This document shows positions 1 to 64,000 of a stretch of DNA of 64,000 nt, in pieces. The notes beneath the pieces are model-generated. The model had not been told where the DNA came from and searched no databases. It saw nothing but the letters and a program-made list of their open reading frames with translations. The stretch is from Halomarina pelagica. GTDB taxonomy: Archaea > Halobacteriota > Halobacteria > Halobacteriales > Haloarculaceae. Numbering within the stretch: position 1 is the stretch's first letter; every line of letters starts with the position of its first letter. The stretch is from the NCBI RefSeq assembly GCF_024228315.1, contig NZ_CP100454.1, positions 2,232,001 to 2,296,000 on the forward strand. The letters run 5' to 3'. The position numbers and the translations under genes were made by a program.

Positions 1-1903
1 GGTACTCGACGTAGTCCTCGCGCACCTCCCGGAGGCTCCGGAAGGGCGCGACGCTCGACCCGTCGTAGCTGACATTCGTGCCCGACACGGCGACGTCGCG
101 CACGTACCAGCCCTCGTTCGCGACCGCCCAGTCGGTCTGATAGCGGAAGGCGACGAGCACCTCCTGGCCCGCGTACGCCGAGAGGTCGAACTCCTCGGTC
201 ACCCACGAGCCGTTCGTGCTCCCGGTGAAGCCGGGGACGTTCGCCGCAACGTCGGGGTGCGCACCGTCGGCGAGTTCGGTGGACGTGTTCCCGTTCGCGA
301 GGCTGGTCCACGTCTCGCCGCCGTCGGTCGAGACCTGCACGAAGCCGTAGTCCCACGCCCGCTCGATGTCGTAGTAGGTCTCGAACCCGAGCGTCGGGTC
401 CTCGACGTTCGTCAGGTGGGCCTCGAAGATGGCGCGGTTGTCGAGGAGGTCCCCCCGCCCGCTGTAGAGGACGGTGTCGCCCGAGCCGGTCGGGTCGGCC
501 GCGGTCGTCCACCTCGTCCCGGTGAAGTCGATGCCGTTGATCGTGACGCCGGCGACCGGTCCCTCGCCCGCGGCGTCGACGGTGGTGTGAGAGGCACCCC
601 ACGCGGCGGCCTCCCGGTCCGGATCGCTCGTGTTCACGTCGAGGTCGATGGTGCGGAACTCGTAGCGTGGCTTACTGGCGCGGCCCATCCCGTCCGCGAC
701 GGTCGCCGTCGAGAAGTCCTGGTAGAGCGAGTAGAAGTCCCCCTCGTGACCCTCCGCCTCGAGCACGCCCTCGACGCTCGCGATGCCGTTTTGGTCGTCG
801 CGGGCGATCGCCCGGATCGCGTCCTCGCCGTACTGCTCGTAGAGGTACAGCTGGAAGAGGTAGGCGTGGCCGTAATCCGCGAGGACGTTGATCGCGCCCT
901 CGTCCTCCCACTCGACCAGCGAGTTGTCCGGGCTGGCCTCGAAGGCGCTGACGTGCCCCTCGGGGTGGCCGTAGCCGACCGCGTACTCCGCGAAGTCGGA
1001 GAGCCCCTCGTTCACCCACGTCGTCTCGTCGGCGTCCAGGTCGCCGTGGACGAGGTGCTGGTACTCGTGGGCGAAGGTGCCCTCGACGAGGTGCGGGACG
1101 TTCCGCTCGTCGCCCGGCTCCTTCCACGGGGCGTCGGGACCGCCCGCGCGGTGCTGCCAGTCGTAGGCGTCGACCGTCACGACGTTGCGGTCGGTGTACC
1201 GCTGGATGGTCGGCGAGTAGAACCCGGCGACGTAGTTCGGGTAGTCCGCGTCGTAGTAGTTCTCGTCGCGGACGTTGTCGACGAGGACGACCGAGCGCCC
1301 CTCGCCGTCAGTCCGCCAGTAGTTCTCCGGTAGGCCGAGCGCCTCGTCGAGCGCCTCGGTCCCGTTGCGCGGCGCGGGCGTTCCGAACAGCTCGCTCTCG
1401 GTCGGGTAGATGTTCGAGTCGAACTCCTCGGCGAGGTAGTCGAGTTGCGCGTCGGTCACCCGCGGCGTAGAGCGCGGGTCGTCGGACGGCCACGAGAGGT
1501 CCTCGGCGACCCAGATCTCGACCTCCTCGCCCACCTCTCGGAGGGTGAACTCCTTGAAGTAGTACCCGCCGCTGGCGTAGTCGAGCGCGAGGAAGTACTT
1601 CGTCTGGCCCTCCTGTGCGGCGGTCGATCCGGTCCCGCCGCCCGATCCGGCGGCGCTCGCTCCGTCGCCGCTCGCGCCCGCCGCGTCGCCGGGTAGCGTG
1701 TCGGCGTCGACGGGGAGCCGCGTGTCGTTCGGGGTCACCTCCGTCGGGCGGTACTCGATGGGTTCTTCGGCGGGGTCGGTCGCGGCGACCGACGCGGAAC
1801 CGTTCTCGGTGGACGGGTCCGCCACCCCGGCGACACCCCCCGTCCACGCGGTCGCGGTCGATACCACGACCAGGACTGTCAGTACGATGGTACGGATTCG
1901 CAT
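1..1903 (-). CDS. secreted zinc metalloprotease with InhA-like C-terminal region (partial)
   Basis: Begins at ATG 1903 and runs off the left edge after 634 codons, so the C-terminus is missing. Residues 1-27 look like an export signal. An acidic Gly/Ala/Ser-rich linker follows to about residue 100. The zinc motif HEYQH is at 279-283, followed by a WVNEGLSDF segment that would supply the third (Glu) ligand, as in gluzincin-type proteases. The last 150 residues seen contain the FVQVSTDGGETW type of sequence found in immune inhibitor A MAM/jelly-roll domains. It should act outside the cell on proteins. An M30 (hyicolysin-like) assignment is possible instead of M6. A TATA-like box lies near 1951-1960. 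Confidence 0.8.
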   Translation of the reverse strand, partial: MRIRTIVLTVLVVVSTATAWTGGVAGVADPSTENGSASVAATDPAEEPIEYRPTEVTPNDTRLPVDADTLPGDAAGASGDGASAAGSGGGTGSTAAQEGQTKYFLALDYASGGYYFKEFTLREVGEEVEIWVAEDLSWPSDDPRSTPRVTDAQLDYLAEEFDSNIYPTESELFGTPAPRNGTEALDEALGLPENYWRTDGEGRSVVLVDNVRDENYYDADYPNYVAGFYSPTIQRYTDRNVVTVDAYDWQHRAGGPDAPWKEPGDERNVPHLVEGTFAHEYQHLVHGDLDADETTWVNEGLSDFAEYAVGYGHPEGHVSAFEASPDNSLVEWEDEGAINVLADYGHAYLFQLYLYEQYGEDAIRAIARDDQNGIASVEGVLEAEGHEGDFYSLYQDFSTATVADGMGRASKPRYEFRTIDLDVNTSDPDREAAAWGASHTTVDAAGEGPVAGVTINGIDFTGTRWTTAADPTGSGDTVLYSGRGDLLDNRAIFEAHLTNVEDPTLGFETYYDIERAWDYGFVQVSTDGGETWTSLANGNTSTELADGAHPDVAANVPGFTGSTNGSWVTEEFDLSAYAGQEVLVAFRYQTDWAVANEGWYVRDVAVSGTNVSYDGSSVAPFRSLREVREDYVEY

Positions 1904-1949
1904 CCGAGAACGATTCACCTGCTCGACGACTTAATGTTTCCGATACCAA

Positions 1950-1961
1950 ATTATTATATTC
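1950..1961 (-). promoter_or_regulatory. TATA-like box upstream of the metalloprotease
   Basis: An AT-only run (TATAATAATTT on the minus strand) in GC-rich surroundings, about 50 bp before ATG 1903. A transcript from it would carry a leader of about 25 nt. Confidence 0.4.
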
Positions 1962-2027
1962 CACACAGGAACGGTGTGTCGATCGGTACGCGACATCGTT
2001 TTGGTAGCGGCCCGCTCTCGGAGGGAC

Positions 2028-2363
2028 GTGCGCGTCGTACACGACTCGGGACGGGTGCTCGCGACCGAGGTCGAGCGGGCGGAGGGGTTACTCTCGCAGG
2101 GACGGGGGTTGATGTTCCGGCGCTCGATCCCGGACGACTACGCGCTCGTCTTCCCGTTCGGTCGGCAGGCTCGGCGGGGCATCCACACGCTCTGCGTCCC
2201 CTTCCCGCTCGACGTCTGCTGGCTCTGCGACGACGTGGTGCAGCGGACGGCGACGCTCGCACCGTGGCGCGGCTACGGCCGGGCGATCGCCGACGCCGTC
2301 GTGGAGTTCCCGGCGGGTACGCTCGACGGCGTGGAACGGGGGGACAGAATTCGGATCGAGTGA
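2028..2363 (+). CDS. DUF192 family protein
   Basis: 111 residues from GTG 2028. The reading frame is open back to an ATG at 1974, but the family's usual N-terminus (RVVHDSGRVLATEVE) begins at 2028. The protein has the DUF192 pattern: a short beta strand, GLMFR, then a hydrophobic core with FPFG and an ending GDRI. The biochemical role of DUF192 proteins is not known. It is divergent from the metalloprotease and appears to be a single-gene unit. Confidence 0.75.
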   Translation: MRVVHDSGRVLATEVERAEGLLSQGRGLMFRRSIPDDYALVFPFGRQARRGIHTLCVPFPLDVCWLCDDVVQRTATLAPWRGYGRAIADAVVEFPAGTLDGVERGDRIRIE

Positions 2364-2441
2364 GCGAGGACCCCGAAGCGCGTTCGGAACGGTGTCACCC
2401 TCGCGCGACGGGAGCCGAGGTGGTGGGGATCGGGGGATCGA

Positions 2442-2726
2442 TCAGTCGTCGCTGACGGCCTTCGTCTCCTCCGCGTCGTCCCTGGCGGTCCCGGCCGCTT
2501 CGGCGATCTCGTAGAGGTTCTGGCGTGCGTCGGCGAAGTAGACGTCCTCGTCGACGACGTCGATGGATTCGAGCCGTTCGAGCGCGTACCGCACGGTCCT
2601 GGCCGAGAGCATCGACTCCTCGACGATACCCTTCTGGGTCAGCGGCCCGTTGTACTCGAGCACCTTGTACACCAGCTTCGCACTCGGCGGTAGGTCCGTT
2701 ATCCCCTCGGCAGTAGTGTCGCTCAT
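2442..2726 (-). CDS. small winged-helix DNA-binding protein
   Basis: 94 residues from ATG 2726. Residues 13-60 form a MarR/ArsR-like winged helix: LPPSAKLVYKVLEYNG, then a recognition-helix region around SARTVRYALERLE. The C-terminal 25 residues are acidic and low complexity. It probably acts as a transcriptional regulator, but nothing here shows its target. It is transcribed divergently from the EMC6-like/rli1 pair, with about 170 bp between them that could hold a shared control region. Confidence 0.7.
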   Translation of the reverse strand: MSDTTAEGITDLPPSAKLVYKVLEYNGPLTQKGIVEESMLSARTVRYALERLESIDVVDEDVYFADARQNLYEIAEAAGTARDDAEETKAVSDD

Positions 2727-2894
2727 CAGTGGGCGGAAAGACACGTCCACGGCGCATAAAGCTTGAGGGGTTCTTCCGGTTCCGGACACACCCGCCGGTA
2801 TCCGCGCCGCGGGTGCACCGCCGCGAGCGCCGTCGGAGTCGACCGACGCACCAGCGGGCCAACCGAACGGCTTTTGCGCGCGGGCGGTCGACGC

Positions 2895-3200
2895 ATGGAC
2901 ATGGCAACCGACACCGTCGAGCGACGACGCGCCCACGTGCGGGGCCTCACGGTCACCGCCCTGGCCGCGGTCGCGGGACTCCTCTCCGGCGTCGCCGGGA
3001 GCGTCGTCGCCTCCGGTCCGCAGGACGTCCTGTCGGCGTCGGTCCTTCTCGTCGCCATCGCCGTGCAGATCCCCCTGCTTCGCGTCACCGGCGTCGTCGA
3101 TGAGTTCTCCGGGAAGGACTACCTCTACGTCGCCTTCATGACGTTCGCCTTCTGGTTCGTCAGTCTGACCGTCCTCTACACCGCGGGAGTCAGCTTCTGA
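2895..3200 (+). CDS. EMC6-like small membrane protein
   Basis: 101 residues from ATG 2895 (a second ATG at 2901 would give 99). Three hydrophobic segments are visible at about 19-40, 47-60 and 77-95, with a GKDYLYVAF stretch before the last. Haloarchaeal proteins of this type next to Rli1 are assigned to the EMC6-like family, which suggests a role in membrane-protein insertion; that is inference. Its TGA shares its last base with the rli1 ATG, so the two are translationally coupled. Confidence 0.65.
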   Translation: MDMATDTVERRRAHVRGLTVTALAAVAGLLSGVAGSVVASGPQDVLSASVLLVAIAVQIPLLRVTGVVDEFSGKDYLYVAFMTFAFWFVSLTVLYTAGVSF

Positions 3201-5041
3201 TGGCGGAGGACAGCATCGCGGTCGTCGATCTCGACCGCTGTTCGCCGGACCGCTGTAACTACGAGTGCGCCAACTACTGCCCACCCAATCGGACGGGCAA
3301 GGAGTGCATCACGACCCGCGGCGACGCGGCGAAGGAGGGCAAGATAGCGGGCGATCCCGACCAGGTACGTATCTCCGAGGAGATCTGTCTCGGCGAGTCC
3401 TGTGGCATCTGCGTGGTGAAGTGCCCGTTCGACGCCATCGAGATCATCAACCTCCCGCAGGAACTCGACGAGGAACCCGTCCACCGCTACGGCGAGAACG
3501 CCTTCTCGCTGTACGGCCTGCCCGCCCCGCAGGACGGGAAGGTGACGGGCATCCTCGGCCCGAACGGGATCGGGAAGACGACCGCCGTCCGCATCCTCGC
3601 CGAGGAGATCACCCCCAACCTCGGCGACTACGACACCGAACCGAGCTGGGAGGCGGCCATCGACCGCTTCCGCGGCACCGAACTCCAGAACTACCTGGAG
3701 GCGATGCGCGACAGCGACATCGCCGTCGCGCGAAAGCCACAGTACGTCGACAAGATCCCCGATCAGTTCGACGGCAACACCCGCCAGCTGCTCGATTCGA
3801 CCGACGAACGCGGCGTCGTCGACGACCTCGTCGAGCGACTCGGGATCGGGCCGGTCGTCGACCAGCCCATCGACACGCTCTCCGGCGGCGAACTCCAGCG
3901 CGTCGCGCTCGCCGCCACGCTCGCCCGCGACGCCGACTTCTACTTCCTCGACGAGATCACGCCCTACCTCGACATCGGCCAGCGCGTCGCCGCCGCGCGG
4001 CTCATCCGCGACCTGGCGGAGGCGGGCGACCGCTCGATGCTCGTCGTGGAGCACGACCTCGCCGTCCTCGACCTGCTCGCGGACTCGCTCAACGTCGCCT
4101 ACGGCGAACCAGGGGCGTTCGGCGTCATCACGCCCCCGAAGTCCACCAGACAGGGGATCAACGAGTACCTCGCGGGCTACCTGGAGGCGCAGAACATGCG
4201 CATCCGTCCGGAGGCCATCGAGTTCGAGCGACACGCGCCGCGCGCCGCGCGCAGGGGCGAGGTGCTCGTCGAGTACCCAGCGCTCACCAAGAGCTACGGC
4301 GACGGCGAGTTCACCCTGGAGGTCGAGGCCGGCGCGATCCACGAGAACGAGGTGCTCGGCGTGGTCGGCCCGAACGGGATCGGGAAGTCCACCTTCGCGA
4401 AGCTCCTCACCGGGCGACTGGAGCCCACCGAGGGCGAACTCGACGCGCGACTCGACATCTCCTACAAGCCTCAGTACGTCGAGATCGACCAGCCGATGCG
4501 CGTCGACGCGTTCCTCGCGTCGATCACCGACGACTTCGGCTCGTCGTACTGGGAGACGGAGATCGCGGGACCGCTCCAGCTGGAGCGGATCATGGAGCAG
4601 AACCTCCCCGACCTCTCGGGCGGCGAGCGCCAGCGCGTCGCCATCGCGGCCTGCCTCTCGAAGGACGCCGACCTCTACCTGCTCGACGAGCCGTCGGCGC
4701 ACCTCGACGTGGAACAGCGCGTGCTCGCCACGCGCGCCATCCGCCGCTACACGGAGAACCACGACGCGACGGCGCTCGTCATCGACCACGACATCTACAT
4801 GATCGACCTCCTCGCGGATCGCCTGATGGTCTTCGACGGCGAACCGGCGATCCGCGGCGAGACGAGCCCCCCCGTCGGCATGCGCGAGGGGATGAACCGC
4901 TTCCTCGGCAACCTCGACATCACCTTCCGCCGCGATCAGCGCACGAGTCGCCCGCGGATCAACAAGCCCGGGTCGCAGCTCGACCGCGAGCAGAAGCGGG
5001 CGGGCGAGTACTACTACGCCCCCGAACGCGACGACGAGTAG
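3200..5041 (+). CDS. rli1: ribosome recycling ATPase ABCE1/Rli1
   Basis: 613 residues, normal for the family. The N-terminus carries two 4Fe-4S cluster sites (Cys at 14, 19, 23, 27, then 63, 68, 71, 75). The first ABC domain has Walker A GPNGIGKTT at 120-128 and signature LSGGELQRV at 227-235. The second has GPNGIGKST at 390-398 and LSGGERQRV at 472-480. ABCE1 splits the ribosome into subunits after termination. It starts in a one-base overlap with the EMC6-like gene. Confidence 0.97.
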   Translation: MAEDSIAVVDLDRCSPDRCNYECANYCPPNRTGKECITTRGDAAKEGKIAGDPDQVRISEEICLGESCGICVVKCPFDAIEIINLPQELDEEPVHRYGENAFSLYGLPAPQDGKVTGILGPNGIGKTTAVRILAEEITPNLGDYDTEPSWEAAIDRFRGTELQNYLEAMRDSDIAVARKPQYVDKIPDQFDGNTRQLLDSTDERGVVDDLVERLGIGPVVDQPIDTLSGGELQRVALAATLARDADFYFLDEITPYLDIGQRVAAARLIRDLAEAGDRSMLVVEHDLAVLDLLADSLNVAYGEPGAFGVITPPKSTRQGINEYLAGYLEAQNMRIRPEAIEFERHAPRAARRGEVLVEYPALTKSYGDGEFTLEVEAGAIHENEVLGVVGPNGIGKSTFAKLLTGRLEPTEGELDARLDISYKPQYVEIDQPMRVDAFLASITDDFGSSYWETEIAGPLQLERIMEQNLPDLSGGERQRVAIAACLSKDADLYLLDEPSAHLDVEQRVLATRAIRRYTENHDATALVIDHDIYMIDLLADRLMVFDGEPAIRGETSPPVGMREGMNRFLGNLDITFRRDQRTSRPRINKPGSQLDREQKRAGEYYYAPERDDE

Positions 5042-5067
5042 GGCGGGGAGGCTCACACCGGGGGTAC

Positions 5068-5075
5068 GTTTAACC
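5068..5075 (+). promoter_or_regulatory. TATA-like box for the PHP gene
   Basis: GTTTAACC is centred about 27 bp before ATG 5098, which predicts a leaderless mRNA beginning at the start codon. Confidence 0.5.
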
Positions 5076-5097
5076 CCGGCGCTCGACACTCGTCCAC

Positions 5098-5871
5098 ATG
5101 GACTACGACTACCACGTCCACTCGACCTACTCGGACGGGAGCTTCCTGCGCTGGATGGTGCGCGCCGCGGAGCGGGCGGGTCTGGAGGGCGTCGGTATCG
5201 CCGACCACTGTAACGTCTCGGAACGCGAGTCGATGGTCGCGGCCAAGCGCGATCACGGGTTCAACCTCGATCTGACCCACGAGCGGCGTCGGTCGGCCAT
5301 CGAGCGCGTCCGCGAAGACGCCGCTATCGACATCTTCGACGCGGTCGAACTCGACTACGATCCCCGAGACGAGGACGCAATCCGGCGCTTCCTCGACGGA
5401 AACGAGTTCGACTACGCGATCGGGAGCGTCCACACCGTCGACGACCTGAACGTGCAGGTGCCGTCGCTCTTCGACGACTGGTCCGAGTCCGATCGGCGCG
5501 ACCTGACGGACGACTACTTCGACGGTCTGGTCGCGCTGATCGAGTCCGAACTGTTCGAGATCGCGGCCCACCCCGACCTCCTCGAACGGAACCCTAACCT
5601 CCGGGGGTTCGCGACCGACGAGCACTACCGCCGGGTCGCGGAGGCGTTCGAGCGCTCACGGACCGTCCCCGAACTGAACGCCGGGCGGGTCCTGCGCGAC
5701 TACGGCGAGTTCTCGCCCCGTCCGGCGTTCCTCTCCGTCCTCCGCGAGTACGACGTGGCCGTCACGCTCGGCTCCGACTCCCACCGTCCCGACGAGATCG
5801 CCCCCCGCCACGAGCGAGTTCGGGAGTTCCGGGAAGAGATCGATCTGGACCTGGTCGAACTGAACGTGTAG
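5098..5871 (+). CDS. PHP domain phosphoesterase
   Basis: 257 residues. The N-terminal HVH (residues 6-8) and STYSDG are the first metal-binding motif of PHP enzymes. ADHCN near 39, a conserved IGSVH near 119, AAHPDL near 162 and a terminal GSDSH near 233 give the remaining metal ligands. The arrangement matches histidinol-phosphatase (HisK)-like proteins, but other PHP phosphoesterases look alike, so the substrate is uncertain. It stands alone downstream of rli1 with its own promoter. Confidence 0.85.
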   Translation: MDYDYHVHSTYSDGSFLRWMVRAAERAGLEGVGIADHCNVSERESMVAAKRDHGFNLDLTHERRRSAIERVREDAAIDIFDAVELDYDPRDEDAIRRFLDGNEFDYAIGSVHTVDDLNVQVPSLFDDWSESDRRDLTDDYFDGLVALIESELFEIAAHPDLLERNPNLRGFATDEHYRRVAEAFERSRTVPELNAGRVLRDYGEFSPRPAFLSVLREYDVAVTLGSDSHRPDEIAPRHERVREFREEIDLDLVELNV

Positions 5872-5957
5872 ACGTCTTCCGTCGCGTCGTGACTTGGCGG
5901 TGAGTCCCTGATCACCGTCGAGCGAGGCACTCAGCGACGAACGTAGCGACCGATACT

Positions 5958-6044
5958 GGCGAACAGGCGACGCCGCAGTGGGATCTGGTTCGCGGGGCGT
6001 GGCGTCGCACACCCGCGGACACCCCGCGACGACTCTCACGTCAC
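5958..6044 (-). ncRNA. candidate small RNA or micro-ORF core, copy 1
   Basis: About 87 nt, beginning GTGACGTGAG, nearly identical to the cores at 9822 and 18916. A TATA box (6075-6067) lies 27 bp before the first conserved base, as expected for an archaeal transcription start. The core can form a stem between TGTCCGCGGG and CCCGCGAACC around a conserved 14-16-nt loop. It also has a GTG-started frame at 6039 reading MRVVAGCPRVCDATPRE. Whether RNA or peptide is the product is not settled. Confidence 0.5.
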
Positions 6045-6066
6045 AGGGGCACTGGCCGCGCTCTCT

Positions 6067-6075
6067 GTTATAAAC
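6067..6075 (-). promoter_or_regulatory. TATA box of element copy 1
   Basis: GTTTATAAC on the minus strand, 27 bp before the conserved core. The 20 bp between box and core (GAGAGC, then CCAG) are also conserved with the other copies. Confidence 0.6.
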
Positions 6076-6264
6076 GTACGGACGGGACGACTGGCCTCTG
6101 GCTCACCACCGCCAGCGTCAGCGCGGTAGCCGCGAGGAGCGCGGGATTCAGAGAGCCCCGCGGACAGTGCGAACGGCCGGTGCTGTCGGCCGCGAGCGAG
6201 GCGCGAAGCGCCGAGCGAGCGGACCGAGGAGCGACCAGCGGGAGCGACGAGGGTTTTAGTCGAG

Positions 6265-6318
6265 GTTTTACCAGCGACCGAGCGCGAGCGAAGCGAGCGC
6301 GAGGGAGCGCAGTAAAAC
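6265..6318 (-). repeat. AT-closed hairpin after secG, copy 1
   Basis: Minus-strand GTTTTAC at one end pairs with GTAAAAC at the other, with a CGCTCG-rich interior. It lies directly after the secG stop codon. Related hairpins follow amzA (9596) and the PAPS-reductase-like gene (18727). Confidence 0.6.
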
Positions 6319-6326
6319 GTCGTGGT

Positions 6327-6485
6327 TCAGACGACGTTGAGCACCATCACCAGCAGTCCGAACATGACGCCGAAGGCGACGACGGTGCGCGGATCGATCT
6401 GGGGGGCGTTGCGGTCCTCGGAGTCGAAGTAGCGGACGAGTCCGGCGCTCGACATCAGACCGCCGGTGTTCTGGCCACGGCTCAT
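6327..6485 (-). CDS. secG: preprotein translocase subunit SecG (Sec61-beta)
   Basis: 52 residues from ATG 6485. The sequence has the archaeal Sec-beta pattern: a polar N-terminus with [12 protein letters not shown], a DPRTV linker and one C-terminal membrane helix ([15 protein letters not shown]). It joins SecY and SecE in the protein-conducting channel. A minus-strand AAAAGC box near 6514 lies about 29 bp upstream. It is divergent from trxA with only 98 bp between the starts. Confidence 0.93.
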
Positions 6486-6517
6486 GCCTTCCGGTGGGTC
6501 CGGTATCGCCGTAAGCT

Positions 6518-6546
6518 TTTCCACTACTTGCCCACGCCAGTGGAAA
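6518..6546. promoter_or_regulatory. inverted repeat between secG and trxA promoters
   Basis: TTTCCACT at 6518-6525 is the exact reverse complement of AGTGGAAA at 6539-6546, with a 13-bp gap. It lies between the two divergent promoters and could be a shared regulator site. It also resembles half of an origin-recognition box but lacks the rest of that motif. Confidence 0.4.
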
Positions 6547-6583
6547 CCCTTATTCCCGAGAACGGGTAAGCGTGGGTGGACCG

Positions 6584-6853
6584 ATGACTGTCACCCTCAA
6601 GGATTTCTACGCCGATTGGTGCGGCCCGTGTAAGACCCAGGATCCCATCCTGGAGGACCTGGCGGAGGACTGGGACGGCCGCTTCGAGGTCGAGAAGGTG
6701 AACGTCGACGAGGAGCAGGACGTCGCGAACGAGTACCAGGTCCGTTCGCTCCCGACGCTCATCGTGGAGAACGACGATGGCGTCGTCGAGCGCTTCGTCG
6801 GCGTCACCCAGCGCGAGGACATCGAGGACGCCCTCGAATCCGCCGGCGCGTAA
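6584..6853 (+). CDS. trxA: thioredoxin
   Basis: 89 residues from ATG 6584; an in-frame GTG at 6572 is less likely because a TATA-like CTTATTCC at 6549-6556 predicts a start near 6580. The redox motif WCGPC is at residues 12-16 and the cis-Pro loop is in SLPTLIV near 60. The fold is complete though short. It reduces protein disulfides in the cytoplasm. Confidence 0.92.
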
Positions 6854-6971
6854 GCCGTAGATACCCCGTTTTCTGGACGGCGCGAACCGAAGGACCGAGG
6901 AGCCGAAGAGCCGAAGAGCCGAGCGGTTCCCGCGGCGCGTGCCTGCGTCTCGCGGACCCGCGCCGCGGCGT

Positions 6972-7640
6972 TCACTGGAAGCGGACGCCGAGGTCGTGCA
7001 TGCCTTCGTTGTGTATCGCGACGTTGACGAGCAGCGGCGTCAGCGCCTCCACCTCGCTCGCGTTGGCGAGGCCGCCCGCGTCGAGCGGGCGCAGTCCCTC
7101 GATCTCGTCGGCGAGCAGCATCACGATGTCCTTGGCGTCCGCGTCGTCGCCGAAGACGAGCGTGTCCCACTCGACCTCGGCGTCCAGGTCGGCGAACCTG
7201 CCCGCGGCGAGGTTGTGGAACGCGCCGACGACGGGCACGTCGTCGGGGGCGGCGTCGGCACAGAGCGCCGCCACGCTGCCCGCGCTCGGCGGGTTGTAGT
7301 GCAGTCCCGAATCGTCGCGCTTCATCCCCACTGCGGGCGTGACGAGGACGGTGTCGGGGTCGAGCCGGTCGGCGATGGACTCGACGGTGTCCACGAGGTG
7401 GTAGGCGGGGACCGCGACGACCACCACGTCCGCGCGGTCGGCGGCCATCTCGTTGGCGAATCCTTTCACGTCCGCCTCGATCCCGCGGCTGTCGAGTTCG
7501 GTCACGTACTCCTCGGCCTTCCCCCGGGCGCGCTCGGGGTCGCGCGAGCCGATCAGGATCTCGTGGTCGGTGTCGTAGGCCCAGCGGAGCGCGAGCGCCT
7601 CGCCGATGTCGCCGGTGCCGCCGCAGAGTGCGATTCGCAT
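6972..7640 (-). CDS. npdG: NADPH-dependent F420 reductase
   Basis: 222 residues. The N-terminal GGTGDIG (7-13) is the dinucleotide-binding loop, and GSRDPERA (31-38) is the segment that recognises the NADP phosphate. Central features (VVVAVPAYH, VTPAVGMK, AFHNLAAG) match the F420-dependent NADP oxidoreductase family. It moves hydride between F420 and NADP. It is a single-gene unit, with short GCCGAAGA direct repeats (about 6899-6922) downstream. Confidence 0.92.
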   Translation of the reverse strand: MRIALCGGTGDIGEALALRWAYDTDHEILIGSRDPERARGKAEEYVTELDSRGIEADVKGFANEMAADRADVVVVAVPAYHLVDTVESIADRLDPDTVLVTPAVGMKRDDSGLHYNPPSAGSVAALCADAAPDDVPVVGAFHNLAAGRFADLDAEVEWDTLVFGDDADAKDIVMLLADEIEGLRPLDAGGLANASEVEALTPLLVNVAIHNEGMHDLGVRFQ

Positions 7641-7733
7641 ACCTGGGAGTCGCGGGAGGGACGATTAAGCGTTGTGCGACGCGCTCACTCGACGCGCACC
7701 GAGGCGAATCTCGAGACTCGACGAAGAGCCGCG

Positions 7734-8612
7734 TCAGCGCGGTTCGAGCAGTTCGGGCACGTCGTTGACGCTGTCCCGGACTGCCCGCGCGCCCGCGCGT
7801 TCGAACTTCCGGCGGCCCGATTCGCCCGAGAGGCCGCCGGTGAGGACGCCGATCCCGTGGTAGGTGCGTTCCGGGTCCGCCTCCTCGGCGTTGACGGCCG
7901 TCCGCACGTCGTCGAGGGTGTCGCCGACGAACGCGAGCGCCTCGGCGTCGAAGCGCTCTGCGAGGCTGACGAGTGCCTCTGGCTCGGGTTTGCCCGGCGC
8001 GTCGTGATCCATCGTGAACAGGTAGGCGTCGGGCACGTCGAGGCTGACCCGATCCAGGGCGATGGCCGCCTCGGCCGCCGGGCGGCCCGTCACGACGCCC
8101 ACGTCGTAGCGCTCGACGAGCGCCGCGAGCGTCCCCTCCTCGACGAGGACCGTCTCGTCGTTGATGAACCCCTCCGTGTCGAGGGATGGTTCGCCGCCCT
8201 CCAGTTCGCGGTACAGGTCGCTCCCGAGGTAGAGCTGCTGGAATACGTCGGTCAGCTTCTCGGGGTCCCAGGCGGCGAGGACGCGCTCTCGCTGGTCGGG
8301 GTCGAGCTTGTCGGCGACGACGGTCTGTGCCCCGTCGATGCCGCCCCCGCTGGCCGCGATGGCGTCCGCGAAGGTCGCAGTCGAGTACTCGTAGCCGTGA
8401 CGGCGCGCGAGGACGAGCAGCGCGGCCGCGTGAGTGAGGTCCCAGTCGTCGTTGAACCCGCCCGCGTCCTTGAACAACTGAATCGTCTCCCGCTCGATCG
8501 TCTCGCCGTAGACGTGTTCGATGGACTCGACGATGGCGCGGCGGTAGGACTCGGAGACGTCGACGAGGACGCCGTCGACGTCGAGGACGACGGCGTCGAC
8601 CGCGAGCGTCAC
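7734..8612 (-). CDS. HAD superfamily phosphatase (TIGR01548-like)
   Basis: 292 residues from GTG 8612, whose start overlaps the TGA of the upstream UPF0146 gene (GTGA). The DVDGVLVDV motif at the N-terminus contains the nucleophile and acid/base Asp. VVTGRP supplies the second conserved segment and FVGDTLDDV the last metal ligands. A helical cap lies between. Family members in haloarchaea are called histidinol-phosphatase-like or phosphoglycolate-phosphatase-like, so the substrate is open. Confidence 0.85.
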
Positions 8613-9010
8613 GTCGCAACCCCCCGCTCGCGGGCGGTGAACAGCGTCGTCCCCGGGAGCGTCTCCCGAGTCACCGGGATCTCCGGTTGATCCCCGCCGA
8701 GCGTGGTGAAGTGGAACGCCGCGCCGACGCGACGGGCGACGGCCCGCGTCGGACGGTGCAGTTCGGGCGGGAGGCAGATGGCGTACAGCGCTTCCGCCCC
8801 CTCGTACACCGAGAGCGTCGGTCGGGTGACGTCGTCGCGGACGAACTCGACGCCGGGCGGCGTCGGTCGGTCGTGAACGTCGGTGGCGACGACCGAGGCG
8901 CACTGCGCGAGGGGGCGCGCGACGTCGTCGCGATGCCCGATGCCGACCTCCACGACCGAGTCGTAGTAACAGAGGCGCTCCAGCAGCGCGTCGCGTGTTG
9001 CCGGATTCAC
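8609..9010 (-). CDS. UPF0146 family protein
   Basis: 133 residues from GTG 9010. An ATG at 9055 is possible but would start inside amzA. The [13 protein letters not shown] stretch resembles a methyltransferase nucleotide-binding loop in shortened form, and the family has no known activity. It overlaps the following HAD gene by 4 nt, so the pair is almost certainly cotranscribed and coupled. Confidence 0.75.
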
Positions 9011-9016
9011 GTCGGG

Positions 9017-9026
9017 ATATTTATAG
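9017..9026 (+). promoter_or_regulatory. TATA box of amzA
   Basis: ATATTTATAG is centred 27 bp before ATG 9050, predicting a leaderless transcript. Confidence 0.6.
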
Positions 9027-9049
9027 CTGGCCCGCTCTAATCTCTTGCT

Positions 9050-9571
9050 ATGCACGTTGACATCGTGCCGATCGGCGACGTGCCCCCCGCCGTCAAGCGC
9101 GAGGCGTCATCTGGTCTGCGTGCGGTCTACGACTGCGACGTAACCGTCCATAGCGCCCAGGAGATTCCCGAGGGAGCGTACGATCCGAGTCGGGGGCAAT
9201 ACCGAGCCGAGGAGTTCATCGAACTCGCCGGCCGGATCGGCGACGGCGACAAGAACATCGCCATCACGCCGAAGGACCTCTTCTACCGGCGGCGAAACTA
9301 CGTCTTCGGTCTCGCCTACCTCGACGGCAACGGGAGCGTCATCTCCACCTATCGACTTCAGACCTCCTCGGACGGCGGAATCGCCTCGAAGCCGGCCAGC
9401 GAGGTGTTCTCCGACCGCGTCAGAAAGGAGGTCGTCCACGAGATCGGACACACGCTCGGACTCGAACACTGCGACAACAACCGCTGCGTGATGAACTTCT
9501 CGCCGACCGTCCGCGAAGTCGACATGAAAGAGCAGAACCTCTGTGGGACCTGCTCGCGCCTCGTGCACTAG
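9050..9571 (+). CDS. amzA: archaemetzincin zinc protease
   Basis: 173 residues. The archaemetzincin signature is complete: H130, E131, H134, G137 and H140, followed by Cys 141 and 146, Met 148 of the Met-turn, and the CGTC pair (165, 168). The first three histidines bind the catalytic zinc and the four cysteines bind a second zinc. No signal peptide is present, so it acts in the cytoplasm. The natural substrate is unknown. The stop codon is followed within 25 bp by the AT-closed hairpin of composite element copy 2. Confidence 0.95.
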   Translation: MHVDIVPIGDVPPAVKREASSGLRAVYDCDVTVHSAQEIPEGAYDPSRGQYRAEEFIELAGRIGDGDKNIAITPKDLFYRRRNYVFGLAYLDGNGSVISTYRLQTSSDGGIASKPASEVFSDRVRKEVVHEIGHTLGLEHCDNNRCVMNFSPTVREVDMKEQNLCGTCSRLVH

Positions 9572-9595
9572 AACCACGACGTTTTGAACTCCCAC

Positions 9596-9647
9596 GTTTT
9601 GCTGCGCTCGTTCGCGCGCCTGTGGCGCGCTCACTCGCTGGCAAAAC
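9596..9647 (+). repeat. AT-closed hairpin after amzA, copy 2
   Basis: GTTTTGC (9596-9602) pairs with GCAAAAC (9641-9647); an inner GCGCGCC/GGCGCGC stem lies at 9614-9630. The closing stem differs from copy 1 (GTTTTAC/GTAAAAC) by a paired change. Confidence 0.6.
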
Positions 9648-9791
9648 CTGGACTAAAACCGCGCCTCACCCTCTCAGTCGCTCCGCTCCTTCGAGGGATT
9701 CGGCGCGTCCGCTCGCTCGTTGCACTCGCTCGCGGTACGGTGCGCTGGCGTCGGCGGTCGGGGCTGTCGGATCGTTCACTCGCGCCGTAAC

Positions 9792-9799
9792 TTTATAAC
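9792..9799 (+). promoter_or_regulatory. TATA box of element copy 2
   Basis: TTTATAAC, 26 bp before the conserved GTGACGTGA that opens the core; the preceding GCCGTAAC could act as the TFB-binding element. Confidence 0.6.
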
Positions 9800-9821
9800 T
9801 GAGAGCGGGACCAGCGTCCGT

Positions 9822-9904
9822 GTGACGTGACGTTCGTCGCGGGGTGCTCGCGGGTGTGCGACGCCACGCCCCGCGAGCATCGCCGCGGCGTCGCCTGTTC
9901 GCCC
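9822..9904 (+). ncRNA. candidate small RNA or micro-ORF core, copy 2
   Basis: Opens GTGACGTGAC and ends CTGTTCGCCC like the other copies. TGCTCGCGGG (9845-9854) pairs perfectly over 10 bp with CCCGCGAGCA (9870-9879). Compared with copies 1 and 3, one pair has changed from T-A to C-G. The same two changes are silent in the GTG-started frame (9827) that reads MTFVAGCSRVCDATPRE. Confidence 0.5.
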
Positions 9905-10012
9905 ATCTCGTGCTGTGTTCGCCCAGCGCGCCCTCGCTCCATCGCCGACCGATGGCTGGCTTCCGACGGACGGAGCGCGCCGCTTTTGACCGGGACCTCC
10001 CTATCGCTCCCC

Positions 10013-10609
10013 ATGACGCTCATCGCCGGCGTCGTCGCGGTCCAGGGCGACGTCTCGGAGCACGCGGACGCGATCCGTCGCGCGGCGACGGCCCACGGCG
10101 AGGCCGCCGAGGTCCGCGAGATCAGGACGGCGGGGACCGTCCCGGAGTGTGACGTTCTGCTCCTGCCGGGCGGCGAGTCGACGACCATCTCGCGGCTCCT
10201 CCGCGCGCAGGGGATCGACGAGGAGATCCGGGAGCACGTCGCGGCCGGGAGGCCCCTGCTGGCGACGTGCGCGGGTCTCATCGTCGCCAGTTCGGACGCG
10301 AAGGACGACCGCGTTCGGACGCTCGATCTGGTGGACGTGACCGTCGACCGGAACGCGTTCGGCCGGCAGGTGGACAGCTTCGAGGCTCCGCTCGACGTGA
10401 CGGGCCTCGACGATCCCTTCCCGGCGGTGTTCATCCGCGCGCCGCTTATCGACGAGGTAGGTGAGGGCGTCGAGGTGCTCGCCGAGTGGGAGGGTCGCCC
10501 CGTCGCGGTGCGGGACGGCCCGGTCGTCGCCACCTCCTTCCACCCCGAACTGACGCCCGATTCACGCGTCCATCGCCTCGCCTTCTTCGAGACGCTCCCC
10601 GCCGAGTGA
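10013..10609 (+). CDS. pdxT: pyridoxal 5'-phosphate synthase glutaminase subunit PdxT
   Basis: 198 residues from ATG 10013. PGGEST (52-57), the catalytic Cys86 in ATCAGLI, and the His177/Glu179 pair in FHPEL make a complete class I glutaminase triad. PdxT frees ammonia from glutamine and passes it to PdxS for vitamin B6 synthesis; pdxS is not in this window. The open frame continues upstream into the element core, but the family start is at 10013. Confidence 0.95.
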   Translation: MTLIAGVVAVQGDVSEHADAIRRAATAHGEAAEVREIRTAGTVPECDVLLLPGGESTTISRLLRAQGIDEEIREHVAAGRPLLATCAGLIVASSDAKDDRVRTLDLVDVTVDRNAFGRQVDSFEAPLDVTGLDDPFPAVFIRAPLIDEVGEGVEVLAEWEGRPVAVRDGPVVATSFHPELTPDSRVHRLAFFETLPAE

Positions 10610-10669
10610 CGGTGCTCGACCCCCGTTCCATCCCATAGACGTTTTGCGAGGGGCGTCCTTTTCGCGGGT

Positions 10670-11113
10670 ATGAACGCGTTCATCGAGGCAGTCCGCGTCG
10701 CCGGTACGCCTCAGGGACCGGCACCGGTCGTCCTCCTCGGGGCCGAGGACACCGTCGACGTTCTCCCCATCGTCATCGGGTTCGACGAGGCCGCCAGCAT
10801 CGCCCGCGGTCTCGACGCCATCGACATCGGTCGGCCGCTCACCCACGACCTCCTGCTCGACGTGGTCGAGGAACTGGGCGGCCGGGTCAACCGCGTCCAC
10901 GTCTCCGAGGTGCGCGACGAGACGTACATCGCGGACGTGTACCTGAACACGCCCCGGAACGACGTGGTCGTCGACGCCCGCCCGAGCGACGCCCTCGCGC
11001 TGGCCGCCCGAACCGGATCGCCGATCACCGTCGACGAGGCGGTCTTCGAGGACGGTCGCGAGCCGCTCGATCGGTTCGACGAACTCGACGACATCCGGGA
11101 GGTCGTCCAGTGA
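10670..11113 (+). CDS. bifunctional nuclease family protein (DUF151)
   Basis: 147 residues, the usual length. LPIVIGFDEAASIARGL (about 24-43) and ARPSDALALAART (about 103-115) are the two conserved DUF151 blocks. Characterised relatives cut both DNA and RNA, but the role in archaea is not known. Its TGA overlaps the hisE GTG (GTGA), so the two are coupled even though the functions look unrelated. Confidence 0.85.
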   Translation: MNAFIEAVRVAGTPQGPAPVVLLGAEDTVDVLPIVIGFDEAASIARGLDAIDIGRPLTHDLLLDVVEELGGRVNRVHVSEVRDETYIADVYLNTPRNDVVVDARPSDALALAARTGSPITVDEAVFEDGREPLDRFDELDDIREVVQ

Positions 11114-11397
11114 GTGACGACGTCCTCCGGGAGCTGTTCGCCGTCATCGAGAGACGGCGAGAGACGTTGCCGGACGGTTCCTACACGGCGTCCCTGTTCA
11201 CCCACGAGAAGGGCGAGAACGCCGTCCTCGAGAAGCTCGGCGAGGAGACGACCGAACTCGTCCTCGCCGCGAAGGACGACGACCGCGAGGAGATCGCCCA
11301 CGAGAGCGCGGACATCGTCTACCACCTGCTCGTCCTGCTCTCGATGAAGGGGATGGAGCCGGACGACCTGCTCGGGGAACTGGAATCGCGGCGGTAG
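11110..11397 (+). CDS. hisE: phosphoribosyl-ATP pyrophosphatase HisE
   Basis: 95 residues from GTG 11110. The MazG-like fold is recognisable from EKLGEETTELVLAAK and ESADIVYHLLVLL, whose Glu and Asp residues bind magnesium. It performs the second step of histidine synthesis, removing pyrophosphate from phosphoribosyl-ATP. Here it is a stand-alone protein rather than a HisIE fusion. Confidence 0.93.
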   Translation: MSDDVLRELFAVIERRRETLPDGSYTASLFTHEKGENAVLEKLGEETTELVLAAKDDDREEIAHESADIVYHLLVLLSMKGMEPDDLLGELESRR

Positions 11398-11450
11398 CGG
11401 ATCGCCCGTCGCGTCGGTACTCGAAATCGAGCGTCGCGTCGGTATTCAGG

Positions 11451-11765
11451 TCAGGCCGCTTCGAAGCGGTGGCGCACGACCTCGGCCTCGTCGTCCCACT
11501 CGAAGCGGTCGCGGTGGACGCGCTCCATCCGCTCCCTGTACGCGGCCAGGTCCTCGGACCCCTCGGCGCGGGCGTCCTCGTCCGTGAGATCGCCGAGCGT
11601 CCGGTGCTCGACTGCGGTCACCTCGAACGTCTCGCCGTCGATCTCGAACGTGTCGCCCTCCTCCGCGTACTGCTCGCCGCGGTGGATCTGGACGAGTTCG
11701 CCGTCGCTCGCGAGTTCCTGGAGGCGCTCGTTCGGCAGGAGTACGTCCGCGTCTATCGTCGCCAT
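11451..11765 (-). CDS. ASCH domain protein
   Basis: 104 residues. The compact beta-barrel type sequence includes RGEQYAEEGDTFEIDG and VTAVEHRTLGDLTDEDARAEG, which matches ASCH/PUA-like domains that bind RNA. The C-terminal WDDEAEVVRHRFE is also typical. A role in RNA binding is inferred from the family. It is a single-gene unit. Confidence 0.7.
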   Translation of the reverse strand: MATIDADVLLPNERLQELASDGELVQIHRGEQYAEEGDTFEIDGETFEVTAVEHRTLGDLTDEDARAEGSEDLAAYRERMERVHRDRFEWDDEAEVVRHRFEAA

Positions 11766-11807
11766 ACCGAACGGTCGCGCGGGATCGTGTAAAGTCCTGT
11801 GCCCTGC

Positions 11808-12167
11808 TCACGACAGCGCCGCGCCGACCGCCCCGCCGACGGCGGAGGGCAGCGACAGCAGCAGCCAGAGGACGATCGCGACGGTCGTCAGGCCGAGTCC
11901 GGCGAGCAGGCCGCCGGGACCGCCCGCGAGACCGAGCCCGGCGACGCCGACGACCCCCAGCGCGAGCACGACGACGAGGCCGCCGAACGCCCCCGCGAGA
12001 AGCCCGTGCCACGCGCCGTTGCCGGCGCCGCCCTTCGCGATGTAGCCCGCGACGAACCCGCCGACGACGGCCGCGGTGAGCTGACCGAGGACGGGGACGA
12101 CCAGGCCGACGATACCGAGGACCAGTTCGACGCCGAACCCGACGAGGACGGCGCGCCAGTTGACCAT
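11808..12167 (-). CDS. DUF5518 family membrane protein (first copy)
   Basis: 119 residues from ATG 12167. Four Gly/Ala/Val-rich membrane segments are visible, including GGFVAGYIAKGG, a signature shared with the protein at 16281-16682. The two are paralogues in the same window. No function is known. The gene lies between the ASCH gene and the divergent Nog1-type GTPase. Confidence 0.75.
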   Translation of the reverse strand: MVNWRAVLVGFGVELVLGIVGLVVPVLGQLTAAVVGGFVAGYIAKGGAGNGAWHGLLAGAFGGLVVVLALGVVGVAGLGLAGGPGGLLAGLGLTTVAIVLWLLLSLPSAVGGAVGAALS

Positions 12168-12269
12168 GGTTCGACTACGCTCTCGTCGGGTAAATCCCTG
12201 CTCCCTGCATCTCCGATCCCCTCGCGGCCTAAGGGACGCGCTTTTGCGTACTCGTCCGGTACGGGTGGT

Positions 12270-13256
12270 ATGACCTACGAAGACCTCCCCACCGTACCGC
12301 GGGCGGAGGAACTCGTCGACAAGGCGTTCTCGCGGGCGGCGCGGGCGGGTCGCGCGAAGTCGGGCGTGGAGGCCCAGCAGTCGATGCTGCAGACGGCGGG
12401 CAACATCCTCTCGGACAACCTCCAGAACGTGGTCACCTCGTGGCCCGACTTCGACCGCGTCGATCCGTTCTACCGCGAACTCGCCGACGCCGTCGTCCCC
12501 GCCCACGGCGACTGCCCGGGCGGCGTCGACGGCCTCCGCTCGCACCTCTCGGAGGTGATGTGGGCCGGACGGCAGGCCGGACACATCCGCGACGAGTACC
12601 AGTCGAAGCTGCGCGGCGTCGACGCCGACCTCGCGCGAAAGCACCGGAAACAGGCGTTCGCCCGCCTCGCCGACGTGACGCGCGAGGTGGCCGACGACCT
12701 CGAAGCGCTGGGCGAAGCCCGGGACACGCTGAAGACGCTGCCCGACGTCCGGCCCGACGAGCCGACGATCGTCATCGCGGGCTACCCGAACGTCGGGAAG
12801 TCGACGTTCGTCAACCACGTGACCAACGCGAGAAACGAGGTGGCTTCCTACCCGTTCACCACGAAGCAGGTGCGCGTGGGTCACGTCGAGCGCGACCACG
12901 TCCGGTATCAGCTGATCGACACGCCGGGACTGCTCGACCGCCCCGAGGCGGATCGCAACGGCATCGAGCGCCAGGCCGTGAGCGCGCTCCAGCACCTCGC
13001 CGACTGCATCCTCGTGTTCGTCGACGCGAGCGCGGAGTGCGGCTACCCGGTCGAGGTGCAACTCGCCCTGCGCGACGAACTGGCGGACCGCTTCGCCGAC
13101 ATCCCCGTCCTCACCGTCTGCACGAAGGCCGACCGTGCGCGGGACATCGAGGCCGACGCCTACCTCAGCGTCACCGAGGAGGAGGGCGTCGAGGAACTGC
13201 TCGACGCGGCGGTCGAGGCGGTCGACTACGAACTCGAACTCCCGTTCGAGGGGTAG
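12270..13256 (+). CDS. Nog1 family GTPase
   Basis: 328 residues. A helical N-terminal domain (1-165) precedes the GTPase domain: G1 GYPNVGKST at 171-179, G3 DTPGLLDRP near 218, and G4 TKAD near 287. The N-terminal helices and the ASYPFTTK switch I are typical of Nog1, an Obg-related GTPase needed for large-ribosomal-subunit assembly. The eukaryotic C-terminal extension is absent, as in other archaea. Confidence 0.9.
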   Translation: MTYEDLPTVPRAEELVDKAFSRAARAGRAKSGVEAQQSMLQTAGNILSDNLQNVVTSWPDFDRVDPFYRELADAVVPAHGDCPGGVDGLRSHLSEVMWAGRQAGHIRDEYQSKLRGVDADLARKHRKQAFARLADVTREVADDLEALGEARDTLKTLPDVRPDEPTIVIAGYPNVGKSTFVNHVTNARNEVASYPFTTKQVRVGHVERDHVRYQLIDTPGLLDRPEADRNGIERQAVSALQHLADCILVFVDASAECGYPVEVQLALRDELADRFADIPVLTVCTKADRARDIEADAYLSVTEEEGVEELLDAAVEAVDYELELPFEG

Positions 13257-13271
13257 GTGACCCGGCCTCGG

Positions 13272-14024
13272 TCACTCGATCGCGTAGTCGACCGTCACGG
13301 TCGCCGTCACCGCCACGCGACCGGGGTCGAACCGCGTCTTCGCGCCGCCGTCGCTTCCCGCCGCCACCGCCGCCTCGGCGTAGACCGGGCGCGGGAGGCC
13401 GTGGTCGACCGTCGAGGCCGATTCGATCCCGCCGAGCGTCAGATCGCCGGCCGCGGCGACGGCCTCGGCGTCGCTTCGCGCGCGATCCATCGCCCGCTCG
13501 ATGGCCCGCGCGCGGAGTTTCTCGCGGCGCTCCTCGGAGAGCGTGAACCGCACCGAGGAGACGCGCGCCGCCCCGTTCTCGACCGCCGCGTCGACGACCG
13601 AACCGGCGGCGTCCACGTCCGACAGCGTGACGCGGTAGGTGTGGACGGCGCGGTAGCCGACGACCTCGCGCCGCTTCTCGCCGTAGTCGTACTCCGCGCC
13701 GAGCGAGTAGCCGACCGTCTCGACGGCGTCGTCGGGGACGCCGGCCGCGCGGAGCGCCTCACGCAGTCGTGCGGCGTCCTCGGCCGCCCGCTCGCGGGCC
13801 GCGTCGGCGCTTTCGGCGGTCGCCACGACCGCGAGGTGGAGTTCTGCCCGATCGGGGGCGGCCTCGACCGTCCCCGTCCCGGTGACGCTGACGGCGTTTC
13901 GCCCGTTCTCGATCGACGGGGCCCCCGCTCCCGGGGTTGCGGTGCTGAGGCAGCCGGCGGTGACGAGCAGGAGCGCGAGCGCTCCCGCCAGCGTGACGTT
14001 CGTTCTCGTCGTTCTCGATGGCAT
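13272..14024 (-). CDS. SIMPL domain (DUF541) lipoprotein
   Basis: 250 residues from ATG 14024. The N-terminus has a lipobox (VTAGC, Cys near 26) after a hydrophobic run, so the protein is probably lipid-anchored to the outer face of the membrane. The rest is the SIMPL domain: VSVTGTGTVEAAPDRAEL followed by an Ala-rich helical region and strands. SIMPL proteins have no clear molecular function. It follows the DUF389 gene on the same strand with a 29-bp gap, so they may be cotranscribed. Confidence 0.85.
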   Translation of the reverse strand: MPSRTTRTNVTLAGALALLLVTAGCLSTATPGAGAPSIENGRNAVSVTGTGTVEAAPDRAELHLAVVATAESADAARERAAEDAARLREALRAAGVPDDAVETVGYSLGAEYDYGEKRREVVGYRAVHTYRVTLSDVDAAGSVVDAAVENGAARVSSVRFTLSEERREKLRARAIERAMDRARSDAEAVAAAGDLTLGGIESASTVDHGLPRPVYAEAAVAAGSDGGAKTRFDPGRVAVTATVTVDYAIE

Positions 14025-14053
14025 GGCGTACGCGAGAACGACGACCGGGGGCA

Positions 14054-15370
14054 TCACCTTCCTGGAGCCTCAAACGCCGGTTTGATGCTCCCGGTCGGCC
14101 CCCCGGCCCGGCCGTTCGCCTCGTAGACGACGACAGACACCGACTGGCCCGTCGTCTTCCGGATCCGCTCCTCCAGCGCCGCCGCCGCGCCGTCCGGGGC
14201 CGCCGCCGCGTGGACGACGACGGTGCGCGGTTCGCGGCCCAGCATGCCCGGATCGTACTCGACGGTGACGGCGGTGGCGTCGATCCTGCTCTCGCTGACG
14301 GCGCGGTCCACCTCGCGTTCGAACGTGGCGTTCGCCCGGTAGTCCAGGGTCGCATAGCCCACCGCGGCGGAGACGACGAGGCCGCTCAGCGCGAGCGCGA
14401 GCGCGCGCCGGGCGGACACCGTCCGTACCCGTCGTCGCTCGAAGAGATCGCTGGGGAGGTACCCCCGCGACCAGAGCGTCAGCAGGCTGGTCAGGTTTAT
14501 CGAGAGGACGTTGACCAGCACGAGGACGGCGGCCCCGACGAGCAGCGAGGGCCGCCAGTATCCGATGCCGAGGCCGATCGCCGCGCTGGGGGGGACGATC
14601 GCCGCGGCGACCGCGACGCCGACGAGCGCGGTGCTCACGTCGGACGTGAGCGAGAGCGCGGCCGCCACCCCGGCGACGAGGGCGATGATCAGCGTGAACA
14701 CGACGGGGTCGGAGAACTCGACGATCTGGTCGAGGCTGTCGAGCGGGAGCGTGGGCAGGACGAGCGCGCGGGCGAGCAGCGCGAAGACGGTCGCGCTCGC
14801 CACCGCTAGCACGACGCCGCCCACCTGCGCTCTGATGCCGGTCCGGACGAGGTCGTCGTCGCCGACGACGCTCCCGACGCTGGAGGCGATACCCGGCCCG
14901 AGCAGCGGCGCGATCACCATGCTCCCCGTGATGACCGTCGGGCTGTCGAGGATGAGGCCAGCGCAGGCGAGCACCGCGCTCAGCACCGTGAAGAGCGCGT
15001 CGTCGACGGGGTCGCCGAGCTGTTCGCGCATCGCCGCCTGTAGTTCGTGTCGCGCGACGTGACTAGTCGATCCCTCGCTCTCCTCGCCTCCCTCGCCGCC
15101 CTCCTCGTCCGCCTCTCCCCCGTCGTCGGGTTCGGGGAGGACGACCGACGCGTCCGTGACGACGGCGGTGCCGCCCTCGTCGACGCCGACGTCGCGAAGC
15201 GACTCGAGGAGCGGTTCCACGTCGTCGGTGTCGACGGTGACGAACAGCACGTCCCCCCCGCCGTCGGCGGAGTCGACGATCGCGTACGGTTGATCGAGGT
15301 CGAGGTCGGACAGCGCGCGCTCGACGGCCTCGCGCGACCCCTCGGGAACGATCGCCTGTATCGAGCGCAC
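14054..15370 (-). CDS. DUF389/TIGR00341 family membrane protein
   Basis: 438 residues. An N-terminal soluble domain (1-115) ends in a Glu/Asp/Gly-rich linker. The membrane core (about 130-340) has six or more helices, with the conserved GSMVIAPLLGPG and AIVPPSAAIG stretches of the family. A C-terminal soluble domain of about 90 residues follows. A transport or sensing role is possible but unproven. It is upstream of the SIMPL lipoprotein. Confidence 0.88.
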   Translation of the reverse strand: MRSIQAIVPEGSREAVERALSDLDLDQPYAIVDSADGGGDVLFVTVDTDDVEPLLESLRDVGVDEGGTAVVTDASVVLPEPDDGGEADEEGGEGGEESEGSTSHVARHELQAAMREQLGDPVDDALFTVLSAVLACAGLILDSPTVITGSMVIAPLLGPGIASSVGSVVGDDDLVRTGIRAQVGGVVLAVASATVFALLARALVLPTLPLDSLDQIVEFSDPVVFTLIIALVAGVAAALSLTSDVSTALVGVAVAAAIVPPSAAIGLGIGYWRPSLLVGAAVLVLVNVLSINLTSLLTLWSRGYLPSDLFERRRVRTVSARRALALALSGLVVSAAVGYATLDYRANATFEREVDRAVSESRIDATAVTVEYDPGMLGREPRTVVVHAAAAPDGAAAALEERIRKTTGQSVSVVVYEANGRAGGPTGSIKPAFEAPGR

Positions 15371-15514
15371 GGCGCTACTCGCGGGCGCTCCGCGGCGCGT
15401 CCCTCGGCCCAGTGGGGGTCGCGCGTCCGGTCGGTCGACCGATCGTCGGTGCGGGCGGTGTCATCGCCTGGGGGTGATTCGTCCGACCGACATAAATGGA
15501 GTCGTCCGAGGGGA

Positions 15515-16231
15515 TCAGGGGCGTACCCGTCGGAGAACGGGGATCTCCTCGATCCGATCCTCGTCGAGCAGGGTCCAGTCGATCCCGTCGGGCTTCGTCG
15601 CGTCCGTCGGATCGGGGCGGATCACCCGCTCCGGGGTGGCGATCAGGTCGAGGGGGACGTCGTGGGCGTCGGGCGTCACGTCGCGATCCACGACCTGTTC
15701 CTCGCGGACGGTCGTCGCGAGCGGCGTCCCGTCGTCGACCGCACCGAGTTCCCGGAGGACCGCATACTCGAGGTCGCTGTAGCCCTCGCCCTTGCCGACC
15801 CGGACGCCCGCCTCCGTGACCGCCACGCTCCCGGCGACGACGAGGTCGATCTCGGGGAGCGCGTCGGGACCGACCTGGACGCCGAGTTCGGAGGACCCCT
15901 CGATCGTGGACGCGCGGTCGTAGTCCTCGATACGGGCCGGGTCGAGTTCGACGAAGCACTCCTCGTCGCGCAGGCGCGGGACGGCCACGTAGACGGTCTT
16001 TTCCGCCGCGAGCGCGCGCTTCCTGACCGGCCGCTGGGGGGAGTCGGGGTTCGCCTTGACGACCGTCGCGTTCTCCCACTCGGGCGTCTCGAACAGTCGC
16101 TCGGCGGCGCGCTCGGCCCCGACGAAGTTGGGGATGCGCCCCCGCGGCGGAAACGGGAACCGCGAGAAGTCGCCCTCCTCGAACCGGGTCCAGACCGCGT
16201 CGCGCACGGCCGCCTTGCTCTCGTCGTCCAT
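15515..16231 (-). CDS. 5-formyltetrahydrofolate cyclo-ligase family protein
   Basis: 238 residues. FPFPPRGRIPNFVGAERAA near the N-terminus and VGKGEGYSDLEYA (about 153-165) match the ATP- and folate-binding regions of the family. VEEQVV and the terminal PDGIDWTLL also fit archaeal members. It would convert 5-formyl-THF to methenyl-THF. Haloarchaeal members are divergent, so the exact reaction is not certain. Confidence 0.8.
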   Translation of the reverse strand: MDDESKAAVRDAVWTRFEEGDFSRFPFPPRGRIPNFVGAERAAERLFETPEWENATVVKANPDSPQRPVRKRALAAEKTVYVAVPRLRDEECFVELDPARIEDYDRASTIEGSSELGVQVGPDALPEIDLVVAGSVAVTEAGVRVGKGEGYSDLEYAVLRELGAVDDGTPLATTVREEQVVDRDVTPDAHDVPLDLIATPERVIRPDPTDATKPDGIDWTLLDEDRIEEIPVLRRVRP

Positions 16232-16280
16232 GGCTCACGCTCGTCGGCCGGGTACAAAAAATCGGATCTCCGGGTCGGGC

Positions 16281-16682
16281 TCAGGCGGTCGGCCGACCGG
16301 CCATCCGGGTCTCGGAGCGACCCTTCGCCCACGCGCCGATCGCCCCGCCGACCGCGCCGGGGATGGCGGCGACGACGAGGAGCACGATCCCCGCGACGAA
16401 GATGCCGACCCCGAGGAGTCCGGCGGCGAGCGTCCCGATGAGGGCCAGGATGACGAGCGCGACGAGCGCGCCGGCGATCGTCGCCACGCCGCCGTTGAGC
16501 GCCCCGTTACCGATCGTTCCACCCGCCACGTACCCTGCGACGAGCCCGCCGATGACGCCGGTGAGGCCGTACCCGACGGCCGGGAGGCTCATGTCCGTGA
16601 AGGGGACGACCGCTCCGCTGAGGAGCCCGACGATCAGGGTCGCTACGAATCCGTATATCACTGCACGTACGTTCAGTTTCAT
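16281..16682 (-). CDS. DUF5518 family membrane protein (second copy)
   Basis: 133 residues from ATG 16682. It has four hydrophobic segments and the GGLVAGYVAGGTIGNGALNGG signature seen in the protein at 11808-12167. The C-terminal tail is basic and short. The AT-rich region just upstream (16683-16735) should carry its promoter. Function unknown. Confidence 0.75.
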   Translation of the reverse strand: MKLNVRAVIYGFVATLIVGLLSGAVVPFTDMSLPAVGYGLTGVIGGLVAGYVAGGTIGNGALNGGVATIAGALVALVILALIGTLAAGLLGVGIFVAGIVLLVVAAIPGAVGGAIGAWAKGRSETRMAGRPTA

Positions 16683-16882
16683 ACCGATACAATATCCGTC
16701 ACGAACGAATATAACGATTTTTTGCCACCCTTGGGACGATATTTCCCCGGTGGACGTCCGACTTTCCGGGCGGTCGGTGTGGCGATCAGCGGACGAGCCC
16801 GCGTCGCGGCGCACGTCCCGCCCGACTCCGTCGCCCGGCCGCGACCCGGCGGGCTTTTGCCCGCCGCTCGGGTAGCGCGGGT

Positions 16883-17500
16883 ATGTTCGACTCCCGTCCC
16901 GACCGCGACGCCGAGGTGGTGTTCGTCGGGCGCTCGAACGTCGGGAAATCGACGCTCATGCGCCAGTTGACCGGGCACCAGTTCTCGACCGGCGGGAAGC
17001 CCGGCGTGACGCGGACGCCCAACCACTACGACTGGGCACCGGAGGACTTCGTCCTCACCGATCTCCCGGGGTTCGGCTTCATGGAGGGCGTCCCCGAGGA
17101 GCGCCGCGAGCAGATCAAGACCGACATCGTCCGCTACCTCGAGACGTACGCAGAGAAGGTCCTCGTCGGCGTGCTCGTGGTGGACGGCAAGAGCGCCGTC
17201 GACATCATCGACCGCCACTCGGCACGGGACGAGATCCCTCACGACGTGGAACTGTTCTACTTCTTCGAGGAACTCGGCATCCCTCCGGTCGTCGCCGTGA
17301 ACAAGATGGACAAGGTGGACGACCGCGACGAGCGTCTGAACGAACTCTGCGACCGACTCGGTCTCCTCCCGCCATGGCAACAGTGGCGGGACACGATCGC
17401 CCCCATCTCCGCCAAGCGCGGGAATATCGACGCGCTGAAAGACGCGATCCGAACCCACCTCCACGAGGCGAAGCGCGACGACCTGTTGAAGTTCTTCTGA
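16883..17500 (+). CDS. engB: GTP-binding protein EngB
   Basis: 205 residues. G1 is GRSNVGKST (16-24), G3 is DLPGFGF (about 60-66) and G4 is NKMDK (about 138). This is the TrmE-Era-EngA-YihA-Septin-like class, and EngB takes part in large-subunit assembly. A TTTTGCC box about 27 bp before ATG 16883 suggests a nearly leaderless mRNA. Confidence 0.92.
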
Positions 17501-17718
17501 AACCACCACCTCTTACTGCGATCGCGGACAGGCTCCCGCTCGCCGTCGGCTCGCGGGAACGTTAGGAAATCCGGCGCGTCGCTCGCTCGTTTCAGAGCCC
17601 GCTCTAGCGGGAACCGATCGGCGGCGTGATCGCGCCGACCGAGTATTCCCGAGTACCGATACGACCCTCCGCTCCCCGTCTCCCACCCGGGGTGCGATAC
17701 ATTCGCTACCGCGGAAGG

Positions 17719-17727
17719 TAAATTATC
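17719..17727 (+). promoter_or_regulatory. TATA box of the PAPS-reductase-like gene
   Basis: TAAATTATC centred about 27 bp before ATG 17751. The 217 bp before it hold only GC-rich short inverted repeats. Confidence 0.55.
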
Positions 17728-17750
17728 TCCGGCGTCGATTCACGTCTGAG

Positions 17751-18704
17751 ATGAGCGAGAACTTCCCCGAGTACCTGACGGTCGACTACGACGACGGGCG
17801 GGAGCAGACCGCCGCCGACTACCCGAAACTGGCCGACAAGCTGGCGAAGGCCGTCGACGTGACGAGGATCGCGCTGGAGCAGTACCGCAGGCCCGCGGTC
17901 ATGTGGACCGGCGGGAAGGACTCCACGCTCGTGCTCTACTTCGTGAAGGAGGTCGCCGAGGAGTACGGCCACGACCTCCCTCCCGTGGTGTTCATCGACC
18001 ACTATCAGCACTTCGACGACGTCACCGACTTCGTCGAGCGCTGGGCCGGCGAGTGGGACCTCGAACTGATCTACGCGCGAAACGAGGACCCCGTCTTCGC
18101 CGAGCACGTACCGGGCGACGACGTACCCGTCGCGTCGCTGACCGAGGAGAACCGGCGCGAACTCCGCCGCGCGGACCACGAGGGCGACACCTTCCGCTTC
18201 GAGGCCGACAGCCTCGGCGGCAACCACCTGCTCAAGACCGTCGCGCTCAACCACGTCATCCGCGAGCACGGCTTCGACGGCATCTTCTCGGGCGTCCGCT
18301 GGGACGAGCAGGAGGCGCGCGCCGACGAGACCTTCTTCAGCCCCCGTCACGACTCGGAGAAGTACCCGCCGCACGACCGCGTCCACTCCATCCTCCAGTT
18401 CGACGAGCGGGCGCTCTGGGACGCCACGTGGCAGTACGTCGTCCCCGACACCGTGGCCGGGTGGCCCGAGGGTCACGTCCCGCAGAGCTACGACGACATG
18501 CCGGAGGGATTTACCGCCGAGGACATCCCCGTCTCGCCCAAGTACTTCGAGGGCTTCCGCTCGCTCGGCACGGAGAAGGGGTCGGCGAAGTCCGCCGAGG
18601 AACCCGCCTGGCTGCAGGACCTCGACAACACCACCGAACGACAGGGCCGCGCCCAGGACAAGGAGAACCTGATGGCCCGCCTGCGCGACCTCGGCTACAT
18701 GTGA
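17751..18704 (+). CDS. PAPS reductase / ATP sulfurylase subunit 2 family protein
   Basis: 317 residues. The PP-loop WTGGKDSTLVL (about 52-62) binds ATP or the nucleotide, and VVFIDHYQHFDD is the following strand. A second conserved block, IFSGVRWDEQEARADE, contains the Arg-rich substrate site of CysD/CysH relatives. The C-terminal QGRAQDKENLMARLRDLGY is typical of haloarchaeal members. No cysteine usable for PAPS reduction is visible near the C-terminus, so an adenylyl-transfer role is as likely as reduction. The composite element copy 3 follows its stop. Confidence 0.8.
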   Translation: MSENFPEYLTVDYDDGREQTAADYPKLADKLAKAVDVTRIALEQYRRPAVMWTGGKDSTLVLYFVKEVAEEYGHDLPPVVFIDHYQHFDDVTDFVERWAGEWDLELIYARNEDPVFAEHVPGDDVPVASLTEENRRELRRADHEGDTFRFEADSLGGNHLLKTVALNHVIREHGFDGIFSGVRWDEQEARADETFFSPRHDSEKYPPHDRVHSILQFDERALWDATWQYVVPDTVAGWPEGHVPQSYDDMPEGFTAEDIPVSPKYFEGFRSLGTEKGSAKSAEEPAWLQDLDNTTERQGRAQDKENLMARLRDLGYM

Positions 18705-18726
18705 GACAAACCTGTTGCTCCGCCAC

Positions 18727-18768
18727 CTTTTGCTGCGGTCGCTCGCTTCGCTCGCTCCCTAGCAAAAC
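18727..18768 (+). repeat. AT-closed hairpin after the PAPS-reductase-like gene, copy 3
   Basis: TTTTGCT (18728-18734) pairs with AGCAAAA (18761-18767) around a CGCTCG-rich interior, 22 bp after the stop codon. Confidence 0.6.
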
Positions 18769-18885
18769 CCTCCTCACCCCCTCGCTTCGCTCGGGGGTTC
18801 GTCGGTCCGCTCGCTCCCGCTGGTCGCTCACGGGTGCCACGCTGATGCCGGCGGTGGAATTCGAACTGTTCGACCCGTCCGTAGC

Positions 18886-18892
18886 TTTATAT
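18886..18892 (+). promoter_or_regulatory. TATA box of element copy 3
   Basis: TTTATAT, 27 bp before the core's GTGACGTGA. The 20 bp between (GAGAGCGGGACCAGCGTCC) are identical to copy 2. Confidence 0.6.
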
Positions 18893-18915
18893 CCGAGAGC
18901 GGGACCAGCGTCCGT

Positions 18916-19004
18916 GTGACGTGAGAGTCGTCGCGGGGTGTCTGCGGGTGTGCGACGCCACGCCCCGCGAACCGGATCCCGCCCACGGCGTCGCCTGTTC
19001 GCCC
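18916..19004 (+). ncRNA. candidate small RNA or micro-ORF core, copy 3
   Basis: Opens GTGACGTGAGAGTCGTCGCG and ends CTGTTCGCCC. The stem TGTCTGCGGG with CCCGCGAACC keeps a G-U wobble and the T-A version of the covarying pair. The frame from GTG 18921 reads MRVVAGCLRVCDATPREPDP and stays open for 45 codons to TAG 19056-19058. Confidence 0.5.
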
Positions 19005-19237
19005 ACGGTTTACCGCGCTCACTCGTCGCTGCGCGCCTCGTTCGCTGGTAACACATAGACGAAAACCCTCCTCACCCCCTCGTCGCGCCTCCGGCGCTCC
19101 TCGGGGGTTCGTCGGTCCGCTCGCTCCCACCGCCGGACTCGCGGTGCTCGTCCGGCGTGCTCCCGCTCGCCTCCGGCTCGCGGGAACTGCGGTCGCTCGT
19201 CGGTCCGCTCGTTCGGCCGTCGGCCTCACTCGTGGTC

Positions 19238-19292
19238 GTGCGACGCCACGCCCCGCGAACCGGATCCCGCCCATAGCCTCGCCTGTTTGCCC
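19238..19292 (+). repeat. truncated element core, copy 4
   Basis: GTGCGACGCCACGCCCCGCG onward matches the second half of the core, ending GCCTGTTTGCCC. The first 40 nt and the TATA box are missing, so it is probably a decayed copy. Confidence 0.6.
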
Positions 19293-19387
19293 CATCGGCT
19301 CGGCGCTCGCTCAGCGTGCTTCCACCGGCTCGGTGCCGGACAACGGCCGGCGAGCGTCGCGAGCGGCGGTGTCGAGAGACGGGGCGC

Positions 19388-20056
19388 TCACTCGACCCGG
19401 CCGCTCAGGACGCCGACGAACCCCAGCGCGCGCTCCTCGTAGCGGCGGTCCGTGGTGCGGGCGGCGAGGGCGTCGCGCGCGACGCTGACTCGCTCGTCGA
19501 GGTGGCGTCGAGCGCGTCGGCCGGCGAGCGCCTGCTGTACCGATTCGGTGAGCGCGTCGGCGGGCGCGCCCGCGCCGACGAACGCGCCGAAGGCGGGGTT
19601 GAGGAGCGGGCCGACCGGGTGGGAACTGCTCGTCGCGTCTAGGAGGGCGACCCGACCGGAGGCGAGGTCGCACCAGCCGTCCACGGCGGCGGTCGGGTCG
19701 GCCAGCAACCCGACGACGAACGACCCGAGGACGGCGTCGGCGCGTTCGACCGGCGGTCGCGCGGCGTCCGCCTGTACGAGGTGGACGTTCTCCCAGCCCT
19801 CGGGATCGACGCGCGTCCGGGCGTACCGCAGCAGCGGGCGCGTGAGGTCGACGCCGATCACCGTCCCCTCCGGCCCGACGCGCTCGCGCAGAAAGCGGAG
19901 GTTCGCGCCCGTTCCGCAGCCCATCTCGACGACCGTGTCGCCGGATTCGAGGTCGAGCGCGTCGACGGCGGCCGCGCGCCAGCGAGCCACGCCGGGAGCG
20001 GTGGCGATGGCGTCGTAGAGCGCCGCGTAACGGCCGTAGAACGCCCGGACGCTCAT
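19388..20056 (-). CDS. class I SAM-dependent methyltransferase
   Basis: 222 residues from ATG 20056, whose start overlaps the TGA of thiR (ATGA). FYGRYAALYD at the N-terminus and VVEMGCGTGANLRFL (about 43-57) form the SAM-binding start, followed by VIGVDLTRPLL and LGSFVVG. The substrate cannot be told from the sequence; ubiquinone/menaquinone-type and small-molecule methylases look similar. It is the last gene of the dcd-thiR-methyltransferase operon. Confidence 0.8.
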   Translation of the reverse strand: MSVRAFYGRYAALYDAIATAPGVARWRAAAVDALDLESGDTVVEMGCGTGANLRFLRERVGPEGTVIGVDLTRPLLRYARTRVDPEGWENVHLVQADAARPPVERADAVLGSFVVGLLADPTAAVDGWCDLASGRVALLDATSSSHPVGPLLNPAFGAFVGAGAPADALTESVQQALAGRRARRHLDERVSVARDALAARTTDRRYEERALGFVGVLSGRVE

Positions 20057-20955
20057 CGGACGCGGAGGTCGCGGACGCGCTCTGCGGCCGTCGACGCGTC
20101 GGGCGCGAGGACGTAGACGATCGGCTCGATGCCGAACCCGCCCGTCTGGTAGAGCACGTCGACGGCTGGGTCGTCGGCCACCGCGGCCTCGACCGCGGTG
20201 GCGACGTCGCCCTCCGCGTCGAACTCGCGGGTGATCAGCCCCCGCTCCTCGGCGCGGCCGACGATCCCCGGATCGTAGCGGACGTTCAGCGCGGCGCGGG
20301 CGTCGCTGCCGCCGGCGCGGGCGGCGAGCAGGACGCCCGCCACGTGCTCGCTCACGCCGAACTCGGGTTCGCCGGGGACGGCCGCCCGGCCCTTGATGTC
20401 GAGGATGCGCCCCGGGACGGCGGCCACGTCGTCGATGTCGGTCGCCTCGGGGAGACACTCGACGAGGTTCGACCCGACCGCGGGGACGAGGGCCGCGAAC
20501 CCGCTCGCGTTCGAGAGGATCCGAAGGCCGCGCCGGACGGAGGCGAGCGCGCGCTCGGCCTCGCGGAGGCCGCTATCGGGGTCGTGGACGGCGAAGTCGC
20601 CGTCGTACTCCGCGAGTTCGGGCATCGCCCGCTCGTGGAGCGTCGCGAGCAGGTCGCCGCGCTCCAGCCGCCGGATGAACACCTCGGTCTCGACGAGCGC
20701 CTGGACGCGGCTCATCTCGCCGTCGGCGAGCCCCTCCCCGAGGCGCGCGACGAGGTCCGCGACGCGCTCGTCGCCGAGCACCTCCGCGTTGCGGTCGATG
20801 TCGCCGTGAGCGTACTTCGAGACGGCGCTCTGGCTGATGCCGAGCAGCGTCGCCACCTCGTTCTGCGTGAGCCCCCGTCCGCGGAGGTCCTCGGCGAGCA
20901 TCGAGCGGAACGTCGGCAGGAACTCGTCGACGACCACCTCCTCGATGAAGCGCAT
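20053..20955 (-). CDS. thiR: HTH-ThiN transcriptional regulator ThiR
   Basis: 300 residues. A helix-turn-helix of the XRE type lies at about 28-55 (LTQNEVATLLGISQSAVSKY). The C-terminal 160 residues are a ThiN (thiamine-phosphate synthase-like) domain, beginning near LRILSNASGFAALVPAVGSN. In archaea this fusion is the thiamine regulator ThiR, with ThiN acting as ligand sensor. The start overlaps the dcd stop by one base. A candidate target site sits at the thi4 promoter in this window (29180-29204). Confidence 0.85.
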   Translation of the reverse strand: MRFIEEVVVDEFLPTFRSMLAEDLRGRGLTQNEVATLLGISQSAVSKYAHGDIDRNAEVLGDERVADLVARLGEGLADGEMSRVQALVETEVFIRRLERGDLLATLHERAMPELAEYDGDFAVHDPDSGLREAERALASVRRGLRILSNASGFAALVPAVGSNLVECLPEATDIDDVAAVPGRILDIKGRAAVPGEPEFGVSEHVAGVLLAARAGGSDARAALNVRYDPGIVGRAEERGLITREFDAEGDVATAVEAAVADDPAVDVLYQTGGFGIEPIVYVLAPDASTAAERVRDLRVR

Positions 20956-21542
20956 TACTGGTCGCCCCCGAACTCCCGATCCCCGCCGATCCGGGACGCC
21001 TGCGGCCCGGCCTGGTCCTGGTACTTCGAGCCGCGTCCCGAGCCGTAGGGTCGCTCGGCGGGCGACTTCATCTCCGTGAAGATGAGCTGTGAGACGCGCA
21101 TCCCCGGCGTGAGCGCGACCGGCGCGGTGCCGAGGTTCGACAGCTCGAGCGTTATCTGGCCCCGGTAGCCGGGGTCGACGACGCCCGCCGTCGCGTGGAT
21201 GACGATGGCAAGCCGGCCGAGCGAGGAGCGCCCCTCGACGTGCGCGAGCAGGTCGGGGGGGATCTCGACGCGCTCCTCGGTCGTGCCGAGCACGAAGTCG
21301 CCGGGGTGGAGGATGAACTCCTCGCCGTCCTCCACGACGGTCTCGCGCACGTACTCCTCGACCTCCTGTTCGCTGTTCGGGTGGATACAGGGGATGTTCG
21401 TCCGCTGGAACTCGAGGAACTCCCGGCCCAGCCTGAGGTCGATGCTGGCGGGCTGGATCTGGAGGTCGGGGTCGTCGAGCGGGGCGACCACGAGGTCGCC
21501 CGCCTCCAGCCGCCGGAGGATGTCGACGTCGGCGAGTATCAT
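20955..21542 (-). CDS. dcd: dCTP deaminase
   Basis: 195 residues from ATG 21542. [11 protein letters not shown] and [17 protein letters not shown] carry the active-site Ser, Arg and Glu of the trimeric dUTPase/dCTP deaminase fold. The Gly/Arg-rich C-terminus ([14 protein letters not shown]) closes over the triphosphate. It makes dUTP or, if bifunctional, dUMP from dCTP for thymidylate synthesis. The stop TAA overlaps the thiR ATG. Confidence 0.93.
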
Positions 21543-21700
21543 TGGATGTATCAGCGCCCGAGAGACGCTAAAACCTCCCGGTCGTCGACCGACGGACCGA
21601 TCGGTGCCGGCGAAACGCTCGAGCGACGGCCGCTCGCCGCGGGTCGTCGCGGGGCGCGAGCGGTCGCCAGCGCTTTCACCCCCACCCGCCATCCACGCGC

Positions 21701-22045
21701 ATGGGCATGAAGCAGGCCATCGTCGCCCGGACGGACGTCGGCATGGGGACGGGCAAGCTCGCCGCGCAGGTCGCCCACGCCTCGCTCGCGGCCTACGAGA
21801 ACGCGGGTCCCGACGCGCGCCGGGAGTGGAAGTCCGGCGGCCAGAAGAAGATCGTCCTGAAAGCGGGAAGCGAGCGCGAGGTGTTCGAACTCGCCGAGGA
21901 GGCCCGACGGGAGGGCCTCCCGCACGCCGTCATCCGCGACGCCGGCCACACCCAACTCGACCCGGGGACGGTGACGGCGCTCGCGGTCGGTCCGGCCCCG
22001 GAGAACCTCGTGGACCGCGTGACGGGGGACCTCTCGCTGTTCTAG
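21701..22045 (+). CDS. pth2: peptidyl-tRNA hydrolase Pth2
   Basis: 114 residues (ATG 21701; a second ATG at 21707 is also possible). [15 protein letters not shown] and the C-terminal [19 protein letters not shown] are the two conserved blocks of archaeal/eukaryotic Pth2. It frees tRNAs stuck on short peptides. Divergent from dcd. Confidence 0.95.
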
Positions 22046-22060
22046 GCCGTTCGAGTCGAA

Positions 22061-23140
22061 TCAGAACCCGCGGCGGTACTGGACGGGGACGTGCGCGTCG
22101 TCCATCCGGTCGAGCGCGTCCGCGGCGTGGAGCGCGAAGTACGGATCGCGAAGGTGCTCGCGGCCGACGATGGCGAGGTCGGCCCGCCCGTTGCGGATCA
22201 CCTCGTCCGCCCCCTCGGGGGTCGTGATCTTCCCGACCGCGCCGACGGCGACGTCGTTCGCCTCGCGGACGGCCTCCGCGAGGGGCGTCTGGTAGTGCGA
22301 GCCGGTGTCGGGGAGTTGCTGGTCGGGGTGGATTCCGCCCGCGCTCACGTCGATCAGGTCCACGCCGACCTCCGCGAGGTCGCCCGCCAGCCTGACGGTG
22401 TCGTCGATGGTCCAGGCGTCCCGGTCGGGCAGCCAGTCGGTCGCCGAGAGGCGGACGAAGACGGGCTTCTCGTCGGGCCACACCTCGCGGACGGCGGCGG
22501 TGACCTCTCGGACGAGTCGCGTCCGCCCGTCGAAGTCGCCGCCGTAGTCGTCCTCGCGGGCGTTCGTGACCGGCGAGTAGAACTCGTGGAGGAGGTAGCC
22601 GTGCGCGCCGTGGACCTCCGCGATCTCGAAGCCGGCGGCGTGGGCGAACTCGGCGGCCTCCCGGAAGGCGTCGATGACGCCCTCGATGCCCGCCTGGTCG
22701 AGCGCCTCCGTCGCGAGCGGCTCGTCGTGGGGCCACGGCTCGTCGGTCGGGCCGAGGGGCGTCCAGCCGTCGTCGCCGTGGACGGGGCCGTAGCCGTCGG
22801 CGGGCGGGTAGGTGGAGGCCTTCCGCCCCGCGTGGGCGAGCTGGATCGCGGGCACCGACCCCTGCGAGCGGACGAACCCCGTTATCGGCGCGAGCGCGTC
22901 GGCGTGCGCCCGGCTCCAGATTCCGAGGTCGTTCGGCGAGATGCGCCCGCGCGGCTCGACGGCCGCCGCCTCGCTCATCACGATCCCCGCGCCGCCGACG
23001 GCTCGCGAGCCGAGGTGGACGAGGTGCCAGTCGGTCGCCAGCCCGTCCGGTCGACAGGAGTACTGGCACATGGGCGACACCATCACGCGGTTGGGGATCT
23101 CCGTTCCGCGTAGCGTCAGCGGCGTGAACAGGTCCGACAT
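22061..23140 (-). CDS. Old Yellow Enzyme family NADH:flavin oxidoreductase (YqjM-like)
   Basis: 359 residues from ATG 23140. SPMCQYS (22-28) has the Cys of the YqjM/OYE-like subgroup that tunes the FMN. IQLAHAGRK, EVHGAHGYLLHEFYSP and the C-terminal VGAVGKI and IVGREHLRDP are FMN- and substrate-binding motifs in a TIM barrel. It should reduce activated C=C bonds with NAD(P)H; the physiological substrate is unknown. The frame is open far upstream, but the family N-terminus begins at 23140. Confidence 0.93.
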   Translation of the reverse strand: MSDLFTPLTLRGTEIPNRVMVSPMCQYSCRPDGLATDWHLVHLGSRAVGGAGIVMSEAAAVEPRGRISPNDLGIWSRAHADALAPITGFVRSQGSVPAIQLAHAGRKASTYPPADGYGPVHGDDGWTPLGPTDEPWPHDEPLATEALDQAGIEGVIDAFREAAEFAHAAGFEIAEVHGAHGYLLHEFYSPVTNAREDDYGGDFDGRTRLVREVTAAVREVWPDEKPVFVRLSATDWLPDRDAWTIDDTVRLAGDLAEVGVDLIDVSAGGIHPDQQLPDTGSHYQTPLAEAVREANDVAVGAVGKITTPEGADEVIRNGRADLAIVGREHLRDPYFALHAADALDRMDDAHVPVQYRRGF

Positions 23141-23353
23141 CGACCGGGGTTCGGGGCGGTAGCCAAAAGCCCCGTCGAAGCCAGCAGGCGCTTCCCCCGT
23201 CCGTTCGGGTTTCACGCGCCGACCTCGCGAGCCGGAGCCGGGAACGGGCGCGCGGCGACGGGATGAGTACGCACATACGGCCGCGCCGAGAAGGGCAGGT
23301 ATGTCAGGAGCGGCGAGGACGGCGGGCCGGGAGAGAGCGACGGGGGGACGCTG

Positions 23354-24670
23354 ATGCGTCCGGCGCACCCGGTCGAGCGCGCGGTCGGCATCGACTACTA
23401 CGTGAGCGACGCCGACGGCGTCGGCGGCCGGTTGCGCGCCGCCCCCGAGGACTTCCGCGTGCGCGAGCGCGAGGCGGTCGACGTCGAGCCCCTGGACGCC
23501 GACCCGGGGGCGTACCCGAACGTCGTCTTCCGCGCGACGCTCCGTAACTGGGACACCAACGACTTCGTCGCCGTGCTCGCCGACCGCCTCGGGTTCAGCC
23601 GCGAGCGCTTCTCCTGGGCCGGGACGAAGGACAAGCGCGCCGTGACGACGCAGCTGTTCTCCGTGCGCTGGCTCGACGACCCCGCGTTTCCCGACGTGGG
23701 CGGCGCGGAGATCGAGGCGCTCGGACGGACCGGCCGGCCCGTCCTCTTCGGCGACCTCAGGGGTAACGAGTTCGAGATCGCGGTGCGCGACGCGGCGCAC
23801 CCCGACCGCGCTCCCGCCGTCTCCGAGGCCCTGCGCGCCTTCGGCGACTGCGCGGCGGGCCAGGTGGCCGTCCCGAACTACTTCGGCCAGCAGCGCTTCG
23901 GGACGCGCCGGCCCGTCACTCACGAGGTGGGGCTCGCCCTCGCCCGCGGGGACTGGGAGGGGGCCGTCATCGCCTACGCGGGCAATCCGAGCGAGCGGGA
24001 ACCCGAGTCCACGCGCGAGGCCCGACGCTACGTCGAGGAGACCCGCGACTGGGCGGGGGCGCTGGAGCGCCTCCCCGGCCGCCTCGGCTACGAGCGCGCG
24101 ATGGTCCACCGCCTCGTCGAGAACGGCGGCGAGGGGGAGGCGGACTTCGCGGACGCCCTGCGGACGGCCCCGAACAACGTCCAGCGGCTGTTCGTCAACG
24201 CCGCGCAGTCCTACCTGTTCAACCGGATGCTCTCCGCGCGCCTGGATCGGGGGCTCCCGTTTCACCGCCCGGTCGTCGGCGACGTGGTCTGCTTCGCCGA
24301 CGATCACGGGCTCCCCGACCCGGATCGCGGCCAGCGCGTCACCGAGCGCCGAGTGGACACGATCGCTCGCCACTGCGCGCGGGGTCGGGCGTTCGTCACC
24401 GCCCCGCTCGTCGGCACCGAGACGGAACTCGCCGACGGCGAGCAGGGCGAGATCGAGCGGGAGGTGCTCGACGACGAGGGGATCGCCCCGGAGGACTTCG
24501 ACCTTCCGGGCGAGTTCGGCTCGACGGGCACCCGCCGCGCGATCCTCGTCGCGACCGAACTCGACGTGGCGGACGACCCGCTCACCTTCTCCTTCTCGCT
24601 CCCCTCCGGGTCGTACGCGACGGTGCTCCTGCGCGAGTACCTGAAGGCGGATCCCGCGGAGATGCGGTGA
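23354..24670 (+). CDS. truD: tRNA pseudouridine(13) synthase TruD
   Basis: 438 residues. The catalytic Asp93 is in [21 protein letters not shown] (about 175) and the insertion domain beginning near 215 fit archaeal TruD. It makes pseudouridine at tRNA position 13. A 17-codon open frame (23301-23354) ends in a one-base overlap with its ATG but has no support as a gene. Confidence 0.95.
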
Positions 24671-24727
24671 GCGGGGTCCCCTCCGCCGTCGTCCCGCGTC
24701 CGATCCGCCGCGGAGGGGAACACGCCA

Positions 24728-24735
24728 GTTATACG
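24728..24735 (+). promoter_or_regulatory. TATA box of the DUF2103 gene
   Basis: GTTATACG centred 27 bp before ATG 24758. This supports the ATG over the in-frame GTG at 24746. Confidence 0.55.
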
Positions 24736-24757
24736 CCTCGATAGAGTGTCCTCTGAC

Positions 24758-25477
24758 ATGGCGTGTCGGCAGTGCGCGAGCGACCTCGACCGGCCGGGAG
24801 ACTACTGTCTCGTCTGTCGGACGCGCAACGCCGACACCGTCGTTCTCGACCTCTCCCGCGAGCGCGCGACCGTCACCGCCCTGCTCGACGACGCGGTGAT
24901 CGCGCGCCGCGAGGTGACGACCACGCCCGAGGCGGGCGAGCGCGAGACGACCGAACTGCGTAACTTCGCGGGGCTGATCGCGGACGACCTCCAGCGGAAG
25001 CGCCCGGAGGAGGTGTACGCCGTCGGCGACCGCGAGGTGCTCTCTGCGGTGCGCGAGCAGGTTCACTACCCCTTCTACCGCGTCGAGGGCGAGGACCCCG
25101 TGGAGGCGGTCGTCGAGCGGCGGGGGGAGCCCGCACTCGAGACCGTCGATCGCCCCCCGGCGGCGAAGCTCGGCGGGTCGCACTCGACGCTCATCGGCGG
25201 GCGCGCGGGTCGCCGGGCCGTCGAGACGATCGCGGCCCACCCGCACGTGAAGAAGCTGATCCCCGGTCCCATCGACGCCGGCGGGTCCGGCTCCCGGAGC
25301 GGCGTGCGCGCGAAGGCGACCCGCGCCGACGAGAACGGCAACGTCCGGATGCTCCTCCGGGACGGCTCGAGCGTCCAGGAGAACCGCGTCGTCACCACCG
25401 CCTACGACCGCGAGACGGGCGAGCGCGTCCGCGCCGACCTCGACGAGTGGCTCCGGGACGCCGGACTCCGGGAGTAG
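24758..25477 (+). CDS. DUF2103 domain protein
   Basis: 239 residues. The N-terminus has a zinc-ribbon-like pair of cysteine sets (ACRQC and YCLVC). LGGSHSTLIGG (about 138-148) and a Gly-rich loop before the C-terminus are conserved in the family. The role is unknown; the zinc ribbon suggests nucleic-acid contact. The gene sits between truD and the ribosomal/RNA polymerase genes. Confidence 0.7.
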   Translation: MACRQCASDLDRPGDYCLVCRTRNADTVVLDLSRERATVTALLDDAVIARREVTTTPEAGERETTELRNFAGLIADDLQRKRPEEVYAVGDREVLSAVREQVHYPFYRVEGEDPVEAVVERRGEPALETVDRPPAAKLGGSHSTLIGGRAGRRAVETIAAHPHVKKLIPGPIDAGGSGSRSGVRAKATRADENGNVRMLLRDGSSVQENRVVTTAYDRETGERVRADLDEWLRDAGLRE

Positions 25478-25527
25478 GACTGAAACCGCGGAACTCGGGA
25501 CCTCCCCGCACGGATCGGACTCAACGG

Positions 25528-25536
25528 ATTTATACC
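25528..25536 (+). promoter_or_regulatory. TATA box of the rpl37ae-rpo12-pcc1 run
   Basis: ATTTATACC centred 30 bp before ATG 25562. This is the only clear promoter before the three tightly packed genes. Confidence 0.6.
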
Positions 25537-25561
25537 GCTGTCGGGGGTACCGACGGGTATC

Positions 25562-25828
25562 ATGGCCAAGAAGAAGGGACGCACGGGCAGCGCGGGTCGA
25601 TTCGGCGCACGCTACGGCTGCGTCGCCCGCCGCCGCGTCGCGGAGATCGAGGAGGACACGCGAAGCTCGACGGTCGACGGCGCGCCCGTCAAGCGCGTCG
25701 GGACGGGCATCTGGATCAACGAGGAGACCGGCGAGAAGTTCGCCGGGGGAGCCTACCGCGCGCAGACGCCGGGCGGTCGCACCGTCCGCCGCTCGATCCG
25801 CGCCGCCCTCTCCGAGGACGACACCTAA
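25562..25828 (+). CDS. rpl37ae: 50S ribosomal protein L37Ae without zinc-finger cysteines
   Basis: 88 residues. The N-terminal [12 protein letters not shown] and the C-terminal [11 protein letters not shown] and VRRSIRAAL identify L37Ae. The family normally carries two CxxC pairs in the middle; here the region reads STVDGAPVK and [10 protein letters not shown], with no cysteine. The only Cys is at position 20. The reading frame is intact, so this is an evolved form rather than a broken gene. It is first in a run with rpo12 and pcc1. Confidence 0.9.
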
Positions 25829-25852
25829 GTACGCCCACCCGATACTACCAGT

Positions 25853-25987
25853 ATGAGCTACAAGTGTTCTCGCTGCAAGCGCGACGTCGAACTCGACGAG
25901 TACGGCGGCGTCCGCTGTCCGTACTGCGGTCACCGGGTGCTCCTGAAGGAGCGCGCCGGCGACGTCAAGACGATCGACGTCGAGTAA
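25853..25987 (+). CDS. rpo12: DNA-directed RNA polymerase subunit Rpo12 (RpoP)
   Basis: 44 residues. Cys 5, 8, 22 and 25 (CSRC and CPYC) form the zinc ribbon of this small archaeal/eukaryotic polymerase subunit. [16 protein letters not shown] is the family's core. It is 24 bp after rpl37ae and 4 bp before pcc1, so it is surely cotranscribed. Confidence 0.95.
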
Positions 25988-25991
25988 CGGC

Positions 25992-26267
25992 GTGTCGGCA
26001 CCCCCGCGGCACGACGCGCTCCTCGAATTCGAGTACGAGTCGCCCGACCACGCGGCGCTCGTCGAGCGATGCGTCCGCCAGGAAGTCGGGGAGATAGAGG
26101 GCGACCGCACCCGTGCCGAGGTCGGTCGTGACGGCGCGACCGTCGCGGTGCGCATCGACGCCGACGACCTCGTGGCGCTCCGCGCCGGGCTGAACACCTG
26201 GTGTACGCTCGTGGAGGTCGCGGAGGGCGTGGTGGAGGCGTCCCTCGGCGACGGTGACGGTCGGTGA
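25992..26267 (+). CDS. pcc1: KEOPS complex subunit Pcc1
   Basis: 91 residues from GTG 25992. The short alpha/beta fold with RIDADDLVALRAGLNTW matches Pcc1/Cgi121-type KEOPS subunits. KEOPS makes the t6A modification on ANN-decoding tRNAs. The four-base gap after rpo12 suggests one mRNA. Confidence 0.85.
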   Translation: MSAPPRHDALLEFEYESPDHAALVERCVRQEVGEIEGDRTRAEVGRDGATVAVRIDADDLVALRAGLNTWCTLVEVAEGVVEASLGDGDGR

Positions 26268-26385
26268 CGGGAGGAGTGCGAGGGAACGAGCGGCGAGGTG
26301 GCGGTCGGTGACGAACGATTCGCGTCGCCCTCGCCGGTGAGTCGAATGCCGTGCCTTTTTGCGTCGTCGTCTCGTCGGCACAGTC

Positions 26386-26787
26386 ATGCAGGGTAACCTT
26401 CCGCCAGAGGCCCAGGAGAAGATCGAGGAACTCCGGAACCTTCAGGAGACGGCACAGCAGGTCGCGGCCCAGAAACAGCAGGCTGAGACGACGCTGTCGG
26501 AGTCGCGCGCGGCGCTCGACCAGCTCGAGGACGTCGACGAGGGGACGACGATGTACCGCGAGGTCGGCGAGCTGCTGGTCGAGACGACCTACGACGAGGC
26601 GTCGGAGGCGCTCGAGGAGAAGGTCGACAGCCTCGAGATCCGCGTCGAGACGCTGAACAAGCAGGAAGAGCGCGTCCAGCAGCAGTTCGAGAAGCTCCAG
26701 GGCGAACTCCAGCAGATGCTCGGCGGCGGACCGCAGGGTCCCCAGGGGCCGCAGGGTCCCGGCATGGGCGGCCCCGGCGGCGACTGA
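26386..26787 (+). CDS. pfdB: prefoldin subunit beta
   Basis: 133 residues from ATG 26386. Two long coiled-coil helices (about 6-45 and 70-110) flank the short beta hairpin, as in all beta prefoldins. The final 20 residues are an unusual Gly-Pro-Gln run with three GPQ/QGP triplets. Prefoldin captures unfolded proteins for the thermosome. DUF3194 follows after 4 bp. Confidence 0.94.
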
Positions 26788-26791
26788 ACCG

Positions 26792-27028
26792 ATGCCGAGC
26801 GACGAGGAGGTCGTCCAGGCCGCGAGCGACGCCGCCGAGGACGTCATCTTCTCGCGGTACAAACAGTCGGCGGTCCGTGACTTCGACGTCGCGGTGACGT
26901 TCGAGGAGGGCGTCCTCGACGTGGACGTCTACCTCAACGCGCCGGACGACCCCGACCCCGAACGGGTGGCCGAGGACGCGGCGCTCGCGGCGCGGGCCGC
27001 CGTCGACGAGTTGTTCGAAGAAGCGTAG
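26792..27028 (+). CDS. DUF3194 family protein
   Basis: 78 residues. The pattern DFDVAVTFEEGVLDVDVYLN followed by an Ala-rich helix is the family core. It usually follows the prefoldin beta gene, as here with a 4-bp gap, which implies linked expression. Function unknown. Confidence 0.75.
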   Translation: MPSDEEVVQAASDAAEDVIFSRYKQSAVRDFDVAVTFEEGVLDVDVYLNAPDDPDPERVAEDAALAARAAVDELFEEA

Positions 27029-27060
27029 CGGTCGTCGCTCTAATCGCCGAGTTCGCCGCC

Positions 27061-27342
27061 TCAGGTCGTTCGACCGGCGGGCGGCGTCTCGGAATCGCGC
27101 TCGCTCGCGTCGCCGCGGTAGGTGTCGACGCCGAGCGCGCGGTTCAGCGGGCACTTCTGGGTCGTCCCCGTGACGAGGAAGACGACGCCGACGAGCCCGG
27201 CGATCACCGCCACGATCAGCGTCGAGACGGGGCCGATCGCGAGGCCGACGACGCCGAAGAGCCCGGCGAGCGCTACCGCGACGAGGATCGGTCCGAGGAC
27301 GAGTCGAGCGATACGGTCGTATCCACCGACGTTCTTTTGCAT
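27061..27342 (-). CDS. DUF2892 family membrane protein
   Basis: 93 residues. NVGGYDRIARLVLG at the N-terminus is the family signature. Two membrane helices (about 14-33 and 38-58) precede a KCPLNRALG segment. Related domains occur fused to rhodaneses, but no sulfur gene is next to it here. Confidence 0.8.
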   Translation of the reverse strand: MQKNVGGYDRIARLVLGPILVAVALAGLFGVVGLAIGPVSTLIVAVIAGLVGVVFLVTGTTQKCPLNRALGVDTYRGDASERDSETPPAGRTT

Positions 27343-27490
27343 CTTATCTCACCGACCGTGTTAGGTCACCGTCACGTTTCCCCCTATCGGTCGTTTTCAC
27401 GGGTCTGGAACCGTGAGCGTCCCGTTCGGCGTACCTCCGCCGCCTCGTCGTTCCGTCGGAACGCGGGGTCGGAGCCGCTTCGCGCGGATG

Positions 27491-28249
27491 TCACCCGTAC
27501 CGCTCGGCGTGGCGCGGGCAGAACTCGGGGTCCCGTAGCTGCGCCCGTACTACCCCCTCCTGCCGGTGGGGGTTCGACAGGCGACAGCGCTCGTCGTCGC
27601 AGAAGGCCTCGCCCGTCTCGAGGTAGTGGACCGCCCCGAGGACGTACCCCGCGAGTGTCTCCGTGGTGCGGGGGTCGTCCTCGACCAGGAACTCCCCCTC
27701 GACCTCGTTCTCCAGGACCTCCCGCGGCGGCGGGTCGCCGGAGAGCAGCGCGCGACGCCCCTGTTCGCGGTAGTACGCCTCGGGCTTCGCCGGGGCCTCG
27801 TACAGCCCCGGCACGGAGACGAGCGCCGGCCGACCGAGCACGCTCACGCGCTTGTGCCAGCGGCCGTCGTGTTCCCCCCACGTGCCGAGCACGCGGTCGA
27901 GCAGGATCACGTACGCGTGCTCGGACGACCGCTCGCCGGGCGGCAGGCGCTCGCGTAGGGCGTCCTGCACCCGCAACCCGTCGTAGATGACGCCTCCGGC
28001 CCGCTCGGGGTTCTCGAGCGCGCGCTCCTCGTAGCGGACGACGCCGAGCATCTCGCTGCCCGTCTCCCGGTCGTACGGGGAGCGGACGCGCGCCCGGGCG
28101 AACTCGCGAGCGAGTCCGTCGCCCGCGCCGGCGAGGAACCGATCGCGGGCCTCCGCCTCCCACTCGCCGCGCTCGTCCAGCCAGCGCGCGATTCGATCGG
28201 CGTCCGCGACGGCGGTGGGCGCGCGGTAGACGCTGACGCGCTCGACCAT
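27491..28249 (-). CDS. haloarchaeal protein with C-terminal Cys/His cluster (DUF6775-like)
   Basis: 252 residues. An N-terminal half with EFARARVRSPYDRETGSEM and mixed strands is followed by a central YEAPAKPEAYY segment. The C-terminus carries FCDDERCRLSN, then CPRHAERYG, giving Cys, Cys, His, Cys, His spacing that could hold zinc. I place it with the putative metallopeptidase family DUF6775 on overall resemblance only; no HExxH motif is present. It is directly downstream of thi4 (4-bp gap), so the two may be cotranscribed. Confidence 0.55.
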   Translation of the reverse strand: MVERVSVYRAPTAVADADRIARWLDERGEWEAEARDRFLAGAGDGLAREFARARVRSPYDRETGSEMLGVVRYEERALENPERAGGVIYDGLRVQDALRERLPPGERSSEHAYVILLDRVLGTWGEHDGRWHKRVSVLGRPALVSVPGLYEAPAKPEAYYREQGRRALLSGDPPPREVLENEVEGEFLVEDDPRTTETLAGYVLGAVHYLETGEAFCDDERCRLSNPHRQEGVVRAQLRDPEFCPRHAERYG

Positions 28250-28253
28250 CCGC

Positions 28254-29180
28254 CTAGTCGTCGGCGGTCGTCCGCGAGGTGAGCGCGACGGGCTCTGCGT
28301 CCACCTCGAGTTCGTCGAGCGCGAGCTGGGCGGCGCGCTTGCCCGACAGCAGCATCGCGCCGAAGGTCGGCCCCATCCGCGGCAGCCCGTAGGTCGTCGC
28401 CACCGCCATCCCCGTCACCAGCAATCCCTCGTGGGTGAGGCCCGTGTGCTCGACGACCGCGTCCTCGCTCCGCCCGACCCACATCGAGTCGTGTCCCGGC
28501 GAGTCGTGTCCCGGCGCGCCGTACTGCCCGTCCTCCGTCTGGTCCATCACCCGCCCGCGCTCGCGGGCGCTCCGGACGCCCGGCGCGTCGAGGACGCCCC
28601 GCTCGTCGAGTTTCGTGACGGCCATCGCGTCGTGGCCCGTCGCGTCGATCACCAGGTCGGCCTCGACGGCGATCGGATCGACGCAGGTGAGTTCGCGGGG
28701 CAGCGCGTGCACCGGCGTCCAGTTCATGACGATGCCGCCGACGCGGTGGTCCTCGCGGATGACGACGTCGGTGAACTCCGTCATGTTCTGGATCTTCGCG
28801 CCCGCGTCGCAGGCCGCCTTGATCAGCGCGCTGCAGGCGTGGGGCCCGTCGGCCACGTACAACCCCTCGGTATCGCGCGCCGGACGGTGGTCCACGTCCA
28901 GTTCCTCGAGCACCCGCTCCGCGGGCGAGCGCACGGTCACTTTGTTCATGAGGAAACCGCCGAGCCAGAACCCACCGCCGAGGTAGTTGTTCTTCTCGAC
29001 GACCATCGTCTTCACGCCGCGCTCTGCGAGTTCGGTCGCCGCCATCAACCCCGACGGTCCCCCGCCGACGACGATGACGTCCGAGTCCGAGAAGTCCATG
29101 AACTCCTCGGTCCACTCCTGACCGATCGCGCGCGTCACGTCCGCCTCGCTCGCCTCGCTGAATCGCTCGAAATCCGTCAT
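28254..29180 (-). CDS. thi4: thiamine thiazole synthase Thi4
   Basis: 308 residues. [12 protein letters not shown] (37-48) binds FAD/NAD. Cys166 in RELTCVDP matches the active-site cysteine of haloarchaeal Thi4, which is essential in Haloferax volcanii, rather than the His of sulfide-dependent methanogen enzymes. [15 protein letters not shown] block binds the product. It makes the thiazole half of thiamine from NAD and glycine. A perfect inverted repeat overlaps its start codon. Confidence 0.95.
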
Positions 29181-29204
29181 ACCACCTAGTGATATTCTGT
29201 GGTA
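29180..29204. promoter_or_regulatory. inverted-repeat operator at the thi4 start (candidate ThiR site)
   Basis: TACCAC (29180-29185) and GTGGTA (29199-29204) form a perfect dyad with a 13-bp centre. It lies between the TATA-like element and the start codon, where a bound repressor would block transcription. Confidence 0.55.
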
Positions 29205-29213
29205 GTAATAGTA
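29204..29213 (-). promoter_or_regulatory. TATA-like box of thi4
   Basis: Minus-strand CTACTATTAC centred about 28 bp before ATG 29180, which predicts a leaderless mRNA. Confidence 0.45.
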
Positions 29214-29309
29214 GTTTGGGTACGACTAGCACTGGCGACCAGTCGTCGGAGAGACCCGTCTCTCGGACGCAGAGGGAGTGCTCGAAGAAGTGGCACCAGG
29301 GCTTGGATC

Positions 29310-30056
29310 TCAGTCTCCGCCCTCCCGAATCGCCCGCTCCGCGTCGGCGAGCGCCGCCTCGCGGTCGAACGCCTCGACGATCGCCTCCAGTTCCTCGCGG
29401 GGGGCGTCGCGCAGGTCGCGGGCGTAGCGGGTGATATTCGGGATCGCCCGGATCACGTTGTCCACGATCGGGACGGCCGCCGTCCGGGGCGACCGGGAGA
29501 GCGGGTTGAGGTCGACGACGAGTTCGGTCTTGCCCATCCGCCCGAGCGCCTCGGCGCGGTCGCCGTCCTCGAGCGGGACGAGCACCACGTCGGCGTCGTG
29601 GATGCCGTCGGCGTCCACCTTGGCGCGCTCGTGGTCGAGGCCGGGGACGCGCTCGTCGGCCGTCAGCCCCTTCACCTCGCCCGCGCCGTGCTCGCGCAGG
29701 TGGTCGGCGATGGCGCGCACGCGCTCCTCGGTGCGGTTGAAGAGGTTCACTTCCAGGTCAGCGCCGACGGCGTCGGCGAGTTCGACCAGTTCCGCGGGGC
29801 ACAGCGCCGCGACGTTCCCGTTGACGGAGACGACGGGGTGGCGCGCGAGCAGGAGGTGGGCGGCGGCGGCGCGCTCGGCCTCGTCGGCGCTGTCGAGCGT
29901 GCGCTCGCCGAGCAGGTAGTCGAACGCCTCGCCCCGGCCCTCCGCGATGAGTCCTTGCTTGCTGGTGATGCCCTTCTCGACGCCGGCCTCGATGCGGTGG
30001 CGCGTGAGGAGAGACTGATAGCGCGGGTGGCTCTCCGGCACCTCGATGTCACCCAT
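29310..30056 (-). CDS. 4-phosphopantoate--beta-alanine ligase (phosphopantothenate synthetase)
   Basis: 248 residues. SHPRYQSLLTRHRI near the N-terminus, VSVNGNVAALCP (about 77-88) and the terminal PNITRYARDL are the family blocks. It joins 4-phosphopantoate with beta-alanine using ATP, replacing the bacterial pantothenate synthetase/kinase order. Pantoate kinase lies directly upstream on the same strand (46-bp gap). Confidence 0.93.
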   Translation of the reverse strand: MGDIEVPESHPRYQSLLTRHRIEAGVEKGITSKQGLIAEGRGEAFDYLLGERTLDSADEAERAAAAHLLLARHPVVSVNGNVAALCPAELVELADAVGADLEVNLFNRTEERVRAIADHLREHGAGEVKGLTADERVPGLDHERAKVDADGIHDADVVLVPLEDGDRAEALGRMGKTELVVDLNPLSRSPRTAAVPIVDNVIRAIPNITRYARDLRDAPREELEAIVEAFDREAALADAERAIREGGD

Positions 30057-30102
30057 GGGGCGGGGTTTGCGAGAGTGAATGAAAAACGCCGCGCTCTCGG
30101 AC

Positions 30103-30939
30103 TCACAGCCGGGTCGCGCCGCCCGTCACGCGACAGGACCGCGCCTCGTCGTAGCCCGCCTCGCTCAGCCCGTCGCCGAGGGCGAACACCGTCCGGCCGA
30201 GCATCGCCATCGCCGCCTCGCCGCCCGCGCTCCGCACGTCCTCGACGGTCGCCTCCACGCGGTCGGTCAGCAGGTCTGCCTCCCGCGCGAACGTCCGCGA
30301 GGCGGCCATGAAGGCGTCCAGCGTGGGATCGTCGAGGAGGCGGTCGAGGGCGGCCTCCCCCGCGCGGGTGAGGCGGGTCGTGTCCCCCGTGATGATCTCC
30401 GCGGTGTCGAGGCCGCCGAAGGTGACGTACTCCACCTCGGGGCGTCCGGGCAGGCCGTCGAGGCGGCCGTGCGGCGGCGCGCCGGGTTCGAGGCGGAGAG
30501 GGACGCCGCCGCGGGCCTGCCCGACCACGTCGCCGAGTCCGGTCCCGGCCTCCACCTCGGCGGCGTGGGCGATCGCGACGAGTTCGTTCTCCGTCCGCGG
30601 GCGGAGGTCGGGGTGCGTCGGGGCGTGCGCGTCCGCCGCGAGCGCCGTCCCGAGCGCGCACGCGCCGGAGACGCCGAAGCCCGCGCTCACCGGGAGCGCC
30701 GTCTCGCACTCCACGCGCGCGTCGACGCCGAGTCGCGCGAGCACGTTCGTCACGGCCGCCATCCCCCCGCGCTCGCCGTTCACCCGCACCGTCGTCCGCT
30801 CGGCGGGGACGACCGTCACCCGAACGCCGTCGGAGAGTGCGAGGCCGGCCCCCCGCGACCCCGCGCGTGCGGGGTCGTCGTGCGGGTGGGCGCTGAAGAA
30901 GCCGGTGACGTGGCCGGGGACGAACGCGCACGCTGTCAT
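30103..30939 (-). CDS. pantoate kinase
   Basis: 278 residues. This is a GHMP-family kinase: PVSAGFGVSGACALG (about 83-97) is the phosphate-binding loop, FVPGHVTGFF is the N-terminal substrate motif, and the C-terminus has SCRVTGGATRL. It phosphorylates pantoate in the archaeal CoA route. It lies in an apparent operon with the ligase that uses its product. Confidence 0.92.
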   Translation of the reverse strand: MTACAFVPGHVTGFFSAHPHDDPARAGSRGAGLALSDGVRVTVVPAERTTVRVNGERGGMAAVTNVLARLGVDARVECETALPVSAGFGVSGACALGTALAADAHAPTHPDLRPRTENELVAIAHAAEVEAGTGLGDVVGQARGGVPLRLEPGAPPHGRLDGLPGRPEVEYVTFGGLDTAEIITGDTTRLTRAGEAALDRLLDDPTLDAFMAASRTFAREADLLTDRVEATVEDVRSAGGEAAMAMLGRTVFALGDGLSEAGYDEARSCRVTGGATRL

Positions 30940-30990
30940 GGTTCCGTCACCGACTCGGACGCTGGCGCGCTTGAATCTTACAGTTCGTCC

Positions 30991-32184
30991 TCAGTCCGAG
31001 GGGGTCGCCGTCGCCTCGGCCTCCGTCGTCGGGACCGGGCGCTCGACGGCGAGGACCGCGATCGATCCCGCCGCGAGCAGGCCGCCGAGGGCGGCGACGG
31101 TCGCGAACGGCCCCACCGACTCGGCCAGCGCGCCGCTCACGAGCTTCAGGGGGACGCTCGCGAGCGAGACGAGCATCGACCACGCCGAGAGCACCGTCGC
31201 CCGACCCAGCGACGCGGTGCGGTCGTTGAGGTACTGCTCGCTCACCGGGGCGACGAGGTTCAGGGTCGCGCGAAGCAGGAAGAACGTCGGCACCGCGAGC
31301 GCCGGGAGGAACCCCAGCACGACGACCGCGCCTCCGAGGCCGACCGGCGCGAGGTGGATCAACCGCCGGACGCCGACGCGCGTCGCGACGGCGTCGGCGT
31401 AGTTGCTCGCGACGGCGGACAGGCCCGTCAGCCCCGCGTAGAGCCACCCGAGGTCGGTCGCCGAGAGGCCGGCACGCGTCCCGATGGGCTGGACGAACAG
31501 GTCGACGCTCCACCCGACGGCGAAGAAGAACGCCGTGTAGCCGACGAACGACCGCAGCGACGGCGACCGGAGCTGTGAGAGCGCGCGCCGCGCCCCGGCG
31601 AGGGTGAACGACTCGCTCGGGTCCGTCGACGGCGGCTCCGGCACCGTGGCGACGACCGCCGCGCTGAGGAGGTTGATCGCTCCCGTGGCGAAGAACGGGT
31701 AGCGCGGGTCGAGCGCGTAGAGGTAGCCCCCCGCGATCGAGGCGACCGAGGTCGCCCCGAGCAGCAGCGCCAGCCCCCGCCCGCGGACCCGGGCGAACGC
31801 CTCCGGCTCGCCGCCCGCCGCGAGCGTGTCGTAGAGCCACGCGCTGTCGTTCCCCGAGCGGAACGTCTGGGCGACGCCCCACGCCACGTAGACGACGAGG
31901 AACTCGCCGACGCCCTCAGCGACGCCGAACCCCGCCGCCGCCGCGCCGACGGCGAGCGAACTCACCACGAGCGCCCGCCGCCGGCCGATCCGATCGCCGA
32001 CGTACCCGGTCGGGAGTTCGCTCAAGACGATGACGCCGAAGAAGACGCCGTCGAGCAGCGCGATCGACGCGAGCGAGAGCCCCCGATCCTCCAGCAGGAC
32101 GACCCACACCGGCGAGAGGAAGCCGAGCGTCGAACTCGTCATGTAGAGGTAGTACCGGAGGACGACGCTCGCGCTCGTTGTCAC
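30991..32184 (-). CDS. major facilitator superfamily transporter
   Basis: 397 residues from GTG 32184. A TTTTGCC box about 27 bp upstream favours this start over a TTG at 32211. About twelve hydrophobic helices are visible, and the loop after helix 2 has GYVGDRIGRRRAL, the MFS signature. The substrate cannot be read from the sequence; this branch includes drug and multi-substrate exporters. Confidence 0.85.
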   Translation of the reverse strand: MTTSASVVLRYYLYMTSSTLGFLSPVWVVLLEDRGLSLASIALLDGVFFGVIVLSELPTGYVGDRIGRRRALVVSSLAVGAAAAGFGVAEGVGEFLVVYVAWGVAQTFRSGNDSAWLYDTLAAGGEPEAFARVRGRGLALLLGATSVASIAGGYLYALDPRYPFFATGAINLLSAAVVATVPEPPSTDPSESFTLAGARRALSQLRSPSLRSFVGYTAFFFAVGWSVDLFVQPIGTRAGLSATDLGWLYAGLTGLSAVASNYADAVATRVGVRRLIHLAPVGLGGAVVVLGFLPALAVPTFFLLRATLNLVAPVSEQYLNDRTASLGRATVLSAWSMLVSLASVPLKLVSGALAESVGPFATVAALGGLLAAGSIAVLAVERPVPTTEAEATATPSD

Positions 32185-32324
32185 CGTGGAGAGGGAGCGG
32201 GCGAACGGCAAAAGCGATCCGGTGCCGTGAGTGACGGTGGCACGACACGGTACGGTCGCGTGAGCGGCGGTAGCACGACACGGTACGGTCGTGCGGGCGG
32301 ACGAGTTGATCGACGGCGCGGCCG

Positions 32325-32506
32325 ATCGACTGCGGCTTCGTCCTAGGGACTCAGCCGTTGGCGATCTGGGCGAGAGTCGCTGGCGCTCCTCTCGCTGGCT
32401 CCCAACGTCTTCGCCCTACGGGCTCAGCCGTTGGCGATCTGGACGAGACTCGCCCCGCCCGCCTCGCTGGCTCCCAACGGCTTCGCCCTACGGGCTCAGC
32501 CGTTGG
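32325..32506. repeat. imperfect tandem repeat (72-73 bp unit) derived from the aspS 3' end
   Basis: The segment ending CAGCCGTTGG recurs at 32361, 32434 and 32506. Each of the last two units forms a hairpin CCAACGxCT...AGCCGTTGG with an inner GCCC/GGGC stem (32402-32434 and 32474-32506). The last unit contains the true aspS C-terminal codons and its TAG; the other two are extra copies downstream of the gene. Confidence 0.75.
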
Positions 32507-33792
32507 CGATCCCGCGGGAAGAGGACGGCCTCGCGGATGTTCTCGAGACCGAGGATCGTCATGAGCAGGCGCTCCGCGCCCAGCCCGAAGCCGGCGTGGG
32601 GCGGCATGCCGTAGCGGAACATCTTCGTGTAGTACTCGAAGGCGTCCGGGTCGAGGCCCTGCTGTTCGAAGCCGGCGATGAGTTCGTCGTAGCGGTGTTC
32701 GCGCTGTCCGCCGGAGACGAGTTCCATGCGCGGGTGCATCAGGTCGAAGCCGGTCGAGAGCGACTCGTCCTCGTCGTGATCCTTGATGTAGAACGGCTTG
32801 ATCTCGCTCGGCCAGTCGACGATGAAGTAGTGACCGCCGACGTCACGCCCGAGGGCCTTCTCGGCCTCCGTCGAGAGGTCGTCGCCCCAGACGAGCTGCT
32901 CGTCGAGTTCGCCCGTCGCGTTGACGCGCTCGATGGCCTCGTCGTAGGAGAGCCGCGGGAACGCCTCCTCGGGGACCTCGAACTCGTCGGCGAGCCCGAG
33001 CACCTCGAGCTGCTCCCGGCAGTTCTCGGCGACCGCCTCGTAGGCGGCGCGCACCGCCCCCTCGCAGGCGTCCATCGCCCCCCGGTGGTCGATGAAGGCG
33101 CTCTCGAAGTCGATCGAGGTGGCCTCGTTGAGGTGTCGGGGCGTGTTGTGCTCCTCGGCGCGGAAGATGGGGCCGATCTCGAAGACGCGCTCCAGCCCGG
33201 AGCCGACCATCAGCTGCTTGAACAGCTGGGGGCTCTGGTTCATGAACGCCTCCTCGCCGAAGTAGGTGATGGGGAAGAGTTCGGTGCCGCCCTCGGTGCC
33301 GGTGGCGACGATCTTCGGCGTGTTGATCTCGGTCGCGTCGACCTCGCGGAAGTACTCGCGGACGGCGCGGAGGACCTCGGCGCGGATCTCGAAGATCGCC
33401 TTCGCCTCGTCGCGCCGGAGGTCGAGCGTGCGGTTGTCGAGCCGCGTCGGGAGTTCGGCGTCGACCTTCCCCGAGGGGTCGAGCGGGAGTTCGGGGTCGG
33501 CGGGCGCGACGACCTCGACGGACTCGGGGACGATCTCGACGCCCGTCGGCGCGCGCGGCTCCTCCTCGACGGTTCCGTCGACCCGCACGACCGACTCGCG
33601 GGAGACGCTCGTCCCGGTCTCGACGAGGTCGTCGTCCATCTCGTCCTTCGCGAACTTGACCTGTATCCTCCCGGTCTTGTCCCGGAGGATGAGGAAGGCG
33701 ATGCCACCGAGGTCGCGGAGTTCGTGCACCCAACCGGCGACGGTCACCCGCTCGCCCGGTTCGGCGTCCGCGGTGTACGTGCGGTTCTCCAT
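32488..33792 (-). CDS. aspS: aspartate--tRNA(Asn/Asp) ligase
   Basis: 434 residues. An N-terminal OB-fold domain (1-105, with GRIQVKF) precedes the class II core: motif 2 is near [14 protein letters not shown] (about 207) and motif 3 near [11 protein letters not shown] (about 405). The length and lack of bacterial insertion fit archaeal AspRS. Together with GatB in this window it probably charges both tRNA(Asp) and tRNA(Asn), but the specificity residues were not examined. The 3' end lies in a repeated hairpin. Confidence 0.95.
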
Positions 33793-34048
33793 ACGGCCCC
33801 GTTTTCCCCGGGCGGGTTAAAGTGGGTCGATTGGCTTTGTCTAAATGATAAGTGGATGATATCTTCGGCGCACGAGGTACAGTTCAAGGGCATATCGCCG
33901 CCCCGCCCCGAGTGGGCGTACGGAGAGCCTGGGACCGGCCCCCCGACGTAGCAGACGGGGTCGATCCACGGTCGCGACGAAACTCACCGTCACGTTTCCC
34001 CCGCCAGCGACGTCTATTTGGGCACTCCTCACCGAGTTCTCTCGGACT

Positions 34049-34495
34049 ATGGCGATCAAGCGAATGGACAACGTCCTCATCGTGGTCGAGGACCTCGAAA
34101 CTGCGAAGGCGTTCTTCTCGGAACTCGGTATGCAACTGGAGTTCGAGACGTCCGTCGAGGGAGAGTGGGTAGATCGCGTCGTGGGGCTCGAGAACGTCCA
34201 GAACGACATCGCCATGATGCGGACCCCCGACGGCCACGGCCGCGTCGAACTCGCGAAATTCATCACGCCCGAGGCCACCCGCGACGGATCCGAGGAACCG
34301 GCGGTGAACACCCTGGGGATCCGCCGTATCATGTTCGCCGTCGACGACATCGACGACGTCCTCGACCGCCTCCGCTCCCACGGAGCCGAACTCGTGGACG
34401 ACGTCGCCCAGTACGAAGACGAGTACCGCCTCTGCTATGTGCGCGGCCCGGAGGGCATCGTCGTCGGGTTGGCCGAGGAACTCGACGGAGCCTAG
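34049..34495 (+). CDS. VOC (glyoxalase/dioxygenase fold) family protein
   Basis: 148 residues. MDNVLIVVEDLETAKAFFSELG opens the first beta-alpha-beta unit, and IMFAVDDIDDVLDRLRSHGAEL the second. His and Glu residues that could bind a metal are present only in part, so the reaction is unknown. The 256 bp before it contain no gene. A tnpB fragment lies just downstream. Confidence 0.75.
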   Translation: MAIKRMDNVLIVVEDLETAKAFFSELGMQLEFETSVEGEWVDRVVGLENVQNDIAMMRTPDGHGRVELAKFITPEATRDGSEEPAVNTLGIRRIMFAVDDIDDVLDRLRSHGAELVDDVAQYEDEYRLCYVRGPEGIVVGLAEELDGA

Positions 34496-34524
34496 CGGGT
34501 CGCCCCCACGCTCTTGGCGGCCAC

Positions 34525-34695
34525 CGTCTCGAGCCCGTGCGTGAACACTCGTGTCCGGCGTGTGGGTTCGAGGCAGATAGAGATGCGAACGAATCGCGGA
34601 GTGATTCATCAACGCCTGTGGAGACTGCGCTCCCTGTGGATATCTCGGTATCTGCAAAGCGCGTCGTGGAAACAGGAAGACTGCGAAAATCGTGA
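34525..34695 (+). pseudogene. C-terminal remnant of a TnpB-type RNA-guided nuclease (IS200/IS605 family)
   Basis: About 57 codons in one frame. REHSCPACGFEADRDANES is the second half of the TnpB zinc ribbon and VETALPVDISVSAKRVVE is the usual haloarchaeal TnpB tail. The RuvC domain and everything upstream are missing, and no start is present. The normal end of the tail is altered (GRLRKS then TGA). The three hairpins after it are probably the element's right end. Confidence 0.8.
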
Positions 34696-34776
34696 GATTT
34701 TCGCGTTGCCAAGGAGCTTCGCTCCTTGAGCACCCCACCCTCAAGCGCGAGCCGTCAGGCGAGCGGTAGGGTGGGG
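34683..34776 (+). mobile_element. right end of a decayed IS200/IS605-type element with three hairpins
   Basis: GCGAAAATC/GATTTTCGC (34683-34704), CAAGGAGC/GCTCCTTG (34710-34728) and CCCCACCCT/AGGGTGGGG (34733-34776) are perfect stems in direct succession. Elements of this family have hairpins at their ends and make a guide RNA from this end of tnpB. It stops 5 bp before the next gene's stop codon. Confidence 0.6.
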
Positions 34777-34780
34777 GAGT

Positions 34781-35422
34781 TCACTCGACCACTTCGGATT
34801 CGACCAGTCGGGCGTACGCGCGTCGGAGCCGCTGGCTGATGGCCTGTTCGGAGACGTCGAACTCGTCGGCGAGGTCGCTCATCGTCGCCTCGCGGGGGAT
34901 CTCGAAGAACCCGCAGTGGTAGGCGAACTCGATCGTCTCGCGCTGGCAGCGGGTCAGCGGGCGCTCGCCGTTCGAAGCGAGCGTGACGAACACGTCGTCG
35001 AGTTCGACGGTGACGTCGTGCTGGTCGAGGAACGCGAGGTAGGCGTCGAGCGTCCCCCGGTCGGGAAAGCGCGTCACCGAGTACCACCAGCCGTCGCGGA
35101 ACCACGAGGCGTAGTTGCTGGCGTCGAGGTCCGACCACCGCGAGTCGGCGTAGACGCTCGCCGCTCGCGTCACCTGCAGCGTGTACAGTCGCGCGTCGGC
35201 CACCTCGCGCATCCGCTCTACGTCGGTCACCGTCGGATCGTCGGCCATCGCGCTCTCGAAGGCGTCGAGGTCAGTCCCGTCGGCCCAGAGGAACCACGTC
35301 GGTCGGCCGCGATCCGTCGGGACGGCGCGCGCCACGTCGAGTTCCACCTCGGGAACCGTCGTCACCGCGGTCGCCAACACCAGTTCTGGAGAGGACGTAC
35401 GATACGCGGCGACGAGACTCAT
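34781..35422 (-). CDS. HTH-10 (bacterio-opsin activator type) transcriptional regulator
   Basis: 213 residues from ATG 35422; the frame is open upstream to 35515, but the AT-rich promoter at 35446-35454 predicts a leaderless start here. The C-terminal 55 residues (TRCQRETIEFAYHCGFFEIP then SDLADEFDVSEQAISQRLRRAY) are the HTH-10 domain. The N-terminal 150 residues are a sensor-like region with no assigned ligand. Its 3' end touches the transposon remnant. Confidence 0.85.
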   Translation of the reverse strand: MSLVAAYRTSSPELVLATAVTTVPEVELDVARAVPTDRGRPTWFLWADGTDLDAFESAMADDPTVTDVERMREVADARLYTLQVTRAASVYADSRWSDLDASNYASWFRDGWWYSVTRFPDRGTLDAYLAFLDQHDVTVELDDVFVTLASNGERPLTRCQRETIEFAYHCGFFEIPREATMSDLADEFDVSEQAISQRLRRAYARLVESEVVE

Positions 35423-35445
35423 TGATGGGTGTGCGTCGGCATCCC

Positions 35446-35454
35446 ATAATAATG
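35446..35454 (-). promoter_or_regulatory. TATA-like box of the HTH-10 regulator
   Basis: Minus-strand ATTATTATG centred about 28 bp before ATG 35422. Confidence 0.5.
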
Positions 35455-35501
35455 ATTTCCCCTGACATATGTGGCACACGCCGCCAATTTCAGGAATTAA
35501 A

Positions 35502-35520
35502 TAGAGTTCAAACAACTCTA
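35502..35520. other. short perfect hairpin in an AT-rich spacer
   Basis: TAGAGTT and AACTCTA pair around CAAAC. It sits between the HTH-10 promoter and the 3' end of the GGGP synthase gene, so it could be a regulator site or a terminator. The rest of 35521-35653 shows only a repeated CTACCGACGCCTAC. Confidence 0.35.
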
Positions 35521-35653
35521 ACTAGTGGTGAAAGTCGCCGTGGAGCGGCCGGGAGTAGCGGCCGATCGTCCATCAGTGGGTTCGTCGCGGGGGGTCCGAT
35601 CCCAGGCGGTCGCGCCTACCGACGCCTACCGACTCCTGTCACCCTACCGACGC

Positions 35654-36367
35654 CTACTGGCGGACGCGAGCGGCCTCCTTCGCGCCGCGGACGGTCGCCT
35701 CGACCGCCTCGATGCCCTCGTCGTGGAGGAGGTCGCCGACGATCACGACGTCCGCCTGTTCGGCCATCCGGTAGGCGGAGTCGTAGTCGCGGATGCCGCC
35801 GCCGTAGAACAGCGTCGCCTCGTCCAGCGCGTCGCGGGCCGCGCCGACGATCTCCGGGTCGCCGAGCGTCCCCGAGTACTCGACGTAGACGATCTCCTGG
35901 CCGAACATCCGCTCGGCCACGGTGGCGTAGGCCGCCACCTCGTCGGGTTCGAGATCGCAGTCGGCCTGGGTGTACTCCGCCACCGACGCCTCCGGGTTGA
36001 GCACGACGTACGCCTCGGTGGTCGTGTGCTCCCAGTCGATGTCGGGATCGATGCGCGCCCACTCCTTGTGCGCGCCGGTGATCCACGCCACGTCGCCGGC
36101 GTTGAAGACGACGGGGACGAGGTAGCCGTCGAGGTGATCGGAGTGGACGACCGCGCCGGCGTGACTCGGTTCGATGTACACCGGAAGGTCGCACGCTCCG
36201 CAGGCCTCGATGACCCGGGTCATCTTCTCCTCGGTCATGCCCGTCGTCCCGCCGACCATGATCGCGTCGGTGCCCGTCGCGCGGAGGTCCTCGTACGTGA
36301 CGCCCTCCGGCAGGGCCTTGTCCGGGTCTACCTTCACGATGTGGTCCCAATCGCCCCACGAGTTCAT
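35654..36367 (-). CDS. geranylgeranylglyceryl phosphate synthase
   Basis: 237 residues. [19 protein letters not shown] and the C-terminal [27 protein letters not shown] carry the phosphate-binding loops of the TIM-barrel enzyme. [10 protein letters not shown] is typical of the family. It makes the first ether bond of archaeal membrane lipids from geranylgeranyl-PP and glycerol-1-phosphate. Confidence 0.95.
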
Positions 36368-36449
36368 ACGTGTCCGTCCCGACCCCTGGACAAAACGGCT
36401 TCGAAACGAGAGAACGGTCGAATTCGCCCCGCAGACGGCCGATTAGGCG

Positions 36450-38939
36450 CTAACTCGCGCTCGCCTGCGTCTGCCACTCGCGGATGCGGTCCGCGCTCAC
36501 GCCCTGCACCTCCGCGGCCACCTCGTCCGCCTCCGCCGAGCGGAGGTCGTCGAGGTCCTCGATGCCCGCCGCCGCGAGCTTCTCAGCGGTCTTCTTCCCG
36601 ACTCCATCGAGGTCCTCGATCGCGCGGGCCGCCCGCCGCGCCCGGTACTCGGAGAAGTTGCAGATGGGACAGCCGAGTTCCCAGGGGTCGCCGTTGTGGA
36701 CGACGAGTTCGGGCAGGTCGTGCTCCTCGCAGCGCTCGTCGGTCACCTCGATCTCGCCGCGACGCGGCAGGGGAAGCGAGTACTCGCAGTCCGGGTAGCG
36801 CGTGCAGCCCACGAGCCGCGACCCGGAGCGGAGCGTCTTGATCGCGAGTTCGCCGCCCTCCTCCGACCCGCAGTCGGGACACGTCCCGATCACCCGATCC
36901 TCCGTCTCGTCGGCCTCGTCGGCGCGACAGCGCGGACAGCCGTGGGTGAACGTGTTGCGCCCCGCGACCATCTTCACGTGCCTGAGGTCGTGCTCCTCGC
37001 ACGCCTCGTCGAGCACCGTCGGCTCGCCGCGGTTGGGCAGCGGCAGGGTGTACTCGCAGTCGGGGTAGCCGTCGCAGCCGACGAAGTACGACCCCCAGCG
37101 CGAGCGGCGGACGAGCAGGTCGCTCCCGCACTCGGGACACGGCCCGAGCACCTTGTCGGCCTTGAGCGACGCGCGGAGGTGCTCGCCGATCTCCTCGCGC
37201 GAGTCGTGGAGGTCCGCGAACACGCGCTTCAGGATGTCCCTGGACTCGTCGGTCACGTCGTCGAGGGTCGCCTCGCCGTCCGCGATGGCGGTCATGTCCC
37301 GCTCCAGCTGGGCGGTCATCTCCTCGCTCACGACGAGGTCGGCGAACCGCTCTGCGGCCTCGACGACGCCCATCGCCAGCTTCGTCGGGCGGGGCGGGTC
37401 GCCCTCGATGTAGCCCCGGTCGTAGAGCTTCTGGAGGGTTCCGTGGCGGGTGGATTTCGTCCCCACTCCCCTGCTCTCCATGGCCTCGATGAGCCGCGAC
37501 TGGCCGCGGCGGCGCGGCGGCTGGGTCTGCTTCGCGTCCAGTCGCACCTCGGTCACGTCGAGCGACTCGCCCTCCTCGACCTCGGGGACGTAGTTCTCGC
37601 TGGTCGAGAAGTACGGGTAGACGGCGTGGTAGCCGGGGTCGACGAGGCGCTTGCCGTTCGCCTTCAGCCGGCAGCCGTTCGCCTCCGCGACGACGCGCAG
37701 GTGCGCCCACGTCGCCGGCTCGGCCACGGTCGCGAAGAAGCGCCGCACGACGAGTTCGTACACCTCCCACTCGTCGTCCGAGAGTTCCGTCGGGAACTCG
37801 CCCGTCGGGTGGATCGGCGGGTGGTCGGTCGTCTGCTCGTCGCCGCTGGTCGGTTCGATCTCGTCGCGTTCGAGGAGGTGGCGCGCGTCGTCGCCGAAGT
37901 TGGGGTGCTCGGCGAACGTCTCCAGCAGTTCGCGCTCGTCGAGGTCGTCGGGGTAGACGGTGTTGTCCGTCCGCGGGTAGGTGACGTACCCCGCCGTGTA
38001 GAGGTCCTCGGCGATGCTCATGGCGCGCTGGGCGGAGTAGCCGATGCTCCCGGCCGCGCGGATGTACTGGGTCGTGTTGAACGGCGCGGGCGGGTCGTCA
38101 GTCCGGGTGCGGCGGCGGACTGACTCGACGACCGCCGCCGTCGCCTCGCGGAGGCGCTCGTGGACGGACTCCGCCTCCGCCTCGTCCCAGAGGCGCTCCT
38201 GTTCGGTGCCGTCGTCGCCCTCGAAGAAGTACTGCGCCTCGAACTCCTCGTCCGCCGCGTCCGCCGCCTTCGCCAGGTCGGCGTACAGCTCCCAGTAGTC
38301 CTCGGGGTCGAACGCCTCGATCTCGCGCTCGCGGTCGACGATGAGCTTCAGCGTCGGCGACTGCACCCGCCCGACGCTGATGAAGTCGTCGCCGAGTTGC
38401 TTCGCGGAGAGCGAGAGGAAGCGCGTGAGCGCCGCCCCCCACATCAGGTCGATGATCTGTCGGGCCTCGCCGGCCGCCGCGAGGTCGAAGTCGAGTTCCT
38501 CGGGGTCGGCGAACGCCTCGCGCACCTCGCGGTCGGTGATCGAGGAGAAGCGCACCCGGCGGATGGGAATGTCCGTCTCCTCGCGGACGAGTTCGTACGC
38601 CTCCTTGCCGATCAGTTCGCCCTCGCGGTCGTAGTCGGTGGCGACGATGGCGCGGTCGGCCTCCCGCGCCAGCGAGCGCAGGGCGGCGACGATGTTCTCC
38701 TGCGTCTCCGTCTTCACCACCTCCGCGTCGACGAGTTCGACGGGCTGGACGTCTCGCCAATCGGCGTACTCGGGGGGGAAGTCCACCCCGACGACGTGTC
38801 CGGACAGCCCGATGCAGCGCCGCCCGCCCCACCGATAGACGGGGACGCCGTTGCGCCGCTCGACGGACGCACCGCCCTCGCTCAGGATCTCGGCGATGCG
38901 CCGGGCGGCGTTGTCCTTCTCGGTGATGATCAGCTCCAC
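36450..38939 (-). CDS. topA: DNA topoisomerase I (type IA)
   Basis: 829 residues from GTG 38939. The Toprim domain begins VELIITEKDNAARRIAEIL, and the catalytic Tyr is in YVTYPRTDNT near residue 320. Four-cysteine zinc fingers follow (CPECGSDL and similar sets). A C-terminal helix-hairpin-helix (LDGVGKKTAEKLAAAGI) ends the protein. It relaxes negative supercoils. The open frame extends upstream past 39400, but the family start is at 38939. Confidence 0.95.
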   Translation of the reverse strand: MELIITEKDNAARRIAEILSEGGASVERRNGVPVYRWGGRRCIGLSGHVVGVDFPPEYADWRDVQPVELVDAEVVKTETQENIVAALRSLAREADRAIVATDYDREGELIGKEAYELVREETDIPIRRVRFSSITDREVREAFADPEELDFDLAAAGEARQIIDLMWGAALTRFLSLSAKQLGDDFISVGRVQSPTLKLIVDREREIEAFDPEDYWELYADLAKAADAADEEFEAQYFFEGDDGTEQERLWDEAEAESVHERLREATAAVVESVRRRTRTDDPPAPFNTTQYIRAAGSIGYSAQRAMSIAEDLYTAGYVTYPRTDNTVYPDDLDERELLETFAEHPNFGDDARHLLERDEIEPTSGDEQTTDHPPIHPTGEFPTELSDDEWEVYELVVRRFFATVAEPATWAHLRVVAEANGCRLKANGKRLVDPGYHAVYPYFSTSENYVPEVEEGESLDVTEVRLDAKQTQPPRRRGQSRLIEAMESRGVGTKSTRHGTLQKLYDRGYIEGDPPRPTKLAMGVVEAAERFADLVVSEEMTAQLERDMTAIADGEATLDDVTDESRDILKRVFADLHDSREEIGEHLRASLKADKVLGPCPECGSDLLVRRSRWGSYFVGCDGYPDCEYTLPLPNRGEPTVLDEACEEHDLRHVKMVAGRNTFTHGCPRCRADEADETEDRVIGTCPDCGSEEGGELAIKTLRSGSRLVGCTRYPDCEYSLPLPRRGEIEVTDERCEEHDLPELVVHNGDPWELGCPICNFSEYRARRAARAIEDLDGVGKKTAEKLAAAGIEDLDDLRSAEADEVAAEVQGVSADRIREWQTQASAS

Positions 38940-39167
38940 GGGGACCCACCTCTCCGCGTCGTCATGTGAGGGTGGTAAGCCGACGGCCTTTCTAACCCTT
39001 TCGACTGGTAAAATCAAGGCACTGCGGGCGTGTGCGTACGCTCGCGGGATCCGCGCGCGTCGGCGAGCACGCCCGAGGGGAAACGGCGGGATCGTCCCCG
39101 ACCGCCCCCGGCCGTCGCCCGCGTCGCGACCTGAAACCCATTTGTCCCCCCGATCGCTACCCCCACC

Positions 39168-39641
39168 ATGGACAGGCAGTTCATCCCGGGGTTGCGGTTG
39201 CTGGTGCTGCAGATGCTCGCCATCGACGCCCTCATCCACCTCTCCGTGGTCGCGCCGCGGCTCGCCGCCGTCTCGCGGACCGGCGAGTTCCCCCGGGTCG
39301 TCACCGTGCTGATGACCCTCTCGATCCTCGTCGTCGTCGTCGGTGCCCTCGCGGTGTGGGCCGGCGCGCTCTCCTACCGGACGGCCTACGCGCTCGTGAT
39401 CCTGCTCACGGTCGGCGAGATCGTCGCGTGGCTGCTCTTTCACAACACCGACGTCGGTCACACGCACGACACCGGGATCGTACAGAGCACGATCGACCAC
39501 CTCGTGGGCGACCCGCTGGAGACGGCGGCGAAGACCGCGGAGGTCGTCGCGCTCGCCGCGTCGGCGTACCTGCTCCGCGTCGACACCGCGGGAACGACGC
39601 GCGATTCGGCCGCCGCTCGGCCGTCGGCGCGCGACGACTGA
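39168..39641 (+). CDS. hypothetical four-helix membrane protein
   Basis: 157 residues. Hydrophobic helices at about 8-30, 42-63, 67-91 and 120-137. A short loop has HNTDVGHTHDTG, a His-rich patch. I do not recognise the family. It converges with the subtilase gene; a tandem repeat lies between the two stops. Confidence 0.6.
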   Translation: MDRQFIPGLRLLVLQMLAIDALIHLSVVAPRLAAVSRTGEFPRVVTVLMTLSILVVVVGALAVWAGALSYRTAYALVILLTVGEIVAWLLFHNTDVGHTHDTGIVQSTIDHLVGDPLETAAKTAEVVALAASAYLLRVDTAGTTRDSAAARPSARDD

Positions 39642-39645
39642 TCTC

Positions 39646-39727
39646 CCGCTGTCTACCGTCTTCCGCTGTCTACCGTCTTCCGCTGTCTACCGTCTTCCGC
39701 TGTCTACCGTCTCCCGCTATCTATCCG
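39646..39727. repeat. 17-bp tandem repeat between convergent stops
   Basis: CCGCTGTCTACCGTCTT is repeated at 39646, 39663, 39680 and 39697 (last copy with one change), then a partial degenerate unit runs into the end of the subtilase gene at 39721. Confidence 0.85.
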
Positions 39728-41220
39728 TCCGCGGCGGCGAGCGCCGCCGTGGCGTTCACCCGCCCCGCCCCGGAGGCGTCGTCCGCCCCCGCCGGACCGA
39801 CGTCGGTCGCGCTCCCGGCCAGAACCGTCCGGACCTCCTCGGCGGCGAGGTCCGGGTGTTCCCCCACGACGAGCGCCGCCACGCCCGCGACGTAGGGCGC
39901 GGCGAAGGAGGTCCCGCCGTCGACCGCGATTCCCCGCGCGGCGATCGTGTCCGGCGCGACCAGGTCCACGCCCACCCGGGCGCTGTACGGTCTCACGTTC
40001 CCCCCCTCGCTCGCGCCGACGGCGAGGACGCCGGGGGCCATCACGGGGGCGCTCGCCCCGCCGGCCGAACGGTGGTGGAGTTTACGGTTCGCGAACAGTT
40101 CGAGCGTCGTCGCACCCTCGACGCGATCGCCCTTGACGGCGACGTAGTAGCGCCCCTCGGGTACGACGACGCTCAGGTGTTCGTAGGGGCGGCCGTCGTG
40201 GCCCGTCGCCTTCGCGACCGCCACGTCCCGGCTGGGACGTTCGCGGACGAGGTAGAGGTCGTAGTCGGTGGCCGTCTTCGGCCAGCCGTCCCAGCGGAGG
40301 GTGAGCGTCACCCGGCCGCTGACGACGTCGCCGCCGTCGAGGTAGTTGCCGCCCGTGTTCGGGGCGAACTGCACCCACGTGGGGTCGCCGGGCCCGTGGG
40401 TCCCGGTCCAGTAGCGCCGGGCGTGGTTCCCCACCGAGGTGACGAAGACGGTGTCCTCGGCGGCTTCGGCGGCGATGCGCGAGACGGAACCGCTCCCGTC
40501 GCCCGGTTGCGTGTAGTAACTCCCCGAATCGACGATGACGTCCACGCCGGAGGCCTCGAGCCACTCGACGGCGTCGCGGTACTCCTCCGCCGTCGTCGAC
40601 CGCCCGATGGCGGCGAGGTAGAGCGTCGCCCCCGGGGCGGTGTCCGCGACGACGCTCGCCACGGCGGTTCCGTGTCGCCAGTCGCCACCCGAACCGAAGG
40701 TGCGGTACGCCCCGACGTTCGAGGCGATGGCGGGGTGGCTGACGCGGAAGTCGCTGTCGATGACGCCTACGGTGACGTTCTCGCCGGTGACGCCCGCCTC
40801 GTGGAGGTCGTCGGCCCCGATCGCGGACACGCCGGGGGCGACGAGGTCGTCGGGCGCGAACGCCGACGACGAGACGCGGATCGACTGGACGCCGGGCTGG
40901 GCGGCGAGCGCTCGGACCGCGGCGAGCGGGACCGACCCCTCGACGTGACGGGTCCCCTCGCTGGTGTAGACGCGGTTGATCTGGAACCCGTCGGCCGTCG
41001 GGAGGCGCGCGCGCTGCTTCAGGCGGACGACGACGCGGACCTCCTCGTCGACGGTCGGGCTCTCGGGGTCGTCCGGTCCGTAGAGGTGGGTCTTCAGCCG
41101 GTCGACGAGCACCGCGTCGTTCGTGGTCTCGCCGCCGGCGTCGGCCCCCGGGACCGGGGCGAGCGGGACGGCGAGCAGGCTACAGGCGACCATCACCGCG
41201 AGGAGGTCGCGCGGCTCCAT
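39721..41220 (-). CDS. secreted S8 family serine protease (subtilase)
   Basis: 499 residues. Signal peptide at about 1-28. Catalytic residues are Asp155 (GVIDSD), His183 (RHGTAVAS) and Ser438 (GGTSFAAP); VTSVGN supplies the oxyanion Asn. A beta-rich insertion of about 110 residues (WDGWPKTATDYDLYLV) lies between the Asn and Ser motifs. There is no C-terminal PKD domain. A winged-helix membrane protein lies directly upstream (7-bp gap) and is a candidate regulator. Confidence 0.92.
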   Translation of the reverse strand: MEPRDLLAVMVACSLLAVPLAPVPGADAGGETTNDAVLVDRLKTHLYGPDDPESPTVDEEVRVVVRLKQRARLPTADGFQINRVYTSEGTRHVEGSVPLAAVRALAAQPGVQSIRVSSSAFAPDDLVAPGVSAIGADDLHEAGVTGENVTVGVIDSDFRVSHPAIASNVGAYRTFGSGGDWRHGTAVASVVADTAPGATLYLAAIGRSTTAEEYRDAVEWLEASGVDVIVDSGSYYTQPGDGSGSVSRIAAEAAEDTVFVTSVGNHARRYWTGTHGPGDPTWVQFAPNTGGNYLDGGDVVSGRVTLTLRWDGWPKTATDYDLYLVRERPSRDVAVAKATGHDGRPYEHLSVVVPEGRYYVAVKGDRVEGATTLELFANRKLHHRSAGGASAPVMAPGVLAVGASEGGNVRPYSARVGVDLVAPDTIAARGIAVDGGTSFAAPYVAGVAALVVGEHPDLAAEEVRTVLAGSATDVGPAGADDASGAGRVNATAALAAADG

Positions 41221-41226
41221 CGGCGG

Positions 41227-41844
41227 TCAGCGGATCGCGGGGTTCACGCGGTGCCAGCGCCTCCACGCGAGCAGGAGACCGAGCACGAGCAGCCCACCGG
41301 CGAAGAAGAGCGCGCCGGGCGGTGCCGAGATCGGGGCCGCGGCCGCGCCGTCCCCGAGTCCGTCGGCCATGCGCGGGAGCGAGTCGGCGGCGGTCGCCAC
41401 CCGCTGGGGGGTGACGAGCCACTGGACGAACAGGCTGACGATCCCGAGGAGCCCGACGGCGGCCACCAGACTGCGTAGCGAGTCGAGGAACGAGGTCTTG
41501 CGTTCCTCGCGTCCGACGAACACGACGAGCGGTTCCTCGCTCGGCGCGTAGACGTTCATCTCCCGGCCCTTCTGGGAGTAGCGCGTGTCGGCCACCCGGA
41601 CGAGTCCGGCCTCCTGGAGGTTCGTCAGGTGGTGGCGCGCGTTCTGGAGGGACGTGTCGACGCGGTCGGCGACCTCCGAGGCGGTCGCCGGTTGTTCGTG
41701 GAGCGCGGTCAGGACGGCGCGCGCCGTCCCGGACGAGAGCGAAGAGAGCAACTCCCCCGCGTGGTCGCTGTCGAGCCACAGCGTGCGGAGTTCCCCCTCC
41801 TGCTCAGAGCTGGCATCAGTGCTAGTTGGCAACAGCCCTGACAT
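41227..41844 (-). CDS. winged-helix protein with two membrane segments
   Basis: 205 residues from ATG 41844 (GTG 41850 adds two residues). An ArsR/TrmB-like winged helix spans about 35-105 (LSSGTARAVLTALHEQPATASEVA then SLQNARHHLTNLQEAGL). Two membrane helices follow, at about 118-138 and 176-193, with a Pro/Ala linker between. Membrane-tethered regulators of this shape are common in haloarchaea. It precedes the subtilase gene, so it may control that gene. Confidence 0.8.
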   Translation of the reverse strand: MSGLLPTSTDASSEQEGELRTLWLDSDHAGELLSSLSSGTARAVLTALHEQPATASEVADRVDTSLQNARHHLTNLQEAGLVRVADTRYSQKGREMNVYAPSEEPLVVFVGREERKTSFLDSLRSLVAAVGLLGIVSLFVQWLVTPQRVATAADSLPRMADGLGDGAAAAPISAPPGALFFAGGLLVLGLLLAWRRWHRVNPAIR

Positions 41845-41870
41845 TGACACGTACTTATCCCCCTGGGTAC

Positions 41871-41878
41871 AAATATTT
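41871..41878 (-). promoter_or_regulatory. TATA-like box of the winged-helix membrane protein
   Basis: AAATATTT (palindromic) lies 27-30 bp before ATG 41844, or 21-28 bp before GTG 41850. Confidence 0.5.
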
Positions 41879-41994
41879 GCGGTAAGTTTTTTTCACTCTT
41901 CCTCGTGAATGTTTGGAACCGGACGTTTTCCTCCGGGATTGGTTTACGCAATGGCAGTTAACGGACACGTCCGTCGCCGGTCACGCGACGGTCG

Positions 41995-43476
41995 TTATCC
42001 GTCGAGTTCCGCCCGCAAGAGCTGGTTGACGGTACCGGGGTCCGCGCTGCCGCCGGTCGCCGCCATGACCTGTCCGACGAGGTAGTTGAGCGCGCCCTCC
42101 TCGCCCGCGCGGTAGTCCTCGACGGCCTCGGGGTTGTCCTCGATCGCCCGCGTAACGGCGTCCGCGACCTCGTCGTCGCCGGTCTTTCCCAGTCCTTCCC
42201 GCTCGACGATCTCGTCGGGGGCGTCGCCCTCGTCGAGCATCGCGCGGAGGACGACCTCCTCCGCGTTCTTCGCGGTGATCTCCTCGTCCTCGACGAGTTC
42301 GAGCAGGCGGGCGAACTCCCCGCGGGGGATGGCGTCGAGGGGCATGTCGCGGTAGTTGAGTTCGCCGAGCAGGCGGTCCGCCGTCCACGCCGCCGCGAAC
42401 GCGGGGTCGAACTCGTCGGTCAGGTCCTCGTAGAAGTCCGCCACCTGCTTCGTGGAGGTGAGCTTCGAGGCGACCTCCCCGCTCAGGTCGTACTCGCGGC
42501 GGAAGCGCTCGCGGCGGGCCTCGGGGAGTTCGGGGATCGGGATCTCCTCCTTCCAGCCCGAGACGCGCATCGGCGGGAGGTCCGCCTCCTCGAAGTAGCG
42601 GTAGTCCTTCTCGGCCTCCTTCGAGCGCATCGAGACGGTGACGCCGCGGGACTCGTCCCAGTGGCGCGTCTCCTGCTCGACCTCCCGTCCGCGCGCGACC
42701 GCGTTGCGCTGGCGGGTCACCTCGTAGGCCAGCGCCTTCTCCGCCCCCTTGTGGCTGCTTATGTTCTTCACCTCGGTCCGGTTGGCCGCGGCGAGCGCCG
42801 CCGCGCCGATGGAGCCGTCCTCGGCCACCTCCTCGCCCGGCACGAGCGAGATGTTCGCGTCGACGCGCAGGCTGCCGTCGCGCTCGGGGTCGAACACGCC
42901 CAGGTACTCGAGCACCTCCTCCAGTTTGGCGAGGAAGGCGCGCACCTCCGTCGGCGAGCGGAAGTCCGGCCGGGTGACGACCTCCATGAGGGGCATCCCG
43001 GCGCGGTTGTAGTCGACGAGCGTGTACTCGGCGCGGTCGATGGCCCCGCCCTCGTGCTTGAGCGACCCGGGGTCCTCCTCCAGGTGGGCGCGCTCGATCC
43101 CGATGACGCGGCGCTCGCCCTCGACGCTGATCTCGAGGGAGCCGTCCTGACAGATCGGGTCGTCGTACTGCGTGATCTGGAAGTTCTTCGGCAGGTCGGG
43201 GTAGTAGTAGTTCTTCCGGTGAAAGCGCGTCTCCTCGGGGATGTCGGCCTCGATGGCCTTGCCGACCTTGACGGCGGCCTCCACCGCGGCCTCGTTGACG
43301 ACGGGCAGCGATCCCGGCAGGCCGAGGCAGACGGGGCAGGTGTGGGTGTTGGGCGCGTCGTCGGCCGTGTCGGTCGAGCAGCCACAGAAGAGCTTCGTGG
43401 CCGTCTCCAGCTGGACGTGCACCTCCAGCCCGATGACGACGGCGTGCTCGCGCGCCCGGGTCGCCTGTGCGGTCAT
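41995..43476 (-). CDS. gatB: Asp-tRNA(Asn)/Glu-tRNA(Gln) amidotransferase subunit B
   Basis: 493 residues. VVIGLEVHVQL at the N-terminus, the zinc site CGCSTD with CPVCLG, and the YxYFEEADLPPM segment belong to GatB. The C-terminal 130 residues are the tRNA-binding YqeY-like tail (VADAVTRAIEDNPEAVEDY). It transfers ammonia to mischarged tRNA. gatC and gatA are not in this window. Confidence 0.95.
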   Translation of the reverse strand: MTAQATRAREHAVVIGLEVHVQLETATKLFCGCSTDTADDAPNTHTCPVCLGLPGSLPVVNEAAVEAAVKVGKAIEADIPEETRFHRKNYYYPDLPKNFQITQYDDPICQDGSLEISVEGERRVIGIERAHLEEDPGSLKHEGGAIDRAEYTLVDYNRAGMPLMEVVTRPDFRSPTEVRAFLAKLEEVLEYLGVFDPERDGSLRVDANISLVPGEEVAEDGSIGAAALAAANRTEVKNISSHKGAEKALAYEVTRQRNAVARGREVEQETRHWDESRGVTVSMRSKEAEKDYRYFEEADLPPMRVSGWKEEIPIPELPEARRERFRREYDLSGEVASKLTSTKQVADFYEDLTDEFDPAFAAAWTADRLLGELNYRDMPLDAIPRGEFARLLELVEDEEITAKNAEEVVLRAMLDEGDAPDEIVEREGLGKTGDDEVADAVTRAIEDNPEAVEDYRAGEEGALNYLVGQVMAATGGSADPGTVNQLLRAELDG

Positions 43477-43565
43477 TACCTCGATTCACCGGGTCCGCGC
43501 GCTAAAGGCTATCGGGACTCGGGTCGGGGGTGGGTTTGGGGGGTCAGCGGTCTACGGTGGCGGTG

Positions 43566-43735
43566 CCTCGAACGTCTCGGATCTGAGTAGGGAGGGAGCG
43601 CCTCGAAAGCTCTCGCTCACGTAACGAACCGCAACGAGAACACCTCGAACGCCCTCGCATGGTCTGCCACATCGTATACCGTCTCGAAAGCCTCCGAATC
43701 GGATGCAGAGGACAGTACTACCTCGAAAGCCCTCG
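43566..43735 (+). repeat. left array of five spaced motifs
   Basis: CCTCGAACGTCTCG (43566), CCTCGAAAGCTCTCG (43601), CCTCGAACGCCCTCG (43643), TCTCGAAAGCCTCCG (43682) and CCTCGAAAGCCCTCG (43721). Start-to-start spacing is 35, 42, 39 and 39 bp. The spacers do not resemble each other. Confidence 0.7.
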
Positions 43736-43909
43736 CGCTGTGGACTCCCGGAAGACGGTCCTGCTCGCCTCGCGGTGCTCGGCTGCGCGGGCTGCGACTT
43801 CCGACGTCACGCTCGCCTTGCTCGCGTGACTCGCGCGCCTCGCTGCGCGCTTCGCTCGCTCGCTCCGCTCTCTCGCTCCAGTGCTTGTGTCGGCGTGCTT
43901 CGTCTACAG

Positions 43910-44140
43910 CGCTCGCCCTTTCAGTCCACCAGGAGACGCGCAGTGCGTGTCTCCTGCGCCTCCGTTCGCTCGCCTGACGGCTCGCTCACGGAGACGCCAG
44001 GGGACCGAACCGCACCGTCCCGCACGCCTGCCCTCCCCCGAGTCGGGCGACGAGCCGCCCTCCCGGCCACGCGGCTGGGCGCGCTTCTATGCGCGCCCGG
44101 CGGAGTCGGGTAGGCAGCCTGGCGGACTGAAAGGGCGAGG
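43910..44140. ncRNA. candidate structured RNA domain closed by a long inverted repeat
   Basis: CTCGCCCTTTCAGTCC (43912-43927) pairs with GGACTGAAAGGGCGAG (44124-44139), and after one mismatch CCAGG pairs with CCTGG, giving 21 bp. Inside are GGAGACGCGC/GCGTGTCTCC (43932-43954, one G-U pair, loop AGT) and GGGCGCGC/GCGCGCCC (44077-44098, loop TTCTAT). Transcription is not shown. Confidence 0.45.
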
Positions 44141-44235
44141 GTCCTACGCGAACCCGGAGGCCGCAAGCACCGCAGGTGAGCGAGCGGAGCGAGCGAGCCG
44201 AGGAGCACAGCGTGTCTCCCGGGAGCGTAGGACCC
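44139..44235. repeat. long hairpin GGGTCCTACG / CGTAGGACCC
   Basis: Ten-base arms at 44139-44148 and 44226-44235 are exact reverse complements and enclose 77 bp rich in GAGCGAGCGGAGCGAGCGAG. It directly abuts the previous inverted repeat. Confidence 0.6.
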
Positions 44236-44324
44236 GAGGGCTTTCGAGACACTCTCCTTCGACTCTGATCCGAGGGCGTTCGAGGTGGTAGAAGATCTCG
44301 CTGACCGTCCGAAAGCGTTCGAAG
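44235..44324 (-). repeat. right array of three inverted motifs
   Basis: CGAGGGCTTTCGAG (44235), CGAGGGCGTTCGAGG (44271) and CGAAAGCGTTCGAAG (44310) are the same motif as the left array on the other strand, at 36 and 39 bp spacing. Confidence 0.65.
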
Positions 44325-44345
44325 TGGCATCGACGGTATCCGCGT

Positions 44346-45221
44346 TCACGCTAAAAAATCCACCAACTTCTCGTTCACCTCGTCGGCCTTCTCGTGCTGG
44401 ACCCAGTGAGTCGCGTCTTCGAACACCACCAACGCACCGTCCTCACAGTACTCGACGCTCCGCTCCGCGTTCTCCCGGATCAGGGCGGTATCCCGCGCGC
44501 CCCAGAGCACGAGCGTCGGCACCGTCACCCGCTCGCGGCGGTCGAACAACCCGCTCCGCAATCCGTTCGCGCGGTACCAGTTCAGCATCCCCGTCAGCGC
44601 CCCCGGGCGACCCCAGGCGGTGCGGTAGCGCGCGAGGTCCACCTCCGAGAAGGTGCCCGGTCGGGAGCTGTCGGTGAGCCCCCGCTCCAGCAGTTCGAAG
44701 TCCCGCGCCCGGAGCGCCGCCTCGGGGAGGCGGGGAAGCTGGAAGACGCCGGCGTACCAGCTTCGCAGGGCCTGCCGCGGGTTCTCCCGGATAACCTCGC
44801 CGAACGCGCCCGGGTGGGGGACGTTGAGGATCCCGAGGCGCTCGACGCGCCCGGGGTGGTCGAGCGCGAGCCACCACGCGACCATCGCGCCCCAGTCGTG
44901 GCCCACGATCCGGGCCGCGTCGTACCCCTCGGCGTCGAGGAGGCCGACGACGTCGCGGGCGAGAGCGTCGATGCGGTAGGCCCCCCTCCGGCCGGGCCTG
45001 TCGCTCAGGTTGTAGCCGCGCTGGTCGGGGACGAGGAGACGGTAGCCCGCGTCGGCGAGCGCCGGCAGTTGCCGCCGCCAGCCGTACCAGAACTCGGGAA
45101 AGCCGTGGAGCAGGACGACCGGCGCGCCGTCCTCGGGACCGACCGTCCGAACGTGGAGGGTGACGCCGTTCGTCTCGACGTACCGCGAGGTGCCGGGGAG
45201 GTCGCGGGTTCGCTGGACCAT
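44346..45221 (-). CDS. alpha/beta hydrolase (epoxide hydrolase-like)
   Basis: 291 residues from ATG 45221. HGFPEFWYGWR is the oxyanion-hole motif, GHDWGAMVAW places the Asp nucleophile near residue 104, LWGARDTAL gives the second acid and DATHWVQHE the His. HGFPE with a GHDWG nucleophile elbow matches soluble epoxide hydrolases and haloalkane dehalogenases, so the substrate is open. The AT-rich 3' end abuts the structured region. Confidence 0.85.
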   Translation of the reverse strand: MVQRTRDLPGTSRYVETNGVTLHVRTVGPEDGAPVVLLHGFPEFWYGWRRQLPALADAGYRLLVPDQRGYNLSDRPGRRGAYRIDALARDVVGLLDAEGYDAARIVGHDWGAMVAWWLALDHPGRVERLGILNVPHPGAFGEVIRENPRQALRSWYAGVFQLPRLPEAALRARDFELLERGLTDSSRPGTFSEVDLARYRTAWGRPGALTGMLNWYRANGLRSGLFDRRERVTVPTLVLWGARDTALIRENAERSVEYCEDGALVVFEDATHWVQHEKADEVNEKLVDFLA

Positions 45222-45306
45222 GGCGTCCCGTAGGACCGCGGGACGGTAATCGCTTCCCCGGTGCGGCACCGAGACGTGTCACTGAACTTGTCATTGTCTG
45301 ACGCAT

Positions 45307-45314
45307 GTTTATAC
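45307..45314 (+). promoter_or_regulatory. TATA box of the smc-scpA unit
   Basis: GTTTATAC centred about 27 bp before ATG 45338, and the only promoter seen ahead of the three genes. Confidence 0.55.
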
Positions 45315-45337
45315 GTCCGCGCCGGTGCATGTGGGAC

Positions 45338-45619
45338 ATGGCCAGCGGAAATCGCGTCGAGGAACTCGAGTCCCGCGTTCGACAGCTCGAGGCGTCGGTG
45401 ACGGGGTTGACGGACGAACTCGTCGAGTGCAAGGAGCGGATCCAGGCGCTCGAAGCGGAGGTCGACCCGCCGGACGCCGTCGCGGGACGGTCCGGGCGAA
45501 CCGGCCGGGCGGAGGGATCGGACCCGCCAGCGTCGGAATCCGAAGGGGACAAATCCGAGCGGAGCGAGGAGGAAGAACGGAGCGATTCCCCCGGTGGCGA
45601 CGAGATAATCGTCGCGTAG
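45338..45619 (+). CDS. small coiled-coil protein upstream of smc (DUF7518-like)
   Basis: 93 residues from ATG 45338. Residues 5-42 form a coiled coil (VEELESRVRQLEASVTGL), followed by a disordered Ser/Glu/Asp-rich tail. Its position 22 bp before smc and the single promoter suggest it is made with Smc and ScpA. Function unknown. Confidence 0.65.
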   Translation: MASGNRVEELESRVRQLEASVTGLTDELVECKERIQALEAEVDPPDAVAGRSGRTGRAEGSDPPASESEGDKSERSEEEERSDSPGGDEIIVA

Positions 45620-45641
45620 GGGGGTCGCCAACGAGCGCCCC

Positions 45642-48600
45642 ATGCACATCAAAGAGCTCGTCCTCGACGATTTCAAGAGCTTCGGCCGTACGACCAGGAT
45701 CCCCTTCTACGAGGATTTCACGACCATCAGCGGGCCGAACGGCTCCGGCAAGTCGAACATCATCGACAGCGTCCTGTTCGCGCTCGGGCTGGCCCGCACG
45801 AGCGGGATCCGCGCGGAGAAGCTCACGGACCTCATCTACAACCCCGACGACGACGGCGCGGCGTTCGCCGGCGAGCGCGAGGCGAGCGTCGAGGTGGTCC
45901 TCGACAACGCCGATCGCACGCTCTCGCGGTCGCAGGTCGTGAACGCCGCCGGGACGGAGAGCGTCGGCGACGTCGACGAGATCTCCATCCGGCGGCGGGT
46001 CAAGCAGACCGAGGACAACTACTACTCCTACTACTACCTGAACGGCCGGTCGGTCAACCTCTCTGACATCCAGGACCTCCTCGCGCAGGCGGGGGTCGCC
46101 CCCGAGGGGTACAACGTCGTGATGCAGGGCGACGTGACCGAGATCATCAACATGACGCCGCACGCGCGCCGCGAGATCGTAGACGAGATCGCGGGCGTGG
46201 CGGAGTTCGACGCCCGGAAGGCCGACGCGATGGACGAACTCGAGGTCGTCGAGGAGCGCGTCGACGAGGCCGACCTCCGGATCGAGGAGAAGGAGGAGCG
46301 CCTCGCGCAGCTCGAGGACGAGCGCGAGACGGCCCTCGAGTACCAGTCGCTCAAGGAGGAGCGCGAGGAGTACGAGGGCTACCTCAAGGCGGCGGAACTG
46401 GAGGACAAGCGCGCCCGCCTCGACCGCACCGAGCGGAAGGTCGAGCGCGACGAGACGAAGCTCGAGGAGCGCCGGCGCACCCTGGACGAGCGCCAGGGGA
46501 CGGTGCTCCGTCTGGAGGAGGACCTGGAGGACCTGAACGCGGAGATCGAGCGCACCGGCGAGGACGAGCAGCTGCGCGTAAAGCGCGAGATCGAGGAGGT
46601 GAAGGGCGAGATCGCCCGCCTGGAGGACGCGATCGAGAGCGCCGAGGGGCGCATCGAGGAGGCCGAGTCGAAGCGTCGGGAGGCGTTCGTCAAGCTCGAC
46701 GCGAAGCAGGAGCAGGTCGACGACCTCGACGCCCGCATCCGCAACGCGAAGGTCGCGAAGTCCTCGCTGAAGGCCGAGGCGATGGAGCGGGAGGAGGAAC
46801 TCGCCGAGGTCGAAGCCGAGATCGAGGCGGTGGACTCCGAGTACGAGCAGCTGAAGACGGACCTCCAGGAGGCGCGCGACGAGCTTGAGGCCGCGAAGGC
46901 CGAGAGGAACGAACTCCAGCGCGAGCAGGACCGCCTGCTCGACGAGGCGCGGCGGCGCTCGAACGACCAACGCGAACTCCGCGAGGAGATCGAGTCCCTG
47001 GAGGCGTCGATCCCCGACCTGGAGGCCGACCTCGCCGACCTGGAGGCCGAACTGGAGAAGGCCGAGAAGAACAAGACCACGATCGAGTCGGTCGTCGACG
47101 ACCTGCGCGCCGAGAAGTACGAGCGCCAGGACGAACTGGACGACCTGGAGGACGAGGTCAGCGCCGCCCAGCAGGAGTACGCGGAACTGGAGGCCAAGGC
47201 GGGCGAGTCCGGCGACAGCTCCTACGGTCGCGCCGTCACGACCGTCCTCAACGGCGGCCTCGACGGCGTCCACGGCACCGTCGGTCAGCTGGGAGGCGTC
47301 TCCGGGCGGTACGCGACGGCGTGTGAGACCGCCGCCGGGGGTCGCCTCGCGAACGTCGTCGTGGACGACGACGGGGTCGGCCAGCGCTGCATCGAGTACC
47401 TGAAGTCGCGCAACGCGGGCCGGGCGACCTTCCTCCCGATCAACAAGATGCGCCAGCGCTCGCTGCCGAGCGAGCCGAGCCGCGACGGCGTCGTGGGGTT
47501 CGCCTACGACCTGATCGACTTCGATCCCCAGTACGCCGGGGTCTTCTCCTACGTCGTCGGCGACACGCTCGTCGTCGAGGACATGGCGACCGCCCGCGAC
47601 CTGATGGGCCAGTTCCGGATGGTGACCCTGGAGGGGGAACTCGTCGAGAAGAGCGGCGCGATGACCGGCGGCTCCCGCTCGGGATCGCGCTACTCCTTCT
47701 CCTCGGGGAAGGGTCAGCTCGAACGGGTCGCCGAGCGGATCACCCGCCTCGAGGACGAGCGCCGCGAGGCCCGCGAGGAGCTACGGGACGTGGAGAGCCG
47801 CCTCGACGACGCCCGCGACCGGCAGGCGGCCGCCGCCGACAAGGTGCGCGAGGTCCGGACGGAGATCGAGCGGACCGAGGGGCGCATCGAGGACGTGCGC
47901 GAGACGATCGCGGCGAAGGAGACCCGGGTGGCGGAGATCGACGAGGAGCGCGAGGCGGTCGCCGAGCGCATGGAGGCGCTCGAGGACGAGATCGCCGAGG
48001 CGACCGAGACCGTCGCCGGGATCGAGGAGCGCATCGCGGACCTGGAGGAGGAACTCAGGAACTCGGCGGTGGCGGAACTCACCGAGCGCGCCGAGGAGAT
48101 CCGCGCCGAGATCGCCGACCTGGAGGACGAGATGGACGACCTCGACGGCGACCTCAACGAACTCGGACTCGAGAAGCAGTACGCCGAGGACGCCATCGAG
48201 GAACTCCACGAGACCATCGAGGACGCGCAGAACCGCAAGGCTGAGGCGGAGACGCGCGTCGCCGACCTGGAGGCGGAGATCGAGACGAAGGAGGCCGCGC
48301 TCGCGGAGAAGCGCGAGCAGGTCGCCGATCTGGAGGACGAACTCGCCGAACTCAAGGAGGAGCGTGAGTCGCTCAAGGCCGACCTCCGGGAGGCGCGCGA
48401 GGCACGCGACGAGGCGAAGGAGGCGGCCGCGACCGTCGAGAGCCGCCTCGAGAATCGCCGCGAGACCGTCCAGCGCCTGGAGTGGGAGGTGGACGAACTC
48501 GCCGCGCAGGTCGGCGAGTACGACCCCGAGGACGTCCCCGACCACGACACGGTCGAGTCGGAGATCGAGCGCCTGGAGGGCGAGATGGCGGACCTCGAAC

Positions 48601-49208
48601 CCGTCAACATGCTCGCCATCGACGAGTACGACCGGGTGGCCGACGACCTCGGGGATCTAGAGGAGAAGCGCGCCACCCTGATCGAGGAGCGCGACGGCAT
48701 CGTCGAGCGCATCGAGGGCTACGAGGCGAGAAAGCGCGAGACGTTCATGGAGGCCTACGAGGCCATCGACGAGCACTTCACGGACATCTTCGAGCGCCTC
48801 TCGGGCGGCACGGGGACGCTCCACCTGGAGGACGAGGCGGACCCCTTCGACGGCGGGCTGACGATGAAGGCCCAGCCGGGGGACAAGCCCGTCCAGCGCC
48901 TCGCGGCCATGTCCGGCGGGGAGAAGTCGCTGACGGCGCTCGCCTTCATCTTCGCCATCCAGCGGCACAACCCCGCGCCGTTCTACGCGCTCGACGAGGT
49001 GGACGCCTTCCTCGACGCCGCCAACGCCGAGGCGGTGGGCGAACTGGTCGACGAACTGGCCGACACCGCCCAGTTCATCGTCGTCTCCCACCGCTCCGCG
49101 CTCCTCGAGCGCTCCGAGCGCGCCATCGGCGTCACGATGCAGGACGACAACGTGAGCGCCGTGACCGGCATCGACCTCGCGGCCGCGGGGGTGACCGCCG
49201 GTGACTGA
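45642..49208 (+). CDS. smc: chromosome segregation protein SMC
   Basis: 1188 residues. Walker A GPNGSGKSN (31-39) and the hinge (about 530-660, with Gly-rich loops) are clear. The two long coiled coils run about 165-515 and 680-1030. The C-motif MSGGEKS begins near 1090, with Walker B ALDEVDAF about 30 residues later. SMC dimers compact and segregate DNA. The end overlaps scpA by 8 nt. Confidence 0.97.
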   Translation: MHIKELVLDDFKSFGRTTRIPFYEDFTTISGPNGSGKSNIIDSVLFALGLARTSGIRAEKLTDLIYNPDDDGAAFAGEREASVEVVLDNADRTLSRSQVVNAAGTESVGDVDEISIRRRVKQTEDNYYSYYYLNGRSVNLSDIQDLLAQAGVAPEGYNVVMQGDVTEIINMTPHARREIVDEIAGVAEFDARKADAMDELEVVEERVDEADLRIEEKEERLAQLEDERETALEYQSLKEEREEYEGYLKAAELEDKRARLDRTERKVERDETKLEERRRTLDERQGTVLRLEEDLEDLNAEIERTGEDEQLRVKREIEEVKGEIARLEDAIESAEGRIEEAESKRREAFVKLDAKQEQVDDLDARIRNAKVAKSSLKAEAMEREEELAEVEAEIEAVDSEYEQLKTDLQEARDELEAAKAERNELQREQDRLLDEARRRSNDQRELREEIESLEASIPDLEADLADLEAELEKAEKNKTTIESVVDDLRAEKYERQDELDDLEDEVSAAQQEYAELEAKAGESGDSSYGRAVTTVLNGGLDGVHGTVGQLGGVSGRYATACETAAGGRLANVVVDDDGVGQRCIEYLKSRNAGRATFLPINKMRQRSLPSEPSRDGVVGFAYDLIDFDPQYAGVFSYVVGDTLVVEDMATARDLMGQFRMVTLEGELVEKSGAMTGGSRSGSRYSFSSGKGQLERVAERITRLEDERREAREELRDVESRLDDARDRQAAAADKVREVRTEIERTEGRIEDVRETIAAKETRVAEIDEEREAVAERMEALEDEIAEATETVAGIEERIADLEEELRNSAVAELTERAEEIRAEIADLEDEMDDLDGDLNELGLEKQYAEDAIEELHETIEDAQNRKAEAETRVADLEAEIETKEAALAEKREQVADLEDELAELKEERESLKADLREAREARDEAKEAAATVESRLENRRETVQRLEWEVDELAAQVGEYDPEDVPDHDTVESEIERLEGEMADLEPVNMLAIDEYDRVADDLGDLEEKRATLIEERDGIVERIEGYEARKRETFMEAYEAIDEHFTDIFERLSGGTGTLHLEDEADPFDGGLTMKAQPGDKPVQRLAAMSGGEKSLTALAFIFAIQRHNPAPFYALDEVDAFLDAANAEAVGELVDELADTAQFIVVSHRSALLERSERAIGVTMQDDNVSAVTGIDLAAAGVTAGD

Positions 49209-50190
49209 GCGCGCAGGCGAGTCCGACGGCGAGCGCCCCGATCCCGGAATCGGGACCGACGGCGGGGAGGGGATCGCGTTCGACTGGACCGGCCACGACT
49301 CGCGCGAGCGCGGGGAGGGAGCCGACGATCCCCCCGACGACCGCCGCCCGGACGGGGCGGAGGACGCCGGCGCGGACGCCGTCGATCCGGACGCGCCCGA
49401 CGGCGACGAGGTCGAGCCGGTCGAACTGCTCGTGCAGCTCGCCGACAGGGGCGAGATCGAGCCGTGGGACATCGACATCGTCGCCGTGACGGACAAGTTC
49501 CTCGCGGTGCTCGACGAGGCCGACCTTCGCACGGGCGGTCGGGCGCTGTTCTACGCGAGCGTCCTCCTGCGGATGAAGAGCGACGCGTTGCTCGAACCGG
49601 ACGAACCCGAGGTCGAGGACGAGCCGTGGGACGCGTGGGACGACCCGCCCGCCGACGGCGGGGAGTGGGACGGTCCCGACCCGTTCGACGCGCTCGACCG
49701 CGAGATCGACCGCCGTCTGGAGCGAAAGCGCGCCCGCGGGACCCCGCGGACGCTCGACGAACTCGTCCGGGAACTCCGCGAGGCCGAGCGCGGCTCGCGG
49801 TGGAAGGAGTCGCGCACCTACGACACGAGCGACTCCCCGCGGGGGTTCCGCCGGGGGACGCAGACGCTCGACTACCGCGCGGGCGACGACTTCCGCGTGG
49901 ACGACGAGCCGACGACGGCCGACGTCACCGGGACGGCCCACGCCGAGGACATCGAGGCGACGATCCGGCGCGTCTACCGCGCCCTGCGCGAGCAGTACGA
50001 CGCCGGGCGCGCGGAGGTGCTGTTCGCGGAGGTGGAGGAGACCGGCGGCTCGCGCGTCGAGACGTTCCTCGGCCTGCTCTTTCTCTCCCACCGCGGACAG
50101 GTCCACCTCCAGCAGGACGAACTCTTCGGCGACCTCTGGATACGGGACCCGGCGGCCGCCTCGACGCCCGAGGAGGTCACGGCGGACTGA
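49201..50190 (+). CDS. scpA: segregation and condensation protein ScpA
   Basis: 329 residues from GTG 49201. A disordered acidic N-terminus of about 65 residues precedes the kleisin N-domain (VELLVQLADRGEIEPWDIDIVAVTDKFL) and FYASVLLRMKSDALL. The C-terminal winged helix (FLGLLFLSHRGQVHLQQDELFGD) binds the SMC head. It bridges the SMC dimer. The 8-nt overlap with smc implies coupled translation. Confidence 0.92.
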   Translation: MTERAGESDGERPDPGIGTDGGEGIAFDWTGHDSRERGEGADDPPDDRRPDGAEDAGADAVDPDAPDGDEVEPVELLVQLADRGEIEPWDIDIVAVTDKFLAVLDEADLRTGGRALFYASVLLRMKSDALLEPDEPEVEDEPWDAWDDPPADGGEWDGPDPFDALDREIDRRLERKRARGTPRTLDELVRELREAERGSRWKESRTYDTSDSPRGFRRGTQTLDYRAGDDFRVDDEPTTADVTGTAHAEDIEATIRRVYRALREQYDAGRAEVLFAEVEETGGSRVETFLGLLFLSHRGQVHLQQDELFGDLWIRDPAAASTPEEVTAD

Positions 50191-50251
50191 TCCATCGCCC
50201 TCCCGATTAAGCCGGGCTTACGGACCGCAACGGTCGAAAGGGTCATGTGCA

Positions 50252-50380
50252 ATGGTAGCAAACGTCTCGGTGGCCATGACGCCAGCGTGGTTCCGCGAGC
50301 GCCTGGCCGAGACGGAGGGTCGCGTCGACCGCGAGCGGCTGATCGAGGCCCTGCAGTACGTGCGCGATCCGGGCCGGTGA
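50252..50380 (+). CDS. hypothetical 42-residue protein
   Basis: 42 residues from ATG 50252 to TGA 50378 (a shorter form could begin at ATG 50276). The second half, TPAWFRERLAETEGRVDRERL, looks like a real amphipathic helical domain with aromatic residues, unlike random frames here. It is 61 bp after scpA on the same strand. I do not recognise the family. Confidence 0.45.
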   Translation: MVANVSVAMTPAWFRERLAETEGRVDRERLIEALQYVRDPGR

Positions 50381-50417
50381 CCGAGTCACACACTCGGCCG
50401 CGCTCCCCGTTTTCCCC

Positions 50418-51266
50418 TCAGAGGTACTCGCCGGCGAGGAGGTCCACCCGCGATTTCGTCTCCTCGGGGACGTGCTCGCTGGGGGTGTTGATCGTCCCCG
50501 CCAGGGCGCGCCCGCAGTCGCACTCGCGGTCGTCGGGCAGCGTCTCGATCGCCCGCTCGACGACCTCCTTGATCGCGGCCTCGTTGGCGGCGGCGTTCTC
50601 GAGCACCTCCTCCAGGGTGACCTCGCCGTCGCGCCTCCAGACGTCGTAGTCCGTGACGCCCGTCACCGTGGCGTAGCACAGTTCCGCCTCGCGGGCGAGC
50701 TTCGCCTCGGGGACGGCGGTCATGCCGATCACGTCCCACCCCTGGTCGCGGAAGAACTCGCTCTCCGCGCGGGTCGAGTATTGCGGCCCCTCGATGCAGA
50801 CGTAGGTGCCGCCCTCGACGATCCCGTCGGTCGTCTCGCGCCCGCACCGTGCGAGGTGTTCGACCATGTGGGGGCAGTAGGGGTCAGCGAAGCCCATGTG
50901 GACGACCATCTCGCCGTCGAAGAAGGTGTAGGGGCGGTGGCGCGTCCGGTCGAAGAGCTGATCCGGGACCACGAGCGTCTCCGGCGGGAGATCCTCGCGG
51001 AGGCTCCCGACGGCGTTGCTCGCCAGGATCCGCTCCACGCCCACCGCCTTGAGCGCGTAGACGTTCGCCCGGTAGGGCACGTCCGTCGGGTCGTACTGGT
51101 GGTGGCGGCCGTGTCGGGGGAGGAACGCCACCTCCGTCCCGTCGAGGTCCCCGATCGTGACCGGGGCGCTGGGATCGCCGTAGGGCGTCTCGATCTCCTC
51201 CTCGCGGACGTCGGTCAGGTCGAGCGCCTCGTAGATGCCGCTTCCGCCGATGAATCCGACCGTCAT
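50418..51266 (-). CDS. mtnP: S-methyl-5'-thioadenosine phosphorylase
   Basis: 282 residues. GFIGGSGIY opens the phosphate site, FLPRHGRHHQYDPTDVPYRANV binds phosphate and ribose, and GMTAVPEAKLAREAELCYATV holds the purine pocket. It splits MTA to adenine and methylthioribose-1-phosphate. A GMP/inosine preference is possible in archaea. Confidence 0.9.
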   Translation of the reverse strand: MTVGFIGGSGIYEALDLTDVREEEIETPYGDPSAPVTIGDLDGTEVAFLPRHGRHHQYDPTDVPYRANVYALKAVGVERILASNAVGSLREDLPPETLVVPDQLFDRTRHRPYTFFDGEMVVHMGFADPYCPHMVEHLARCGRETTDGIVEGGTYVCIEGPQYSTRAESEFFRDQGWDVIGMTAVPEAKLAREAELCYATVTGVTDYDVWRRDGEVTLEEVLENAAANEAAIKEVVERAIETLPDDRECDCGRALAGTINTPSEHVPEETKSRVDLLAGEYL

Positions 51267-51336
51267 GCGTCGGGCGAGGGGCGAGGGGGACTAAACTCCC
51301 CCGAGATCGCACTGCGCCAGCGCGTCGAGCATCGTC

Positions 51337-52029
51337 TCACCCCGCGAGCCGCCAGCCCTCGCCGACGCGCTCTGCGACGCCCCGGCGCTCCATCTCCGAG
51401 AGCACCTCCCCCATCCGCCCCGGCTGGGCGATCTCCATCTCGATGCGCTGGACGTCGTGGTACTCGTTGAGGTAGTGGCGGATCTCCTCGACGGTGTAGG
51501 ACGGCTCGCCGGCCTTCTCCATCACGCCGCGCGTGAGGTCGATCATGTCCTCGATGAAGTTCCACGGGTAGACCACCCACGCCCACTCCTCCAGGCGCTC
51601 GCCGACGTAGTCGGGTTCGAACTCGCTGGTCCCGAGCAACTGGAGCGTGGCCGTCCGGACCTCGCCGGGGTCGCGGTCGCTCACGTACTCGTGGGCGCGA
51701 CGTATCGACCCGCCCGTGTCCGCGATGTCGTCGATGACGAGGACGTCCTTGCCCTCGACGCTCCCCTCCGGCATCGGGTAGCGGATCTCCGGCTCGCCGG
51801 TCTTCTGGGCGGTGCCGACGTAGTGCTCCATCTTCAGGCTGGTCAGGTCGTCGAGGCCGAGGAAGTCACAGAGACAGCGCCCGGCGAACCAGCCGCCGCG
51901 GGCCAGCGCGACCACCACGTCCGGCTCGAACTCCGCCGCCTTCACCTGGTCCGCCACGTCCCGACAGAGGTCGTAGATGTAGTCCCAGTTCGTGATCGTG
52001 CACTTGAATTCGTCCGGGAGGTCAGCCAT
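51337..52029 (-). CDS. phosphoribosyltransferase family protein
   Basis: 230 residues. VLVIDDIADTGGSIRRA is the PRPP-binding loop, and VVALARGGWFAGR matches the archaeal purine-type PRTase N-terminus. The C-terminal 70 residues form a separate winged-helix-like segment (VEEIRHYLNEYHDV). It may salvage purines next to MtnP, whose adenine product it could use; the base specificity is not clear. Confidence 0.85.
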   Translation of the reverse strand: MADLPDEFKCTITNWDYIYDLCRDVADQVKAAEFEPDVVVALARGGWFAGRCLCDFLGLDDLTSLKMEHYVGTAQKTGEPEIRYPMPEGSVEGKDVLVIDDIADTGGSIRRAHEYVSDRDPGEVRTATLQLLGTSEFEPDYVGERLEEWAWVVYPWNFIEDMIDLTRGVMEKAGEPSYTVEEIRHYLNEYHDVQRIEMEIAQPGRMGEVLSEMERRGVAERVGEGWRLAG

Positions 52030-52255
52030 GGCGCGTGTTCACCACAGTACACCGACGGAGTTTCGCCGTTTAAGTCGTGTGAATCGATCCGGAATCCCGC
52101 GTCGAGTCGGGACGCGGCCGAGCGCCGCGCGAGTTCGTCGGACGCCCGCGTCTCCGCGCCTTCGCGCCTCCGTACCCGACCGCCGATTCGGGCGGCGTGA
52201 TCTCCGCCGAGTGGGCGTGCGTCGAAAGCGTGTCACGCGGCACAGGCAAGCACAG

Positions 52256-52266
52256 TATCTATATAC
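52256..52266 (+). promoter_or_regulatory. TATA box of the winged-helix gene
   Basis: TATCTATATAC about 40 bp before ATG 52302, which would give a leader of about 13 nt that includes a GGTGG. Confidence 0.5.
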
Positions 52267-52301
52267 GTTCGTTCGAACTGTGTTGTCACACAGGTGGAAA
52301 T

Positions 52302-52664
52302 ATGTCGGCTTGGGACCCGACGACGGCTTCCGATGCGGCGTTCGCGTTGCTCTCCAACGCGCGCCGGCGAACCGTCGTCGAGCACTTATTAGACAACGGC
52401 GGCGAAACGACGCGACAGGCACTCGTTCGGGCGGTGGTAGAGGCGGAGACCGGGCGACCGATAGCGGACGCGGAGACGGGGCTCGTACAGGACGTGCACA
52501 TCTCGCTCTACCACCGTCACCTCCCCAAACTGAGCGAGCACGGCGTCGTCCGCCACGACCGGGAGACGGGGGAGGTGGTGTCCGCGGACAACGCCGACGC
52601 CCTCGGGGAGGTGCTCGAGTCGATCACCGCCTCGCTGGACGCCGTCGGGGAGTTCTGCGAGTAG
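52302..52664 (+). CDS. winged-helix regulator (DUF7344-like)
   Basis: 120 residues from ATG 52302. AFALLSNARRRTVVEHLL is the first helix pair of the haloarchaeal winged-helix type, followed by HISLYHRHLPKLSEHGVVRHD as recognition region and wing. No ligand or membrane domain is present. The target is unknown. Confidence 0.75.
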   Translation: MSAWDPTTASDAAFALLSNARRRTVVEHLLDNGGETTRQALVRAVVEAETGRPIADAETGLVQDVHISLYHRHLPKLSEHGVVRHDRETGEVVSADNADALGEVLESITASLDAVGEFCE

Positions 52665-52803
52665 ACGGAGACGGTCGTGCCCCGAGTTCCGCTTCGACCG
52701 ACCGAGGAGCGGCCGCTCGCCGACCTCGACCGGCCCGGCGTTTCGTCGATCCACGACCCAGCGAACCCGAACTTACTGGAGCGTGCCCCGCTTCGGGGAC
52801 GGT

Positions 52804-53274
52804 GTGACCGACGACAGCCCCGACGACCCCGGCCACGAGCGGTTCGTCCGCCGCACGCACGAACTCGCGCGCGAGGCGATCGAGAACGGCGACCGCCCGT
52901 TCGGAACGCTGCTCGAACGCGGCGGCGAGGTGCTCGCGGAGGACGTGAACACCGTCCTGACGGACGGGGACATCGCGGCCCACCCGGAGCTGAAGCTCGC
53001 GCGCTGGGCCGCCCGGGAACTCGACGCCGACGCGCTCGCGGAGACGACGATGTACACGAGCACCGAACCGTGCCCGATGTGTGCGACGGCGCTCTACAAC
53101 GCCGGCCTGCGGCGGGTCGTCTACAGCACCTCGGCCGCGGACCTCGCCGCGGTCGCGGATCCGGGACTCGTCCTCCCCGCGAGCGACGTGTTCGCCCGCG
53201 CGGACGACGAGGTGGCGGTGATCGGCCCGGTGCTCGCCGAGGAGGGGCGGACGATCCACGAGTCGTACTGGTGA
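52804..53274 (+). CDS. CMP/dCMP-type zinc deaminase family protein
   Basis: 156 residues from GTG 52804 (GTG 52783 is also in frame). HPE (the first zinc ligand and the proton shuttle) and EPCPMCATAL (two zinc cysteines) are the deaminase motifs. The protein resembles guanine deaminase and tRNA adenosine deaminase, and I cannot choose between them. It is a single gene. Confidence 0.8.
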   Translation: MTDDSPDDPGHERFVRRTHELAREAIENGDRPFGTLLERGGEVLAEDVNTVLTDGDIAAHPELKLARWAARELDADALAETTMYTSTEPCPMCATALYNAGLRRVVYSTSAADLAAVADPGLVLPASDVFARADDEVAVIGPVLAEEGRTIHESYW

Positions 53275-53371
53275 GGTCGGGACCGCCGCAGGATGCCGCG
53301 GGCCGTCGACCCTCGTCACCCCTCGTCGCCCCTCGCCAACCCTTATCCCGACGGGTCGAGTCGCCCGAACC

Positions 53372-54271
53372 ATGGAGACGCGCCGTACCCTGCTCGTGGA
53401 CGCCTTCACCGAGGAACCGCTGTCGGGCAACGCCGCCGGGGTCGTCCCCGACGCCGAGGGGCTGACCGCGGATCGGATGCGGGCGATCGCCCGCGAACTC
53501 CACGCGAGCGAGACGGCCTTCCTCACCGACAGCGAGGAGGCCGACCGCCGGATCCGCTACTTCACCCCCGAGACGGAGGTCGACCTCTGCGGGCACGCGA
53601 CGATCGCCAGCCACGCCCTCCTGCACGAGGAGGGCGTCGTCGACGCCGGCACGCACACGCTCGCGACGAACGTCGGCGTCCTCGAGATCGACGTCGAGGC
53701 GGACGGTACGGTGTGGATGACGCAGGCCCCGCCCGAACTCCACGCGGTCGACGCGGAGTACGGGGAGGTCGCGGACGCCCTCGGCGTCGAGGAGCGTGCG
53801 CTCACGACCGTCGCCGACGACCTCCCGCTCGCGTGGAGTTCGACCGGTCTCGCGTTCCTCGTCGTCCCCGTCGCGCGCCTCGACGACCTCGGGAACGCGA
53901 CGCCCGATGCGGCGGCCGTCGAGGCGCTCTGCGAGTCGGTCGACGCGACGGGCGTCTACGCGTTCACCTTCGAGACGCTCGACCCCGACGCCGCGCTCCA
54001 CGGGCGGATGTTCGCCCCGCTCGCGGGCGTCCCGGAGGACCCCGTGACGGGCACCGCGAGCGGGGCCGTCGGGGCGTACCTGCGGGAGTACGACGCCTTC
54101 GACGACCTGCCGGCGGAGATGGCGTTCGAGCAGGGTCACTTCGTGCAGCGCCCCGGCAGGGCGCTGGTGCGCGCCCGCGGCGAGATCCGCGTCGGCGGTC
54201 GCGCCGTGACCGCGCTCGACGGGACGCTCTCGATCCCCGACCCCGAGGAGGACGACGTGATCGAGGCCTGA
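53372..54271 (+). CDS. PhzF family isomerase
   Basis: 299 residues. FTEEPLSGNAAGVV at the start holds the conserved catalytic Glu region, FTPETEVDLCGHATIAS supplies the Asp and His, and the second half repeats the same fold, ending VQRPGRALVRARGEI. PhzF-like proteins isomerise or bind aromatic acids; the substrate here is unknown. Confidence 0.88.
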   Translation: METRRTLLVDAFTEEPLSGNAAGVVPDAEGLTADRMRAIARELHASETAFLTDSEEADRRIRYFTPETEVDLCGHATIASHALLHEEGVVDAGTHTLATNVGVLEIDVEADGTVWMTQAPPELHAVDAEYGEVADALGVEERALTTVADDLPLAWSSTGLAFLVVPVARLDDLGNATPDAAAVEALCESVDATGVYAFTFETLDPDAALHGRMFAPLAGVPEDPVTGTASGAVGAYLREYDAFDDLPAEMAFEQGHFVQRPGRALVRARGEIRVGGRAVTALDGTLSIPDPEEDDVIEA

Positions 54272-54277
54272 GGCGGG

Positions 54278-55681
54278 CTATCCTCGGCGACGGCGGAGGG
54301 TGACGGTGGTGGCGAGCGCGAGCGCCGCGCCCGCGAGGAAGAGCGCCCAGCCGGTCGGCGGCGCGGTCCGCACCGCCTCGACGAGGTTCGCGGAGGCGTT
54401 CGGGTCCGCGGGTTCGACCGTCGCCCCGGCCGTGAGCGGTCCGACGTCGACCTCGGGGGCGGCCTCGCCCCGGACGTAGGTGTCGAGCCACTCGTCGAGG
54501 GGTTCGCCCGCCGCCCACGCGACGAACCGCGCGAAGTCGGCGTAGCTGACCGTCCCCTCGTGGCGGTTCATCCGCCGGAGGACGTCCTCCAGGCTCCGCC
54601 GACCGTCGCTCCGCTCCCTGATCGTCGCGTCGAGCGCCGCGAGCACCCGCATCCCCTTGAAGTAGGAGGCGTCGCCGGCCCCCGCCTCGGCCAGGACGGC
54701 GTCGCGCTCCCGCTCCGCGCGGACGTACTCGGCGAACGCCGCCTCCGAGATGCGCCCCTGCCGGTAGGTCAACAGCGCGCCGTAGTACTCGGCGCTCGCG
54801 TCGTCGAACCACGCCATCGACTCGTCGGTCTCGTAGGCCTGTCGGCTGTGGGTGAACTCGTGGAGCCAGGCGCTGTCCGGCGTGTTGAGCCGCGCGGACG
54901 CGGAGACGTACATGTCGCGCGCGCCGCCGTCGCCGGCGCGGGAGAAGCGCCCGGTCGCCTCGATGGGCGCGGGCGCGACGAAGGCGGTCAGCCGCTCGCG
55001 TCCGGCGTCCACCCGCAGGTCGCGCGCCGCCGTCGCCAGCGCGTCGAGCGTCGCCGTCGCGTCCGTGGAGCCGTTCGCGGCGCGCGGGACGACGAGCCTG
55101 ATCGTCTCGCCGTTCACCGTCCGCGAGCGCGTCGAGTAGGGGCCGAGGTAGACGTACGTCTCCCCGGCGACGCCCGCGCGCTCGGGGACGACGGCGCGCT
55201 CGGTCACCCCCGGGTCGGTCCCGGTGTGGGCGTACCCGACCCGGAGGTCGGTCCCGCGCCAGTTGAACAGCGCCCACTCGCGGGTGCTCACGTCCTCGAG
55301 CGAGCCGTCGTCGGTCTCGTTCACGGCCACGCGGTAGGACAGTTCGATCCGCCTCGATCCGTCGCCCCCGTCGCGCTCCCACTCGAGCGTATCGCCGTCG
55401 CCGCCGAAGTCGGCCGCGCGCACGTCGGACGCGTTCGACGGGAGTTCGACGGAGAGTTCGGTCACGTTCGCGGGCACCGTCGCCTCGGCGGTGACGCGGA
55501 CGGTGCCCGGATCGCCGGTGTGCTCGTACCGGTAGTCGATCGCGACGGTGCCGTCGTCGGAACTGCCGTCCGGCTGGCCGACGACGCCCGTCGGCAGGGC
55601 GGCGACGCAGAGGAGCGCACAGAGCGCGCACACCAGCAGTCGACGGCAGGTCGTCGCGTCGGATCCGCGCATCTCACTCAC
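54278..55681 (-). CDS. secreted gluzincin metallopeptidase with C-terminal membrane anchor
   Basis: 467 residues from GTG 55681 (ATG 55672 also in frame). A signal sequence covers about 12-36. The zinc motif HEFTH is at 274-278, with Glu298 in ASAEYYG as the likely third ligand, as in M1/M61 enzymes. A helix near the end (about 443-462) is followed by RRRRG, giving a membrane anchor. It overlaps the upstream ATP-grasp gene by 8 nt, so the two are coupled. Confidence 0.7.
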   Translation of the reverse strand: MSEMRGSDATTCRRLLVCALCALLCVAALPTGVVGQPDGSSDDGTVAIDYRYEHTGDPGTVRVTAEATVPANVTELSVELPSNASDVRAADFGGDGDTLEWERDGGDGSRRIELSYRVAVNETDDGSLEDVSTREWALFNWRGTDLRVGYAHTGTDPGVTERAVVPERAGVAGETYVYLGPYSTRSRTVNGETIRLVVPRAANGSTDATATLDALATAARDLRVDAGRERLTAFVAPAPIEATGRFSRAGDGGARDMYVSASARLNTPDSAWLHEFTHSRQAYETDESMAWFDDASAEYYGALLTYRQGRISEAAFAEYVRAERERDAVLAEAGAGDASYFKGMRVLAALDATIRERSDGRRSLEDVLRRMNRHEGTVSYADFARFVAWAAGEPLDEWLDTYVRGEAAPEVDVGPLTAGATVEPADPNASANLVEAVRTAPPTGWALFLAGAALALATTVTLRRRRG

Positions 55682-57746
55682 CTCCCCCGCCGACGTGGTA
55701 GCGCGCGGCGTGGTGCAGCAGGAAGCCGACGAACCCGACCGCGCAGGCGACGAACCCGACGCCGACGACGGGGAAGCCGGCCGCCTGCGCGCCGGCGAGC
55801 AGCGCGAGGCTCGCCGCGCCGCCGACCGCGAGCGCGACGCGCCTCGGCGAGAGCGTCGACGATCGGGTGCCGTTCCCGCTCGCTCGATCGACTCCGTGCG
55901 CGTCCCGGTCGTCCTCGCTCCGCTCGCCGCGCTCGATCCGATCGAGTTCGGCCCCGACCGCCGCCTCGTACCCCGACGCGTGGGCGTCCCACTCGCGGGC
56001 GAGCGCGACGCGCTCGTCGGGCGACGCGAACTCGCAGGTCGTGGGCAACCGTTCGACGGCGGCGAGGCGCGCCAGCAGGCCCTGGCCGGTCGTGTTCTGG
56101 ATGCCGAGGCCGGGGCGGACGTTCACCTCGAGCACCTTGGGGACGTTCCCCTCGGTGAGGACCACGTCGACGCCCGCGTAGCCGAGTCCCGAGGCGGCGG
56201 CCGCGCGGACCGCCGTCTCCAGGATCCCCGTCCAGTTCGGGACCGCGAAGTCGGTCAGGTCCGCGCCGGTGTCGGGGTGGCGGTCGAGGTGGCGGTCCCG
56301 GCTCTGCTGGTACGCCCCGAGGGGCGTCCCGTCGGCCACGCGCAGGCCGACCCCGACCGCGCCCATGTGGAGGTTCGCCGCGCCCTCGGACTCCTCGGTC
56401 GGGAGTCGCGTCATCGCCATCACGGGGTACCCCCGGAAGACGATGACGCGCACGTCGGGGACGCCGCCGCCGCACCGCTCGCGGAAGAACCGCGCCGGCC
56501 GGAGGCGCTCCTCGACGATCGCCGTCCCCTCGGGGTCGAGCCCCGAGTAGTGGCCCTCGACGATGCGCCGGACGTGGCCGAGCAGTTCCGCTCTCGTTCG
56601 CGGCCCCTTCGAGGTCGCGAACCGGTCGCCGTCGCGCCCGGTGACGACGACGATCCCCTCGCCGCCGTATCCCGCGCTCGGCTTCACGACGAACTCCTCG
56701 CGCTCGTCCATCACCGCGGCCGCGGTGGACAGGTCGGCGGCGTCCCGGACGACGGCGTACGTCTCGGGCGCGTCGATGTCGAGGCCCGCGAACCGGCGGT
56801 TGATGTGCGCCTTCTCGTCGGCCGCGGGCCGGAGGTACGGTGGGTTGTACCGGTCGATGTATCGGTTTCGCACCTTCATCGGCAGCACGTCGCTCACGGC
56901 GCGCAACTCGCCCGCGCCGTTCGAGACGAGCCGTCGCAGGCGGAGGCGCTGGTTGTGGAGCCACACCTGCCCGCCCGTCAGGAGGGCGAGGGCCGCGTTC
57001 GAGTCGATGTGGTCGGTGAACCGGACGTACTCCGTGAGGCGGATGCACGGCCGGTTCCCGACGACGACGGTGACGGCGAGCGCGCCGACCCACGCCTCGG
57101 GCGTGCGGACGAACCAGCCGACGATCGCCTCGTTCGTCACGACCAGGTAGGCGACGAAGACGGCGACGATCGTCCACAGCAACTGGATGGCCGGGGCGAC
57201 CCAGCCGCGCTCCTCGACCGCGGTGGCGACGCGGTCTGCGTACCACGCGCTGATGATCGTGGGGAAGAACACGTCGACCGAGCCGAAGAAGCCGGGGAGC
57301 AACCCGACGTCCGCGGCCAGCAGCGTCATCGTCGTCGAGAGGCAGGCGACCGACAGCAGCGTCGCCACGCGCGGGGCGGTCCCGAGCTGGAGGGGCTTCA
57401 CCGCCAGGAACGCGACGAGCGTCACGACGAGGACGTTCAGGAACAGCAGCAGTCCCCACAGCGGCCCGGCGGCGACGAGGATGAAGGCGACGATCATCGG
57501 CGCGAACAGCCCGTAGGTCTTCATCCCCACCTCGCTGCGAAGCAGCGAGAGGACGACGCCGGCCAGGATGAGCTGGAAGAACAGCCGGTAGCGCTCGACC
57601 GCGCCGGCGAAGTCGTCGACGGTTCGTTCGGCGAGCAGTCCGGCGACGAGGACGACCGCCAGCAGCGCGAGGAACCGTCCGTACGGCGCGACGGTCGAGC
57701 GGACGTCGGCCAGCCGGTCGGCCGTCCCCCGGGCTACGGCCGTCAC
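55674..57746 (-). CDS. 7TM domain fused to alpha-L-glutamate ligase-like ATP-grasp protein
   Basis: 690 residues from GTG 57746; GTG 57893 is in frame but its TATA would overlap it. The first 260 residues are membrane helices (TYGLFAPMIVAF and LWTIVAVFVAYLV among them), like the 7TM unit normally fused to an inactive transglutaminase. Next comes an ATP-grasp domain: EFVVKPSAGYGGEGIVVV binds ATP and VLEVNVRPGLGIQNTTG the magnesium. Two final helices follow. The ligase and 7TM parts are usually separate genes. Confidence 0.75.
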   Translation of the reverse strand: MTAVARGTADRLADVRSTVAPYGRFLALLAVVLVAGLLAERTVDDFAGAVERYRLFFQLILAGVVLSLLRSEVGMKTYGLFAPMIVAFILVAAGPLWGLLLFLNVLVVTLVAFLAVKPLQLGTAPRVATLLSVACLSTTMTLLAADVGLLPGFFGSVDVFFPTIISAWYADRVATAVEERGWVAPAIQLLWTIVAVFVAYLVVTNEAIVGWFVRTPEAWVGALAVTVVVGNRPCIRLTEYVRFTDHIDSNAALALLTGGQVWLHNQRLRLRRLVSNGAGELRAVSDVLPMKVRNRYIDRYNPPYLRPAADEKAHINRRFAGLDIDAPETYAVVRDAADLSTAAAVMDEREEFVVKPSAGYGGEGIVVVTGRDGDRFATSKGPRTRAELLGHVRRIVEGHYSGLDPEGTAIVEERLRPARFFRERCGGGVPDVRVIVFRGYPVMAMTRLPTEESEGAANLHMGAVGVGLRVADGTPLGAYQQSRDRHLDRHPDTGADLTDFAVPNWTGILETAVRAAAASGLGYAGVDVVLTEGNVPKVLEVNVRPGLGIQNTTGQGLLARLAAVERLPTTCEFASPDERVALAREWDAHASGYEAAVGAELDRIERGERSEDDRDAHGVDRASGNGTRSSTLSPRRVALAVGGAASLALLAGAQAAGFPVVGVGFVACAVGFVGFLLHHAARYHVGGGGE

Positions 57747-57894
57747 CGTCCGCCCCCCGTCGCGCCGTGGTCGCGCTCCCGCGACAGCCGTTCGAGGGGA
57801 CCGAACGCGAGCGGCGCGCCCCCGCTCCGATTTCGGGTGTCGATCCGTCCGATTGGTCTTTCGGTCATCTGCGGTCGTGGCGAGGGACGTCACC

Positions 57895-57950
57895 GTATTA
57901 ATTCGGAGACATATTGAGTATCAATTACTACGGATCAATATGAATTAATC
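57895..57950. promoter_or_regulatory. AT-rich island with nested inverted repeats
   Basis: TTAATTC (57898) with GAATTAA (57942-57948), ATATTGA (57911) with TCAATAT (57935-57941), and a compact ATTGA-GTA-TCAAT (57913-57925) overlap. Such dyads in AT-rich DNA suggest a regulator binding site. Confidence 0.45.
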
Positions 57951-58129
57951 AGGATTCAATCGCGTAGGGTGTGCTTTACGGGCACGTCGGGGTCGGGTAG
58001 GCGGTCGCATCGCGCGGCGGACGAGATCGTATCCGGCGATCCCGTCGATCGTGAAACCGGCGCTAGAGGAGTGCTATCGGCATTTAGCGAGGGGATGGCG
58101 TTCGGGTGACGGGCGGCGGGTCGGAAGGT

Positions 58130-58138
58130 TCTTAATCA
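58130..58138 (+). promoter_or_regulatory. TATA-like box of ppsA
   Basis: TCTTAATCA centred about 30 bp before ATG 58165. This supports that start over an ATG-like extension from 58051. Confidence 0.5.
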
Positions 58139-58164
58139 AGTTCCGTGTTCATCCCGATACGCAA

Positions 58165-60489
58165 ATGGCTGTACTCTGGCTGGACGACGTCGGGTCCGAC
58201 GACATCGACGCCGTCGGCGGGAAGGGTGCGTCGCTCGGGGAACTCACGGGGGCCGGCCTGCCGGTCCCGCCGGGGTTCGTCGTGACGGCGGGTACGTATC
58301 GCTCGTTCATCGAGGGGACCGGCATCGACGACGACCTGTTCGAGGCGGTCGACGTCGACTCCGACGACTCGGGAGCGCTCGCCGCCGCCGCGAACCGCGC
58401 CGAGGAACTCATTCTGGAGACGCCGATCCCCGACGAACTGAAGGAGGAGATCCTCGACGCCTACGCGCGCATCGGCGCATCGGACTCCGGGGAGGACGCC
58501 GAGGGAGGCGAGGCGTTCGTGGCCGTCCGCTCCTCCGCGACCGCGGAGGACCTGCCCGACGCGTCGTTCGCGGGCCAGCAGGAGACGTTCCTCAACGTCA
58601 CGGGCGAGGACCTCGTCGATCGCGTGAAGCGCTGCTGGGCGTCGCTGTTCACCCAGCGCGCGATCTACTACCGCGAGGAGCAGGGCTTCGAGCACCACAA
58701 GGTCGACATCGCGGTCGTCGTTCAGCAGATGGTCGACGCCGAGAAGAGCGGCGTGATGTTCACGAGCCACCCCTCGACCGGCGAACCGGAGATCATCGTC
58801 GAGGCGGCCTGGGGGCTCGGCGAGGCCGTCGTCAGCGGCTCGGTGTCCCCCGACAACTACGTCGTCGACCGCGAGACCGCGGGGACGACCGAGGTGACCG
58901 TCGCCGACAAGAAGGTGATGCACACGAAGGACGCCGAGACGGGCGAGACCGTCGAGATCGAGGTACCGGACGACAAGCGCACCGAGCGCGTGCTCACCGA
59001 CGACGAGATCGAGCGCCTCGTCGAACTCGGCCGGCAGGTCGAGGAGCACTACGGCCGCCCGCAGGACGTCGAGTGGGCCATCTACGAGGGCGAGGTGTAC
59101 ATGCTCCAGTCGCGGCCCATCACCACGATCAAGCGCTCCTCCGGGTCGGGCGAGGCGGCGAGCGCCACCGACGGGAGCGGCGCGAGCGCCCGACAGGAGC
59201 GGTCGGGCGACGACGAGGTCATCCTGAAGGGCCTCGGCGCGAGTCCGGGGATCGCGAGCGGCGCGGTGCGCATCGTCGACAAGCTCGACCAGCTCGACAA
59301 GGTCGGGGAGGGCGACGTCATCGTGACGGCGATGACGACCCCCGACATGGTGCCCGCGATGAAGCGCGCGGCGGGCATCATCACCGACGAGGGCGGCATG
59401 ACGAGCCACGCGGCCATCGTCTCCCGCGAACTCGGCGTCCCCGCCGTCGTCGGGACGGGGAGCGCGACCCGCGACCTGGAGGACGGGCAGGTCGTCACCC
59501 TCGACGGTGACAAGGGGACGATCCGCGAGGGTGCCGCCGACTCGAAGGAGGAGGAGGAGACCGACCCGCTCGAGGACGTCCGCCCGAAGAACCCCGTCAA
59601 GCCGATGACGGCGACGGAGGTGAAGGTGAACGTCTCCATCCCGGAGGCGGCCCACCGCGCGGCGGTCACGGGCGCTGACGGCGTCGGCCTGCTCCGCCTG
59701 GAGCACATGATCCTCTCGACGAACAAGACGCCCGAGCGGTACGTCCGCGACCACGGCGAGGACGCCTACGTCGAGGAGATCGTCAACGGCGTTCGCGCCG
59801 TCGCCGACGAGTTCTACCCGCGGCCGGTTCGGGTTCGCACCCTCGACGCGCCCACCGACGAGTTCCGTCAGCTCCAGGGCGGCGAGGACGAGCCGAAGGA
59901 GCACAACCCGATGCTCGGCTACCGCGGCATCCGCCGCAGCCTCGACAGGCCGGACGTGTTCGAGCACGAACTGGAGGCGTTCCGCCGCCTCTACGACATG
60001 GGCTACGACAACGTCGAGATCATGCTCCCCCTCGTCAACGATGCGGAGGACGTGCTGCAGGCCCGGCGGCTCATGGAGGGGGTCGGCATCGACCCCGACA
60101 AGCGCTCGTGGGGGATCATGGTCGAGACGCCCGCCAGCGCGCTCTGCATCGGGGAGATGGCCGACGCCGGCATCGACTTCGCCTCGTTCGGGACGAACGA
60201 CCTCACGCAGTACACCCTCGCGGTCGACCGCAACAACGAGCACGTCGCCGGGCGCTTCGACGAACTCCACCCCGCCGTCCTGAAGCTCATCGGCGACACC
60301 ATCGCCACCTGCCGCGAGCACGGCGTCGACACCAGCATCTGCGGGCAGGCCGGTTCCAAGCCGAAGATGGTCCGCTACCTCGTCAACTGCGGGGTCAGCT
60401 CCATCTCGGCGAACATCGACGCCGTCCGCGACGTCCAGCACGAGGTCAAGCGGGTCGAGCAGAAGCTCCTCCTCGACTCGGTCCGGTAG
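58165..60489 (+). CDS. ppsA: phosphoenolpyruvate synthase
   Basis: 774 residues from ATG 58165. The N-terminal ATP-binding domain has AVRSSATAEDLPDASFAGQQ. His415 in GGMTSHAAIVSRELG is the phosphorylated histidine of the swivelling domain. The PEP/pyruvate barrel ends with Cys726 in SICGQAGS. It makes PEP from pyruvate for gluconeogenesis. Divergent from the ATP-grasp gene. Confidence 0.96.
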   Translation: MAVLWLDDVGSDDIDAVGGKGASLGELTGAGLPVPPGFVVTAGTYRSFIEGTGIDDDLFEAVDVDSDDSGALAAAANRAEELILETPIPDELKEEILDAYARIGASDSGEDAEGGEAFVAVRSSATAEDLPDASFAGQQETFLNVTGEDLVDRVKRCWASLFTQRAIYYREEQGFEHHKVDIAVVVQQMVDAEKSGVMFTSHPSTGEPEIIVEAAWGLGEAVVSGSVSPDNYVVDRETAGTTEVTVADKKVMHTKDAETGETVEIEVPDDKRTERVLTDDEIERLVELGRQVEEHYGRPQDVEWAIYEGEVYMLQSRPITTIKRSSGSGEAASATDGSGASARQERSGDDEVILKGLGASPGIASGAVRIVDKLDQLDKVGEGDVIVTAMTTPDMVPAMKRAAGIITDEGGMTSHAAIVSRELGVPAVVGTGSATRDLEDGQVVTLDGDKGTIREGAADSKEEEETDPLEDVRPKNPVKPMTATEVKVNVSIPEAAHRAAVTGADGVGLLRLEHMILSTNKTPERYVRDHGEDAYVEEIVNGVRAVADEFYPRPVRVRTLDAPTDEFRQLQGGEDEPKEHNPMLGYRGIRRSLDRPDVFEHELEAFRRLYDMGYDNVEIMLPLVNDAEDVLQARRLMEGVGIDPDKRSWGIMVETPASALCIGEMADAGIDFASFGTNDLTQYTLAVDRNNEHVAGRFDELHPAVLKLIGDTIATCREHGVDTSICGQAGSKPKMVRYLVNCGVSSISANIDAVRDVQHEVKRVEQKLLLDSVR

Positions 60490-60577
60490 CGCGGAGCGCC
60501 CCCAACCCTAGGTCGGCATAAGCTTTGTGGACGGCGTCAGACACGTCTTTTTTGATACCTGAATCTAATGGGAACAC

Positions 60578-61354
60578 ATGCGACGAAGTCGTCTCTCTCT
60601 CGTCCTCGCGGTCGCGTTACTGCTCACGGCCTCGGGATGTCAATCATCCGGTGGGTCCGCGGCGGACGCCGCGGATCTCCCGTCCGACGACGCGCCGCCC
60701 GGCGTCGTCGACGGGCGACTCGACAACGTCACCGCGCTCCTCGACGCTCACGTCGCGGCGCTGAACGAGACGGGGTTCGAGACGCTCGTGGTCGTCAACG
60801 GGACCCGTCCCGTCACGCTCGGCGGCGACCGGGAGGTGTTGAACGTCTCGCGCTCCCAGCGGACGCTCGTCGAGGCCGGCGGGACGCCCTACGCGTACCA
60901 CACGGTCAATCGGGGGACCGGAGCCCGGTTCGACGCCTGGGCGAACGCGTCCACGCACTACCTCCGCGGCGACGTCGGCGGGCAGACGTACTACCGGACC
61001 GGTCGACCCCACGCGGTCGCCGCCCTGGCGTTCGTCGACCTCCTCGCCCCGCGCCTCGCGGCCGCCGACTACGAGGTGGCGTCGGTGAACCGGACCGGCG
61101 ACCGGACGCTCGTCACCCTCCGCGCGACGGGCACGACGAACGCGACGGCCGTCTTCCCGGCGAACGCGACCGACACGTCCGACTACCGCTCGACGCTCGT
61201 GGTCGACCGCCGGGGGCGCGTCCACCGCTACGAGGCGTCCGGGAACTACACCGTCGCCGGCAGGGACGCCTCCTTCCGCCTCGTCTTCGACCTCGTGCGA
61301 ACGGAAAACGTGACCGTCGAGCGCCCCGCGTGGGTCGCGAACGTGACCGCGTAA
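60578..61354 (+). CDS. DUF7537-like haloarchaeal lipoprotein
   Basis: 258 residues. A lipobox (TASGC, Cys near 21) follows a hydrophobic run, so the mature protein should be anchored at the outer membrane face. The rest is Thr/Asn-rich beta strands with many N-x-S/T sites for glycosylation. Function unknown. A TATA-like TTTTTTGATA lies near 60548-60557. Confidence 0.7.
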
Positions 61355-61391
61355 CGCAACGGCTAAACGGCGTAGCGCGGTACGGGGCCCC

Positions 61392-62450
61392 ATGCAGCGG
61401 GCCGAACCACAGGACTTCGCTCGCGTTCTCTCGTCGATGTGTACCCGGCCGCACCCGTCGGCCCGCGCCGCGGCGGAGCGATTTCTCGCGACCAACCCCG
61501 GCGACCCCGGCACCTACCGGACGGTCGCCGCGCTCGAACGCGAGGCCGTCGAGTTGCTCGGCGAGGTCGCCTCGCTGTCCGACCCCGCGGGGTACGTCAC
61601 CTCCGGGGGAACGGAGGCGAACGTCCAGGCGGTCCGCATCGCCCGCAACCGCGCCCGCGGCCGGACCGACGCGCCGAACGTCGTCGCGCCGGAGAGCGCC
61701 CACTTCTCCTTCACGAAGGCGGCCGACGTCCTCGGCGTCGAACTCCGGCGCGCCCCCCTCTCCGACTACCGGGCGGACGTGGACGCGATGGCCGAACTGG
61801 TCGACGCGGACACCGTCTGCGTCGTCGGCGTCGCTGGCAGCACGGAGTACGGGCGCGTCGATCCCGTCCCCGCGATCGCCGACCTCGCGCGCGATCGCGG
61901 CGCGCTCTGCCACGTCGACGCCGCGTGGGGCGGGTTCGCGCTCCCCTTCACCGACCACGACTGGGACTTCGCGGACGCGCCCGTGGACACGATGACGATC
62001 GACCCGCACAAGCTGGGTCGGGCGGCCGTCCCCGCCGGCGGCCTGCTCGCGCGCGACGGTTCCCTGCTCGACGCCCTCGCGATCGACACGCCGTACCTCG
62101 AATCGACCGCGCAGGTGACGCTGACGGGGACGCGGTCGGGGGCGGGCGTCGCGAGCGCCGTCGCCGCCATGGAGGCGCTCTGGCCGGACGGCTACGCCCG
62201 CGAGGAAGCGCGCGCCGCGGCGGACGCCGAGTGGCTGGCCGGGGAACTCACCGCGCGGGGCTACGAGGTCGTCCCTCCGACCCTCCCCCTCGTGGCCGTC
62301 GACCTGCCCGACCGGACGGTCGAGGCGCTGCGCGAGCGCGGCTGGCGGCTCTCGCGGACGGCGGCGGGCGAGGCGCGGATCGTGGTGATGCCACACGTCA
62401 CCCGCGGGGTGCTCTCGGCGTTCCTCGCGGACCTCGATCGCGTCGAGTAA
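61392..62450 (+). CDS. mfnA: L-aspartate/L-tyrosine decarboxylase MfnA
   Basis: 352 residues. The PLP-binding lysine is Lys207 in [22 protein letters not shown] (about 70-82), [10 protein letters not shown] and HVDAAWGGF complete the cofactor site. In haloarchaea the aspartate activity would make beta-alanine for CoA, used by the ligase at 29310-30056. It follows the lipoprotein gene with 37 bp between. Confidence 0.9.
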
Positions 62451-62488
62451 GAGAAGACTTACAGCGCCGCGCGCGGAACCCGCCGCGT

Positions 62489-63052
62489 GTGTCAGCGCTC
62501 GTGGTCCCCGTCGACGTCGCTCTCGTCGTCTCCGGCGACGTTCTCCACGCGCTGAAGTCGGCGGTCGAGCACGCGACCGGACCGCTCGGGCTCGTCCTCA
62601 TCGCGATCTACTCCTTTCTCATCGCGGTCGCCCTCCCGCTTCCCAGCGAGACGGTCCTCCTCGCACCCCTCGACCTCGGGCTTCCGCCGTGGGCCGACTA
62701 CACGCTGATCATCCTCGTGAGCGGCGCGGGGAAGGCCGCCGGGAGCGTCCTCGCGCTCCGCCTGGGCAACGAGGCGAAGCAGTCGGGACCGATCATCGAC
62801 CTCCTCCGGCGGTCGCGGCTGGACGTGGTGTCCTACTCGGAGCGCAAGACGATCGCGCTCGCCCATCGGTACGGCTACGTCGGCATGGCGCTCGCGCTGT
62901 GCGTCCCCTTCTTCCCCGACACGCTCTCGATCTACGCCTTCTCCGTGCTCGAGGACGACTACGCCAAGTTCGCGCTGGCGGCGTTCGTCGGGAGCGCGGG
63001 TCGGCTGATCGTGACGCTCGCGCTCGTCGGCGGTGTCGTCACGGTCCTCTGA
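62489..63052 (+). CDS. VTT/DedA family membrane protein
   Basis: 187 residues from GTG 62489. The re-entrant motif region ALPLPSETVLLAPL near 43-56 and the later FFPDTLSIYAFS fit the SNARE-associated/VTT domain. About five membrane helices are visible. Members move lipids between membrane leaflets, but the substrate here is unknown. Confidence 0.8.
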   Translation: MSALVVPVDVALVVSGDVLHALKSAVEHATGPLGLVLIAIYSFLIAVALPLPSETVLLAPLDLGLPPWADYTLIILVSGAGKAAGSVLALRLGNEAKQSGPIIDLLRRSRLDVVSYSERKTIALAHRYGYVGMALALCVPFFPDTLSIYAFSVLEDDYAKFALAAFVGSAGRLIVTLALVGGVVTVL

Positions 63053-63366
63053 AGACCGACGAGGCTATGTAGGACGCGCGGCGAACCCAGTGACGTGACT
63101 CACCCGGCGCGGCCCCCCGCGGTTTCCCCTCCTATGCGCGCGGAGCCGTCGCCGCGTCGGTGAATCGTCGCGTCGGCCGGTCATACGGCCTCCGGGACGC
63201 GACCTGAACCCGACGTTCTCCGGACTGTCGATCGCAGAGCGACCGGCGGGGCCGCGCAGCGCGGCCCCCACGGCACACCACGGACACACGCGGTACACAG
63301 CACGATGATCCACACCGATCACCGAAATCGGCGGGTTTTAGGCCCGCACGGGAGGCATCGATAGAC
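63053..63366. other. intergenic region with a GC-rich palindrome
   Basis: 314 bases with no gene. The only structure is the perfect dyad GGGGCCGCGC/GCGCGGCCCC around one A (63248-63268). A TTTTAGG near 63335 is a possible metG promoter. Confidence 0.55.
63248..63268. terminator. perfect GC hairpin, possible terminator
   Basis: Ten-base arms around a single A. No T-run follows, so its role as terminator is a guess; it could be a regulator site. Confidence 0.3.
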
Positions 63367-64000
63367 ATGAGCCACGAGGACTTCCCCACGGAACGCCCGG
63401 CGGTGGTCACCTGCGGGTTGCCCTACGCCAACGGCGACCTGCACATCGGCCACCTGCGAACGTACGTCGGCGGCGACGTGTTCGCCCGCGCGCTGCGCCG
63501 ACTCGGACAGCGGACCGCCTTCGTCTCCGGGTCGGACATGCACGGCACGCCCGTCGCCGTCAACGCGGAGCGGGAGGGCGTCGCGCCCGAGGAGTTCGCG
63601 CTCCGCTGGCACGAGACGTACGAGGCGACGTTTCCCCGGTTCGGCGTCGAGTTCGACAACTACGGCCACACGCACGACGAGACGAACACCGAGCTGACGA
63701 CGGAGATCGTCCGCGCGCTCGACGAGGCGGGCTACGTCTACGAGAAGGAGATCCTCGTCGCCTACGACCCCGAGGAGGATCAGTACCTCCCGGATCGCTA
63801 CGTCGAGGGGACCTGCCCCTACTGCGGCGCGAAGGCGCGCGGCGACGAGTGCGACGAGGGGTGTCAGCGCCACCTCGAACCCGGCGAGGTCGAGGACCCC
63901 GTCTCGATCGTCACGGGCAACCCCGCGGAGTACAGGGAGCGGACGCACAAGTTCTTCCGCGTCTCCGAGTTCCAGGAGTACCTCCAGGGGTTCATCGACC
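63367..64000 (+). CDS. metG: methionine--tRNA ligase (N-terminal part)
   Basis: The first 211 codons, cut by the right edge. GLPYANGDLHIGHLRTYVGG holds the HIGH motif. Zinc-binding cysteines are seen as CPYC and the CDEGC set (about 160-165). The KMSKS loop is beyond the window. It charges tRNA(Met). Confidence 0.96.
   Translation, partial: MSHEDFPTERPAVVTCGLPYANGDLHIGHLRTYVGGDVFARALRRLGQRTAFVSGSDMHGTPVAVNAEREGVAPEEFALRWHETYEATFPRFGVEFDNYGHTHDETNTELTTEIVRALDEAGYVYEKEILVAYDPEEDQYLPDRYVEGTCPYCGAKARGDECDEGCQRHLEPGEVEDPVSIVTGNPAEYRERTHKFFRVSEFQEYLQGFID

Follow-up and report, generated by a model that had tools for sequence, protein, structure and literature searches.

Three similar stretches of DNA in a 64,000-nucleotide segment of the Halomarina pelagica genome (hereafter the window) raise the question of what a dispersed element of this kind encodes. 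The window lies on the main contig, of 3.54 Mb, in a genome of 4.6 Mb. The original prediction placed copies at 6318-5958 (minus strand; copy A), 9596-9904 (plus strand; copy B) and 18727-19004 (plus strand; copy C), each with a hairpin, a spacer, a TATA box and a conserved core in that order. All three were recovered in this arrangement, and their TATA boxes are centred 27 bp upstream of 6044, 9822 and 18916, at the claimed spacing. The core of 85 nt is also present, but its extent required correction: conservation runs on to the tail CTGTTCGCC(A/C) and ends sharply there, with variable sequence beyond.

Chance similarity is excluded by the number of matches within the source genome. The 278 bp of copy C used as a BLAST query returned 62 (best non-self E = 4e-68), the core alone 41 and a covariance model representing the whole class 51. 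The features of the three copies are given in Table 1. A partial duplicate of the RNA tail region (93% identity) was also observed at window positions 19238-19292, approximately 240 bp past copy C.

Table 1. Predicted features of the three element copies, in window coordinates.
Copy	Feature	Position	Strand	Remarks
C	AT-closed GC-rich hairpin	18728..18767	.	between upstream gene end and copy C; outside the RNA
C	TATA box TTTATAT	18886..18892	+	-30..-24 from predicted start
C	conserved CCA	18905..18907	+	-11..-9, between TATA and predicted start
C	predicted 5' end GTG-ACG-TGA, minimal leaderless start-stop	18916..18924	+	homologue pattern
C	S1 5' strand TCGCGGGGTG	18931..18940	+	covariation
C	S3 5' strand GCGG	18944..18947	+	pairs with tail YCGC
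C	S2 5' strand GCGACGCC	18952..18959	+	covariation
C	S1 3' strand CGCCCCGCGA	18961..18970	+	covariation
C	S2 3' strand GGCGTCGC	18987..18994	+	covariation
C	conserved tail CTGTTCGCC (internal loop and S3 3' strand)	18995..19003	+	
C	full model match	18905..19003	+	78.5 bits, E 4.6e-12
C	similar hairpin immediately past copy C	19007..19052	.	
B	TATA box	9792..9798	+	
B	predicted 5' end GTG-ACG-TGA	9822..9830	+	
B	S1 5' strand	9837..9846	+	
B	S2 5' strand	9858..9865	+	
B	S1 3' strand	9867..9876	+	
B	S2 3' strand	9887..9894	+	
B	tail CTGTTCGCC	9895..9903	+	
B	full model match	9811..9903	+	77.1 bits
A	TATA box	6068..6074	-	
A	predicted 5' end GTG-ACG-TGA	6036..6044	-	
A	S1 5' strand	6020..6029	-	
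A	S2 5' strand	6001..6008	-	
A	S1 3' strand	5990..5999	-	
A	S2 3' strand	5967..5974	-	
A	tail CTGTTCGCC	5958..5966	-	
A	full model match	5958..6055	-	80.9 bits

Promoter and predicted start of transcription

A promoter logo was derived from 114 sequences from outside the source genome, aligned on the RTG at the predicted start. It comprises a BRE-like CCGA at -37..-34, a TATA box at -30..-24, CCA at -11..-9, C at -1 and R at +1. A BRE/TATA element 27 bp upstream of a Y-R start is the expected archaeal geometry, and initiation at the R of the conserved CRTG is therefore well supported as a prediction. A promoter of its own with a fixed start, as found across these 114 sequences, is what characterises an archaeal intergenic sRNA gene. 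The logo, together with the covariation described below, thus bears out the proposal of an RNA gene family that carries its own promoter and starts at the predicted base. CCA and the CGGGA preceding it, between the TATA box and the start, are kept throughout the class, which suggests a shared transcription factor or a constraint on initiation. At one locus (L041, copy at 1694-1792, minus strand), sequence resembling the end of an insertion sequence takes the place of the TATA box, and this copy may consequently be silent. At another (L054, ~1609-1692), short tandem repeats (CAGTCGTCGCCGATTGGCATTACGGCGAC) lie immediately past the RNA copy.

The predicted 5' end reads RTG-NNN-TRA (TGA or TAA) in 147 of 154 distinct sequences, and in 135 of those 147 the first helix, S1, lies at a distance of 14-16 nt. 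GUG is the start codon in 88% of cases. TAG is absent from the motif, and the middle triplet favours M-N-C, a preference that translation does not require; for these reasons, RTG-NNC-TRA may be an RNA motif and not a set of codons.

Compensatory change in the predicted pseudoknot

Comparison of the copies identifies each as a predicted gene for a structured RNA of approximately 80-90 nt, predicted to form an H-type pseudoknot. Two interleaved helices emerged from an alignment of 36 copies: S1 of 10 bp (TCGCGGGGYG/CGCCCCGCGA in the source genome) and S2 of 7-8 bp (GCGACGCC/GGCGTCGC in the source genome; general form GCGACRC/GYGTCGC). A third helix, S3, of 4 bp (GCGR/YCGC), extends S2 across a conserved internal loop. 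Within the source genome, pairing holds in 99.5% of cells, and two-sided changes occur at 9 of 18 pairs, against 1.5 in shuffles. Across the class (56 sequences), 140 two-sided cells were counted against 36 in shuffles, none of 500 shuffles scoring as high, and sliding the partner strand abolished pairing. A further 70 sequences were aligned with a model that contained S1 but not S2; here, two-sided changes were nonetheless present at 5 of the 8 S2 pairs, and S3 was paired in 98% of cells, with its variable pair G-U in 58 sequences, G-C in 7 and A-U in 5. Interleaved helices backed by compensatory changes are the signature of an H-type pseudoknot.

The helices are constrained in different ways. 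In S1 the shape is kept and the sequence is free: members of the class alter nearly every S1 base yet retain 10 bp, the average for the helix, and when partner strands were exchanged between sequences, only 3.9% of the substitutes scored equally high. Over S2, the tail and the internal loop, it is the sequence itself that is kept. Between 24 orthologous pairs, identity is 81.5% over the RNA, 59% in the upstream flank and 40% in the downstream flank, and these comparisons together indicate that the RNA is under selection. Counting against this assignment, nested minimum-free-energy folding is unremarkable in four of five copies (z -0.64 to 0.27; the other, -3.35), and most copies are missing a downstream T-run (T4 within 100 nt in 13% of copies outside the source genome). 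Mimicry of the 23S A-loop by the tail CTGTTCGCC was considered and dropped, the flanking stem being a poor fit.

Distribution and genomic setting

The covariance-model search of haloarchaeal genomes that the original prediction proposed was run, and revealed a family spanning the class. One model (R1) matched at least 98 of 146 genomes of the taxonomic family; another (R2) matched at least 222 of 391 sampled genomes of the class, in at least 46 of 86 genera. Among 393 genomes sampled across the phylum, the matches listed all fall in genomes of the order Halobacteriales. The genera that carry the RNA include Halobaculum, Haloarcula, Halosimplex, Halorubrum, Halobellus, Haloarchaeobius and Halostella. 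Almost every match spans the full length, with both helices present. Sensitive counting gave 51, 54, 25, 24 and 30 copies in five genomes and 0, 1, 2 or 5 in ten others. As whole genera are without it, the RNA family must be dispensable.

Overlap with predicted genes was sought for the copies and none was found, placing them between genes. The upstream gene on the same strand mostly ends 20-90 nt before the CCA, while the downstream gene is convergent in 69% of cases, its stop typically 20-45 nt behind the RNA. The neighbours are ordinary housekeeping genes with no relation to one another: their 90 proteins carry 116 Pfam families, with no recurrent family and no excess of transposases. Sites differ between genera, and syntenic loci are kept within them. 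Searches of plasmid, phage and viral collections with the family gave no match. In the source genome, all 50 listed copies (of 51 matches) are carried by the main chromosome (P = 2e-6 if placement were uniform). Since the family is not associated with transposases, has no copies on plasmids or phages and resides on the chromosome only, the end of a known insertion sequence no longer serves as an explanation for the similarity.

Hairpins and rearrangements in Halomarina

The AT-closed hairpin, by contrast with the rest of the predicted element, does not belong to it. Other genera conserve the promoter and the RNA only, and the hairpin is a separate Halomarina repeat that flanks other sites too and also occurs without the RNA. 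These hairpins sit within longer inverted repeats, located at gene ends and on either side of the RNA, and flank the cassettes of Halomarina but not the copies of other genera. In the window, AT-closed GC-rich hairpins at 9597-9646, 18728-18767 and 19007-19052 come straight after the ends of genes and of the RNA; they may act as two-way terminators, both strands carrying T tracts.

RNA copies coincide with inversion breakpoints between Halomarina species. The 3.9-kb segment between copies A and B (window 5958-9903) is inverted with respect to H. halobia, with breakpoints that fall at RNA elements (loci L198:9959-13904 and L193:5850-9762 compared; inverted relative to their flanks). Two other cassettes, each with a single RNA copy, are flipped in place between species and bounded by inverted hairpin repeats, CCACCTTTTGCTGCG...GGCAAAAGCTGGA (L196:8092-8738 against L194:5548-6184; L197:7497-7957 against L195:6755-7207). 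Recombination between repeats would account for these inversions and probably lies behind part of the Halomarina copy number. Seven Halomarina genomes were examined at the window site for a clean empty site, and none was found; the RNA is missing from the loci fetched, and in those that were read the neighbouring gene differs too.

Alternative explanations

A selfish, SINE- or MITE-like cassette, bearing a promoter and an RNA of no host function and spread by recombination or borrowed enzymes, would fit the range of copy number between genera (0 to 54), the differing sites and the presence of Halomarina copies inside repeat-flanked cassettes that invert. It fits poorly with the full length and intact helices of nearly all matches, the syntenic loci kept within genera and the lack of terminal repeats common to different genera. 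Moreover, whereas the listed copies are exclusively chromosomal, 10 of the 24 TnpB genes of the source genome reside on other contigs; no excess of nearby transposases and no plasmid, phage or viral copies were found. We regard this explanation as unlikely. A stranded or domesticated guide (omega) RNA of the TnpB/IscB type, in which the pseudoknot serves the nuclease and the 3' flank is the guide, is suggested by the pseudoknot that haloarchaeal omega RNAs likewise contain (PMC12558985) and by the sharp 3' boundary followed by variable sequence. However, a single TnpB gene of the 24 lies within 2 kb of a copy (1 of 50 listed copies), and the model matched one of six scanned TnpB loci, the one near that copy. 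The 3' flank, at 40% identity between orthologous loci, holds no conserved guide segment, the RNA carries a promoter of its own and a right-end hairpin was not observed, making a guide RNA highly improbable.

Coding in the element itself, as a micropeptide family read through the core from a leaderless mRNA, had been the other half of the original prediction. The predicted transcript does begin on a start codon, and a later frame stays open through the copies at 18916 and 9822. Nevertheless, in 95% of sequences a stop follows the first two codons of the first frame, RNA length shows no preference modulo 3 (55/50/53), stops fall in each of the three frames in 76-120 of 158 sequences, and change is compensatory in the helices and not concentrated at third codon positions; a micropeptide can practically be dismissed. 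A cis-acting element, whether riboswitch, leader or 3'-end insulator of a neighbouring gene, would draw on the closeness of the convergent gene stop in 69% of copies and on the frequency of pseudoknots among riboswitches. Against it stand the unrelated neighbours, the identity of fold and promoter in every context and the position of most copies, which have no co-directional gene behind them as a riboswitch or leader would; such a role seems improbable. A more serious contender retains the same RNA class but gives it a role apart from the ribosome, as an RNP scaffold or a decoy that binds protein, for example a sponge for an RNA-binding regulator. Conservation of sequence in S2, loop and tail beside a freely varying S1, and the wide variation in dosage, would both be expected of it, but it leaves the near-invariant RTG-NNC-TRA and its fixed distance of 14-16 nt from S1 unexplained. 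We consider it a real possibility, short of an even chance.

Proposed mechanism

The reading we favour is of an RNA that meets the translation machinery. TBP and TFB would bring RNA polymerase to the BRE/TATA box of each copy, transcription would begin at the R of CRTG, and the transcript would fold into the pseudoknot of S1 and S2, with S3 as an extension across the internal loop. Being conserved in sequence, S2, the internal loop and the tail may form a binding surface for one protein or particle. We infer action in trans because the 69% of copies that face a convergent gene have none behind them to control. A trans-acting RNP is, on balance, the probable form of the product.

The likeliest partner would be the translation machinery, given that the predicted 5' end opens on a start codon followed by a single codon and a stop, and that the pseudoknot sets in at ~+15, close to where an initiating ribosome has its leading edge. 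The RNA might capture or hold initiating ribosomes or their subunits as a decoy, with copy number setting the dose. Engagement of ribosomes through the start-stop 5' end is a tentative prediction, with a precedent in the Haloferax volcanii non-coding sRNAs that show ribosome occupancy (PMC12482152) and in rancRNA_s194 (PMC6104027). This step is weakened by the inefficiency of leaderless GUG starts, for which PMC4983044 gives 2.6% of AUG efficiency in one of the assays it cites. More speculative still is the complete model, in which pseudoknotted RNAs mimic a minimal leaderless message and capture or stall initiating ribosomes, exerting gene-dosage-tuned control of leaderless translation from up to ~50 genes per chromosome; we offer it as a rather doubtful proposal.

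Structured RNA families that span an archaeal class outside Rfam are expected to be rare. The present family combines class-wide occurrence, 0 to >50 copies, confinement to the main chromosome in the source genome, a compensatory pseudoknot and a predicted 5' end of start, codon and stop. With these traits, RNA control of leaderless translation becomes a directly testable question.

Comparison with known RNAs and repeats

Neither the window nor the RNA at 11 loci (10 from other genomes) matched a family of Rfam 15, and a permissive scan returned sub-threshold matches only. The open-access literature, searched by sequence and by sRNA name, yielded no link to the RNA family. The family is thus apparently undescribed; that it is a class of RNA with its own promoter we think very probable from the comparative sequence evidence. 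H-type pseudoknots are familiar from riboswitches and recoding signals, SAM-II, preQ1 and the retroviral readthrough pseudoknots among them, and in readthrough signals the pseudoknot likewise starts a few bases past a stop codon. Unlike these, the present family has no downstream reading frame or regulated gene and no Rfam match.

The sRNAs and rancRNAs of Haloferax volcanii (s194, IG1.7, Hts4; PMC6104027, PMC12482152) are closer in kind, being likewise small, intergenic and haloarchaeal. They measure 70-100 nt and have their own promoters, and some are ribosome-bound without coding (PMC6104027, PMC12482152): rancRNA_s194 binds the 50S subunit (PMC6104027), and ribosome occupancy is described for non-coding sRNAs (PMC12482152). 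Most of the H. volcanii sRNAs examined in PMC3956466 have no homologue in other haloarchaea, and single transcripts of the present family may already stand, unrecognised, in haloarchaeal sRNA lists, for example among the few conserved ones in that study. As described, however, the H. volcanii sRNAs are set apart as mostly species- or genus-specific single genes for which no covariation is reported. The TnpB omega RNAs, or sotRNAs, of IS200/IS605 elements (PMC12558985) are likewise archaeal, structured, pseudoknotted and multicopy; the family described here differs in that it lacks tnpB and a conserved guide, carries a promoter of its own and is found on the chromosome only. REP and MITE repeats share with it their dispersal between genes in many copies, whereas the present family is distinguished by a promoter, a compensatory pseudoknot, syntenic loci that are retained and a purely chromosomal location.

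Follow-up and report, generated by a model that had tools for sequence, protein, structure and literature searches.

Inverted copies of a haloarchaea-wide repeat with a conserved fold form a composite, probably a remodelled non-autonomous DNA element, in Halomarina pelagica

An intergenic region of Halomarina pelagica at positions 43560-44330 of the window (the 64,000-nt stretch analysed here, positions 2,232,001 to 2,296,000 of contig NZ_CP100454.1) consists of two inverted copies of a dispersed repeat, termed unit A, placed around a spacer and flanked by short repeats. We consider it probable (roughly 0.6) that the repeat is a non-autonomous DNA element spread across haloarchaea and moved in part by IS6-family elements, and that this locus is a composite of its inverted copies, remodelled in place while the fold was kept. 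This reading draws on the dispersal of the unit, the covariation of its paired bases, a strand asymmetry among its wobble pairs, the turnover of copies at syntenic sites and the insertion of one subfamily as the core of MITEs.

RESULTS

Layout of the composite

The first-pass annotation described this region as one large element closed by a long-range stem. The stem is present: its arms, CTCGCCCTTTCAGTCCACCAGG (43912-43933) and CCTGGCGGACTGAAAGGGCGAG (44118-44139), are 22 nt long with 21 complementary positions and lie 184 nt apart. Pairing of this extent is beyond chance, the longest arm being shorter than 22 nt in 100 of 100 dinucleotide shuffles of 43560-44330 (mean 12.5 and maximum 15, with at most one mismatch). 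Folding of the 771-nt region as RNA gave z scores of -9.4 for the minus strand and -11.7 for the plus strand (20 shuffles each), and folding of positions 43876-44175 (300 nt) as DNA gave z = -4.2. The two local hairpins reported inside the enclosed part appear in the DNA fold (43932-43954 and 43960-43993), together with a third at 44077-44098. We also agree that the region holds no credible reading frame, as the mechanical ORFs reach at most 142 aa, lie within repeat DNA and do not look gene-like by eye. The notion of a single element did not survive: the folded structure is real, but it is built from two dispersed repeats and a spacer. The 21-bp stem joins the outer arms of two repeat copies, either of which also folds alone, and the second long hairpin said to abut it is the right-hand unit's own stem, GGGTCCTACG/CGTAGGACCC. 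Elsewhere in the window, an inverted repeat with 20-nt arms (at most one mismatch) at 53200-53970 was the longest among 81 other 771-nt pieces.

Unit A was read as the recurring part of 110 matches found when the region was searched against its own genome (G000), in which copies were enumerated by a pattern script (rows 851047 and 3178875 look spurious or truncated). Its plan is 5'-CCTGGCGGACTGAAAGGGCGAG, a variable stem, inner stems and then CGAGGGCTTTCGAGG, with a length of about 122 nt (approximately 118-134 nt when uninterrupted). The right copy (44118-44250, plus strand) contains the right arm and matches a covariance model of the unit at E = 6.7e-21. The left copy (43719-43933, minus strand), which contains the left arm, is a long imperfect hairpin made larger by an insert nested within it, and because of this insert its match is weaker (E = 3.4e-7). 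The insert, module C (43750-43802, minus strand), is a GGAAG/CTTCC stem enclosing TCGCAGCCCGCG...GCAGGACCGT. Spacer module B (43934-44117), which holds three local hairpins, fills the interval between the copies and recurs at other loci in the genome. Short repeats resembling CTCGAAAGCCCTCG occur on the left on the plus strand (43602-43735; at 43602, 43644, 43683 and 43722, with 0-2 mismatches) and, inverted, on the right on the minus strand (44235-44320; at 44235-44248, 44271-44284 and, more weakly and by eye, near 44302-44318); those at 43722 and 44235-44248 are the edges of the left and right unit A copies, respectively.

Module C, with the same TCGCAGCCCGCG...GCAGGACCGT core and a variable outer stem, was also seen within about 200 nt of tRNA genes (L027, L111, L112, L113, L114, L115 and L116; tRNAs for Leu, Asn, Arg, Gly, Gly, Gly and Pro). 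In several cases a duplicated tRNA 3' end follows the module and an inverted copy of that end precedes it; example sites in the H. pelagica genome are G000:C1:526398, 671713, 960714, 1753543, 1759251 and 3363423. At G000:C1:2509950-2511180 (L123/L216), a small gene, which by eye we take to encode a cupin protein, sits between two inverted units and module B halves as if it were cargo, an arrangement shared with L183 of Halomarina halobia.

Conserved fold of unit A

RNAalifold predicted 35 pairs from 19 copies of the H. pelagica genome, with 22 pairs changed on both sides, and a covariance model built from these 19 copies was then run on other genomes. In an alignment of 93 copies, which was fitted to the model that had also found its members and so favours the structure, 95.3% of base-pair cells pair, compared with 30-49% in slid controls and with none of 500 shuffles reaching as high; 28 of the 35 pairs carry double-sided changes. 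The gap between copies and controls is large enough to make chance implausible. Conserved, purine-rich mismatched loops (GGCGAG/CGAGGG and the GNAAGCAC / GCGCAGC region) interrupt the stems. The G strand has the lower folding energy in 84 of 93 copies with RNA parameters and in 64 of 93 with DNA parameters, and GNA triloops were found on this strand in 56/78 and 19/41 cases, respectively, so that the strand difference is weaker and the triloops are fewer under DNA than under RNA energies. GNA and GNNA loops closed by at least two G-C pairs are described as extraordinarily stable DNA mini-hairpins in the accessible text of PMC4686876. Wobble cells are likewise asymmetric, with 130 G-T cells versus 26 A-C cells, indicating that one strand is the structured strand; this excess fits single-stranded DNA and RNA alike.

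The pairing might instead be kept by mutation alone, with template switching correcting the arms of a palindrome and selection playing no part. The arms do vary among copies yet remain complementary, and the core losses from CTCG to CTCG described below suggest that hairpins form during replication. However, arm correction should remove conserved mismatched loops such as GGCGAG/CGAGGG, and a strand-symmetric process is not expected to leave more G-T than A-C cells; we regard this explanation as highly improbable.

Rfam 15 gave no match at gathering score over the window and none at E<=1 in four loci. A tRNA identity was considered as well, and no tRNA was found.

Distribution across haloarchaea

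The covariance model places unit A at 32 sites of the H. pelagica genome at E<=0.01 (27 at E<=1e-5) and matches 123 of 145 genomes of the class Halobacteria, in 51 of 59 genera. In a sample of the phylum, 17 of 120 genomes were matched, every one belonging to the Halobacteria; the unmatched genomes listed comprise two Halobacteria and all those listed from other classes. Per-genome counts are lower bounds, with at most 24 candidates scored per genome in the class and 29 in the phylum sample. Plasmids of Halorhabdus, Halobaculum, Halorussus, Haloarcula and Haloterrigena carry related stretches as well. Among 163 units (identical units and loci without a genome label having been removed), mean identity is 0.724 within a genome and 0.714 between genera, and since divergence within a genome is close to that between genera, recent movement would account for a minority of copies. 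Of 143 units, 45 have their nearest neighbour within their own genome, compared with 9.8 under shuffled labels, which suggests some recent amplification or homogenisation among copies that are mostly old.

In genome G009, which is rich in units and has no Y1 transposases, the repeated element at L237-L241 is larger, at about 340 bp, spanning from approximately 150 nt before unit A to 70 nt after it, and a conserved GGCTGGGGAGG(C/T)GTGAGGTGCGG segment precedes the unit.

Genomic neighbourhood

The very strong covariation, the preference for wobble pairs on one strand and the lower RNA folding energy of the G strand are what would be seen if unit A were a multi-copy family of structured noncoding RNAs, acting in trans or as a 3' UTR element, with selection on the RNA fold of that strand. 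The surroundings of the copies are at odds with such a family. The 40 nt upstream of the 93 copies show no position above 0.3 bits, and this flat profile reveals no built-in promoter there. Orientation toward neighbouring genes is barely preferential: in a survey of 165 of the 172 copies (repeats of the same copy removed, genes called heuristically), upstream neighbours were in the same orientation in 64 cases and the opposite in 58, while 78 downstream neighbours were in the same orientation and 64 were convergent. The family also has no Rfam entry, and its units are lost, swapped or flipped at syntenic sites (see below). An RNA family is thus an unlikely reading. The first-pass annotation had proposed either a structured RNA or a DNA structure bound by proteins; conserved structure is strongly supported, and between these two the bare upstream regions, slight orientation preference and high turnover favour DNA over an RNA gene, as judged from sequence.

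A further possibility is that unit A acts in cis, as an insulator, a terminator or a regulator upstream of genes, and is retained close to promoters and gene ends. The copies are largely intergenic, an ORF call overlapping only 22 of 165, and a co-directional start follows the 3' end at a distance of 80-110 nt in 32 of 78 cases, versus 9 of 58 for 5' ends and divergent genes (p = 0.001, in an exploratory comparison). This clustering could hint at a cis function. It can, however, be explained by insertions tolerated only outside promoters, which we take to be mainly the case, although the asymmetry is only partly explained in this way. Moreover, orientation relative to upstream genes shows little preference, the downstream genes are diverse by eye, and individual copies are gained or lost between sister species, which together make a cis-acting role decidedly unlikely. 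A single riboswitch-like class was also considered and rejected, as the genes downstream on the same strand at 30-170 nt are by eye diverse (presumably, for example, chorismate synthase, dihydroorotase, UvrB and gyrase).

A MITE subfamily and a matching IS6-family element

The 5' MITE end TAGTGTTCAGATAAG (at most four mismatches) accompanies 17 of 172 copies and the 3' end also 17, with 0 and 0 in control stretches; both ends are found with only 10 of the 172, which counts against a mobile reading of the family as a whole. Six copies located elsewhere form the core of MITEs of 216-228 bp that have perfect 8-bp target duplications and share the ends GGCGGTGTTCAGATAAG / CTTATCTGAACACTACC, with 13-14 of 16 terminal bases matching. 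The ends of a seventh candidate, L234 (285 bp), are unrelated to these; it may be a chance find, as the threshold was loose enough to admit 8 of 343 control placements. Scanning IMG/VR for the MITE end returned 31 stretches, among them one 697-bp element, on L331, that has the same ends and is bordered on both sides by the 8-bp duplication GGTTTGAC. The 211-aa ORF that it carries encodes an IS6-family transposase (PF13610; NF033587 at 199 bits, cut-off 125). The shared ends, the 8-bp duplications and the L331 element together identify one subfamily of unit A as the core of IS6-type MITEs, and we infer that this subfamily moves in trans. The window composite has neither MITE ends nor a target duplication; the inverted pairs that bound it best are formed by the CTCGAAAGCCC repeats, and no more than 5 of 8 outside bases are shared in the five best pairs.

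Bacterial REPs go with Y1 transposases, and strand-specific mismatched hairpins arranged as inverted pairs resemble such systems. Adjacent copies of unit A are inverted in 27 of 29 pairs (L178, L180, L228, L290 and L291 were left out as duplicates, and sister-species syntenic loci were counted separately), and Y1 transposases occur in 100 of the 145 genomes. Unit A could accordingly be imagined as a single-stranded DNA element moved by Y1 transposases of the IS200/IS605 or RAYT type, like REPs and REPINs. However, at least seven genomes with no Y1 match (G006, G009, G011, G015, G026, G030 and G089) each hold at least 19-24 units, with at most 24 scored, so Y1 transposases are unnecessary for the abundance of the unit, and the sole terminal structure found is of the IS6 type. 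Mobilisation by Y1 enzymes is therefore very improbable.

Turnover at syntenic sites in Halomarina

Syntenic places were compared between H. pelagica and H. halobia PSR21, whose GatB is 97% identical to that of the window; L211/L190 was excluded as a syntenic pair, only one flank having matched. Identity is 98% for three single units (L201/L185, L212/L193 and one of the units of L205/L184). Where loci are paired or composite, the flanks are mostly 88-97% identical and the similarity between same-side units is often only 56-84% (L210/L180, L203/L186, L204/L199, L216/L183, L202/L187 and one unit of L208/L181, the other unit of which is 94% alike); at L203/L186 a 93% match is found in flipped orientation. 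The same holds for the locus in the window, where the counterpart of the left unit in H. halobia is flipped and lies on the right side (94%), the orientation of module B being unchanged. The first-pass annotation had looked to homologues that keep both arms: both are retained in the H. halobia sequence and, in altered form, in H. rubra, which has a related composite at the same intergenic spot; H. oriensis has only a short spacer there.

Whole units and cores also come and go. In H. halobia, core losses join CTCG repeats at L207/L295 and L204/L199. An internal part is lost at L200/L292, and L195/L298 shows a deletion. At L219/L189 the H. pelagica genome has no A-B-A arrangement, and it also lacks the units of H. 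halobia L192 and L194; the MITE-like copy at L192 corresponds to a clean empty site. Two H. pelagica loci about 8 kb apart, L205 and L206, both have flanks that match the single H. halobia locus L184, with a unit at the junction, which is probably a rearrangement through the repeats.

We also considered, and rejected, an insertion of the unit A core into the palindrome GAAAGGGCGAGGGCTTTC that would have duplicated 4 bp (CTCG). The coreless palindrome is rare, being found (at most one mismatch) in only 12 of 145 genomes, and by coordinates at least two of its matches (G000:C1:1657716 and G026:C1:1294636) lie inside intact units, so loss of the core is likelier than a common empty target.

DISCUSSION

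The composite in the window would, on the reading that we prefer, have arisen as follows. Each copy of unit A would form, on one particular strand, a long imperfect hairpin whose conserved internal loops are rich in purines and which often has a GNA triloop. The MITE subfamily would be moved in trans by IS6-family transposases, whereas composites would be remodelled in place, through recombination or replication slippage between hairpin arms that flips, swaps or deletes units. Pairing may be retained because propagation or protein binding requires a single-stranded hairpin. A bolder version, which is tentative and on the whole doubtful, is that unit A represents a class-wide single-stranded-DNA hairpin system in which the pairing and the mismatched loops of a 122-nt fold are selected on one strand while the stem sequences drift; it would board IS6-type MITEs to spread, resident copies would then swap or flip it among themselves, and a protein of the host or of the element would read the fold and not the sequence.

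A covarying fold that occurs in most haloarchaeal genomes but has no Rfam family would ordinarily be taken for an RNA gene. In this case the evidence favours DNA, a caution that a covarying repeat is not automatically RNA. Our results also offer a lead on how haloarchaeal repeats that lack a transposase may spread, that is, as cores of IS6-type MITEs followed by switching in place, and provide sister-species loci at which such switching is measurable.

A description of unit A was not found in the open-access literature on haloarchaeal repeats, the scope of our search, in which only a paper on Haloquadratum comes close. Like the REP, BIME and REPIN systems of bacteria, unit A is extragenic, palindromic and dispersed, lies mostly in inverted pairs and forms mosaic composites. 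However, bacterial REPs are described as 20-40 bp long, mostly with GTAG or CGTC tags, in the accessible text of PMC3733652, in which a text search found no haloarchaeal content. Unit A is about 122 nt and is abundant also in genomes with no detected Y1 transposase.

The comparison with the SMR-A repeats of Haloquadratum walsbyi is one of descriptions, taken from the available part of Dyall-Smith et al. (2011; PMC3119063). These authors reported repeats of about 110 bp with prominent inverted ends and no transposase gene, in which identity within a type is commonly above 95% and target duplication is absent; their targets are near-terminal palindromes of IS605-type elements or PATEs, and their mobilisation was called enigmatic. 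An uninterrupted unit A, at 118-134 nt with paired ends, is similar. As to duplications, most copies show none, and the six within MITEs have one that belongs to the MITE. Copies of unit A, however, are mostly 71-72% alike (within-genome mean of 0.724), far from the above-95% identity described for SMR-A.

With MITEs mobilised by IS6-family elements, unit A has in common the shared terminal repeats and 8-bp duplications of six copies and the existence of a matching IS6-family element. Most copies, including both in the window, are without such ends, and the fold is class-wide and independent of them. As identity among copies does not reach the SMR-A level and the window copies lack the ends of the MITEs, we assign unit A to neither group. 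Its closest descriptions, with the SMR-A/PATE side compared through the accessible published account, are the haloarchaeal SMR-A/PATE repeats and MITEs.
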